DNA of 39,803 nucleotides, taken from a virus. Of this stretch, positions 1 through 39,803 are shown in pieces. Both the position numbers and the translations under genes were made by a program. Positions within the stretch are counted from its first letter, which is position 1. Each line of letters opens with the position of its first letter. The stretch covers positions 1 through 39,803 of the IMG/VR virus record IMGVR_UViG_3300022682_000010; one strand, 5' to 3'. Under the pieces are notes generated by a model. It did not search any database, was not told the DNA's origin, and saw nothing but the letters and a program-made list of their open reading frames with translations.

Positions 1-55
1 AATTATTATGACGATTTTTTTAATTTTTATGTTGATTTATTATTATATTTTTAGT

Positions 56-274
56 ATGGCATACACTCAATCTGATTTAGACAATGTAAGATCGGCAATA
101 AATACAATCGCCTCAAAGGGCGCGGCGGAGGTACAATACGCCGACGGCCGTCGTGTTAGATATCAAAGTCTCAAAGAGTTAAGAAATTTACTAAAAGAGA
201 TTGAGGCGGAGGTAAATGCGGCCACATATGGCGGTGCTATTTCTGTAATTTTTAAAGACCCGGATGCAAGTTAA
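56..274 (+). CDS. gpW-like head-tail joining protein
   Basis: A 72-residue protein beginning MAYTQSDLDNVRSAI, with a YADGRRVRYQSLKEL segment. This pattern is typical of the lambda gpW family, small head-completion proteins that sit under the portal and allow tail attachment. Length agrees with the family (about 60-70 residues). I chose the ATG at 56 because the upstream in-frame ATG at 8 would only add a hydrophobic A/T-rich stretch (MTIFLIFMLIYYYIFS) not expected in gpW. No clear ribosome site precedes either ATG. The gene directly precedes and overlaps the portal gene by one base, as in lambda-type head operons, where W lies between terminase and portal. The terminase genes would be upstream, outside the window. 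Confidence 0.85.
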   Translation: MAYTQSDLDNVRSAINTIASKGAAEVQYADGRRVRYQSLKELRNLLKEIEAEVNAATYGGAISVIFKDPDAS

Positions 275-1791
275 TGTTTGATTGGTTTTCTAATATTTTT
301 AATAAAAAGTCGAGGCCGTCTCAAACTGAGCGATTTAATCGTGCGCTTTTTGAAGAGTATCAGAATATGCGTGCTCAGCTGTCTCGGTTTAGACATTCGG
401 AGTTCTCCCACCACGACAGTGCGAAAACTGGACGACTCCAGGGCGATTGGCCGGTATCGTATGATACATTCTATCGCAATATTCAGGGTGATTTTACAAA
501 AATCATAGCCCGATCAATTGCAGCGTGCGATAATGATGCCCACGCCCGGGGGCTAATAAACACCATTGTATCTAACGTTGTCGGTTTGGGTTTACGACCA
601 TCCCCACAGGTGCGGTTAAAAAATGGCGAAGAATTAAAATCATTAAATAGTATCCTGAGTGACGGTTGGGACAGGTATAATGACGAGTGGGACGCCCGGG
701 GAAAAATGCCATTCATTGAGAGTCAAGGGTTAATTTTAACAGAGATTATACGGTCAGGCTCAGTTTTATTTAATCGCGTCAATTCTGATAACACAGATTA
801 TTTAGATGTTCGTACCCAATTGCTACACCCGTTACGTTTAGATATGTCCAGAGATAATAATAACCACGGATATGACCAACGGATAGACGGTCGTATATCG
901 AATGGTATCCAATACGATAAAAATGGTCGTCCAATCAAATATTATTTGCGAGGCATTGATGAGCCAATTGCCGCGGGCAACATGCACATAGCGTGGAGGG
1001 CGTACGGAGTAGAGGAAACAATCGGCATCCCCTGGTTGTCTACAGCATTAAAATATTTATGGTCAAATGATCAATTGATCGAGGATAAATTAGTTTCCAG
1101 TCGCATACAGTCAATGATTTCTCTATTTATGCCGAATTCTATGGCAAATAAATTATTACAAAATAATAGTAATTCCGACAATCAATTGGAAATGAAAGCC
1201 GGCCAAATACATTATGGGGAGCCTGGGGAAAAACCGGAAATAATACAGGCAGATGATAGTGTCAAGGAAGTTTTATCCCCACTTCAGAAATTATTATTAC
1301 ATGCTGTAGGCATGACGGTAGGTGTTTCTTACAGCTCGTTTACTCGCGATAGTGGTCAGCTATCATACAGTTCTATGCGGGGAAACACTGTTGAGGAGCG
1401 CAGGGTTTACCGTCAAATACAACGATATCTAATAAAAGATGTGTGTCAAATCGAATGGAACACCTATGTTTATAGGATGTTTTTAAATGGGCGCATTCCT
1501 GGCAAAACTATAACCGACTATTTCAGAGATCCATGGCTGGTTTCTCAATGTTTGTGGCGCCCTAATGGTTGGGATTGGGTCGACCCGGCAAAGGACGCAT
1601 CGGCAAACGTGTCTTTACATGATGCGGGATTATTAACAATGGACGAATACTACGGCGCTAAGGGGATGGACTGGCGAAAAGCGGTCGATCAATTAGCGAA
1701 AGAACAAGAATATATGAAATTAAAAGGATTGGACGTTACAAATGCTAAAGAAAAAAGCATTCCGAACACCGAAGACGACGACGACGAATAA
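274..1791 (+). CDS. Portal protein, lambda gpB family
   Basis: A 505-residue protein that forms the dodecameric portal ring at the packaging vertex. Family signs are an N-terminal helical region with many Arg, ARSIAACDNDAHARGLINTI near residue 80, conserved Trp/Tyr-rich segments such as IAWRAYGVEETIGIPWLS, and SSFTRDSGQLSYSSMR, close to the SxDYSxxNYSSxR motif of lambda-type portals. The C-terminus is acidic (TEDDDDE). Length is normal for the family. It begins in the stop codon of the gpW-like gene (taATG), and its last 50 bases overlap the start of the protease/capsid gene, so translation is probably coupled. The family call is recognition from the sequence. Confidence 0.92.
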   Translation: MFDWFSNIFNKKSRPSQTERFNRALFEEYQNMRAQLSRFRHSEFSHHDSAKTGRLQGDWPVSYDTFYRNIQGDFTKIIARSIAACDNDAHARGLINTIVSNVVGLGLRPSPQVRLKNGEELKSLNSILSDGWDRYNDEWDARGKMPFIESQGLILTEIIRSGSVLFNRVNSDNTDYLDVRTQLLHPLRLDMSRDNNNHGYDQRIDGRISNGIQYDKNGRPIKYYLRGIDEPIAAGNMHIAWRAYGVEETIGIPWLSTALKYLWSNDQLIEDKLVSSRIQSMISLFMPNSMANKLLQNNSNSDNQLEMKAGQIHYGEPGEKPEIIQADDSVKEVLSPLQKLLLHAVGMTVGVSYSSFTRDSGQLSYSSMRGNTVEERRVYRQIQRYLIKDVCQIEWNTYVYRMFLNGRIPGKTITDYFRDPWLVSQCLWRPNGWDWVDPAKDASANVSLHDAGLLTMDEYYGAKGMDWRKAVDQLAKEQEYMKLKGLDVTNAKEKSIPNTEDDDDE

Positions 1792-3937
1792 ACTAAAAGT
1801 TGATCATAATGAAAAAGTGATTTTTGGTGCTGCCGTCGCCACAATTGGTGAGGCTAAAGGGCATGGGGTTTTTCTTGACGAAATGACAATAATGCAGGTT
1901 GAGGAGTTAGGAAACGCCGCTAAATTTGGCGTAAAAATGCGCTTTGGTCATCCGGGCATGAGCGCGGAAAAATTAGGGGCATATCTTGGACGTGCTAAAA
2001 ATTTTAACATAGAGGGCGATAGAGTACGAGCGGACCTGTACATTGACGATACATCTTTTGATACACCTAATGGGAATTTGGGAAAATACATATTGGATAT
2101 GGCAGAAAAAAACCCAGATCAATTCGGACTCTCCATGGTGGTGGATGTCGATCATGAGTTGGAGAATCCAGAGGATGAGGATAGCCGTTACATGCTGCGG
2201 GTTAAAAAACTATATTCCGTAGATGCGGTCGACGAACCGGCAGCAAACGAGGGGTTATTTTCTCGTGAGGTGCAATTGTCGGCTGAAGTGTCAGATCAAT
2301 TTAAAAAATTCATTGAAATGAAAGATAGCGGGCGTAAAGCAGTGGAATTCATAAAAAGGTTTTGTGCGTTAAATGATTGTCCGGAATTTATTGATTCATT
2401 GACGGGCGCATGGGACGAATTTTCAAACAATAAAAAGAAAGGTAGTGAATCAATGCCACTTGAAGAAATTAAAAAACTTACGCCTGAAGAAGTAGCGTTA
2501 CAGGTTAAGCAAGAAAGAGAAGCGGAAAAGAAACGTATTAGTACGCTTTACGCTTTGGGAAAAAAGCATAACATTAAAGACAAAGTGATCGATGAGTGGA
2601 TCAATGACGGCGTATCTCTCGAAGATGCGTGCACGCGGCTATCGTCTCTTGATGAGATTTATCGTAAACCTGTGCAGAATGATGTGAAAGTTGGAGCCGA
2701 CGAACGGGATAAATTCAACAACGGTGTTGAAAAATCAATATATTTCCGTAGCGGGACAACTAACGCCCGTAAATTATCATCGGAAATGCGCGGGAATGAG
2801 TTTAGCGGTATTTCTTTACAGGCTTTGGCTCGCGAATGTCTCTCCCGTGATGGTGTGCCGGGAGTAAACAGGATGTCTGGTTCTCAGCTTTATTCTGAGA
2901 TTATTCGTAGTGCGAAAATGAATTCTGTCGCTCCTCGCGGTGAATTTAGTGCCTATCCAGCACAGGGCACGGGGGATTTTACGAATATTTTAGCGAATGT
3001 TGCTAATAAAGTTTTGGCGGACGGATACGTAGAGGCTCCGACCACATGGCGTCAATGGTGTGGCACTGGTAATTTGTCCGATTTTAAACAGGCCTCTATA
3101 AATAATATTTCTGCATTCTCAGATGTTGACGAAATAAAAGAGAATGAGGCTGCAACGGTCGGCAGTTTTAATGACAAAAAAGAAACCGCTCAGTTGAAAA
3201 CTTACGGACGTATTTTTAATCTTAGTCGTCAGGCTATGATTAATGACGACATGAGTGCTTTTAATAGAGCACCAGCAGCTATGGGGTCAGCGGTTGCACG
3301 TAAAATCAACAAACGCGTATATGGACTTATCTTTAATGATAATGGTGATGGTACTGATTTTGCAGGGCCGTCACTTAACGAGATATCACCCAGAGCGCTC
3401 TTCAACACGACCGAGGGGACTACACCCTCAACACACGCTGCCTTAAGCGAAACCACCCTTAGTGCTGCGTTCGATGCATATAAATCACGTCAAGCGTTGC
3501 GGGGGGATGATAGTCGAGGAGATCCCGTTTATCTTAATATTCGTCCGCGTTTTTTGCTTATCGGATCAGGCAACGAGGTTACGGCTCATAAATTGCTTAA
3601 CTCTCTTTATTATAGCGGTTCGTCAAGTCAAACCGGGTCAGAAATATCAAATATTTATGGTCCAAACGGTAGTAGAAATTTGATACCGATCGTTGATGTC
3701 GAAATTGATAATTTTGATGCGACTAAAACAAAGCCATGGTATACCGTCGCTGATAATATGCAGATCGGAACACTGACAGTGTTTTTCCTCAATGGTGTCG
3801 AGACCCCATATTTTGACAGTGAACCATCGAGTATTGGTGAAGCTGATGGTATGAAATGGTATATCCGTCATGACTTTGTGGCAGCGATTGAAGATTGGCG
3901 CGGTTTTTACATGAACCAAGGCGCTGATGCTTCTTAA
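1742..3937 (+). CDS. Prohead protease / major capsid protein fusion
   Basis: A 731-residue polyprotein. Residues about 20-190 are a prohead maturation protease: MRFGHPG provides a candidate catalytic His and QFGLSMVVD a candidate catalytic Ser, the arrangement of assemblin/HK97-like proteases. Residues about 190-330 are charged and helical (EEIKKLTPEEVALQVKQERE), consistent with a scaffold or delta domain. The remainder is the capsid subunit (WRQWCGTGNLSDFK, LKTYGRIFNLSRQAMINDDM, VARKINKRVYGLIF, ending WRGFYMNQGADAS), of the type annotated as prohead protease/major capsid fusions. In the head the protease should release itself and remove the scaffold during maturation. An internal ATG at 2453 with a ribosome site may give a separate scaffold-capsid product. 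The annotated start overlaps the portal gene by 50 bases, so the exact start is less certain than the function. Confidence 0.92.
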   Translation: MLKKKAFRTPKTTTTNKLKVDHNEKVIFGAAVATIGEAKGHGVFLDEMTIMQVEELGNAAKFGVKMRFGHPGMSAEKLGAYLGRAKNFNIEGDRVRADLYIDDTSFDTPNGNLGKYILDMAEKNPDQFGLSMVVDVDHELENPEDEDSRYMLRVKKLYSVDAVDEPAANEGLFSREVQLSAEVSDQFKKFIEMKDSGRKAVEFIKRFCALNDCPEFIDSLTGAWDEFSNNKKKGSESMPLEEIKKLTPEEVALQVKQEREAEKKRISTLYALGKKHNIKDKVIDEWINDGVSLEDACTRLSSLDEIYRKPVQNDVKVGADERDKFNNGVEKSIYFRSGTTNARKLSSEMRGNEFSGISLQALARECLSRDGVPGVNRMSGSQLYSEIIRSAKMNSVAPRGEFSAYPAQGTGDFTNILANVANKVLADGYVEAPTTWRQWCGTGNLSDFKQASINNISAFSDVDEIKENEAATVGSFNDKKETAQLKTYGRIFNLSRQAMINDDMSAFNRAPAAMGSAVARKINKRVYGLIFNDNGDGTDFAGPSLNEISPRALFNTTEGTTPSTHAALSETTLSAAFDAYKSRQALRGDDSRGDPVYLNIRPRFLLIGSGNEVTAHKLLNSLYYSGSSSQTGSEISNIYGPNGSRNLIPIVDVEIDNFDATKTKPWYTVADNMQIGTLTVFFLNGVETPYFDSEPSSIGEADGMKWYIRHDFVAAIEDWRGFYMNQGADAS
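2437..2455 (+). promoter_or_regulatory. Internal ribosome site and ATG for a protease-less capsid product
   Basis: GAAAGG at 2437-2442 lies 10 bases before an in-frame ATG at 2453 (residue 238, start MPLEEIKK). The site falls exactly between the protease domain and the scaffold-like helical segment. Initiation there would make a 494-residue scaffold-capsid protein without protease, giving the excess of capsid subunits over protease that assembly needs. Internal starts for this purpose are known in lambda (C/Nu3). Its use here is inferred. Confidence 0.55.
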
Positions 3938-3995
3938 TTTGTAAATTAGCGGGCAAGCTAAAAAAAATGCTAAAATTAAATGAAAGGAATATAAA

Positions 3996-4424
3996 ATGGC
4001 TGAAGCAAGAGTAGTTCAGGCAGCGTCGACGCCCGCAACATTGCAATACACCAATAATAGTGGTGCAAGCATGGCGGTTGGCGAAGTTATATCAATTAAC
4101 GCCGGGAGCGGTAAACGCATTGCCGCAGTTGTAATGGGCAATGCAATTGCAAACGGGTCAACTGGGATTGTTGCTATTCGTGGCCGGTTTTCCGTTGTTA
4201 AATCAACGTCTCAGGCATTTTCGCAGGGCGATCAGGTTTATTTTGATGCGAGTGCGAATAAAGCGGATGATGCAACAACCGCCGCGACGGTTAGTGATTT
4301 CGTTCTTGGTACTGCGGTCGCCGCTGCTGCTTCATCTGCGAGCTGGGTGACGGTTGACATTAACGAAGGTCCAAGCGCATACGCTATGGGTTCTAGCTCG
4401 TCAAGCTCTAGCTCGTCAAGCTAA
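3996..4424 (+). CDS. DUF2190-like capsid decoration protein with poly-Ser tail
   Basis: A 142-residue protein placed directly after the capsid gene. The sequence (LQYTNNSGASMAVGEVISI, ATVSDFVLGTAVAAAASSASWVTVDIN) resembles the DUF2190 group, small beta-rich proteins following the capsid gene and regarded as decoration or cement proteins. It has an AAAGGA ribosome site. The body ends near residue 132 and is followed by 10 consecutive Ser, encoded by a perfect tandem repeat of a 15-base unit using both TCN and AGC codons. A Ser-only tail is not a usual part of this family. A similar tail is found on the tail-tube protein. The tail could be flexible, surface exposed and O-glycosylated (inference). 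Confidence 0.8.
   Translation: MAEARVVQAASTPATLQYTNNSGASMAVGEVISINAGSGKRIAAVVMGNAIANGSTGIVAIRGRFSVVKSTSQAFSQGDQVYFDASANKADDATTAATVSDFVLGTAVAAAASSASWVTVDINEGPSAYAMGSSSSSSSSSS
4392..4421 (+). repeat. Two tandem 15-base units encoding poly-Ser tail
   Basis: TCTAGCTCGTCAAGC occurs twice in perfect tandem (4392-4406 and 4407-4421) directly before the TAA stop, encoding 10 Ser. The stop overlaps the next ATG by one base. Confidence 0.9.
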
Positions 4425-4732
4425 TGACGATTAATTTTCAAGATGATATGGATGATATCTTCCTGGAGAGTGGTTTCCAGGAGGATATTTCCTATAATGG
4501 AGCAACTATTTCTGCGATTATCACATATGGAGATAATCAGAAAATGTCAGGTGGAAGAGTTAACCCATACACCAAAAACCTTGTGACTATTTTAGTAAGT
4601 AAAACTGATGTTTCTACCGTATCGCCTCAAGAGGACGTGGTTCTTATTACCCGTAACGGCGCTAGTAAAACGTATCGTGTAGGGGGTGTACGAAAAGAAG
4701 ATTCAGCGAGCTTTACTTTAGGTTTAATATAA
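4424..4732 (+). CDS. Probable head-tail attachment protein (gpFII-like)
   Basis: A 102-residue protein with no Cys, probably a small beta barrel: repeated beta-type segments such as ATISAIITYG, LVTILVSKTDV and EDVVLITRNGASKTYRVGGV, ending DSASFTLGLI. Size, composition and position between the decoration protein and the tail completion genes fit the lambda FII / Phage_attach group, which forms the lower neck ring that docks the tail. It is coupled to the preceding gene by a one-base overlap (taATG) and to the following gene in the same way. The family call rests mainly on position and the RVGGVRKEDSASFTL end, so it is moderate. Confidence 0.6.
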   Translation: MTINFQDDMDDIFLESGFQEDISYNGATISAIITYGDNQKMSGGRVNPYTKNLVTILVSKTDVSTVSPQEDVVLITRNGASKTYRVGGVRKEDSASFTLGLI

Positions 4733-5400
4733 TGGTAGTAATACAATCGATATCACGGGGGTTTGACCGCATAGAACGGGTTTTGGAAAAAGCACCTCAA
4801 ACGGTTAATAGATCTCGATTCAGTTGGTTGTTGTCGGAACGAGATAAATTTATAGGAAATAGGCAAGAAGACGGTGTTTGGCGTAAGAAATTACAAAGGA
4901 AAAGAAAAAAGAGAACTGGCAGTGTTTGGGATAAAAGAATTTCTCGTATTTTTAAAGGTTGGGTGGGGAAAAGAGCTCCGGAGCAAACCATGTATCTCAC
5001 TCAAGGGATTATTAACAAAAGAAAAAGTAAATTTGTTGAGGGTATAAAACTTTTAGGATCGGGCGGGACGATAACGAGCACAGGGGGCCGGATGATTGTC
5101 CCTATTTATCAAAACTTAACAAATAAAAAAGAAACGCATAAACAGTTTAGAGAAATGAGAAATAATGGTGGTTTATTTTCATTCCGTGTCAACAACGGCT
5201 ATTTGTATTTTAAAAAACATGGTAATGATATTGATTTTACCGCCCCATTATTTATGGCAGTTAAAAGCATAAGAGTAAAAAAACAGTTCGATTTTCAGAG
5301 AACGTGGGATCGGAGATTACCGAAGGCCATGCAACGAGGTGATAAACGATTGATCAAGGCGGTTGAACGCATGGAAAAGAAATTGGGTGTTGTAGAATGA
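4732..5400 (+). CDS. Basic neck/tail completion protein, uncertain
   Basis: A 222-residue, very basic protein (WRKKLQRKRKKRTGSVWDKR; ending LIKAVERMEKKLGVVE). No enzymatic motif is visible. Its position after the FII-like protein and the C-terminal segment DFQRTWDRRLPKAMQRGDKR are compatible with a tail completion or connector protein of the gpZ / HK97 gp10 kind, which also end in basic amphipathic helices. It starts inside the stop codon of the previous gene. I cannot assign a family with confidence. A head-inside DNA-contacting role is another possibility given the charge. Confidence 0.45.
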   Translation: MVVIQSISRGFDRIERVLEKAPQTVNRSRFSWLLSERDKFIGNRQEDGVWRKKLQRKRKKRTGSVWDKRISRIFKGWVGKRAPEQTMYLTQGIINKRKSKFVEGIKLLGSGGTITSTGGRMIVPIYQNLTNKKETHKQFREMRNNGGLFSFRVNNGYLYFKKHGNDIDFTAPLFMAVKSIRVKKQFDFQRTWDRRLPKAMQRGDKRLIKAVERMEKKLGVVE

Positions 5401-5418
5401 TTTTTAAATGGAGTAACC

Positions 5419-5691
5419 ATGACACGCGACGAAGTACAGGCAATGATAGACGGCCAGAAAGAGGCGTGTAAAATGGTCTATGTGATGCGCCCTGGTATTA
5501 TTGCAATAATAATTACGAGTGTGACCCTGTGCGGTTTTGCTGGTGGGTTATTTGCGTATTCTATCGGCAATGAATCGCGCATGTCAACCGTAGAGACACA
5601 AGTTAAACAAAACACAAAAAAAATTGAAAAATATGAACAGAAACAAGAGAAAATCGTCGAATTACTTGTGGAGATAAAAGAAAAATTATGA
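5419..5691 (+). CDS. Small membrane protein with coiled coil
   Basis: A 90-residue protein with a GGAG ribosome site. Residues about 25-50 form one transmembrane segment (GIIAIIITSVTLCGFAGGLF). Residues 55-90 are a heptad-like coiled coil (VETQVKQNTKKIEKYEQKQE). The layout recalls small phage membrane proteins of the XhlA/holin-accessory type but with the order reversed (membrane segment first, coil last). It is coupled by an ATGA overlap to the following signal-peptide protein, so the two may act together at the inner membrane. Its presence between neck and tail genes is unusual. Function unknown. Confidence 0.6.
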   Translation: MTRDEVQAMIDGQKEACKMVYVMRPGIIAIIITSVTLCGFAGGLFAYSIGNESRMSTVETQVKQNTKKIEKYEQKQEKIVELLVEIKEKL

Positions 5692-8003
5692 TACGTGTAT
5701 TAATGTTGGTATTTTTATATTCTTTTTTAACATACGCACAATTTGTGCCTATGTCGATTGATACGAAAAAACCGAAAAAATATATTTCTTCAGTTGACAA
5801 AATGCAGCTGAAACCTAAATATAGTGACACAAATACCAAAAACGGCATCAAATGGTCAAAGGAAATGATTATTGTCATCAAAACGGGTGATCTACCTCCG
5901 TATTATCATAATCAGGTAGTATCAATAATTGACAGCTCGACGTACAGGCAACTTCCCGACTCCCTCTCATTGTGGATGCGGACGGTTTACAGAATGGAAA
6001 CACACGAATTAAAGGATCGGGCTAAATTTAGGGAGGCAATAGATAGTAACATTGTGTGGATGGCGGACAGCACCGGAAACAATAATCGATATCTGATGGA
6101 TGATAGTTATGTGGAACTGGCTACAATAAAAAATAAATACAAAGAGAAAAATCAGCCTGTTGACATACTAAAAGCGACGAAATATAAAGCTAAAGATTAT
6201 TTGATATTAGATACTGATGTTACAGATAATGATCCTGTGGTTGATAGCAACGCAATTACCGCCGGAACGTATACCGTGGGGCCTACTGGTGATTATGCAG
6301 GGTTAGAGGCTGCCAATGCTGATGTTGGATCAGGAACGTTGACTGATACTTTGCGTTTAGTAACTAACGGCGCGTTTACAATTCCAAATACAGTAACGTT
6401 TACTTATACATCTGGCGGATTTCCCCTAATTTGGACATCAAATAAATTTCATTACGGGAATCCTGATAGTGGACATATTATTACATTTCAAAAGGAAGTT
6501 AGGGACGACCATAGCGGAATTGGTGGAATGTATGTAGAGTGGCAGAATTGTATTGGCAGCACTAATACGCAATATTTTTTCGTGCCGCAAAATAATAACC
6601 CCGGCGGTCACATGACTATTAGATGGTGTATTGCTGACGGAAACGATACGTTTAGATATTTCGTGATAACCGGTAACAGTAATGCTTCTGTGCATGCTTA
6701 TGGTAATAAAGCCTTCGAATTACAATATGGTGTTTCATTCCAAACTGGCTTGTTTTGTAGAGTTGCAAACAATCTGTTCTCTGATATATCAATTAATGGC
6801 TTTTGGCATTTAAACGCAGATTCCGCACACGTAGAAAATAATGTTTTTTATGACTGTGTAAATGATCTGGCTGGTACGAATATTGACAAATCCATATTCA
6901 GGAATAACGCCACAAATAAAACGGGGGCTTTCGGTGCCGGAGTTGAGTCCGGTACAGTAGATCAGATAACAAGCGCAGATTTTCTGAGTGTGAATATTGC
7001 CGACTCTAACGGATTTGATATCGATGCGACTAGCCAACTATATAGGGCTGGAACAGACCCCATACTAGTATCTGAAATTACTCAGGGCATAGATGGAGAC
7101 CCGTGGGAGTCCGGCGCGTATGATATCGGCCCGTATGCGGTAGCGACCACTGTGTATTCTGTTGACTCAATATCACCGGACAGCACAAATTTCGAGGGTG
7201 GATGTGACACCATCACTTTGTCAACACAAAACTCAGGATCTTCCCGCGGGTCAGGTTTTATTTTGTTTGCAGATAGTAATTATACAGATGTTGTTAGCTG
7301 GTCAGATACTGATATTAAAATTTTTAATATGACCTACGCAGATACAATCTCTGATACTATCAAATTTGTCAATAACGACGGCGACACATCAACTGGCGTA
7401 CCGTTTAAATTTATCGATGCGCGACCGGTTATTGACAGTGTAAAATCGTATACGACACAATTGGATATTGCGATAACTAGTACATATAATGATACCGTAT
7501 TTTTAGCATGTTCGACAAATTCCGAATTAGTTTTTGTGGATACCTTACCCTTGACGCCGGGTAATACCGATACCGTTACCATCACCGGGCTATGTTATGG
7601 GCAATCGATAATAATACATGCCAATAACCGATGCGGTCAGCGTCGAGATACTATAAATACGTTGTCGTATGTTGGCTGGAATCCCACATTTTTAAGGAGT
7701 TCAGCGGCAGCTACAACGATTAGTGTTCCTTTTTTGGCAAATAAAAACGACAGCTGTTTTAAATTTTATCGAGGGTCGACTATATCCAATTCCGGCACAA
7801 TAGCAAAAACTATTTCTAGTGGCGGAGATACTTCTGACATATCCATATCAACTATAAATAAGTTAGTGACTTTTTCCAATAGTGGTATTTGGTATTTAAA
7901 ATTAACGGCGGTTGATATGACTCAAAGCGACCCCACAATAATTTTAAAAGTTTACGGCGATGAAGTTGACACAACGGAGTATTTGAGGATAAATATACAA
8001 TGA
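5688..8003 (+). CDS. Secreted beta-helix / Ig-like protein inside the tail operon
   Basis: A 771-residue protein. Residues 1-17 are a signal-peptide-like stretch (MIRVLMLVFLYSFLTYA, then QFVP), with a possible cleavage after TYA. Residues about 185-480 look like a right-handed parallel beta helix: short Asn/Gly-rich rungs (ADSAHVENNVFYDCVNDL, IDKSIFRNNATNK) closing with DPWESGAYDIGPYAV, a pattern common at the end of secreted beta-helix proteins. Residues about 485-570 resemble an IPT/TIG Ig-like domain (VDSISPDSTNFEGGCDTITL), followed by further beta-sandwich repeats. Beta helices are typical of carbohydrate-binding or cleaving proteins. A Sec signal is unexpected for a virion part. It may be secreted by the infected cell, or the N-terminus may be an anchor. 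It overlaps both neighbours by ATGA. Confidence 0.6.
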   Translation: MIRVLMLVFLYSFLTYAQFVPMSIDTKKPKKYISSVDKMQLKPKYSDTNTKNGIKWSKEMIIVIKTGDLPPYYHNQVVSIIDSSTYRQLPDSLSLWMRTVYRMETHELKDRAKFREAIDSNIVWMADSTGNNNRYLMDDSYVELATIKNKYKEKNQPVDILKATKYKAKDYLILDTDVTDNDPVVDSNAITAGTYTVGPTGDYAGLEAANADVGSGTLTDTLRLVTNGAFTIPNTVTFTYTSGGFPLIWTSNKFHYGNPDSGHIITFQKEVRDDHSGIGGMYVEWQNCIGSTNTQYFFVPQNNNPGGHMTIRWCIADGNDTFRYFVITGNSNASVHAYGNKAFELQYGVSFQTGLFCRVANNLFSDISINGFWHLNADSAHVENNVFYDCVNDLAGTNIDKSIFRNNATNKTGAFGAGVESGTVDQITSADFLSVNIADSNGFDIDATSQLYRAGTDPILVSEITQGIDGDPWESGAYDIGPYAVATTVYSVDSISPDSTNFEGGCDTITLSTQNSGSSRGSGFILFADSNYTDVVSWSDTDIKIFNMTYADTISDTIKFVNNDGDTSTGVPFKFIDARPVIDSVKSYTTQLDIAITSTYNDTVFLACSTNSELVFVDTLPLTPGNTDTVTITGLCYGQSIIIHANNRCGQRRDTINTLSYVGWNPTFLRSSAAATTISVPFLANKNDSCFKFYRGSTISNSGTIAKTISSGGDTSDISISTINKLVTFSNSGIWYLKLTAVDMTQSDPTIILKVYGDEVDTTEYLRINIQ

Positions 8004-8812
8004 GAGAACAAACCTTAATACTCGATACCGAATCTGTTATATTTTTTTCATTGCTTGATCGTCTAACCAATGAGCCGTATTCTGGCGAATCATTTACTAA
8101 TAGCCAATTACAATTAAATGTATCTAGCTCGGCGGGCGCGATTGAAAATATCGATATATCTAGTAATTCCGTCGAGCATGTTTACGGATCACTCTATCAG
8201 GTTATTTTAACTGCGGCACAAGCGGAGTTTACTTACTACACAAGTGGCGTTTTAACATTTGTCGCCGATGAAGTTCAGCCGGTACAAGTGCCGTTTAAAG
8301 TTGTTTCAACCTCTAGCGACACTCCCAGCGAGCCGGAAGCTGGGGATTCTATCGAGGCTATAATTACCGCTAATATTAAATCCGTACTCGAAACAATCAC
8401 GACCGACAACGCATATAATACAAATATCGAATATGTTGAGGAAATGAGGAGCGAGTATAAAACTCGAAACGGTAATACCGCGCTAATTCAGGTTGACGAT
8501 CCGGTGTACAATGATGATTTCGATCATACTGGAGATATTACCTATAAATTTTCTATAATTTATTTTGCTAAGCATAACGATCTCGGCAATAATGACCCGT
8601 TTCAGTATCACAACCGCAATGTGGTGGCCGACATTCAAAAAGCATTAATGGTTGACAGGACACGAGGCGGGTATTCTCAAAACACTGAAATTGAGGGTCA
8701 CGGTCATGAAAATTTTTTAGGTGGAAGCGGTGAGTTATTGCCCGCTACTTATATCTTGGTTTCTTGTCCGACTTTAATAAATTCAAATAATCCATATGAG
8801 TTAGGAGCGTAA
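8000..8812 (+). CDS. Tail terminator-like protein with an extra N-terminal beta domain
   Basis: A 270-residue protein. The C-terminal half (from about residue 115: IEAIITANIKSVLETI, then IQVDDPVYNDD, then YLVSCPT-type ending ATYILVSCPTLINSN) has the size and position of a tail terminator, which caps the tail tube and joins it to the head. The N-terminal 100 residues form a separate beta-sandwich-like domain (VIFFSLLDRLTNEPYSGESF ... SGVLTFVADEVQPVQVPFKV), a pattern I associate with phage adhesion or baseplate add-on domains. Such a fusion is not the standard form of a terminator. It starts by ATGA overlap with the beta-helix gene and lies directly before the tail tube gene. Confidence 0.55.
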   Translation: MREQTLILDTESVIFFSLLDRLTNEPYSGESFTNSQLQLNVSSSAGAIENIDISSNSVEHVYGSLYQVILTAAQAEFTYYTSGVLTFVADEVQPVQVPFKVVSTSSDTPSEPEAGDSIEAIITANIKSVLETITTDNAYNTNIEYVEEMRSEYKTRNGNTALIQVDDPVYNDDFDHTGDITYKFSIIYFAKHNDLGNNDPFQYHNRNVVADIQKALMVDRTRGGYSQNTEIEGHGHENFLGGSGELLPATYILVSCPTLINSNNPYELGA

Positions 8813-8815
8813 AAG

Positions 8816-9787
8816 ATGGCTCAACGATTTGTAAAAAATTTAGAAGCATGTTTGTGTAAAGTTCAAACCGATAATGAGACGGAAGCGACGGGGCTTGCGG
8901 CCACTGATTTACTTGAGGTAATGCGTGATTCTTCTTTTAATTACGAACAAGAAGGCACAGAAATAATGCTCGTGTCAAACTCTTTTGACCAAGAAAAATA
9001 CGTGCCCGGTATTGCTAAAGTAAACTGGTCAATAAAATGCCCATTACGTAATTTTGGCGTAGCGGATGCAGGAGTGCCGCCAGATTTCGGGGCATTGTTA
9101 CAGGCAATGGATTTTACGGAAATAGCAAACAATAGTTATTATCAGTACGTCCCTAATTCTACGGGGGGGTCTAGCGTCACATTGTGGGGGTATTATGGAC
9201 GTGCGGGCGGGACAACCAATTTACTCAAGGGATATAACATTAAGGGCAGTGGTAAACTATCCCTTGAGGCTGGAAAAATAGGCACGCTTGAGTTTAATGG
9301 GATGGGAGCTTTTTCCGACTTTACAACAGGAACATTTCCGACCGTTAGCCGAAATAGAACATTGATCCCGGCGGTGTTAAGTGCAACCGTGACTATTAAT
9401 GGTAGTAGTTATAAATTTATCACTGCGGAAATTGATTTTGGACAAGAGTCGGATAATGACATTGATGCTTCTGAGACTTACGGTGTCGGTCAGTCAAATA
9501 TTACTGATCGTAAATTTAAATTCAATGCTAAAGTTTACGCTGATTTACAGACAACTCTCGATCCAATTGCAGCTTTACAAGGCGCGAGTGAGGGATCATT
9601 GGTTTTTAATTATGGCAGTACGCCAGAAATAAAAATCGCCAGTTCGTACTCGCAAATTACGGCTGTTGCGGCCAGTGATCAAAACGGAAAAACCACATGG
9701 GATTTATCAGGTCAGTTAAATCGGAACGATTTAAGAATATCAATACTTGGCGCTGATAGTTCAAGCTCATCGAGCTCATCGAGCTAA
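8816..9787 (+). CDS. Major tail tube protein with poly-Ser tail
   Basis: A 323-residue protein with AGGAG ribosome site. The position before the chaperone/tape-measure block, the size and the two similar beta modules (KGYNIKGSGKLSLEAGKIGT; ITDRKFKFNAKVYADLQT) fit the phage tail-tube protein families with a TTP fold. It should form stacked rings around the tape measure. The C-terminus carries 9 consecutive Ser after LGAD, encoded by TCATCGAGC units. The codon order differs from the poly-Ser tail of the decoration protein, so the two tails arose or were maintained separately. A surface-exposed tail on each tube subunit would decorate the full tail. Confidence 0.85.
   Translation: MAQRFVKNLEACLCKVQTDNETEATGLAATDLLEVMRDSSFNYEQEGTEIMLVSNSFDQEKYVPGIAKVNWSIKCPLRNFGVADAGVPPDFGALLQAMDFTEIANNSYYQYVPNSTGGSSVTLWGYYGRAGGTTNLLKGYNIKGSGKLSLEAGKIGTLEFNGMGAFSDFTTGTFPTVSRNRTLIPAVLSATVTINGSSYKFITAEIDFGQESDNDIDASETYGVGQSNITDRKFKFNAKVYADLQTTLDPIAALQGASEGSLVFNYGSTPEIKIASSYSQITAVAASDQNGKTTWDLSGQLNRNDLRISILGADSSSSSSSSS
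9767..9784 (+). repeat. Two tandem 9-base units encoding poly-Ser tail
   Basis: TCATCGAGC is repeated at 9767-9775 and 9776-9784, preceded by AGTTCAAGC, giving nine Ser before the stop. Confidence 0.9.
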
Positions 9788-9816
9788 TGTTTAACCAATA
9801 AAAAGGAGAGCGGGCA

Positions 9817-10284
9817 ATGATTATACCAATTTCACCGAATGCAACACTTGACCACTACGATAAAGAAAATAAAACAACATACCGTTTTAAATACCTTGTC
9901 GGAAGGGATCAAGAGCGATTTGAAAAGTTGACAAGTAGTGGGGCGAAAAAAGTTTTGGATTTTATCCCCCGGGCATTACGTGAGATTAAAAAAAAGCATC
10001 CAAGAATGAAAGAGGAGAGCCTTATAAAGAAAGCGTATCAGAGAGCAATAACGCTTGCAGAGGATGCAATAAATAAAGATGTGCAATCTGAGATACGGTA
10101 CAGCCGGGAATTGATTTCTATTTTTTTAGCAGGGTATTCTTCAGAGGTGCATGAGTTACCAAAATTTGATAAATCTGATCCATGTAAAAATTTACCGTAC
10201 GCCCTAATTCAAAGGGTGGCGGGGATTATAAATTTGCATTTGCCTCAATTAATCGGGTTGACGGAGGACGACATAAAAAACTGA
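9817..10284 (+). CDS. Tail assembly chaperone, G-type frame
   Basis: A 155-residue, mostly helical protein with AGGAGA ribosome site, lying between tail tube and tape measure. This is the position of lambda gpG, which binds the tape measure during tail assembly. Its last codons are AAA AAC TGA. The heptamer A AAA AAC at 10275-10281 is in the correct phase for -1 slippage and joins this frame to the next ORF, which has no ribosome site of its own. The short product should be the major one and the frameshifted 292-residue G-T fusion the minor one. Protein similarity alone would not identify it; the frameshift and location do. Confidence 0.85.
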   Translation: MIIPISPNATLDHYDKENKTTYRFKYLVGRDQERFEKLTSSGAKKVLDFIPRALREIKKKHPRMKEESLIKKAYQRAITLAEDAINKDVQSEIRYSRELISIFLAGYSSEVHELPKFDKSDPCKNLPYALIQRVAGIINLHLPQLIGLTEDDIKN

Positions 10285-10320
10285 ATGCGGCAGCCGTTAT
10301 CATGTATAATAGGTTGCCGC
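10275..10320 (+). promoter_or_regulatory. Programmed -1 ribosomal frameshift signal
   Basis: Slippery heptamer A AAA AAC at 10275-10281, zero frame AAA AAC, directly followed by TGA (10282-10284). After a 5-base spacer a hairpin follows: GCGGCAGCC (10287-10295) pairs along all nine positions with GGTTGCCGC (10312-10320), including one G-U pair, with a 16-base loop. Heptamer, spacer and stem agree with known -1 frameshift signals. The -1 frame from 10281 is open to 10694. Confidence 0.9.
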
Positions 10321-10694
10321 AATTTACCTGTATTCAATGTGATAAAAGGACAAAAAAAATTAATGGGTGTGAAAAGCCGTATCATAAACCAGTTTGGTAT
10401 ACTGATAGCTGTTATTTTTGTAATGGTTCTGATATTGATTGTCCACATTGTAAAGGGAGTAACAGCATTGCGGCGTATTTTTGCCCGCGTACGCTTGCGG
10501 TTGAGGTGTCTCTGTTACTCCCTTATTTTGAAGATTGGAAAATTTCAAACTATACGGTCTGGCCGTATGGCGATAAAAGAATCGATCACCCAATTAAAAC
10601 CGGATTGGCGTTTGATTTTTTACGGTCGTTATGCACCAAATATGAAAATGAGATGTCAAGACAAGCCCAACAGGAATATAAAAATAGGTTTTAA
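10281..10694 (+). CDS. Tail assembly chaperone, T-type frame (made by -1 frameshift)
   Basis: An ORF of 137 codons read after -1 slippage at 10275-10281, giving a 292-residue fusion with the upstream protein. The only early ATG (10302) lies in the loop of the frameshift hairpin and has no ribosome site, so independent initiation is unlikely. The T part contains Cys pairs (CIQC, then CYFCNGSDIDCPHC), probably a small zinc-binding module. Similar Cys-rich T extensions are seen in other phage tail chaperones, but the zinc is inferred. By analogy to lambda gpGT it recruits tail tube subunits to the tape measure. It ends two bases before the tape measure gene. Confidence 0.85.
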   Translation: MNAAAVIMYNRLPQFTCIQCDKRTKKINGCEKPYHKPVWYTDSCYFCNGSDIDCPHCKGSNSIAAYFCPRTLAVEVSLLLPYFEDWKISNYTVWPYGDKRIDHPIKTGLAFDFLRSLCTKYENEMSRQAQQEYKNRF

Positions 10695-10696
10695 TT

Positions 10697-12625
10697 ATGC
10701 CAGCTAATTTAAAAGTAATTCTTGCAGTCGCGACTAAGGGCCTTGATGGATTTGGAAAGGCAAAACAAGGCGCAGAGGGTTTAGATAAAAAAGTTTCGGG
10801 GCTATCCGCCAGAATGAGAGCAATGTCAACAGTTGCTGGTGCGGCGGCTGTTGCGGCGTTGGGAGCTTTTGCTAAACAATCTATTAGTGCGGCGATGAGT
10901 GTTGAGATATTTAGGACTCAATTAGAGAGCGTTTCCGGGAGTGCGGCGGCGGCGGATCAGGCGTTAAACGCTATTCGGGAGTTTGCTCGTACTTCGCCAC
11001 TACAAACCGAGGATGTTGTACGAGGATATGTTAGGTTACGAGCGGTCGGCATTGACCCTACAATCGAACAAATGAAAACTATTGGTGGTGTTGCCACTTT
11101 ATTTAATCGTGAATTATCGGATGTTGTAAATGGTTTTATAGGAATGGAAAAAGAGGTTTTACGTCGATTAGGTATTGAGATTGATCGTACTGGTAAAAAA
11201 GCCATCATTTCTTCTGGAAATATTCAAAAAGAAGTAAATAAGGACATGGCTTCTATGCGACAGGCCGTCGTGGAAACTTGGGGGGAGCGTTTTCCGGAGG
11301 CTATGGAGAATGCATCAAAAACAACAAGTTCAAAATTAGAAATAATGAAATCTAACGTCTGGGAGTTGGCGGCGGAGGTTGGTGGAAATTTAACTCCTGC
11401 AATAAATGTCGCCGCTGATGCGGTTGGTGGGTTAGCGGAACAGTGGAAAATATTGCTTGAAAATAAAATGGGCAAGGCTATAAAAAACGCTAATAAAACC
11501 ATAGCTAAAATGAAAAAATTTAAAGGCGAATTAAAGGAGATTCAGGATAGATTAAAAAACGGTTTTTATCCAGAGAGTGTCTCAGACGATATAAAAAAAA
11601 TGGATGCTATTTTTGGCACACACACATACACACTGGCGGAAGCAAAAGCTCGAGTAAAAGAATTACGAGAACAAATTTCAGGGCTAAATCAGGATCAACA
11701 GACTAAAACATCTAAGGGCCTAGGCTCAGGGTCATTAGGCCCGTCAAGTGAGCTCGAAGATAAGGCGGCAGCAGATAAAGCGGCGGCGGCGGCAAAAGAG
11801 AAGCAAAAGCAAATTGTGGATACTCAGTACGCACTTAACGAGGCGATGATTGAAGCTAAATATGAGGGCATAGCGGAAGAGATAGCCCTTCTCGAATTAA
11901 AATATGAAAAAGAGAAAGAGCTTTTAGGGACGAATCATCAAGCGATTGCAAATCTCACCGACACGTTTATGATTCAACGCAACGAGATGGTAAAAAAGCA
12001 CACACTTGACATGGAAAATATTCGTCTTGAGAGTCAAGAGCGTTTACGTGAAGCAAATATGCGAGACTACGAACAAGAGCAAGAGTTGACCAAACAGCGC
12101 ATACAATTGGCAAAAAGTGCCACTAGCCAGATGGTGGGGTCCCTTGCGGCATTAGTTACCGCTATCGATGATAGCAGTCGGACGGCTAAAGCAGCGGCCA
12201 TCGTGCAGGCGATCGCGGAAGCTGGCGCGGCGGCTGTTACCGCATACAAGGCCGGGATGCAATCAGGCGTTACGGTCTATGACAAATTGGGTTTAGCGTT
12301 TGGTGCGATGTCAACGGCGATACTGTCAACTAGTATAATTATCGCTAACATGAAAAAAGCGGCTCTTGGTCGCACATTTATGACTAACGGCCCTATGATT
12401 ATTGGCGATACTCTTGTTGGGGATAATCCTGGAGGACGTGAGAGAATAACAGTTGAGCCGGTCAGTAGTAGTAATGCAAATGGACCGATGAACTCAAGTG
12501 GTGGGACGGTTAATAATATTTATATAAATGACCCTATAACGGGTGAAAAAATGATGGAAAAAATGAGGAGGGACGGAACTATGCGGACGTATGCGCTAGA
12601 GCTTAGGGAGGAAATGGGGCTATGA
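10697..12625 (+). CDS. Tape measure protein
   Basis: A 642-residue protein starting with an LKVILAVATKGLDGFGKAKQ segment, typical of tape measure N-termini, followed by Ala-rich helices and TSPLQTEDVVRGYVRLRAVG, which is common in this family. Two hydrophobic regions are visible (GAAAVAALGAFA near residue 50; GAMSTAILSTSIIIANM near residue 545). The centre is long coiled helix (residues about 350-480, rich in Glu/Lys/Ala). It sets tail length: at about 0.15 nm per residue the tail would be close to 95 nm, an inference. Its stop codon overlaps the next gene by ATGA, linking it to the glycosyltransferase cassette. Confidence 0.9.
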   Translation: MPANLKVILAVATKGLDGFGKAKQGAEGLDKKVSGLSARMRAMSTVAGAAAVAALGAFAKQSISAAMSVEIFRTQLESVSGSAAAADQALNAIREFARTSPLQTEDVVRGYVRLRAVGIDPTIEQMKTIGGVATLFNRELSDVVNGFIGMEKEVLRRLGIEIDRTGKKAIISSGNIQKEVNKDMASMRQAVVETWGERFPEAMENASKTTSSKLEIMKSNVWELAAEVGGNLTPAINVAADAVGGLAEQWKILLENKMGKAIKNANKTIAKMKKFKGELKEIQDRLKNGFYPESVSDDIKKMDAIFGTHTYTLAEAKARVKELREQISGLNQDQQTKTSKGLGSGSLGPSSELEDKAAADKAAAAAKEKQKQIVDTQYALNEAMIEAKYEGIAEEIALLELKYEKEKELLGTNHQAIANLTDTFMIQRNEMVKKHTLDMENIRLESQERLREANMRDYEQEQELTKQRIQLAKSATSQMVGSLAALVTAIDDSSRTAKAAAIVQAIAEAGAAAVTAYKAGMQSGVTVYDKLGLAFGAMSTAILSTSIIIANMKKAALGRTFMTNGPMIIGDTLVGDNPGGRERITVEPVSSSNANGPMNSSGGTVNNIYINDPITGEKMMEKMRRDGTMRTYALELREEMGL

Positions 12626-13494
12626 GGTACGTTTTAATACAGCGTCAGGCTCCGGGGGATGTAATTTGTACCACATCGTTAATCCGCGATTTAAAAAAGC
12701 AATACCCCAAATGTAAAGTTATGGTAAATACAACCTGTGATGTTGATATCTTTGCCAATAACCCCAACGTGGAACTATTTGATGCGAAACCGGAAGAGGA
12801 AATTGTACTCGATTATCCAGACATCCATAATAGCAACGTGTCGGGGTTTCATTTTACTCACGCATTTTATAATACGTTTTATGACAAGACCGGCATTTAC
12901 GTTCGTCAATCTTCTGTTTACCCAGAATTATTCGTCACTGATTTAGAGCGTAAAAAAATGGCCGCTAAATTAGGTAAATACGGAATTAAAAAAAGATTTT
13001 GGATAATTAACGCAGGATATAAAGACGATTCTCCCTTAAAAGATTGGGGTTACTCTCGATATTGTCAAGTCGTTGATCGTCTCAAAGATCAAGTACAGTT
13101 TGTCCAGGTCGGGGAGGTTAACCCGACACATACGCACGAGCCAATACCGGGGTGTATTGATTTAATCGGCCGGACAACGATGAGAGAATATATTGTTATG
13201 GTATCAAAGAGTGTCGGCTCTGTCGGCCCCGTGTCAATGCACATGCACGTATCGGCGGCACTAGGGAAGCGCTGTATTGTTTTAGCGGGCGGTCGAGAGC
13301 CCTATCGGTGGGAGGCATACCCTAATCATAGCTACCTACACACCTGTGGTAAACTCGAATGCTGTAAAGAGAGCGGGTGTTGGAAGGGAAAAATACACGA
13401 GTGTTTAAATTACACTCCTGTGGGACCTAAATGTCACACAATGATTACACCAGATCAAGTAGTGCGAGAGGTTGAGGGGTATGAAAAATATTAA
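12622..13494 (+). CDS. GT9 (heptosyltransferase-like) glycosyltransferase
   Basis: A 290-residue GT-B protein of the heptosyltransferase family. The N-terminus has QAPGDVICTTSLIRDLKKQY, the family GD...LK pattern. The C-terminal half has DLIGRTTMREYIVMVSKS and VGPVSMHMHVSAALGKRCIV, corresponding to the family D-x-x-G-x-T and D-S-x-x-x-H-x-A-A-x-x-x segments, here with Val in place of the usual Asp before Ser. Several Cys lie near the end (CGKLECCKESGCW). It starts by ATGA overlap with the tape measure gene. GT9 enzymes normally transfer heptose or similar sugars to LPS core. In this position it may modify a virion protein or host LPS (inference). The nucleotide sugar is unknown. Confidence 0.8.
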   Translation: MRYVLIQRQAPGDVICTTSLIRDLKKQYPKCKVMVNTTCDVDIFANNPNVELFDAKPEEEIVLDYPDIHNSNVSGFHFTHAFYNTFYDKTGIYVRQSSVYPELFVTDLERKKMAAKLGKYGIKKRFWIINAGYKDDSPLKDWGYSRYCQVVDRLKDQVQFVQVGEVNPTHTHEPIPGCIDLIGRTTMREYIVMVSKSVGSVGPVSMHMHVSAALGKRCIVLAGGREPYRWEAYPNHSYLHTCGKLECCKESGCWKGKIHECLNYTPVGPKCHTMITPDQVVREVEGYEKY

Positions 13495-14368
13495 TCCTGT
13501 TGCTAAATTAACGCAATTCGATGAATTTAATTCGTACTTGCGTAATAATAAACTCATGCGGCCAATGTCGCCCATTTCAATGGAAATTAGTTTAACTGGA
13601 TTATGCAACGCCTCTTGTCCCTGGTGTTTTTATAAAGATGATCAGAGGGATCAGGCAAACATAAATGGAAAATATCTTATTAAATTTGTCAATAACATAC
13701 CGAGTTTGAAATCTGTCACTTTTGTTGGCGGCGGAGAGCCGACTATTCACCCAAAATTTAGGAAAATTAGCGAATCCATAGTGGTAAAAAAAGCACTGAT
13801 TACAAATGGGATTCGTATCCCTGATATGGATTACTCGTCGTTTACCTGGATCCGAGTATCTAAAACCGATCGACCATTTAATGTTGATGCATTACGGGCA
13901 TTGAGAGGCGCGGGTACATTAGGGTTGGCTGTTAATTATACGGGCACATCCAGGAGCTATGACCAATGTGTGGATGCCGCACAAATAGCGCATGAGGTCG
14001 GTGCTGACTATGTTCAAGTGCGGCCAGCATTGCAAACAAAGGGCAACTTGACTTTCATTGAAAAACCATCATTTCAGGATCCAATTATCCATGTGATGGG
14101 ATATAAATTTAACGATTGCGATAAGTATCACGGATATAAAAAATGCAGAGCGTTTCATTTTGTTCCTTTTTTGTGGCATAATGGTAATTTGTCGGTTTGT
14201 TGTTATCATAAAGATAAATACACATTAGGTAATATCTACCATCAGTCTGAATTTTATTTTCCGATAGAGGTAAATGTTTGCGATGACTGTCAGGTGTGCT
14301 GCAAGTTACATGAAATGAATAAATTTATTGATAATTGTAAATCTGTAGTAAATAAGGAATGGCCATAG
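13481..14368 (+). CDS. Radical SAM protein with SPASM-like C-terminus
   Basis: A 295-residue protein. CNASCPWC (Cys 42, 46, 49 from this start) is the CxxxCxxC motif binding the SAM [4Fe-4S] cluster. VTFVGGGEPTIHP is the GGE motif. The C-terminal part has KCRAFHF, NGNLSVCCYHKD, LGNI and CDDCQVCC, a SPASM/Twitch-like set of Cys likely to hold an additional cluster. I chose the ATG at 13481 because GAGAGG lies 9 bases upstream; a TTG at 13472 is the alternative. It overlaps the GT9 gene by 14 bases. SPASM enzymes often modify peptides or sugars. Sitting between glycosyltransferases, it could alter a sugar or the acceptor peptide, but the substrate is unknown. Confidence 0.85.
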   Translation: MKNINPVAKLTQFDEFNSYLRNNKLMRPMSPISMEISLTGLCNASCPWCFYKDDQRDQANINGKYLIKFVNNIPSLKSVTFVGGGEPTIHPKFRKISESIVVKKALITNGIRIPDMDYSSFTWIRVSKTDRPFNVDALRALRGAGTLGLAVNYTGTSRSYDQCVDAAQIAHEVGADYVQVRPALQTKGNLTFIEKPSFQDPIIHVMGYKFNDCDKYHGYKKCRAFHFVPFLWHNGNLSVCCYHKDKYTLGNIYHQSEFYFPIEVNVCDDCQVCCKLHEMNKFIDNCKSVVNKEWP

Positions 14369-14935
14369 ATGGAAATAGATATTCATATCGCTCATGACAT
14401 GGATCAGGGGCGGCTTGGTGAGACCTACAATCGATTGATGGGGCAATCGAGTACCGATTGGGTTTTGTTTATTGACTCCGATGTGTTGCTACTTCACCCT
14501 CGTTGGTTTAACATTTTTGTTAGGACGATCTATTTACACGGAGAAGGTACGGGGCTTATCACTTGTAAAACTAACCGTCTGGGATGTAAAGAGCAAATGA
14601 TTTTAGGTAATGACAATAACCATGATATTATTAAGCATACCGAACATGCCATTTCTGTGGAGCGTCAATTTAGGGGGCAGGTTGAGGATTACACCCACGG
14701 CAAACGGATGTCTGGCCACGTGATGTTAGTTAACAAATGTGCCTGGGAAAAGGTAGGGGGTTTTCCTATCGGCGGAGTTATAGGGACGGATACTAAATTT
14801 CACGGTCGCATAGAGCATGGAGGGTTTAAAGTGTTGTGTATGAAAGACCAGTACGTATATCATAGGTACCTAAGACAATGGAGAATGCAAGAATATAACG
14901 ACGGCGAATGGGCAAAAAGAAGGTGGGCAAAATGA
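14369..14935 (+). CDS. Small GT-A-fold glycosyltransferase
   Basis: A 188-residue protein with WVLFIDSDVLLLHP (D36-S-D38), the DxD metal and nucleotide-sugar site of GT-A enzymes, followed by MSGHVMLVNKCAWEKVGGFP and GTDTKFHGRIEHGGFKVLCM, the usual GT2-type acceptor-side pattern. At 188 residues it is shorter than common GT2 enzymes (about 230 or more). The N-terminus before DxD is only 35 residues, so the first nucleotide-binding strand is reduced; the enzyme may need a partner. It starts directly at the stop of the radical SAM gene and overlaps the next gene by ATGA. The donor and acceptor are unknown. Confidence 0.75.
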   Translation: MEIDIHIAHDMDQGRLGETYNRLMGQSSTDWVLFIDSDVLLLHPRWFNIFVRTIYLHGEGTGLITCKTNRLGCKEQMILGNDNNHDIIKHTEHAISVERQFRGQVEDYTHGKRMSGHVMLVNKCAWEKVGGFPIGGVIGTDTKFHGRIEHGGFKVLCMKDQYVYHRYLRQWRMQEYNDGEWAKRRWAK

Positions 14936-15876
14936 AAAATGTAATTTTTATTGCTAGTGATTATAATTATATGCAATGGACAAACGCACTCTTAAATAGT
15001 ATTGACTACCGGGGCGTAAAATCTGACGTTGTAGTTTTAAGTTATGGCGTCCCTAATTGGTACAAAAAAGAGGCAAAGAGGCTATTTAATTACAACATCG
15101 AATTTATTGAGGATCAAAATTTCGAGTCAAATATCGCATACGTCATGAATAAAAATCTCTACACTAAAAAACGACGTTTCACATATTTGCTTGACGTTTG
15201 CAAATCGTATAAAACCACATGTATGCTAGATGCGGACATGATGATAACGAGTCGTAATTTTAATAATCTTTTTGATTTGGTGACAGGGACAAACAAATTA
15301 ATAGGCTGTGAGGAATCGATTAAATGGACGTTTGATGATAAATATTTGGATAATGGAAAACCCATTTTCGACAAGTCGGTAAAGGCGTATAAATTTATGT
15401 GCTCCGTGCCTATTATTTTTAACTCTGAGGCATGGCGAGAAGTTTTTGAATACTACATCCATCTCATCGAACATGGGACGGAGTACCACCCTAAAAAAGG
15501 TTTGATCCCTCACATAGGGGATATTTTCTCGTGGAATATTTCAGTTTATAAAAATAACCGTCAGAATGATTGTGTATTGTTACCCATGCATTCAATGACG
15601 CAAGTGCATGGGACGTATGGTCATCATTTTTGTGGTTTGAAAAAAGAAAATGATTATATTTATACTAAGGATGGATGTGAGGTGTATTCGCTGCATGGCC
15701 GTCCGGGTCGGCCGGGGTGGTCTGATAGTCCTGAGGGCTGGTATAGTCGATCATTACAATCAAGTGGAATTGAGTATAATGACCTATTAAAAACCGGATG
15801 GAATAAAAGTATTGATATTGTCAACACTGAATTTGATAAACTTAACAACTATAAAATAAAATGGCATCTCAAATAA
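14932..15876 (+). CDS. Glycosyltransferase with DxD motif
   Basis: A 314-residue protein. The N-terminus MKNVIFIASDYNYMQWTNAL and the later CMLDADMM (D100-A-D102) fit a GT-A fold resembling GT8-like or other DxD transferases. The C-terminal half contains many aromatic residues and His (QVHGTYGHHFCG). I use the ATG at 14932, which overlaps the previous stop by ATGA and has AAGGTGGG upstream, rather than the ATG at 14908. It is the fourth and last gene of the overlapping cassette and overlaps the following distal tail gene by 16 bases. The DxD is clear, the exact family is not. Confidence 0.7.
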   Translation: MKNVIFIASDYNYMQWTNALLNSIDYRGVKSDVVVLSYGVPNWYKKEAKRLFNYNIEFIEDQNFESNIAYVMNKNLYTKKRRFTYLLDVCKSYKTTCMLDADMMITSRNFNNLFDLVTGTNKLIGCEESIKWTFDDKYLDNGKPIFDKSVKAYKFMCSVPIIFNSEAWREVFEYYIHLIEHGTEYHPKKGLIPHIGDIFSWNISVYKNNRQNDCVLLPMHSMTQVHGTYGHHFCGLKKENDYIYTKDGCEVYSLHGRPGRPGWSDSPEGWYSRSLQSSGIEYNDLLKTGWNKSIDIVNTEFDKLNNYKIKWHLK

Positions 15877-16703
15877 GATATAATAATTTAAGATCGGATT
15901 ATGTTTATGTAAACGCCCCTCAATGGGGTTATGACACATATATACACTTACCATTTACATATATCCGTAGGTCCGATAATAATTTTAAGGCATACGATCG
16001 AGGTCCGACGAGAGATGTTAGAATTTGTAAATGCCAACATCTATTAAACGCCGCAGACGCTAATAATTTATTAACGTTTTTAGAGGATAATAAAAAAGCA
16101 CGTGCTAATCAGGGCTATTTGTATTTGAAGGAGGGCGGTTTTACCCCATTCGGACCCGATTTAGGTGACGCGGGGCGATTTGATATTACGTACGGTCCGT
16201 TCTCGCCAAGCAAACAATTACACAATCCGTGGCTGTGGTGGACGTTAGATATGTTATTATTAATGCGTGATAAACCGACATATAATCTACCGGATATGGT
16301 TTCCGACGGTACCGTTACCATAGGTAATGTTGACGACATACGATACCCAAGGGATGGATACGACACTGAATATAAGTATGAGTTCGTATCTGGTATTTCT
16401 TGGGGTAAAAATCATTATGCGGTTGACAACGGCCAGTCAGGGGACGCATATTATTGTGAGCCCGAAATAAGCGGTACAAAAAGTAAAATCGCAGAATTAT
16501 TAAATGAGATCGTCACGAATATCCGGGCAACGGAGTTTACCTTTGACCCCTCAAATGTCAATTATCCGTTTGGGAGGTCTAATTCGAGTGGTGGTCCATA
16601 TACCGCAATTATAGGCCCCAACCCAACTATTAGAGTAAAACACGCAGGGCACGATCGGTACAGAATGAAATTAGGTATGATAATGAGGGTAGATAATGGC
16701 TAA
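15861..16703 (+). CDS. Distal tail-type structural protein
   Basis: A 280-residue protein rich in Tyr, Asn, Gly and Asp, with no enzyme motif. It follows the tape measure (apart from the inserted cassette) and precedes the large hub protein, the position of the distal tail or lambda M/L-type minor tail proteins. Segments such as YVYVNAPQWGYDTYIHLPFT and PTIRVKHAGHDRYRMKLGMI suggest beta structure. Its start lies within the last 16 bases of the glycosyltransferase gene, without a clear ribosome site, suggesting re-initiation. It overlaps the next gene by 8 bases. Assignment depends on location. Confidence 0.5.
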   Translation: MASQIRYNNLRSDYVYVNAPQWGYDTYIHLPFTYIRRSDNNFKAYDRGPTRDVRICKCQHLLNAADANNLLTFLEDNKKARANQGYLYLKEGGFTPFGPDLGDAGRFDITYGPFSPSKQLHNPWLWWTLDMLLLMRDKPTYNLPDMVSDGTVTIGNVDDIRYPRDGYDTEYKYEFVSGISWGKNHYAVDNGQSGDAYYCEPEISGTKSKIAELLNEIVTNIRATEFTFDPSNVNYPFGRSNSSGGPYTAIIGPNPTIRVKHAGHDRYRMKLGMIMRVDNG

Positions 16704-19700
16704 CATAGAGGTTTACGGAATAAAAATATTTTGTGACGGTGTTTATACTGAGAACACGGGTATTGGACTCTATACCCCTATAAAAACCACCGCAACATTG
16801 CTTGATACGGACAATGTGATAGTTAATAACATTGATAACCTCTACGAAGGTCAACGTGTTTTTTTAGATGACGGTGTGGGGAATACTGAGTGGGCTTTAA
16901 TTGATACAATTACTCGAGCGTCTAAAATAGTTTCGTTTGTAAACAATGTGAGTAATTCATACCCCATAGGATCTACGTTAACCGGTTTATCAGAGTTTAG
17001 ATTTATTGAAAACAGCTTGACCGGTATCGAATTTATTACTTGGAGCTATGGTTTATTATCGTATAATAGCATTAGCGGAATTTCAGAAAGCGCCACACTG
17101 GTGCGTGGTGGCGATTTAGCTAATTTAAATTCTTTATCTGTAAACATTATTAACGTTGATAAATGGCATAATGATATCGATACATTAGGTATAGGTTTAG
17201 GGGGATTGAAAGTAGAAATACACTCATTTGTTAAAAATAAAGATACAGATAACGTCACACAAAATTTAATATATCGAGGGGTTACTGAATTATCAAAATT
17301 TACAGAAGCAGAATTTATTTTAAATGTTGTACCTCCAAGTGATGCCAGAAATGCTAATATACTAACTCAAATCGAAGATAGTGATAATAAAGTCATCACG
17401 ATTCCCGCCTCATTTGGATCACTAATTAATAAAAAAGCTTTACTAATAAATACAAAAAACGAACAAAAAATACTAGATGTTAATCTATATAATATTGGAT
17501 CAAGAAATCTATTCCCGGTCGTTACGGTGACGAGCAACACAGAAATAGTATTAGATACTATGCAAATTGATGAGCCTTATTATGGTGAAAATTTATCTCT
17601 TTTGTCAAATGTTTTAAGTGAAATTTCAAATAAATATGATAAGCTATACGTTAAATCAATTTTTGGGACAAATGCAGGTGAGATAAGAGAAATAAATAGT
17701 TTTACATATGATTTTTTATCTACCGGTGAGTTAAATTTAACACTCACAGATCCATTCCCTGAGACTCCGGATACAAGCGGCAATGATCAAATGGTTTGTC
17801 AAATAATCGGCAGTACGCAGAGATTTAAACCAGACGTGTGGCCCATAAAAACATATTTAGATTCAACAGGTGCGGCCACCCTTGGCGCATTAACTGATTT
17901 TTACATATATGATAAGAAATATAAAACGATATCTAATTATGCGTTTAAAAAACAGGGCGATGGGTCAATGCAGATCTCCTCACAATTGCAGGGGGATAAT
18001 TTTAATAATATCGAGGGTTATGTAATCGATAATAATAATATGGTGGTTGGGCCGTGGATTGATAAATTCCCCGATGAGTTTGCTGATTATTTTTTGTCAG
18101 GCTATTCTAATGTCACAGCATATCCGAATGGATGGTTTTTTACCTCTAATGATTCAGATTCATTTGATGATTTTTCGATATTGGATAATACCGCTATAGG
18201 AAATACAGAGGACTTGACAGACAATAATCGTGATACGGGGATCCAGTATGATTTAGAGGGCGAGGTTCGTGTAGATAATGGCAACGTGCTTATACAATCT
18301 TTTAGAATATCATTAAAAGCATTGGATAATAATTTTAATTTACAAAAAGCGTATCTGGGAATTAAATTCAAATCTACTATCACTAATTCTGGATTTTCTG
18401 AATTTTCTTTTTCTGTTATGACAAAAAAATGGTTTAGCAACACAGTTAATTATGTTTTGGAGGAAGCGGCAAAATTTGAAAACATAGGAATCCTAGGAAG
18501 CATTGTGACCTTAAACGTTGAAAATTTACCAAAACAATATTACGAAAAAGGAACAACACCGTCAAATAGCGAAAAATTTTATATTGAGAATAATGAGACT
18601 GTTGATGGTTCCGCTATATTTGAAAATAATTTAACAGGATACACGCTATTTGATCTAGGTGTTTCAAATGTTGATGCTTACAATACCATTTCTGAGATAG
18701 TTTTTTTAGTCTGTTTCAGAAATAAAGATTCAAGTCTTAATTTACCGGCATATCCCTTTGCAATAGAGAATAAGCTATATGAGACTTGTATTATTTATGA
18801 GACTGGTTCTCAGGATATTTCTGATGAAGTGTACACCAATATGACCGGTCGCATTTTTGATGACACATGGGGCGGGAGGGTGTCAGCGAATAATCCCATA
18901 CTACTACCCCGGCATATTATGGAACATTTTTGTAGATTACAAAATTTTAGTGAGGAGTTAGAGACTGATAAAAATGCAGGTAAAGAATATAGTGATGAAG
19001 CCCTGATCAACACTGGGTCAGACCAAGGAGGGTTTTCTCATCCCGACATATTGGCATTAGACTCATATTCCCCAGCTTTTCAAATCATAAACTTTAGAGA
19101 TGGTTGGGTGACAGAGCTAAAAAAGGAGTGGTGTAAAACATATTTTTGTACATCCTACGTTGACAAAAACGGAAAAGAATGTATATCATATTTACTAAAT
19201 AGTCAAGCGGAAATTTCTGACGAGATAACGATTGACGATATATTATTCCCAGAAAATCAGGGGCCGATTATCTACCCCGCTGTCAGAAATATAACCGCAC
19301 AGCCGTTCGTACGTTATAATTATGATCCGGGCAGCACGTCTTTTCTGGGATTGATTGAAATTACAAACGTCATTAAGGGGAGTTATGCGTCCGGTGATGT
19401 TATTGGTGATCTATCCGAATCGGAAGCAGAGGCAATTTACAATCGTTGTTATAATGAAATATGGAAAAAATATCACGTCGTAAATAAACCTCCTGCTGAG
19501 GTTACCGACAGGTATATGATTTCAAACAAAAGGGATGCTTTGGATTATTTAAATAATATGGTCACCTGGATGACTCGTAAACGAATAGAGATACCCATAC
19601 CATATAATTTTGATGGCGGTAGCGGCACTTTATCTAAATTTTGGCACATTGGTAGACACATAAAATTAACTTTACCTCACGAGACCAATAGTGTGACAAT

Positions 19701-19893
19701 AGAGTGTGTTTTATCGTCTATTGATAAAATAAAAAGAAAAAACATATGCCGTGTAAATTTAATTTTATTGGACGATTTACCGACGCCGTTTTATTTACAG
19801 GAGGTTTTCGGGACGGTCGCCGATGGAGAGGCCCAATTTGATTGGGTTGAAACGTTTGACACAAATAATACTGAATATCAGGAGGTACAATAA
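16696..19893 (+). CDS. Large tail hub / tip protein
   Basis: A 1065-residue protein, the largest in the window, placed between distal tail protein and fibre. It is rich in beta-type, Asn/Asp/Ser-rich sequence. The last 300 residues (HIMEHFCRLQNFSEE; RITAQ-like NITAQPFVRYNYDPGS; YLNNMVTWMTRKRIEI; GRHIKLTLPHET; KRKNICRVNLILLDDL) have the appearance of hub or gp27-like domains of siphophage central tail proteins. It probably forms the trimeric tail tip that controls DNA release and carries the fibre. GAGG ribosome site. The specific family is not recognised. Confidence 0.65.
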   Translation: MANIEVYGIKIFCDGVYTENTGIGLYTPIKTTATLLDTDNVIVNNIDNLYEGQRVFLDDGVGNTEWALIDTITRASKIVSFVNNVSNSYPIGSTLTGLSEFRFIENSLTGIEFITWSYGLLSYNSISGISESATLVRGGDLANLNSLSVNIINVDKWHNDIDTLGIGLGGLKVEIHSFVKNKDTDNVTQNLIYRGVTELSKFTEAEFILNVVPPSDARNANILTQIEDSDNKVITIPASFGSLINKKALLINTKNEQKILDVNLYNIGSRNLFPVVTVTSNTEIVLDTMQIDEPYYGENLSLLSNVLSEISNKYDKLYVKSIFGTNAGEIREINSFTYDFLSTGELNLTLTDPFPETPDTSGNDQMVCQIIGSTQRFKPDVWPIKTYLDSTGAATLGALTDFYIYDKKYKTISNYAFKKQGDGSMQISSQLQGDNFNNIEGYVIDNNNMVVGPWIDKFPDEFADYFLSGYSNVTAYPNGWFFTSNDSDSFDDFSILDNTAIGNTEDLTDNNRDTGIQYDLEGEVRVDNGNVLIQSFRISLKALDNNFNLQKAYLGIKFKSTITNSGFSEFSFSVMTKKWFSNTVNYVLEEAAKFENIGILGSIVTLNVENLPKQYYEKGTTPSNSEKFYIENNETVDGSAIFENNLTGYTLFDLGVSNVDAYNTISEIVFLVCFRNKDSSLNLPAYPFAIENKLYETCIIYETGSQDISDEVYTNMTGRIFDDTWGGRVSANNPILLPRHIMEHFCRLQNFSEELETDKNAGKEYSDEALINTGSDQGGFSHPDILALDSYSPAFQIINFRDGWVTELKKEWCKTYFCTSYVDKNGKECISYLLNSQAEISDEITIDDILFPENQGPIIYPAVRNITAQPFVRYNYDPGSTSFLGLIEITNVIKGSYASGDVIGDLSESEAEAIYNRCYNEIWKKYHVVNKPPAEVTDRYMISNKRDALDYLNNMVTWMTRKRIEIPIPYNFDGGSGTLSKFWHIGRHIKLTLPHETNSVTIECVLSSIDKIKRKNICRVNLILLDDLPTPFYLQEVFGTVADGEAQFDWVETFDTNNTEYQEVQ

Positions 19894-21453
19894 ATGACTA
19901 GCAATGTGCATGTAACACGAGCGTATGACACTAAAACCAATGTGAGAACTAACGCCGACCCGCATCAGTCGTTTATAATAACCGACGAAAACAACCGTTT
20001 GGCCAGCACAGACGATGACGTATCGGCAGGTGATATTTACGTGTATGCTATTAGTAAAATAATAGCCCAATCAGACGGGGCGATCACGTATGCCAGCGAA
20101 CGGTTTCAGGACGTTATTGTTAATGATGATATTGTAATCGGAAATACCACCGCATATAATGAATTAAATATTTACGGAACAACAGACGCATATATTCAAT
20201 TTACAAATAGCAGTACCGGCCATTCCGCAACAACGGACGGGGTTTATTTAGGGATAGACTCTAATGATGATTTCATAATCGAAAATCAGGAATATACCGG
20301 CGAAATTAATTTAAAAACTGACGAGGGCTATTTAACATACACTAACGCTGCTAATAAAATGCTTGAAATTGGGGCTGATTATCATCAGGTTAAAACATCC
20401 GGTACGGAGCGCACCTTTACGGATGATAACGGCCTATTTGTTAATAATGGCGGTATGCGGATAAGCAGCGGGGCGACCTACACAGACCCCGGCGACGGGA
20501 ATTTGTATGTTGAGGGTACTATTACGGCTGCAACTGTTGACCTCAACGGAGGGTCCATTGACGGCACGGTTATAGGGGGTACAACGCCGGCAGCCGGTGC
20601 GTTTACAACGTTGAGTTGTTCCGGGAATGCTACTATTGGTAACGCTAGTGGAGATGCGCATACGGTTAATGGAACGTTGACTGTTGACCCCGGAACGCAA
20701 GCGTATAAATTCAGTAATCGATCAGACCGTCTTACGATCCAGAGCCAAACTCCTAATACGGATGCTAACGTTGAGCTTTTTACAGCGGATGGGGACGGTG
20801 CCGATAACGTTTATTTTCTATTATGGGGCCTGGGCACTCCAGATAATTTAACAAATGCTGAGTATATGATAATAGGAGCACAATCAGATGGATCCGACAT
20901 AACGTCATTTAATATTTACAGCCGGTCATTTGGTACCGGATCAGATCGGAAACTAAGACTCGCAGCTGGATTGGGCAACCTAGGAATGCTTGACCTAGAA
21001 ACTGACGGCAACGTCTCAATGTCGGGAGATTTAACGGCAAATAGTTTTTCGTCGGGTGATGAGTCGTTTACATATGATGAGGCAGAAGCGTCCGTTGACA
21101 TGAGGGCTACGAGTGCAGGCGACGTTGACGAATCATTTACACTCGAATACTCCATTATCGGTAATATTGTTACTGTGTCAATCCCAGATATAGATTTTTC
21201 CGCAGGCGGTTATTCCAATATGACACTTAAAATATTGACCATACCGTCAGCAATAAGGCCGACAACAACTAAATATATACCAATATTTGGTCTTGACGGG
21301 GGTGCGGCGATACGTGCAACATTAGAGATTACCGGGTCTAGTGAAGATTGGGATCTAATAAAAAACGAGCCGGATGATGTAAAAAATAATTGGGATGATA
21401 CCGGCGGTAATATCGGTATGTATGGTACATCATTTAGCTATCGATTGGATTAA
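19894..21453 (+). CDS. Tail fibre / receptor-binding protein
   Basis: A 519-residue protein with a perfect AGGAGG ribosome site. The central region has trimeric fibre-type repeats: DAYIQFTNSSTG, NLYVEGTITAATVDLNGG and GGTTPAAGAFTTLSCSG, the last a phrase common in phage fibre shafts. The end, from about residue 400 (IGNIVTVSIPDIDFSAGG ... TLEITGSSEDWDL ... YGTSFSYRLD), resembles the beta-sandwich tip domains that bind receptors. The protein most likely determines host range. Its last 24 bases overlap the 3' end of the minus-strand lipoprotein gene. Confidence 0.8.
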   Translation: MTSNVHVTRAYDTKTNVRTNADPHQSFIITDENNRLASTDDDVSAGDIYVYAISKIIAQSDGAITYASERFQDVIVNDDIVIGNTTAYNELNIYGTTDAYIQFTNSSTGHSATTDGVYLGIDSNDDFIIENQEYTGEINLKTDEGYLTYTNAANKMLEIGADYHQVKTSGTERTFTDDNGLFVNNGGMRISSGATYTDPGDGNLYVEGTITAATVDLNGGSIDGTVIGGTTPAAGAFTTLSCSGNATIGNASGDAHTVNGTLTVDPGTQAYKFSNRSDRLTIQSQTPNTDANVELFTADGDGADNVYFLLWGLGTPDNLTNAEYMIIGAQSDGSDITSFNIYSRSFGTGSDRKLRLAAGLGNLGMLDLETDGNVSMSGDLTANSFSSGDESFTYDEAEASVDMRATSAGDVDESFTLEYSIIGNIVTVSIPDIDFSAGGYSNMTLKILTIPSAIRPTTTKYIPIFGLDGGAAIRATLEITGSSEDWDLIKNEPDDVKNNWDDTGGNIGMYGTSFSYRLD

Positions 21454-21876
21454 TAAAATGTCGAAATTTTTGCCCGACACTCGTACATCTGCATATCTGT
21501 TAACCAGTGTGACAGACAGGATATCAAAAAAATAGTGGTCAGTTTTAGACCCAGAATATATTTGATCTATGTCATAAAATTTTAGAGTATCGTTTACAAT
21601 TAGATAGTTTCCGACAAAAAGTGAACTATCTACGGACTCTGTAATTTTATATGAGAATGTACAGTGTCTATCTAAATTTAAATTAAATGATTTAAAATGT
21701 GCTATCCGGTAATAATCACCGGATACATCATGCGTTTGTGATATCGTATCACCCGATATTAAAACTATGTCTCGATCTATTATGCCGCACTCCTGAGCAT
21801 CGACATCGGTTGGAGTGTTATTGATGTTACAACCGACCAAAAACAAAATCGTGAAAAAAATAAAAAACTTTTGCAT
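21430..21876 (-). CDS. Lipoprotein, possible superinfection-exclusion moron
   Basis: The only minus-strand gene in the window. The 148-residue product starts MQKFFIFFTILFLVGCNINN: a short basic start, a hydrophobic core and a lipobox (LVGC), so it should be processed by signal peptidase II and anchored by a lipid. The mature part is small and beta-rich, with no known domain. An upstream in-frame ATG at 21915 would add 13 residues before the signal and is less likely. A TTGATT-N17-TATAAT promoter at 21949-21921 on this strand lets it be expressed alone. It lies next to and tail-to-tail with the fibre gene. T5 Llp, a lipoprotein next to the receptor-binding gene that blocks the receptor, is a known precedent. 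The role here is inferred. Confidence 0.75.
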   Translation of the reverse strand: MQKFFIFFTILFLVGCNINNTPTDVDAQECGIIDRDIVLISGDTISQTHDVSGDYYRIAHFKSFNLNLDRHCTFSYKITESVDSSLFVGNYLIVNDTLKFYDIDQIYSGSKTDHYFFDILSVTLVNRYADVRVSGKNFDILLIQSIAK

Positions 21877-21920
21877 AGCAGAACCCCGTGTATTAAATTG
21901 TAGATAGATATACATCCTCT

Positions 21921-21949
21921 ATTATAGATAAAAACTGGAAAAAAATCAA
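21921..21949 (-). promoter_or_regulatory. Sigma70-type promoter of the minus-strand lipoprotein gene
   Basis: Read on the minus strand: TTGATT (21949-21944), 17-base spacer, TATAAT (21926-21921, perfect -10). Transcription should start near 21914, about 38 bases before the chosen ATG. Confidence 0.7.
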
Positions 21950-21950
21950 C

Positions 21951-22625
21951 ATGAAAATAAAAATGGTACAAATCGGGACAAAAATACCAGAAAATCTCGA
22001 ACAGCATATTGCGTATAATAGACGTTATGCGGACCGACACAAAATGACCTATGAGTATATTGAGATACAAAATGCGGGACGACACAAATACGTTAGTGCG
22101 TACTCTGATTTTTTGAGAGTACAGATATTATCAAAAAACCCCAATACGTTATTCCTGTGCTGGGATGCCATTTTAATTGACAACGAAATTGATTTTTCTT
22201 TGCCGTTCCGCGCACGGGATACTATTATATTTAATGGCGATGATACTAGGACGTACGAGAATGCTTTAGAATACTACGACAATTATAAAAAATCCCACCC
22301 ATTATGGCGGTTAGAGCGTCACAGGGTGTGGAAAATACTACAGCAACGCGCAAAATGGCGTAAATATAACAAACTAAATAGATATCAATACCTACACAAC
22401 AAATCAGTGGATTGGAGTAAAATTAATGGACCGACCTCAAACAAAACAAATATCAACGATGAGCACGGAAGAAATAAAAAATCTACTAATCAACGAGTTG
22501 CGGAGAAAAAATCTCCTACTAACGGAGACAAATCAAAATCAAATAAACATCCTAAACCTCGAAAAAAATCTAGCAGAGCGAGAATTAAAACCAAAACCAA
22601 AACCTCTAGCAAGAAAGACAAATAA
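21951..22625 (+). CDS. GT32-like glycosyltransferase-type protein with run-on basic tail
   Basis: A 224-residue ORF. Residues 1-100 resemble the N-terminal part of GT32-like sugar transferases: MVQIGTKIPENL, YADRHKMTYEYIE, AYSDFLRVQIL, NTLFLCWDAILIDNEI. The usual DxD is represented only by W71-D72, so activity is doubtful. Residues 155-224 are Lys/Ser/Thr/Asn-rich and coincide with another, better ORF in a different frame (22426-22632), so this tail is probably a by-product of read-on, or the original stop was lost. Promoter and ribosome site are weak (GGA, 12 bases before ATG). It may be a decayed or shortened enzyme. Confidence 0.5.
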   Translation: MKIKMVQIGTKIPENLEQHIAYNRRYADRHKMTYEYIEIQNAGRHKYVSAYSDFLRVQILSKNPNTLFLCWDAILIDNEIDFSLPFRARDTIIFNGDDTRTYENALEYYDNYKKSHPLWRLERHRVWKILQQRAKWRKYNKLNRYQYLHNKSVDWSKINGPTSNKTNINDEHGRNKKSTNQRVAEKKSPTNGDKSKSNKHPKPRKKSSRARIKTKTKTSSKKDK

Positions 22626-22632
22626 AAAATGA
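22426..22632 (+). CDS. Small helical protein, coupled to lipoprotein gene
   Basis: A 68-residue ORF with GGAG at 22414-22417, 8 bases before the ATG. The sequence is a plausible amphipathic helix (TEEIKNLLINELRRKNLLL, NILNLEKNLAERELK) with a basic Pro-rich end. It overlaps the preceding ORF by 200 bases in a different frame; its residue mix is more protein-like than that of the overlapping frame. Its TGA overlaps the next ATG (ATGA), so the two are translated together. The location just after the fibre would fit a lysis accessory or regulatory protein, but no family is recognised. Confidence 0.55.
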   Translation: MDRPQTKQISTMSTEEIKNLLINELRRKNLLLTETNQNQINILNLEKNLAERELKPKPKPLARKTNKK

Positions 22633-23003
22633 AATTTTTTTTAGTGGCATTGTTGGGTCTTTTAATTACGGGATGTAACACAAGTCCGTCCGATCTCGAT
22701 ATCAACTCTATTATATTGATATCCGTCAGTATATTAACTGTGTTTTTTGGCGGACTACGTATGTGCCGGGTAATGCGTAGAGAGGCGCAGGAGGCGGTCG
22801 AGGCGGTTGTGTCAGCCCTCAATGGGCGGACACCTGATGATATAAAAATCGCAGTGGAGGAAATCGGGGATGTTTTTGACCTATTGGGGCAAATGATGAT
22901 TGATAGGGGCAAAACCCGTATAGGCAAAATTTTTATTAATTGTATAAATAATGGCAGGGGAGACTACCAAGCGGAAAAATTAGCAAAAAAATTAAAAAAA
23001 TAA
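22629..23003 (+). CDS. Lipobox membrane protein, possible lysis accessory
   Basis: A 124-residue protein beginning MKFFLVALLGLLITGCNTSP, a lipoprotein signal with ITGC lipobox (Cys16). A second hydrophobic stretch follows at about residues 26-44 (INSIILISVSILTVFFGGL), so it may either be lipid-anchored or have two membrane segments. The rest is charged and helical and ends with a Lys-rich tail. Such small proteins at the end of the structural block can be spanin- or holin-related; nothing more specific is visible. It is coupled to the preceding ORF by ATGA, and a terminator follows at 23031. Confidence 0.6.
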   Translation: MKFFLVALLGLLITGCNTSPSDLDINSIILISVSILTVFFGGLRMCRVMRREAQEAVEAVVSALNGRTPDDIKIAVEEIGDVFDLLGQMMIDRGKTRIGKIFINCINNGRGDYQAEKLAKKLKK

Positions 23004-23030
23004 TCCTAATAAAATTAATGAGTTATGAAG

Positions 23031-23067
23031 AATACAGATTTATTTTTATATAGATCTGTATTTTTTT
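23031..23067 (+). terminator. Rho-independent terminator after the structural operon
   Basis: AATACAGAT (23031-23039) and its complement ATCTGTATT (23054-23062) form a 9-base-pair stem with a 14-base loop. The T-run at 23061-23067 provides the last two stem bases and the tail. Confidence 0.75.
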
Positions 23068-23068
23068 A

Positions 23069-23097
23069 TTGACTTTTATATATTCTTGTGGTATATT
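23069..23097 (+). promoter_or_regulatory. Sigma70-type promoter for the early/replication operon
   Basis: TTGACT (23069-23074), 17-base spacer, TATATT (23092-23097): each box has five of six consensus bases and the spacer is ideal. It directly follows the terminator and precedes the first gene of the right block (ATG at 23140, with GAGGAG ribosome site), so it is probably the main promoter for that block. Confidence 0.75.
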
Positions 23098-23139
23098 ATA
23101 TGCATACACTAATTAACAATCTAACTGAGGAGTTACCAA

Positions 23140-23619
23140 ATGACTAATCAAACACAAAAAACAACAAACGAACGTAAAATTGAACTCTATGAAAAATCAA
23201 GCATGAAGGTTTTTGATAATTGTGCCATTGTTACAAATCGTGATATAACCCCAGAGACCATCTGGCTATGCGGTGGGGTATCAGAGGTTGATGACGACAA
23301 TATTAATGGTTATTATATGATAGATGGGATTGATTATCGAGACGAGGATGTAGATTTTTGTGATACTGCCAGTATTATTACTCTAACAGATGGCTCTCGG
23401 TATTTTCCCGCACAACCGTGTGTATTCGCGAGAGCACATTTTAGCGAAATACCCGAAAACGTGTTAACGTCTCTCCCGTGCATTGGCGAGGCTCCTGTAG
23501 GTCATGTTGGTCGATCTGTTTGGTGCTGGGATGACGAAATGGATCAAATACTAATCGGTGAGGGTCAGGATCTGGAAATCATAACATATGGAGAGTACGC
23601 GGACCGTTTTGGTAACTAA
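23140..23619 (+). CDS. Hypothetical protein, first gene of right operon
   Basis: A 159-residue acidic protein with a GAGGAG ribosome site. It contains WLCGGVSEVDDDNINGYYMI, SRYFPAQPCVFARAHF and PVGHVGRSVWCWDDEMD, with no motif that I recognise. It lies directly downstream of a strong promoter, so it is expected to be made early and in quantity. First genes of phage early operons often act on host functions; this is only suggestive here. Confidence 0.65.
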   Translation: MTNQTQKTTNERKIELYEKSSMKVFDNCAIVTNRDITPETIWLCGGVSEVDDDNINGYYMIDGIDYRDEDVDFCDTASIITLTDGSRYFPAQPCVFARAHFSEIPENVLTSLPCIGEAPVGHVGRSVWCWDDEMDQILIGEGQDLEIITYGEYADRFGN

Positions 23620-23667
23620 TAATTCATAGGGGTCGGTTTAGGCCGCAAATAACAGAGGAGAATAAAT

Positions 23668-24003
23668 ATGGATACAATTGCAGCTTTCCAAATGAGTATG
23701 GCAAGCAGAGGTGAGCCGTTAATGGTTTTTGATTGGGTCAAAGCAGCGTCCACAATAAAAAAGCTGAACGTTAAAAATGCCAGAGCCGGTTTGTCTGGGG
23801 ACTGGGAGTATACTGGAGACGATATTCTCATTGATGGTAAAATACCATATGACTCATATACATATTTATCATCTAGGTGGGCTATACCTGAGTTAGAAAT
23901 CGATGGCATAAAAATGGATTGTTATGTAATGCAAGAGAATCGACCAGAATGGGATTGCCATACATTCTGGCCTGATGGAGCTAAGACGATATGCGGGTTG
24001 TGA
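23668..24003 (+). CDS. Hypothetical protein
   Basis: A 111-residue acidic protein with a strong AGAGGAGA ribosome site. Notable segments are FDWVKAASTIKKLNVKNARA and DWEYTGDDILIDGKI near the middle, and a Trp/Cys-rich end (EWDCHTFWPDGAKTICGL). No family is recognised. It follows the previous gene after 48 bases and shares its promoter. Confidence 0.65.
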   Translation: MDTIAAFQMSMASRGEPLMVFDWVKAASTIKKLNVKNARAGLSGDWEYTGDDILIDGKIPYDSYTYLSSRWAIPELEIDGIKMDCYVMQENRPEWDCHTFWPDGAKTICGL

Positions 24004-24026
24004 TTAATTAAAAGAGGCGGTTAAGA

Positions 24027-24092
24027 ATGAAAAATAGAGGCTGGCATTTTACCAGTGATAAATTGAGAGATGGTAATTTACAAACAACATAG
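24027..24092 (+). CDS. Very short ORF ended by a tandem duplication
   Basis: A 21-codon ORF (MKNRGWHFTSDKLRDGNLQT plus Thr) with AGAGGCGG ahead of its ATG. Its stop lies in the first copy of a 16-base tandem repeat. It may be a small peptide, a leader, or the remnant of a longer gene cut by the repeat. Coding status is uncertain. Confidence 0.3.
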   Translation: MKNRGWHFTSDKLRDGNLQTT

Positions 24093-24108
24093 TTTACAAA
24101 CAACATAG
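24077..24108 (+). repeat. 16-base perfect tandem duplication
   Basis: TTTACAAACAACATAG occurs at 24077-24092 and 24093-24108, and a third partial copy (TTTACA) follows. It looks like a recent slippage duplication. Confidence 0.9.
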
Positions 24109-24115
24109 TTTACAG

Positions 24116-24168
24116 GCCCCAGCGTTATGTCACGAGGTGTGATAGATTGTTACTACTATAACTGGGGC
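24116..24168 (+). other. Structured non-coding element (bulged stem)
   Basis: GCCCCAG (24116-24122) pairs with CTGGGGC (24162-24168). After a 2-base CG bulge, TTAT (24125-24128) pairs with ATAA (24158-24161). The inner loop contains a short TCAC/GTGA hairpin. At 53 bases it is too short for a tRNA and lacks a T-run, so it is not a typical terminator. It sits 28 bases before the next ATG and could affect its translation or be a small RNA structure. Confidence 0.5.
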
Positions 24169-24196
24169 TGTCCTAAATAATACAGAAAGGCAAACA

Positions 24197-24364
24197 ATGA
24201 AAGAGATTTTACATGTAGAGCTTGAAGAGGATACGGCGCAGATGTTTAAAGAGATTGACAATTTTTTCCAGTGTAAACCATCTAAAAAACAAAAAACAGA
24301 GTTTTTGATCATCGATTTCCATCGACGACACAAAAGGGAGCTATTGAAAAAAAATGAATCTTAA
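24197..24364 (+). CDS. Small hypothetical protein (55 residues)
   Basis: A 55-residue ORF with a good ribosome site (AGAAAGG, 7 bases before the ATG). It starts MKEILHVELEEDTAQMFKEI and ends with a basic helix (IDFHRRHKRELLKKNES). The acidic then basic helical layout resembles small DNA-binding or antitoxin-like proteins, but no motif is conclusive. It overlaps the next gene by 11 bases, which supports it as a real operon member. Confidence 0.6.
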   Translation: MKEILHVELEEDTAQMFKEIDNFFQCKPSKKQKTEFLIIDFHRRHKRELLKKNES

Positions 24365-24602
24365 AGAATTTTTAGGCCTACTCATTTTTGTTTATCACTT
24401 TTTTGGTGTTTATTACGGACTAATGTTAGTCGTAACAGGTCAGGCGCGAAGAGAAGAGGTGCTATTGGTGTTGGGGTTTTGTTTTAGTGCTGGTTTTTTT
24501 ACGCCGTTATATGGTTCCGGTTTTATTATTGGCGTCATTCCGCATATGTTGTTTTTTACTTTTGAAATATACTTTACTATAGGGAGTGTTGTTTTATGTT
24601 AA
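24354..24602 (+). CDS. Small membrane protein, two to three membrane segments
   Basis: An 82-residue, strongly hydrophobic protein: FLGLLIFVYHFFGVYYGLML, a short charged loop (GQARREEV), LLVLGFCFSAGFFTPLY and a third segment near HMLFFTFEIYFTIGS. Small membrane proteins in phage early regions may be holins or modify the host envelope, but this one is far from the endolysin. It overlaps both neighbours by a few bases. Function unknown. Confidence 0.55.
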   Translation: MNLKEFLGLLIFVYHFFGVYYGLMLVVTGQARREEVLLVLGFCFSAGFFTPLYGSGFIIGVIPHMLFFTFEIYFTIGSVVLC

Positions 24603-25336
24603 TCAATAAAGAAATTTATGAGAAAATTAAACTTTTAGCGCCAATAGCTTTACGGAAAAAAATATATCGACGTAGCTTAGAATACATTTTTTACAACAGC
24701 AAAAAGAAAGAAATTGTAGTCACTGACGGACTTTTACTCAGATTGACGCCGATCGATTTGGGCGATTCCGACATATTTATAGACCCGTCATTTTTTAAAA
24801 AGCCTTTTAAAACCGTGTCACAGATATATAATACGTTTGAGTTTAACCATCCTTGTGAGGCAGATAGCGAGGCGTTAGGATTAATATTTCCACAATATGA
24901 AAAAGTGATACCCTCGAAAGAACAAGAGAACAGGAGCGTCATATCTGCAAATACTCCCTTGACTATAAATAGGGACGCACTGGTTCTTCTTTTGTCTACG
25001 TTTCCAAAAGACTCCAAGTTAGTGTTTATCACTACGACACAGGTTGGCCCGATTAAAATATACACGATTGATAGTAAAGACGATGATGGTAAATTTTGCG
25101 GTTTGATAATGCCTTTAAAATGGGGAGGCGTCATATCCAAAAATTACAGCACGCCAAATCCTATCCCAAAATGCCCGCTATGCGAAAACACGTTTGTTAC
25201 GAACTTCATGTTTGGTAATAAGCAGCACCTATATTGTAATAATAAAAAATGTGATTTCAAATTTATTATCGAAACCGATTGTAAACAATTTAACCTGCTT
25301 GATTTTATTAAAATATTTAACGGTCTGGAGGACTAA
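24596..25336 (+). CDS. Hypothetical protein with C-terminal zinc ribbon
   Basis: A 246-residue protein. The C-terminal 60 residues contain CPLC and CNNKKC separated by about 25 residues, resembling the zinc ribbons of topoisomerase or RNA-polymerase-subunit type. The N-terminal 180 residues are mixed alpha/beta (EIVVTDGLLLRLTPIDLGDS) with no recognised motif. The location at the start of the replication module suggests a role with DNA, perhaps clamp-like, but this is inference. GGGAG ribosome site. The stop codon is followed immediately by the next ATG. Confidence 0.6.
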   Translation: MLINKEIYEKIKLLAPIALRKKIYRRSLEYIFYNSKKKEIVVTDGLLLRLTPIDLGDSDIFIDPSFFKKPFKTVSQIYNTFEFNHPCEADSEALGLIFPQYEKVIPSKEQENRSVISANTPLTINRDALVLLLSTFPKDSKLVFITTTQVGPIKIYTIDSKDDDGKFCGLIMPLKWGGVISKNYSTPNPIPKCPLCENTFVTNFMFGNKQHLYCNNKKCDFKFIIETDCKQFNLLDFIKIFNGLED

Positions 25337-26017
25337 ATGCAATTTGAACTAAAAATTACTGGCGATGAGAAAGAACTGAAAAAAATTTGTGAGAAATTAA
25401 ATGGTACGGTTTCGAATGAAACCATTAACATGGTGAGAGGTTGTGTAAAAAATACTATCGATTACGACGGTTGTCCAGAACCGACGCCCAATAATATTAC
25501 GCCTACTCCGCCACCCCCCACAGAGGAAAATAATAACCCCGTTCCGGAATTTGATGTGGACGGGACCCCTTGGGATGAGCGTATCCACAGTGAGTCAAAA
25601 GCCTTGACAAAATCAGGCCAGTGGCGACGTAAACGGAACCTGAATGATGAATTTTATAAACAAGTTTTAGCGGAGCTGAGAGGTGAAGTGCAACCAAATG
25701 CTCAATTAGAAGTGCAAAAAAAGGAGGAATATGATACAGATAATGACATTAATGCTTCTGAATTTAACAGTACCGGTCAATCAAACCCACAAACAGCCCC
25801 GCCTCCTCCGAACGGCATCCCGACACCCCCGGCGCCGGAGCAACCGCAATATACCTATGAGGATTTATGTATCGAATGCACTAACAGTAGTATCACTAAG
25901 GATAGTGTTAACGCTGTCATTCAGGGGAGTGATTTAAAAATTAAAAATTTCGACGATATCATTAACCACCCTGGTGAGGAAACTACACGGTTGTATAATT
26001 TATTATTTAACAAATAA
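25337..26017 (+). CDS. Phage protein with Pro-rich linkers and GTPWDERIHS motif
   Basis: A 226-residue protein. Residues 1-45 form a small alpha/beta domain. Then come Pro-rich linkers (ITPTPPPPTEENNNPVPEFD; QTAPPPPNGIPTPPAP) flanking the motif GTPWDERIHSESKALTKSGQ with WRRKRNL. This W-D-x-R-I-H-S/A-x-S-K segment occurs in phage proteins encoded beside DUF2800 and DUF2815 proteins, which is the context here. It probably is an accessory recombination or replication protein that links partners, possibly through the Pro-rich parts. GGAGG ribosome site. Confidence 0.6.
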   Translation: MQFELKITGDEKELKKICEKLNGTVSNETINMVRGCVKNTIDYDGCPEPTPNNITPTPPPPTEENNNPVPEFDVDGTPWDERIHSESKALTKSGQWRRKRNLNDEFYKQVLAELRGEVQPNAQLEVQKKEEYDTDNDINASEFNSTGQSNPQTAPPPPNGIPTPPAPEQPQYTYEDLCIECTNSSITKDSVNAVIQGSDLKIKNFDDIINHPGEETTRLYNLLFNK

Positions 26018-26029
26018 GAGGTTAGCATT

Positions 26030-27112
26030 ATGCGGGCAAGCAATGCGCATCGATGGGGCACTCAATGGGGGTGTACCGCATCGATTGAATTAGAGGAAAA
26101 ATATGAATCATTTCAAAAATCGGATGATCAGGCGTTTGGTATTAAATGCCATAATTTAGCTGAAGAATGCCTCATTCGCAAAAACCACACCCCACTAGAT
26201 AACGTAACGGGCGCTGAGAGGGATGTGGTGTTGCCATACGTTACTGATTTTATTGAAAAATATAAAGATTTTGAAGGTAAAAAGAGGAACATTGCTTTCG
26301 AACAAAAACTAAGGGCGACGCGAATACACAATGATCTTATGCCGATAATTGACGCCCATCTTTATGTCCCTGAATGTAAATACCTTTGCATCTGGGAATT
26401 TAAAGCCGGTCATAAAACGGTAGAGGTTGAAAACAACTTGCAAATGATTTGTGGTTTTTGTGCGATCGAAGAAAAATTTGACATAATTGACGATCAAAAT
26501 TTAACTGTTGAATTCAGGATAGTTCAACCGCGTTCGTATCACTCTGATGGCCCGATACGTAACGCTATTTATAAAGCCTCTGATTTCAGGGGCGCTATTA
26601 ACACATTATCAATGCGTGCCAACTCGGATCATAGGGATCAAGTGACAGGCACGCATTGCTACGGGTGTCAGGCGATAATGCATTGTGATGCTGCGATTAA
26701 AAATATCTACACAATGTATGAGACAATCCAAAAACTTAAAACTGTAGATATTACTAATGATCAATTGGCGATAAATTACGAACTATTAAACCATATAAAG
26801 GAGAAAATAAACTACATACTTCCATCAACAGAGGTGGAAATGATGGAGCGTATTAAAAAAGGTCAATTAGTTAAAGGGTATGAGATTACACCAAGTACAG
26901 GTCGTATTGAGTGGGATTGTGGTGTTGACAAATTGAAAAATTTACAAAATATGTTAAATGTCCCTCTTTTAAAAGAGTCACCAATAACACCTAAGCAGGC
27001 AATCAAAGCAGGAGTGTCTGAAAAAATTATAAATAAAATAGCGAGTCGAAAAAATAACGGATATAAATTATCCAAAATATCTAAACACAAAATAAAGGAG
27101 TTGTTTACATGA
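26030..27112 (+). CDS. DUF2800-type PD-(D/E)XK exonuclease
   Basis: A 360-residue protein starting MRASNAHRWGTQWGC, the usual SSAHRW-like opening of the DUF2800 / Cas4-RecB-like group. Candidate catalytic residues are H41 (HNLAEE), D108 (IIDAHLY) and E123-x-K125 (CIWEFKAGHK). A Cys group (THCYGCQAIMHC) with Cys15 could hold an iron-sulfur cluster as in Cas4/AddB-type nucleases. The role would be a DNA exonuclease for recombination or replication repair. It lies directly before the ssDNA-binding protein gene (4-base overlap), a conserved pair. AGAGG ribosome site. Confidence 0.8.
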   Translation: MRASNAHRWGTQWGCTASIELEEKYESFQKSDDQAFGIKCHNLAEECLIRKNHTPLDNVTGAERDVVLPYVTDFIEKYKDFEGKKRNIAFEQKLRATRIHNDLMPIIDAHLYVPECKYLCIWEFKAGHKTVEVENNLQMICGFCAIEEKFDIIDDQNLTVEFRIVQPRSYHSDGPIRNAIYKASDFRGAINTLSMRANSDHRDQVTGTHCYGCQAIMHCDAAIKNIYTMYETIQKLKTVDITNDQLAINYELLNHIKEKINYILPSTEVEMMERIKKGQLVKGYEITPSTGRIEWDCGVDKLKNLQNMLNVPLLKESPITPKQAIKAGVSEKIINKIASRKNNGYKLSKISKHKIKELFT

Positions 27113-27963
27113 GTGATGATAAAATGAATTTTACCACACCTGTTGGACGTATTGTTTCGGGCATATTATCAAAACCCAGAACAAAGGACGCCGAAGGAAG
27201 ACCGTTGACAGTTAAATCAGGGCCTAATGCGGGGCAACCACGAGTTGACTATTATGTTGGTGTTGCTATCCCTAAAACTGACCCCGTATGGGTCGAATTG
27301 TATCAAAAAATTCGTAATTTTTCAGCTCAAATTTGCCCGGCGATGGTTAATAGACCTGATTTTTCTTGGAAAATTACCGATGGGGACTCCCAAATACCCA
27401 ACCAGAATAACATTAAACCTTGCGACAAAGAGGGTTGGCCGGGTCACTGGATTTTACATCTCAGTAATGGGTTTCCCCCCACTTGCTATCGCGAAGAGAA
27501 TGGCGAATATGTACAGATCGACCTTGATGAGATTAAAACTGGGTACTATGTCCAGGTTAACGGCACTGTGTCAAGTAACGGATCGACACAAAGCCCGGGC
27601 ATTTACCTTAATTTGTATAAAGTTTTGTTGCGTGGTTATGGCCCTGAGATTAATACAGGGGTGAGTGCGGAAGAAGCTTTCGGTGGTGTTCTGTCTCAAT
27701 TACCCCCGGGTGCAAGCGCGACGCCTATTGCCTCAACCGGTGCGGGATTCTCCGTCCATCAAGCGCCTGCTCCTCAAGCACCTATCGCGCCGCCTCCGGC
27801 ACATGATATTGTCAATGAGGCTATCGCTTCAACACCTGCGCCCCCTCCTCCGGCGCCACCGGTAGAGGAAAAATACGTATTTAACGGTCAAAACTGGACA
27901 AAAAAACAACTATTGGCAGCCAGTTGGACGGAGGCTCAAATCGCCACATTACTAAAAGCGTAA
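27109..27963 (+). CDS. DUF2815-like ssDNA-binding protein
   Basis: A 284-residue protein with AAAGGAG ribosome site. Residues 1-190 resemble the DUF2815 / T7 gp2.5-like OB-fold group: FTTPVGRIVSGILSKP, GQPRVDYYVGVAIPKTD, GHWILHLSNGFPP, GYYVQVNGTVSSNGSTQSPG and GIYLNLYKVLLRGYG. A long Ala/Pro-rich linker follows (QAPAPQAPIAPPPAHD; TPAPPPPAPP), then a C-terminal mini-domain (FNGQNWTKKQLLAASWTEAQ). The protein should coat ssDNA during replication and recombination. The linker plus C-terminal part probably recruits partners. Confidence 0.75.
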   Translation: MSDDKMNFTTPVGRIVSGILSKPRTKDAEGRPLTVKSGPNAGQPRVDYYVGVAIPKTDPVWVELYQKIRNFSAQICPAMVNRPDFSWKITDGDSQIPNQNNIKPCDKEGWPGHWILHLSNGFPPTCYREENGEYVQIDLDEIKTGYYVQVNGTVSSNGSTQSPGIYLNLYKVLLRGYGPEINTGVSAEEAFGGVLSQLPPGASATPIASTGAGFSVHQAPAPQAPIAPPPAHDIVNEAIASTPAPPPPAPPVEEKYVFNGQNWTKKQLLAASWTEAQIATLLKA

Positions 27964-27986
27964 GCCATTACTTGGGTCGTAATGGC
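27964..27986 (+). other. Perfect hairpin after the ssDNA-binding protein gene
   Basis: GCCATTAC (27964-27971), 7-base loop, GTAATGGC (27979-27986), directly after the stop. The following sequence has only short T-runs, so it is either a weak terminator or an mRNA-stabilising hairpin. Confidence 0.6.
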
Positions 27987-28025
27987 CCAGGTTTTCATCT
28001 TTATTTGATTTAAAAGGATGCGATT

Positions 28026-28247
28026 ATGGATAACGACAAGCCAGAAATTTACCCCGGCCTTGAAGAAAGCATGTGGATAGAGCATGAGTTTTTTAATTGT
28101 GCTTTTCAAAGAGAGCTTGATAACATAGCAGAAAAAAACCATCAAGCGGTGCAAGTAAATAATACTAAAAATCACTTTTCGCTTATTTCCATTCTGTTTA
28201 TTTTTGCCGTATCAGACGTATTAGCTATATCGATTGTCTATTTATAG
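28026..28247 (+). CDS. Small protein with C-terminal membrane segment
   Basis: A 73-residue protein with an AAAAGGA ribosome site. Residues 1-50 are acidic and hydrophilic (EESMWIEHEFFNCAFQREL). Residues about 52-72 are a single transmembrane helix (FSLISILFIFAVSDVLAISI), so it would be a tail-anchored membrane protein with its N-terminus in the cytoplasm. No family recognised. Confidence 0.55.
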   Translation: MDNDKPEIYPGLEESMWIEHEFFNCAFQRELDNIAEKNHQAVQVNNTKNHFSLISILFIFAVSDVLAISIVYL

Positions 28248-28269
28248 AGCTTTTATTTAAGGTAAAAAT

Positions 28270-30327
28270 ATGATCTACTGTGATATAGATTTTGAAACGT
28301 ATTGTGAGGCGGGGTACTGGTTTGATAATAGCGGTGCTCCAAAACCTCTACAGAAGGGGAAACCCGGCATCGCCTCGACCGGCGCGGTTGTCTACGCCGA
28401 ACACCCGTCACTGGAAATATTGTCTTTATCTTATAAATTTACAAATGAAAAAAAAGCATATGTTTGGCTGCCTTCTCAGTTATCCCCCTGCCGGTTATTA
28501 AATTTTATCAAAAATGGCGGAACGTGTCGTGCCTGGAATGTTTCTTTTGAGTATTGGGTTTATTACTATATTTGTTTTAAAAAATGGGGGTGGCCGGGGC
28601 TTAGTCAGGAAAAATTATTTGACATTATGGCATTAGCTTTAAAAAATAGTTTACCCGCTGCACTTAAAAATTGCGGAAAAGTTTTAAATATTGATAATCA
28701 AAAACTCGATCAAGGAAAAAACTTAATTCAAAAATATTCAGTACCCAAACGCCCATCAAAAAAACACCCATACAAACGGCGATACCTTAAAGAAAATTTA
28801 TCGGATATGTTAGACATGTTGACATATAATAAATATGACGTAATCGCGCAAAAAGAAATTGCCGATAAATTACCAATGCTGCCTGATTTTGAATACCAGG
28901 TGTGGTTATCTACTCAAAAAATGAATAATAGAGGGGTTGCGGTCGACATTGACGCGATAAAAACTTGTAAAAATGCAATAAATACTGTCACTACTTATTA
29001 CGAAAAAGAGCTCTATAATCTCACTGGTGGGTGTGTAAGGACGGCGGGGGAAAATAAAAAATTAACCAAATGGCTAAACACCAATGGTGTAGGTACAAAA
29101 TCGGTCGATGCTAAAAATGTGAAAGAATTAATAGAGAGATACGACGGAACCAGTACTGTCGGGCAGGTTTTACGTATAAAAAAAATATTGTCAAGTGCCA
29201 GTATTAAAAAAGTAGTATCAATATTAAACCGCGTCTCATCTGATGGTCGGGTGAGGGACCACATGGTTTATTGCGGTGCGGATCGTACGGGCAGGTTTGG
29301 GAGTAAAGGTGTTCAAATCCACAATTTGCGAAACGTTAAATTAGGTGAAGAGCAGTTTGATAAAAATATTGAAATTCTTAGAACCAACCCGTTTGAATTC
29401 GATAACCCGTTTGACGTAATGGGCGGTATGGTTCGTGGGTTTTTCACCGCTGATAAAGGCAAGGATTTTATTTGCTCCGACTACCGAGCAATAGAGGCGG
29501 TTGCATTAGCGTGTTTAGCGGGTGAGCAATGGCGTATTGATGTTTTTAAAACCCATGGTAGAATATACGAATTATCAGCGAGTAAAATAACGGGCGTCCC
29601 ATTTCAGGAGTTTTTAGATTATCAAAAACAACACGGTGAAAAACACCCCCTACGTAATACTATCGGTAAGGTGGCCGAATTAGCAAGCGGTTATCAAGGG
29701 TGGATTGGCGCCTGGAAACAATTTGGGGCGGACAAACATTTTAACAATGATGAGGAGATAAAACAATCTATTTTAAAATGGCGTTCAGACTCACCTAATA
29801 TTGTTAATTTCTGGCACGGTGTTGAGGGTGCAGCCAAAAGGGCGATACAAATCGGACATAATACGCCCTGCAATTATCGTAACATCGTCTATCGATACGA
29901 TGGCGATAACCTATATTGTAAGCTGCCTAGCGGAAGGGAATTGACTTATTGGAAGGCCGGTTTAAGGCAAGGGGTAACACCGTATGGCAAAGCGATAGAA
30001 CAAATTTGTTTTTATGGTTGGAATTCGAATCAATCTTCCGGTTTACCAATGGGGTGGACTCAATTTGACACATATGGCGGTAAATTAACCGAGAATATTG
30101 TTCAGGCGGTTTGTAGGGACATATTGTGTCATGCGGTTTTTAATTTGGAAAAAGCAGGGTACACCCCCGTATTTCATGTGCACGATGAAATAATATGCGA
30201 AGTGCCTAGGGGGTGGGGGTCAATAAAGGAAATGGAATTAATCATGAGTGCGCTGCCGGATTGGGCATCTGATTGGCCCATCATTGCCCATGGCGGTTGG
30301 CGCGGTTTACGCTATAGAAAGGACTAG
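28270..30327 (+). CDS. Family A DNA polymerase with 3'-5' exonuclease
   Basis: A 685-residue replicative polymerase without a 5'-nuclease domain. The exonuclease has CDIDFETY (Exo I, DxE near residue 5), WNVSFEYW (Exo II-like) and YNKYDVI (Exo III). The polymerase has motif A SDYRAIEA (D404), motif B RNTIGKVAELASGYQG (R463, K467, Y475 at family spacing; Gln replaces the usual Gly after Tyr) and motif C FHVHDEI (H638, D639, E640). All catalytic residues are present. It copies the phage genome together with the primase-helicase and SF2 helicase. AAGG ribosome site. Confidence 0.93.
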   Translation: MIYCDIDFETYCEAGYWFDNSGAPKPLQKGKPGIASTGAVVYAEHPSLEILSLSYKFTNEKKAYVWLPSQLSPCRLLNFIKNGGTCRAWNVSFEYWVYYYICFKKWGWPGLSQEKLFDIMALALKNSLPAALKNCGKVLNIDNQKLDQGKNLIQKYSVPKRPSKKHPYKRRYLKENLSDMLDMLTYNKYDVIAQKEIADKLPMLPDFEYQVWLSTQKMNNRGVAVDIDAIKTCKNAINTVTTYYEKELYNLTGGCVRTAGENKKLTKWLNTNGVGTKSVDAKNVKELIERYDGTSTVGQVLRIKKILSSASIKKVVSILNRVSSDGRVRDHMVYCGADRTGRFGSKGVQIHNLRNVKLGEEQFDKNIEILRTNPFEFDNPFDVMGGMVRGFFTADKGKDFICSDYRAIEAVALACLAGEQWRIDVFKTHGRIYELSASKITGVPFQEFLDYQKQHGEKHPLRNTIGKVAELASGYQGWIGAWKQFGADKHFNNDEEIKQSILKWRSDSPNIVNFWHGVEGAAKRAIQIGHNTPCNYRNIVYRYDGDNLYCKLPSGRELTYWKAGLRQGVTPYGKAIEQICFYGWNSNQSSGLPMGWTQFDTYGGKLTENIVQAVCRDILCHAVFNLEKAGYTPVFHVHDEIICEVPRGWGSIKEMELIMSALPDWASDWPIIAHGGWRGLRYRKD

Positions 30328-30328
30328 C

Positions 30329-30580
30329 ATGTCAATAAAAATAACCTGCAAAGATTGCGGAGCAGTAACAGAAGTAGCTAAATTTTTTGAATGCCCAAAG
30401 TGCGGTGTTGAAATTGATAAAAAACAAACGTCAATTTATTATTGCTGTTTTGAATATAATTTGCCAAATAACAAACCAATACAAAAATACGCAACAATAG
30501 AGGTAAAAAATATTAATGAAATTTCTAAAGATATCGAACCAGCAAAAACAGTTTCGATCTCAATATATTGTGTCGAATAA
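30329..30580 (+). CDS. Small zinc-ribbon protein
   Basis: An 83-residue protein starting MSIKITCKDCGAVTEV. CKDCG and CPKCG form a four-Cys zinc ribbon at residues 7-29, and a further CC lies near residue 43. I use the ATG at 30329 with AGAAAGGA upstream; the longer ORF from 30248 lies inside the polymerase gene. It begins directly after the polymerase stop. It could be a polymerase or helicase accessory, but only the zinc ribbon is visible. Confidence 0.65.
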   Translation: MSIKITCKDCGAVTEVAKFFECPKCGVEIDKKQTSIYYCCFEYNLPNNKPIQKYATIEVKNINEISKDIEPAKTVSISIYCVE

Positions 30581-30599
30581 AATAGAGCATATTTACTAA

Positions 30600-32222
30600 A
30601 TGGACTTATACGATTATCAAAAGCGGGATGTGAACCGAATAATTGAGGCGTTAACCCGTGGCGGGAATATTTTATATTCTCTTGCGACCGGGGGCGGCAA
30701 AACGGTTATAATGTCTCATTTGTTAAAACTGTTAAACGCCCCGACATGTATTATCGCACACCGGGAGGAGTTATTGATTCAACTGTCTATTACTCTTGCT
30801 AAAAATCGGGTTTATCATAGGATAATAGCCCCCAAAAAGGTAATAAAGTTATGTGTTAAATTTCACATGCAGGAATTTGATAAATCATACTACGACCCAT
30901 CTAATAAAATAGGTATCGCCGGGGTAGATACAATTATACGTCGTAAGGAGGCATTAGGTGATTGGTGTGCGTCCCGTAAATATTGGTTTATCGATGAGGG
31001 GCACCACGTGCTCAGAGATAATAAATGGGGCGAAGCGGTTGATATGTTTCCTAATGCTCAGGGATTGGGATTTACCGCCACCCCGTGCCGATCAGATAAA
31101 AAGGGATTGGGTGTTGATTTTAGTGGCGTATATCATGAATTAATAGACGGGCCTCAGTCGGCGGAATTAATACGGCGGGGTTTTTTGTGTAAATATCGTG
31201 TAATTTGTGCAAATAGTCACATAGATTTACACAATGTTAAAGTGGGGTCTACTGGGGATTACGTACAACCCCAACTCGTTAAAGCAATGCGTAAATCAAA
31301 AATTGTCGGTGATGTTGTTGATTCATATCGTAAATATTCTATGGATAAAAAAGCGATAGTTTTTGCGACAGACGTGCCGACTGCTAAGGATATGGCTCAA
31401 CGATATAATGATATGGGGATCCCTGCGGCGAGCATAGATGCTAAAACGCCTGGTGAAATAAGAGCTTCACTGCTATATCAATTTAAACAAGGCAAATTAT
31501 TAGTATTAGTTAACGTTGATATTTTTGGCGAGGGATTTGATCTCCCGGATATTTATTGCGTGATATTTGCCCGCCCTACAAGGTCTCTGGGGCTATATAG
31601 ACAACAGGCGGGGCGAGGATTAAGGACGTCCCCCGGCAAGAGTGGGGCGCTTTTGATTGACCACGTCGGTAATATACTATTGCGGCATGGGTTACCTGAT
31701 ATTGACAAAGTGTGGTCATTAGACGGTAAAGTAGTTAATAAAAATAGAGAGGATGATTTACCACTACGTACCTGTTTGGGGTGTATGTTACCATATCCAA
31801 GAATATTAAAAATATGCCCTTACTGTCAAACGCCATTAAAAATAGAGGAACGGGGGACAATCGAACAGGTTGAAGGGGATTTAATTGAATTAAGCCCCGA
31901 GGTATTGGAACAATTAAGAAATAATGTAAAAAAAATTGATCGGACAAAAGAGGAGTACGCACAAGATTTAAGAAATAAATTTGTGCCTGAGTTATATATT
32001 AAACATAATGTCAAGGGACACCTACGGGATCAGATTGCCCAATCATTTCTACGAAGTTCAATTGCTAATTGGGCGGGGGTTTATCGGGCCAGAGGAGATG
32101 ATAACTCAACCCTCCATCGTAGATTCTATTTCGTGTTTGGTTTAGACGTTTTAACTGCATGCGCTTTAAAAAAGCATGATGCAATTGAGCTAAATAAAAA
32201 AATTTGTGCCGAATTAAAATAA
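30600..32222 (+). CDS. SF2 DNA helicase (DEAD/H type)
   Basis: A 540-residue ATPase. An N-terminal Q-like motif (LYDYQKRDV) precedes Walker A LATGGGKT (K34). Motif II is IDEGHH (D132, Gly replacing the Ala of DEAH). Motif III-like GFTATP lies near residue 158. The second RecA domain has motif VI YRQQAGRGLR (R339). A zinc-type CLGC / CPYC pair follows near residue 390-410, then a helical C-terminus. The architecture resembles phage SF2 helicases of the type III restriction/UvsW-like group used for recombination and replication restart. No clear ribosome site. Confidence 0.88.
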   Translation: MDLYDYQKRDVNRIIEALTRGGNILYSLATGGGKTVIMSHLLKLLNAPTCIIAHREELLIQLSITLAKNRVYHRIIAPKKVIKLCVKFHMQEFDKSYYDPSNKIGIAGVDTIIRRKEALGDWCASRKYWFIDEGHHVLRDNKWGEAVDMFPNAQGLGFTATPCRSDKKGLGVDFSGVYHELIDGPQSAELIRRGFLCKYRVICANSHIDLHNVKVGSTGDYVQPQLVKAMRKSKIVGDVVDSYRKYSMDKKAIVFATDVPTAKDMAQRYNDMGIPAASIDAKTPGEIRASLLYQFKQGKLLVLVNVDIFGEGFDLPDIYCVIFARPTRSLGLYRQQAGRGLRTSPGKSGALLIDHVGNILLRHGLPDIDKVWSLDGKVVNKNREDDLPLRTCLGCMLPYPRILKICPYCQTPLKIEERGTIEQVEGDLIELSPEVLEQLRNNVKKIDRTKEEYAQDLRNKFVPELYIKHNVKGHLRDQIAQSFLRSSIANWAGVYRARGDDNSTLHRRFYFVFGLDVLTACALKKHDAIELNKKICAELK

Positions 32223-32256
32223 ATGTTGATTTTTTTTATTATATGAGAATCGTTTT

Positions 32257-32883
32257 ATGAGCAAATTTATGAAAACAATACTTCACCTGTGCGCTGATAT
32301 AGGCAGTGATAGCCGTTATTATCAATTAGATGATAACTACAATGTTATTTTGGTCGGTCAGGACGTAGGCGTAGAAAATTACAATCCGCCTAACGATGTG
32401 CGGGGTGTGATTGCAAACCCCGTATGTACCGAGTTCTCGACCGCCAGAGGGTTTAATTATGTCGGAAATATTGATAGTGGTATGTATTTAGTAAATCATT
32501 GTACGCGGATAATACATGAGGCCGCCCCTAAATGGTGGGTAATCGAAAACCCAGCAAACGGTAGGTTATGTGAGGTATTAGGGGCACCCAAACACACATA
32601 TCAACCATGGCAATACGGATCTCCGTGGACAAAAAAAACTGCATTATGGGGTAACTTTATAATGCCAGAGCCAATTTATAACGATTGGGAGGGTGTGCCA
32701 AAAAATCATAAATTATATGTACGTCCTGGTCGTAAAAAACCATGCTTAGCGGTTTTACACAAATCAGCATTACAATATATGCCGGAATATAAATGGGCGA
32801 TTGACAAAATAAAAACCGATAGTGATTTACGATCAATCTGCTCTGATGGATTTGCAAAGAAATTTTATGAGGCGAACAGATAA
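32257..32883 (+). CDS. C5-cytosine methyltransferase-like protein, divergent
   Basis: A 208-residue protein with features of C5 methyltransferases: NPVCTEFS (C57, motif IV, where the usual Pro before Cys is Val), WWVIENPANG (E97, motif VI) and TKKTALWGNF (motif VIII-like). The N-terminal SAM site is altered: ILHLCADIGSDS takes the place of the usual FxGxG. No target recognition domain is visible, and it is far shorter than M.HhaI-type enzymes (about 330). It may modify phage cytosines to evade host restriction, or use the catalytic Cys in another base reaction. Alternative start at 32269 (MKTILHLC). Confidence 0.65.
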   Translation: MSKFMKTILHLCADIGSDSRYYQLDDNYNVILVGQDVGVENYNPPNDVRGVIANPVCTEFSTARGFNYVGNIDSGMYLVNHCTRIIHEAAPKWWVIENPANGRLCEVLGAPKHTYQPWQYGSPWTKKTALWGNFIMPEPIYNDWEGVPKNHKLYVRPGRKKPCLAVLHKSALQYMPEYKWAIDKIKTDSDLRSICSDGFAKKFYEANR

Positions 32884-32901
32884 TATGAAAGGCGGGCAGG
32901 G

Positions 32902-33057
32902 ATGAGTAAACCTAAAACATTTTTTATGTTGTTTCACGATAAGAAAAACACCCTTAAACCACGCGCTATTAAGGCACGTACTTTGGACGAAGCGCTTAAA
33001 AAGGTCGGCAATAAAAGACCACTAACCATAGATACTTTTGATAGTAAGAAAAATTAG
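32902..33057 (+). CDS. Small basic protein (51 residues)
   Basis: A 51-residue ORF with AAAGG 9 bases before the ATG, starting MSKPKTFFMLFHDKKNTLKP and ending with IDTFDSKKN. It is basic, with one helix (ARTLDEALKKVG). No family recognised. The size and charge would fit a small DNA-binding or regulatory protein. Confidence 0.45.
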   Translation: MSKPKTFFMLFHDKKNTLKPRAIKARTLDEALKKVGNKRPLTIDTFDSKKN

Positions 33058-33124
33058 GGATATAAAACTTCTCATAGAAAAAGTAAATTGTAGCTAAACT
33101 ATCAGAAAGAAAGGGTTTAAAGAA

Positions 33125-33949
33125 ATGAAAAAATGTTGTCATTGTAAAGCAATAAAACCACTGTCAGATTTTTTTAAGTCGCAAAAAACTGCCGACAAAA
33201 GATGGCATTGGTGTAAGGATTGCGAACTTTTGGCAAGAAATCAAAGCGACGATATGAAATATTGTTTGTCTTTTTCCGGCGGGAAAGATTCTACGGCGTT
33301 GCTTATTTTGCTTCTTGAAAAGAAAATGCCGCTCGATAAAATTGTATACTTCGATTGTGAAGATTTTGAGTTTCCAGAAATGCGCGGTCATATCGAAAAA
33401 GTCAAAGCGGTTCTCGGGGTAGAAATAGAAGAGTGCCACACCGTAAAGCCCTTTATGCAATACATAAAAGAAATCGGGTGGGCTTCTCCACGGTTGCGCT
33501 GGTGTACAAATGAAAAAATAAATAGCATCCGTCGTAAACTTCGCTTTTATCGCCCATGCACGCAGTACATTGGATATGCAGCAGATGAAACTATGCGAAT
33601 AAACAGAGCGCACAAAAAAAACAAAGCAAGAAAACGTGATTACTTTTTAAAATATTCTTTCCCACTTGTTGAGTGGGGTATAACAGAAAAAAAAGCGTTA
33701 GAAATTTGTTACGCTCACGGTTTTGATTTTGGTGGATTATATGAGCATTGGAATAGGGTGTCGTGTTGGTGTTGTCCATTGCAAGGCAATAAAGATTTAG
33801 AAAAACTTAGTAAATTACGTCCTGAGTTATACCAAAAACTTATTGACATGGATAAGCTTGCACCTGACAATTATAAATTCGGTTTGTGGAAAAAAGAAAA
33901 ACGGCACGTCCTGTGCCAAGAAATCGGGCCGAAAAAAAAGGATGAATAA
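33125..33949 (+). CDS. PP-loop / PAPS reductase-like protein with N-terminal zinc finger
   Basis: A 274-residue protein. Residues 4-33 form a zinc-finger-like module (CCHCK ... WHWCKDC). SFSGGKDST (residues 49-57) is the PP-loop that binds and adenylates substrates in PAPS reductase and related ATP pyrophosphatases. Further family features are YFDCEDFEFPEMRGHIEK, RLRWCTNEKI and CWCCPLQG. PAPS-reductase-like proteins are common in phages with unknown purpose; relatives include DndC of DNA phosphorothioation. No DndB/D/E or other partner is seen here. It has 67 non-coding bases before it and 83 after it, unlike the tight operon around, so it may be a separately acquired gene. Confidence 0.8.
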   Translation: MKKCCHCKAIKPLSDFFKSQKTADKRWHWCKDCELLARNQSDDMKYCLSFSGGKDSTALLILLLEKKMPLDKIVYFDCEDFEFPEMRGHIEKVKAVLGVEIEECHTVKPFMQYIKEIGWASPRLRWCTNEKINSIRRKLRFYRPCTQYIGYAADETMRINRAHKKNKARKRDYFLKYSFPLVEWGITEKKALEICYAHGFDFGGLYEHWNRVSCWCCPLQGNKDLEKLSKLRPELYQKLIDMDKLAPDNYKFGLWKKEKRHVLCQEIGPKKKDE

Positions 33950-33983
33950 TGTAGCCCAAAAATACAGCGTATAACAGCGCACG

Positions 33984-34011
33984 TTGGCTGAAACGTTGGT
34001 GAAAATAAAAT
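33984..34011 (+). promoter_or_regulatory. Possible weak promoter before the VRR-NUC gene
   Basis: TTGGCT (33984-33989), 16-base spacer, TAAAAT (34006-34011). Two direct copies of ACGTTGG (33981-33987 and 33993-33999) overlap it and might be a binding site. Confidence 0.3.
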
Positions 34012-34032
34012 ATTTATTATGGGAGGTAAAAA

Positions 34033-34512
34033 ATGTTAGATGATTGGTTTTACAGATGGAATATTTCAGACGAAGCCCGGGCTGATTTTTATCAGTCAAT
34101 AACTAAAAATATTTTTCCATCACCTAAACTGAGCGGAAAAGCAACCGAAACCCTTGTGCAAAAAAGAGTTAGACTTGACGCAGCCAATAAAGGCATTTTA
34201 CTTATGCGAAATAATGTGGGCGGTTTTTATGATGAGACAGGACGTTTTATACGTTATGGGCTGGCCAATGAATCAAAAAAAATGAATAAAACTTTTAAAT
34301 CAAGCGATCTCATTGGTATCAAGCCTATTAAAATAACTAAGACTCATGTAGGCCAAACCATCGGTCAATTTGTCGCTCGTGAAACTAAAAAAGAAAATTG
34401 GAAATATACAGTCACCACACGGAATGAGGCTCAAAAGAAATTTATTTTAGCGGTTCGGGCGTACGGCGGCGACGCTTGTTTTACAACCGGGGAGGGCTCT
34501 TTTAACGGATGA
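34033..34512 (+). CDS. VRR-NUC domain nuclease
   Basis: A 159-residue protein with a GGGAGG ribosome site. Candidate catalytic residues of the VRR-NUC (PD-(D/E)XK) fold are E39 (ATETLVQKRVRL), D92 (SSDLIGI) and E117-x-K119 (ARETKK). The later QKKFILAVRAYGGDACFTTG fits the C-terminal helix-strand of the family. Phage VRR-NUC proteins act as structure-specific nucleases or Holliday junction resolvases for branched DNA before packaging. It fits the recombination module. It overlaps the next gene by 4 bases. Confidence 0.82.
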   Translation: MLDDWFYRWNISDEARADFYQSITKNIFPSPKLSGKATETLVQKRVRLDAANKGILLMRNNVGGFYDETGRFIRYGLANESKKMNKTFKSSDLIGIKPIKITKTHVGQTIGQFVARETKKENWKYTVTTRNEAQKKFILAVRAYGGDACFTTGEGSFNG

Positions 34513-34880
34513 TTGATCTCTTTTTTCAAAACCTATGGCGATGGAAAGTTGGGTTGCCAGAAAAGGATTATTTTAAAAAAATGCCCGATTTGGAACAATT
34601 AAAAATTACTGAGAATAGAGATCAGTTTAATAAATTCTGTTCTAATCGGCTAATTATGGGTTCATTTCGTTATGGGGCTATTAAAAAACAAGATTATAGT
34701 CGTTATGATTTGTCAAAGGAAATATCAATTAGAGTATCTCGGTATGACAAAACCAAAAACCTCGAACATCTTATTGATGCAAGCAATATGTGTTTTTTAA
34801 AATATCTTGACGGAAAAAGAAAGAAACATAAATTTATCGCTACAGATGACGGCGAACACACGGAGGAGAAATTTAAATGA
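34509..34880 (+). CDS. Conserved-looking phage hypothetical protein
   Basis: A 123-residue protein. The pattern FNKFCSNRLIMGSFRYGAI, VSRYDKTKNLEHLIDASNMC and FIATDDGEHTEEKF is one I have seen in phage hypothetical proteins; the E-x-x-x-D-x-x-N segment and the ending DDGEHT suggest a small helical metal-binding fold like MazG-type nucleotide pyrophosphohydrolases, but this is not secure. It lies between the VRR-NUC nuclease and the lipase and overlaps both by 4 bases. Confidence 0.5.
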   Translation: MIDLFFQNLWRWKVGLPEKDYFKKMPDLEQLKITENRDQFNKFCSNRLIMGSFRYGAIKKQDYSRYDLSKEISIRVSRYDKTKNLEHLIDASNMCFLKYLDGKRKKHKFIATDDGEHTEEKFK

Positions 34881-35512
34881 CATTTAATTACCCTAGATTA
34901 CTCGAATTAGCTAAACTTTGTAAATTATCATACAAAGAAAAAGAAAAACCGTGTTATCATCAAAACGGAGTCTATTGTTTTTTCGATGAGGAAACCCACA
35001 CTCTTGTAATTCGAGGCACGGACACTTTTGGGTTTAATATTTTTGGTTGGCTTCGTAATCTATTTGCGTTTGACAATTGGCCGGATGACTCTTTCCATGA
35101 TGGTTGGTGTCTCGCTGCCGATAAAATTTTTGTTTGGTTGTGGGGTAATGGCTATCGCCCACTAACGGTTACTGGACATAGCGCGGGTGGTGCAGTTGGC
35201 GGTATATTGGTTCAAAAATATCTAAATGATACGGAATTGGTGACATTTGCCTGTCCCGGCTATATCCGATCAAATGAGGTCGGGTATCAAAGACGCGTTG
35301 CCCACGTTTACACCAAATATGATTTTATTAGGCGCATGCCCCCACCTAAATTAGGTTACGACGTAGTAAAAGGGAAAACATTGGCGCTGCATACGCCAAG
35401 ACCAAAAATGTTTAAAAAATTAGCGGCGATACGAAACCACTCGATCGATACGTATATGAAATGTTTGAAAAAATTAAATAGGAAGGGGGTAGGTCGAGTA
35501 TGCCGATACTAA
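34877..35512 (+). CDS. Class 3 lipase/esterase in the lysis block
   Basis: A 211-residue alpha/beta hydrolase of the lipase class 3 type. The triad can be read directly: S102 in VTGHSAGG, D149 in YTKYDFIRRMPP, H188 in NHSIDTY. Supporting family parts are LVIRGTDT (the RGT/oxyanion strand) and FHDGW. There is no signal peptide or membrane segment. It has a strong GGAGGAG ribosome site, and its gene overlaps the endolysin gene by 13 bases. Phage esterases that help lysis are known (LysB of mycobacteriophages, a different family). Here it may cut outer membrane or inner membrane lipids at the end of infection (inference). Confidence 0.85.
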   Translation: MTFNYPRLLELAKLCKLSYKEKEKPCYHQNGVYCFFDEETHTLVIRGTDTFGFNIFGWLRNLFAFDNWPDDSFHDGWCLAADKIFVWLWGNGYRPLTVTGHSAGGAVGGILVQKYLNDTELVTFACPGYIRSNEVGYQRRVAHVYTKYDFIRRMPPPKLGYDVVKGKTLALHTPRPKMFKKLAAIRNHSIDTYMKCLKKLNRKGVGRVCRY

Positions 35513-35895
35513 GTAATAATTCAATTGAAAAATTAAGGAGCTGTCATCCCGATCTCAAAGTTCTGTTTAATCAAGTCGTTTTGTTTCGCGAATGCAAGGT
35601 GCTGTGCGGCCATCGAGATAAAGTAGGTCAAGACATAGCGTTTTGGGCAGGTGCGAGTAAATTAAAATACCCAAAAAGTAAACATAACCAGTGGCCCTCT
35701 TTAGCTGTTGACGTGGCGCCCGTTATTGGTGGTAAAATATCGTTTGACCAAAACCAATGCTATGAGTTTGGCGGGTTTGTTAAAGGTATTGCCGCGGTAA
35801 AAAACATAAATGTCCGATGGGGCGGCGATTGGGATCAAGATTTCAATGTAAACGATCAAAAATTTAATGACCTTTTACATTTTGAGTTGGTATAA
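35500..35895 (+). CDS. M15 peptidase endolysin
   Basis: A 131-residue Zn peptidase. Zinc ligands are H62 (SKHN), D71 (SLAVDVAP) and H127; catalytic acid D124 in DLLHFE has the same D-x-x-H spacing as the T5 endolysin (L-alanyl-D-glutamate peptidase, M15C). RWGGDW is also a family hallmark. It cuts the peptide cross-links of peptidoglycan. No signal peptide is visible, so release would need a holin. Length is close to T5 Lys (137). It overlaps the lipase gene and is followed by a two-segment membrane protein. Confidence 0.88.
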   Translation: MPILSNNSIEKLRSCHPDLKVLFNQVVLFRECKVLCGHRDKVGQDIAFWAGASKLKYPKSKHNQWPSLAVDVAPVIGGKISFDQNQCYEFGGFVKGIAAVKNINVRWGGDWDQDFNVNDQKFNDLLHFELV

Positions 35896-35928
35896 TTTGT
35901 TAAATGTAAACAATAAGGAGAATAAAAA

Positions 35929-36327
35929 ATGAATGCAACACAACTGTATTGGATAATGAAATTAGATGATGTGTGTGACGCATTAAACGTAGTGTGTGCT
36001 TTTTTATTAGCTATGTTTTTGATTTTTTTAACCGCATACCTAGTTTTCATTTTCGCTAGTCATGCGGAGGATAAACCACACAACTGCGAAAAAATACTTA
36101 GAATTCTAAAAACAATATGTATTATACTCATATTTCCCACTATAGTGGTTGGGTCGGCCGTTACTTTTTTACCCACAACTCGACAAGCCGCAGTCATGAT
36201 TGTAGTCCCAAAAGCAGTACAAAACAAAAAAATAAAAGAAATTCCCAATAAATTAATCGATATTGCTAATGATTGGTTTGATAGTAAAATTCAAAACTCT
36301 ACTAATGGGGCGGGGTCGGAAAAATAG
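35929..36327 (+). CDS. Two-segment membrane protein, possible holin
   Basis: A 132-residue protein with a strong AAGGAG ribosome site, directly after the endolysin. Two membrane segments are visible (FLLAMFLIFLTAYLVFIFAS at about residues 25-45 and ICIILIFPTIVVGSAVTFL at about 63-82). The C-terminal 45 residues are hydrophilic (KAVQNKKIKEIPNKLIDIAN). A holin or antiholin would be expected here and the size and topology fit, but no family marker is seen. Confidence 0.6.
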   Translation: MNATQLYWIMKLDDVCDALNVVCAFLLAMFLIFLTAYLVFIFASHAEDKPHNCEKILRILKTICIILIFPTIVVGSAVTFLPTTRQAAVMIVVPKAVQNKKIKEIPNKLIDIANDWFDSKIQNSTNGAGSEK

Positions 36328-36363
36328 TATCCTATTTTAAAAAATCTTCTTGCGCTCTTCTGG

Positions 36364-36392
36364 AAATGATGTTACTATATGTAATATCATTT
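36364..36392 (+). promoter_or_regulatory. 12-base dyad upstream of the primase operon
   Basis: AAATGATGTTAC (36364-36375), 5-base centre, GTAATATCATTT (36381-36392): 12 pairs with one G-U. The following bases are not a T-run, so a terminator is unlikely. A weak TACTAT -10-like box overlaps the dyad, so it may be an operator for a dimeric repressor. Confidence 0.45.
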
Positions 36393-36417
36393 AAAACATC
36401 TATTAGGAGGGCGCATT

Positions 36418-36693
36418 ATGACACACGTATCAGATTTGACCAAAAGGGAACTATTTCGAAAAGCGGTCGAAAAATCAGGGCCTAATATTTGTCCCTGTTT
36501 AAAAAAAACCTGGGACGAATGCTATATTATAATCCCGGAACAAAATAAAATTACCCTGTGGTATAATGATGCAGATCACTCCACACATATTGTTTCGTGC
36601 GAAATAAAAAGATCTGATATCTTTCTCGGTAAACTAATGAGGGCGAATGAAACAATTAAATCAATGGGTGGTGATAGCCGTACACCCCACTAA
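36418..36693 (+). CDS. Small hypothetical protein before primase
   Basis: A 91-residue protein with a strong AGGAGGG ribosome site. It contains NICPCLKKTWDECYIIIPEQ and ITLWYNDADHSTHIVSCEIK with three Cys, and a basic end. Its last 47 bases overlap the primase-helicase start in another frame, so translation is probably coupled. No family recognised. Confidence 0.55.
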   Translation: MTHVSDLTKRELFRKAVEKSGPNICPCLKKTWDECYIIIPEQNKITLWYNDADHSTHIVSCEIKRSDIFLGKLMRANETIKSMGGDSRTPH

Positions 36694-39058
36694 TTTAAAA
36701 AAAATACCTGTTAATCCGATATCTGGTAAGGCGATTGACCCGCATAACCCGAACAATTGGATGAGTTATGATCAGGTTAAACAATATCCAAAATATCATA
36801 CGGGGTTTGTTCTAACCAGGGACGACCCGTATTTTTTTATCGATATTGATAAATGCTATGTACAAAATACGGGCGGGTGGTCAGAAATAGCACTCGAACT
36901 CGTCAATCAGTTCCCCGGGGCGTTTGTCGAAGTGTCGTGGTCTGGTAGGGGGTTGCACATTATTGGTCGGGGGTCGATCCCTGATGATCATCGATGTAAA
37001 AACCCCGTCTATGGGATCGAACTCTATACTCATAGTCGCTATTTACTCTATACCGGTAATGGCCAGGGCAACGTTGATATTGACCACTCTCAAGCATTAC
37101 AAGTTGTACAGGCTAGATATTTCCCCCTACGACCCATTACAACAGACAATTCATGGACCTCACAACCTGTGGCAGAATCAACACCGATCGAGGACGACAG
37201 TAAGCTCCTCGCCCGAGCAAAACAAAGTATCGGATTGGGTCTCAAATGTTCATTTAAAGCGTTGTGGGATGGGGATGTTGATGAATTATCAAAACATTAC
37301 CCTGATAATTTCGGCACGAGGGAATATGATGAATCATCCGCAGATGCCGCGCTCGCCCAGCATTTAGCGTTTTGGACGGGTAAAGATTGCGATCGTATTA
37401 AAAACCTAATGATGCACTCAGGCCTCTATCGCGAAAAATATGAGCGTGAAGATTATCTAATACGCACCATTACCAACGCCGTATCAATTTGTCGGGCCGT
37501 TTATTCTAAAAATAAACTCAAGGGAGCGACCCAAAAACAAAGAGATTTCGGCGAGCAAATACGTTCAAAGCGCGTATTAGAATGTAATGACGATCAAAAA
37601 CAAATTCTCCTCAATGAGCCCGGCCCCCAAAAACAAGCATCGTTTTGGATCCAAAATAAAAACGAACCTATTCAAACGCTCATTGATCGAGCAACACCGA
37701 CAGAGGATTTTATTATCCATACCGATGCACCGATTAGGCTCTCAGGATACCAATACATGCCGGTTGACAGGCAAATCGATTTTTTCAAGGGCTGCGTGTA
37801 CGTCCAGGATATCCACCGCATATTCACCCCTAACGGATCTCTGTTAAAACAAGAACAATTCAACGCCATTTACGGCGGGTATGATTTCCAGTTAACAGAT
37901 AGTAGCGATAAGGTAACACGCAAGGCGTGGCAGGCATTTACGGAGTCTCAAGCAATAAGATTCCCAAAAGCAGAAACAACATGTTTTAAGCCAAATGAAG
38001 AGAGCGGAAAAATATTTGAAAATGCGGTCAATGTTTATGTGGATTTAAACGTGCCGTTCAAAAATGGCGACGTAACCCCATTTCTAAATCACATTGATAA
38101 ATTATTTAAAAACGAAAAAGATAGATTAATAATCCTATCATATATGGCCGCATGCATCCAATATCAAGGCATAAAATTTCAATGGTGTCCGTTAATTCAG
38201 GGAGTTGAAGGGAATGGCAAAACGTTATTGACAAGATGCGTAAAATTTTGTATCGGGTCTAAATATTCACATATGCCAAAAGCGGAGGATTTGGACAATA
38301 AATTTAATGGCTGGTTACTAAATAAAATATTTATCGGCGTCGAAGACATATACGTGCCTAAGGATCGACAATCACTGATCGAAACACTAAAACCTATGAT
38401 AACCGGCGGTGATGGGATAGAGATACAGTTTAAAGGCCAGGATCAATTTACGGCGGATATATGTGCCAATTTTATATTAAATAGTAATCACCTAGATGCT
38501 ATAAAAAAATCAAAAAATGATCGACGATTTGCAATATTTTACACCGCTCAACAAAATGAGTCAGATCTATTACGGGATGGGATGCAAGGCTCGTATTTCC
38601 CTGACCTATACAATTGGCTCAATAATGGGGGGTATTTACACATCCATGATTATCTGCGGAATTTCCCAATACCAGATAAATATAACCCAGCTACCCACTG
38701 TCATAGAGCCCCAATAACCTCCTCGACCATGGACGCGATACGATCTAGTTTAGGGGCGGTTGAAATAGAGATATTAGATGCCACAGAGGAGGGATTGCCT
38801 GGTTTCCGTAATGGTTGGATTAATTCGGTCTCTACCGCCAACCTCGTCGGTGCAAAACATCGAGTTTCATCCAGGGCCGTAAATGAGGCTATCCGGAACA
38901 TTGATTATATTTTACACCCCGGACTAAATGGCGGCAGAGCGCCAACAATGATTAACGGTCGTCGTCCCAGGATATATGTCAAAAAGGATCATTATTCTAT
39001 TATAGAAAAAGATAAAAATAAAATTATGGAAATGTACCTGAATGATAATAATATTTAG
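36647..39058 (+). CDS. Primase-helicase (AEP-like prim-pol plus D5/SF3-type helicase)
   Basis: An 803-residue protein. The N-terminal part is like archaeo-eukaryotic primases: FFIDIDKC (D66-x-D68) and WSGRGLHIIG (H104). A middle region (AQHLAFWTGKDCDRIKNLMM) is typical of the primase C-terminal linker that precedes D5-type helicases. The helicase has Walker A GVEGNGKT (K525) and Walker B IGVEDIY (E566-D567), and later ICANFILNSNHLDAIKK, a sensor-like NxxN segment. It primes and unwinds the phage genome. It overlaps the preceding gene by 47 bases and sits next to the candidate origin at the right end. Confidence 0.87.
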   Translation: MKQLNQWVVIAVHPTNLKKIPVNPISGKAIDPHNPNNWMSYDQVKQYPKYHTGFVLTRDDPYFFIDIDKCYVQNTGGWSEIALELVNQFPGAFVEVSWSGRGLHIIGRGSIPDDHRCKNPVYGIELYTHSRYLLYTGNGQGNVDIDHSQALQVVQARYFPLRPITTDNSWTSQPVAESTPIEDDSKLLARAKQSIGLGLKCSFKALWDGDVDELSKHYPDNFGTREYDESSADAALAQHLAFWTGKDCDRIKNLMMHSGLYREKYEREDYLIRTITNAVSICRAVYSKNKLKGATQKQRDFGEQIRSKRVLECNDDQKQILLNEPGPQKQASFWIQNKNEPIQTLIDRATPTEDFIIHTDAPIRLSGYQYMPVDRQIDFFKGCVYVQDIHRIFTPNGSLLKQEQFNAIYGGYDFQLTDSSDKVTRKAWQAFTESQAIRFPKAETTCFKPNEESGKIFENAVNVYVDLNVPFKNGDVTPFLNHIDKLFKNEKDRLIILSYMAACIQYQGIKFQWCPLIQGVEGNGKTLLTRCVKFCIGSKYSHMPKAEDLDNKFNGWLLNKIFIGVEDIYVPKDRQSLIETLKPMITGGDGIEIQFKGQDQFTADICANFILNSNHLDAIKKSKNDRRFAIFYTAQQNESDLLRDGMQGSYFPDLYNWLNNGGYLHIHDYLRNFPIPDKYNPATHCHRAPITSSTMDAIRSSLGAVEIEILDATEEGLPGFRNGWINSVSTANLVGAKHRVSSRAVNEAIRNIDYILHPGLNGGRAPTMINGRRPRIYVKKDHYSIIEKDKNKIMEMYLNDNNI

Positions 39059-39081
39059 GATAATGGAGGAAGGATAACCAC

Positions 39082-39315
39082 ATGTATGATTATAACAGGT
39101 TAAATAAAATCACAGATCAACATTTATCGGTTTTGGATGACTGGTATAAAATTCATGGCGAAAAAGCTCCTTTAAAAAAGACACGTAGGTGCCTCACAAA
39201 AATAACAAACCCAAGATTATTGGAAATTAAATATTTATTATACGACAATGATGATCGTCAAACCGAAGTTTATAAAATTATGAGAGGGGGTAGTAAAATT
39301 GGCCATCATAATTAA
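39082..39315 (+). CDS. Small hypothetical protein at right end
   Basis: A 77-residue basic protein with a strong GGAGGAAGG ribosome site. It consists of two likely helices (LNKITDQHLSVLDDWYKIHG; PRLLEIKYLLYDNDDRQTEV), the second half suggesting a helix-turn-helix-like arrangement. No clear family. It lies directly before the non-coding repeat region. Confidence 0.55.
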   Translation: MYDYNRLNKITDQHLSVLDDWYKIHGEKAPLKKTRRCLTKITNPRLLEIKYLLYDNDDRQTEVYKIMRGGSKIGHHN

Positions 39316-39401
39316 AAATTATATAATTTCCATAATTTTACACTCGACCGTTAATTTAAATACTATTTTATGTAAGTCATTGTCAATAGTGCTTGACCAT
39401 A

Positions 39402-39650
39402 TGACCGTTAACTCTGTGCCTTATCGGTCATTTGTAAGTCTTTATATACTACTTACTTACTTACTTACTACTGCCCTTGACCAATAAAATAAGAATAATA
39501 AAGAAATAGAAATAGAGTAATAGGATAGGAGGGGGACTAGAAAAAGAAAAAGGCGCGGGATAGAAAATTAGTGGTTTTACGGTCAAGATGCATCTAACCC
39601 ACTGTGGCAATTGAAGTTACATATGACCGGTGTTCGGTCAGCATCGGTCA
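39402..39650. repeat. Iteron-like TGACCG cluster
   Basis: Perfect TGACCG or its complement CGGTCA at 39402-39407 (+), 39425-39430 (-), 39580-39585 (-), 39624-39629 (+), 39635-39640 (-) and 39645-39650 (-). One-mismatch copies lie at 39345 (CGACCG), 39394 and 39478 (TGACCA). Chance expectation for a 6-mer on both strands in 250 bases is about 0.1. Confidence 0.75.
39451..39469. repeat. ACTT short tandem repeat
   Basis: Four complete ACTT units (39451-39466) plus ACT, in the non-coding right end. Confidence 0.85.
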
Positions 39651-39791
39651 TGGTTAAAATTATAAAATAACGGAAGATTTAATTAAATTGATAAAGGATC
39701 ATTATGAGGCAATACAAGCGTTATATTTATGTTAAGGGATGGTCCTAAAACTATGTTATGCATACGGTGTTCTCTCTGAAAGATAAGAGGC

Positions 39792-39803
39792 GGGGGGGGG
39801 GGG
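39792..39803. other. Terminal poly-G run, likely sequencing artefact
   Basis: The contig ends with 12 G. Two-colour sequencing reads no signal as G, so such an end is usually an artefact. The true right end is unproven. Confidence 0.7.

Follow-up and report, generated by a model that had tools for sequence, protein, structure and literature searches.

Gene content of the late-operon cassette

The window analysed here is the entire IMG/VR record IMGVR_UViG_3300022682_000010, a stretch of 39,803 bases of viral DNA. Its late operon runs from portal through capsid-protease fusion, decoration protein, neck genes and tail tube to tape measure, followed by four genes for a GT9-family glycosyltransferase, a radical SAM enzyme, a small GT2-like transferase and a GT8-fold transferase, and then by distal tail genes. 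The original prediction had placed a cassette of a GT9, a radical SAM protein, a 188-residue DSD transferase and a DAD transferase at 12622-15876, between the tape measure and the distal tail gene. Both the genes and their placement were confirmed by open reading frames at exactly these positions, by family matches and by the GT8 fold described below. The tape measure gene (10697..12625, plus strand; phrog_973, E 5e-14) lies immediately 5' of the GT9 gene, and a distal tail protein gene (15861..16703, plus strand) lies 3' of the cassette. In the related phage G002 the homologue of this distal tail protein (27% identity) directly follows the tape measure. ATGA overlaps had been proposed to couple the cassette to the structural genes. 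Such overlaps are present between tape measure and GT9 (12622-12625) and, provided that GT8 begins at an internal ATG, between GT2 and GT8 (14932-14935), but not at the other three junctions: GT9 and radical SAM genes overlap by 14-23 nt, radical SAM and GT2 genes abut without overlap (TAGATG), and GT8 and the next gene overlap by 16 nt. No membrane-like stretch was found in the four cassette proteins. The window further encodes a DNA methyltransferase and a PAPS-reductase-like protein.

The GT9 gene (12622..13494, plus strand) encodes a protein of 290 aa which passes the GT9 family cut-off (PF01075, E 5.6e-7; 29.6 bits vs the curated 22). An invariant CC-x4-CW...C...C motif with five invariant cysteines is found near the C-terminus of the phage GT9 proteins. 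A GT9 profile search returned 63 viral loci, against 6 in a set of 84,980 genomes of bacteria and archaea; the window GT9 subfamily is almost confined to viral contigs. The contig of one of the six prokaryotic loci corresponds in size and match to an IMG/VR record. Among 50,697 deposited phage records, no match was obtained with three diverse GT9 queries, the window GT9 or the window GT8; by these five queries, the records contain neither the GT9 subfamily nor a GT9/GT8 pair of the window type.

The radical SAM gene spans 13472..14368 on the plus strand, with a probable start at ATG 13481. Its product matches PF04055 (E 1.2e-6) at 29.3 bits, 0.2 bit short of the 29.5 cut-off, and carries the core motif CNASCPWC (CxxxCxxC type) and a Cys-rich C-terminus. 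Cysteines 45/49/52 and 225/243/273/277 are invariant across five phage radical SAM proteins. The suggested SPASM-like character amounts to a resemblance of the C-terminal cysteine pattern to twitch/SPASM domains. Radical SAM families align to the core domain alone of the window protein, and the SPASM model TIGR04085 gave a weak match to the homologue in podovirus MW202801 only. A search of phage records with the window protein gave only two matches, both distant.

The third gene (14369..14935, plus strand) encodes a 188-aa GT2-like transferase (phrog_26101 glycosyltransferase, E 1e-14) with the DSD motif in the context FIDSDVLLL. The fourth, at 14932..15876 on the plus strand, is readable as an ORF from 14908 (322 aa), while homologues begin at the internal ATG at 14932. 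The 322-aa protein contains the DAD motif as MLDADMM and was recognised by no Pfam family. An AlphaFold2 model built from 38 homologues (pLDDT 90) matched glycogenin (Z 18.8), GlyE (Z 18) and LgtC (Z 17) over 220-241 residues, and the DxD residues D108 and D110 are invariant in all 38 homologues. From this model we assign the product with confidence to the GT8 fold, a GT-A fold of the glycogenin/LgtC/GlyE type. When the PDB was searched with a sequence profile of the family, GlyE ranked first (E 3e-8). GT8 enzymes act on many different acceptors, so this match is unspecific for the acceptor; since the nearest structures include enzymes with other acceptors, the likeness to GlyE is a hint on the acceptor rather than proof.

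Poly-serine tags on virion proteins

Serine tags form the C-termini of two virion proteins encoded in the window, candidate acceptors for the transferases that the original prediction missed. The head decoration protein (3996..4424, plus strand; phrog_122, E 1.9e-9) carries a C-terminal tag of 10 serines at about 4392-4421, encoded by TCT AGC TCG TCA AGC, twice. The second, encoded at 8816..9787 on the plus strand, carries a tag of 9 serines at about 9758-9784. A structural model of modest quality (pLDDT 65) matches the tail tubes of P74-26 (E 7e-9) and T5 (E 1e-7); because of these matches and the position of the gene upstream of the tape measure, we assign it as the major tail tube protein. 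Both tags are pure serine with TCN and AGY codons mixed, which argues that the protein sequence is kept and not a single-codon DNA repeat.

Four relatives sharing this virion type were obtained, three by a capsid-protease search (G002, G009 and G010) and one by a GT8 search (G011). They have diverged from the window, with major capsid proteins 37-44% identical, yet in all four the decoration protein and the tail tube have poly-Ser C-termini at the aligned position. Tag length across the virion type varies from 9 to over 40 residues, and G010 has three decoration protein copies, two of them tagged. GT9, small GT2 and GT8 genes were found together in the late operon of all five sufficiently long phages of this virion type. 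Their retention in relatives at 36-44% identity is conservation well above chance. GT9 and GT8 make up the cassette core, joined by the small GT2 in phages of this type. Homologues of the latter were identified in all four relatives and measure 172-207 aa throughout the virion type; this constant size indicates that the small GT2 is not a broken gene. The cassette of the relatives follows the large distal tail gene, unlike that of the window.

The interior of the cassette is variable. A radical SAM gene occupies it in the window, G009 and G010, while G002 has an FkbM methyltransferase and a polysaccharide deacetylase, and G011 has LicD, a B12-radical SAM protein and UDP-galactopyranose mutase. 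UDP-GlcNAc 2-epimerase, a GDP-mannose-dehydratase-type epimerase and UDP-glucose dehydrogenase occur in the interiors of other cassettes. By their family matches, the interior genes encode enzymes that make glycans and sugar donors. All four genes are present in a near-identical contig, but the expectation that the same four-gene order would recur more widely did not hold, and because the interior varies the exact order was dropped as a unit. Neither G002 nor most of the other cassettes have the radical SAM gene. Since G002 retains its tags without a recognised radical SAM gene, we set aside the idea that this enzyme is the key one acting on serine.

To examine the linkage further, contigs retrieved by the GT9 profile alone (63 viral loci, 36 locus clusters) were compared with control contigs retrieved by the head protease irrespective of glycosyltransferases (71 loci, 22 clusters). 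The controls exclude the window's own virion type and are matched for head protease and mean GC, with hosts unmatched. By a post hoc criterion, fixed once the first examples had been seen, an ORF with a C-terminal serine tag was found within 10 kb in 17 of the 36 GT9 clusters and at none of the 71 control loci (Fisher 5.6e-5, on clusters). G009 and G019 also have a tagged ORF, located beyond 10 kb from GT9. Serine runs of at least 7 within 10 kb gave 22/36 clusters vs 0/71 control loci, and a looser serine pattern was present in 3/71 controls. The tagged ORFs lie on the GT9 strand in 36 of 39 cases, and a gene with poly-Ser is often immediately 5' of GT9. Among the tagged proteins identified in unrelated virion types, one is a head closure protein, another a head/virion structural protein and a third a minor tail protein. 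Proximity of the cassette to poly-Ser structural proteins had been set beforehand as a check, and the outcome was positive in several unrelated phage lineages.

Nearly all GT8-bearing cassettes fall in one clade of the GT9 tree (support 97/99), where GT8 is present in nearly all rows and poly-Ser in 20 of 23. Whether GT8 and poly-Ser were gained together independently comes down to just two independent pairs on this tree, too few for statistical power. Some loci count against a strict association. No C-terminal tag lies within 10 kb in 19 of the 36 GT9 clusters, some of which are fragments, and G012 has both transferases and no C-terminal tag. The reverse search by poly-Ser codons alone returned 12 stretches. 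One is the sister contig of the window, and another, the new long contig G087, encodes both GT9 (6e-111) and GT8 (3e-43). GT9 and GT8 were not detected in the other poly-Ser contigs, which are mostly fragments, several of them 5-38 kb long.

Proposed role of the cassette and alternatives

The four genes with their family assignments, the fold of GT8, the presence and conservation of the tags and the genomic linkage are directly established. On this basis we regard it as likely that the cassette forms a kit, expressed late, for O-glycosylation of serine-tagged virion proteins of the phage itself. It is from the linkage to these proteins that we infer virion protein glycosylation. Modification of virion proteins had been the original prediction, and it stands as the best-supported reading, with the emphasis moved from the radical SAM enzyme to the GT9 and GT8 core. 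The candidate acceptors would be the C-terminal poly-Ser tags carried by the head decoration protein and the tail tube; tags and glycans would then be exposed on the outer surface of both head and tail. GT9 probably adds the first sugar to serine; we propose it as chain starter because it is the most widespread and most conserved member of the cassette. GT2 and GT8 could then extend the chain begun by GT9. A probable role of the radical SAM enzyme is to modify one of the glycan's sugars, and its slot in related phages would be filled by methyltransferases, a deacetylase, LicD or nucleotide-sugar enzymes. Shielding, adhesion or stability may be the benefit to the phage.

One alternative is that the poly-Ser tracts, as products of repeat slippage or as flexible linkers, are simply common among the phages of certain hosts, and that they co-occur with the cassette only through shared host or ecology. 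The tandem codon repeats within the tags, the free variation of tract length and the poly-Ser contigs without a detected cassette would fit this explanation, as would the fact that hosts were unmatched between GT9 loci and controls. We consider it unlikely: the mixed use of all six serine codons points to selection on the protein, the tagged proteins of several GT9 lineages are not homologous to one another and are mostly encoded on the GT9 strand, and the control loci lack tags.

Also unlikely, in our estimate, is that the cassette alters host surface glycans (LPS or O-antigen) to bring about superinfection exclusion or lysogenic conversion, with poly-Ser having an unrelated role. GT9 is by origin an LPS heptosyltransferase family, LPS loci commonly hold GT8 and GT2 enzymes, and heptose genes occur in a cyanophage with a related radical SAM. 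However, the cassette contains no flippase, lipid-carrier enzyme or membrane-like stretch, its genes sit in the tail operon rather than in an early or lysogenic region, and the GT9 subfamily is nearly missing from bacterial genomes; the tight linkage to poly-Ser would also be left unexplained. Glycosylation of bases of the phage DNA appears very improbable. Phage glycosyltransferases often target modified DNA bases, and the window does encode the DNA methyltransferase and the PAPS-reductase-like protein mentioned above. On the other hand, no base hydroxymethylase or base-activating enzyme was recognised in or near the cassette, the location is in the late operon and the partner genes are sugar-tailoring enzymes. 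To our knowledge, GT9 and GT8 are not among the known DNA glucosyltransferase families.

Returning to glycosylation of tagged virion proteins, a broader version of it has in our view about an even chance of being correct: in many uncultured phages, non-homologous virion proteins sharing a C-terminal poly-Ser tag would be glycan-coated by GT9, GT8 and exchangeable tailoring enzymes, with the GT9 cysteine motif being metal-finger-like. If so, glycan-coated virions would be a modular trait across unrelated uncultured phages rather than a peculiarity of mycobacteriophages, and a simple tag together with the GT9/GT8 pair would make the trait recognisable in sequence data. Acceptors and enzymes would then be named together, and the system could be tested by co-expression of tag and cassette in a laboratory strain. 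Such a tag may also prove useful as a portable poly-Ser tag for glycoprotein production in bacteria.

Comparison with known glycosylation systems

Serine-directed O-glycosylation of surface proteins is established in bacteria. In the serine-rich repeat adhesins of Gram-positive bacteria such as PsrP, cytoplasmic transferases are encoded beside serine-rich surface proteins, an arrangement similar to that found here, and GlyE, the closest PDB sequence match of the window GT8, belongs to the PsrP pathway. The two systems differ in that neither a GtfA/GtfB initiator nor accessory Sec export is among the identified cassette genes, GT9 being proposed to act first, and in that the candidate acceptors here are virion proteins instead of exported adhesins.

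In the autotransporter heptosyltransferase TibC, which modifies serines, the C-lobe contains an iron finger with four cysteines (PMC4358343). TibC and the phage enzymes are alike in being GT9-like and in having a conserved cysteine cluster towards the C-terminus (Cys-339, 342, 358 and 370 in TibC), and TibC places its sugar on serines. The spacing of the phage motif is unlike that of TibC, and the N-terminal beta-barrel of TibC is not evident in the window protein. A search of the PDB with the GT9 profile did not recover TibC, the sole meaningful match being WaaF (E 4e-4). Assignment of the phage GT9 proteins to the BAHT autotransporter heptosyltransferases (TibC/AAH; TIGR04414) was rejected, as scores stayed below the family cut-off, with weak matches (best E 0.011) in two of 12 members and the window protein not among the matches listed. 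The likeness of the phage GT9 to TibC is limited to the working principle.

The mostly non-subscription literature available contained no account of phage virion proteins that carry poly-Ser tags and are accompanied by a GT9/GT8 kit. This combination appears to be the new element, while C-terminal virion glycosylation and bacterial serine O-glycosylation are known already. The Manatee Spring podovirus MW202801 has a related radical SAM gene followed by genes for a glycosyltransferase, a methyltransferase, NodB and a glycosyltransferase between capsid and tail genes; GT9 and GT8 homologues were undetected and poly-Ser tags absent in this phage, which counts against the proposed kit. In mycobacteriophages, capsid and tail tube subunits are described as bearing glycans at their C-termini (PMC12619734, citing Freeman et al. 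2023). Phage-encoded transferases are common to both systems, and the C-terminal sites described there parallel those proposed for the window. The window-type GT9/GT8 pair, in contrast, occurs in none of the deposited phage records searched. The candidate acceptors of the window also differ from those of mycobacteriophages in being pure poly-Ser and in being located on the decoration protein instead of the capsid itself.

Serine-tagged proteins and cassettes in other phages

In G010, a diverged relative with the same virion type as the window, three decoration protein genes lie in tandem (L053 10209-11772); two of the three products carry the C-terminal poly-Ser tail and one has no tail, so that what the tag does could be judged within a single natural set. 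L094, a fragment with this virion type, encodes two tagged decoration proteins and a tagged tail tube, and a fourth ORF with a long terminal Ser run (15673-16842) is located downstream of the tail tube gene. Giant ORFs of about 3,000-3,700 aa were observed directly upstream of GT9 in L205, L206 and L214 (from G027, G015 and G026, respectively). All three end in a tag of the SSSTST type, and that of L205 has 39 internal Ser runs. In the podovirus MW202801 (Manatee Spring), the capsid genes are set apart from the tail genes by a distinct cassette of the order radical SAM/GT/PhyH/methyltransferase/NodB/GT (L004 19640-24303); no poly-Ser was found in this phage.

Other possible modification genes of the window

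A short ORF (21951-22625) follows the tail fibre gene. Judged by eye, the N-terminal half of its product looks like a GT32-type transferase (YSDFLR...WDAI), and the C-terminus is rich in Lys and Ser; the product matched no Pfam family. A PAPS-reductase-like protein (33125-33949; PF01507, E 2e-12) with a Cys-rich, endonuclease-VII-like N-terminal stretch is encoded near a DNA methyltransferase-like gene (32257-32883), and the two might form a DNA or sulfur modification pair.

Record ends and two further structural operon proteins

No terminase gene was recognised in the window record, which may therefore be cut beside the portal. A run of G closing the contig (39791-39803) is probably a sequencing artefact.

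Between the tail tube and tape measure genes, the usual place of tail assembly chaperones, the window encodes a small protein with several CxxC pairs (10302-10694), which is conserved in relatives (L016 1-336, G009 and G010). Also within the structural operon, a 771-aa protein (5688-8003) begins with a signal-peptide-like stretch, which is unusual for a virion gene.
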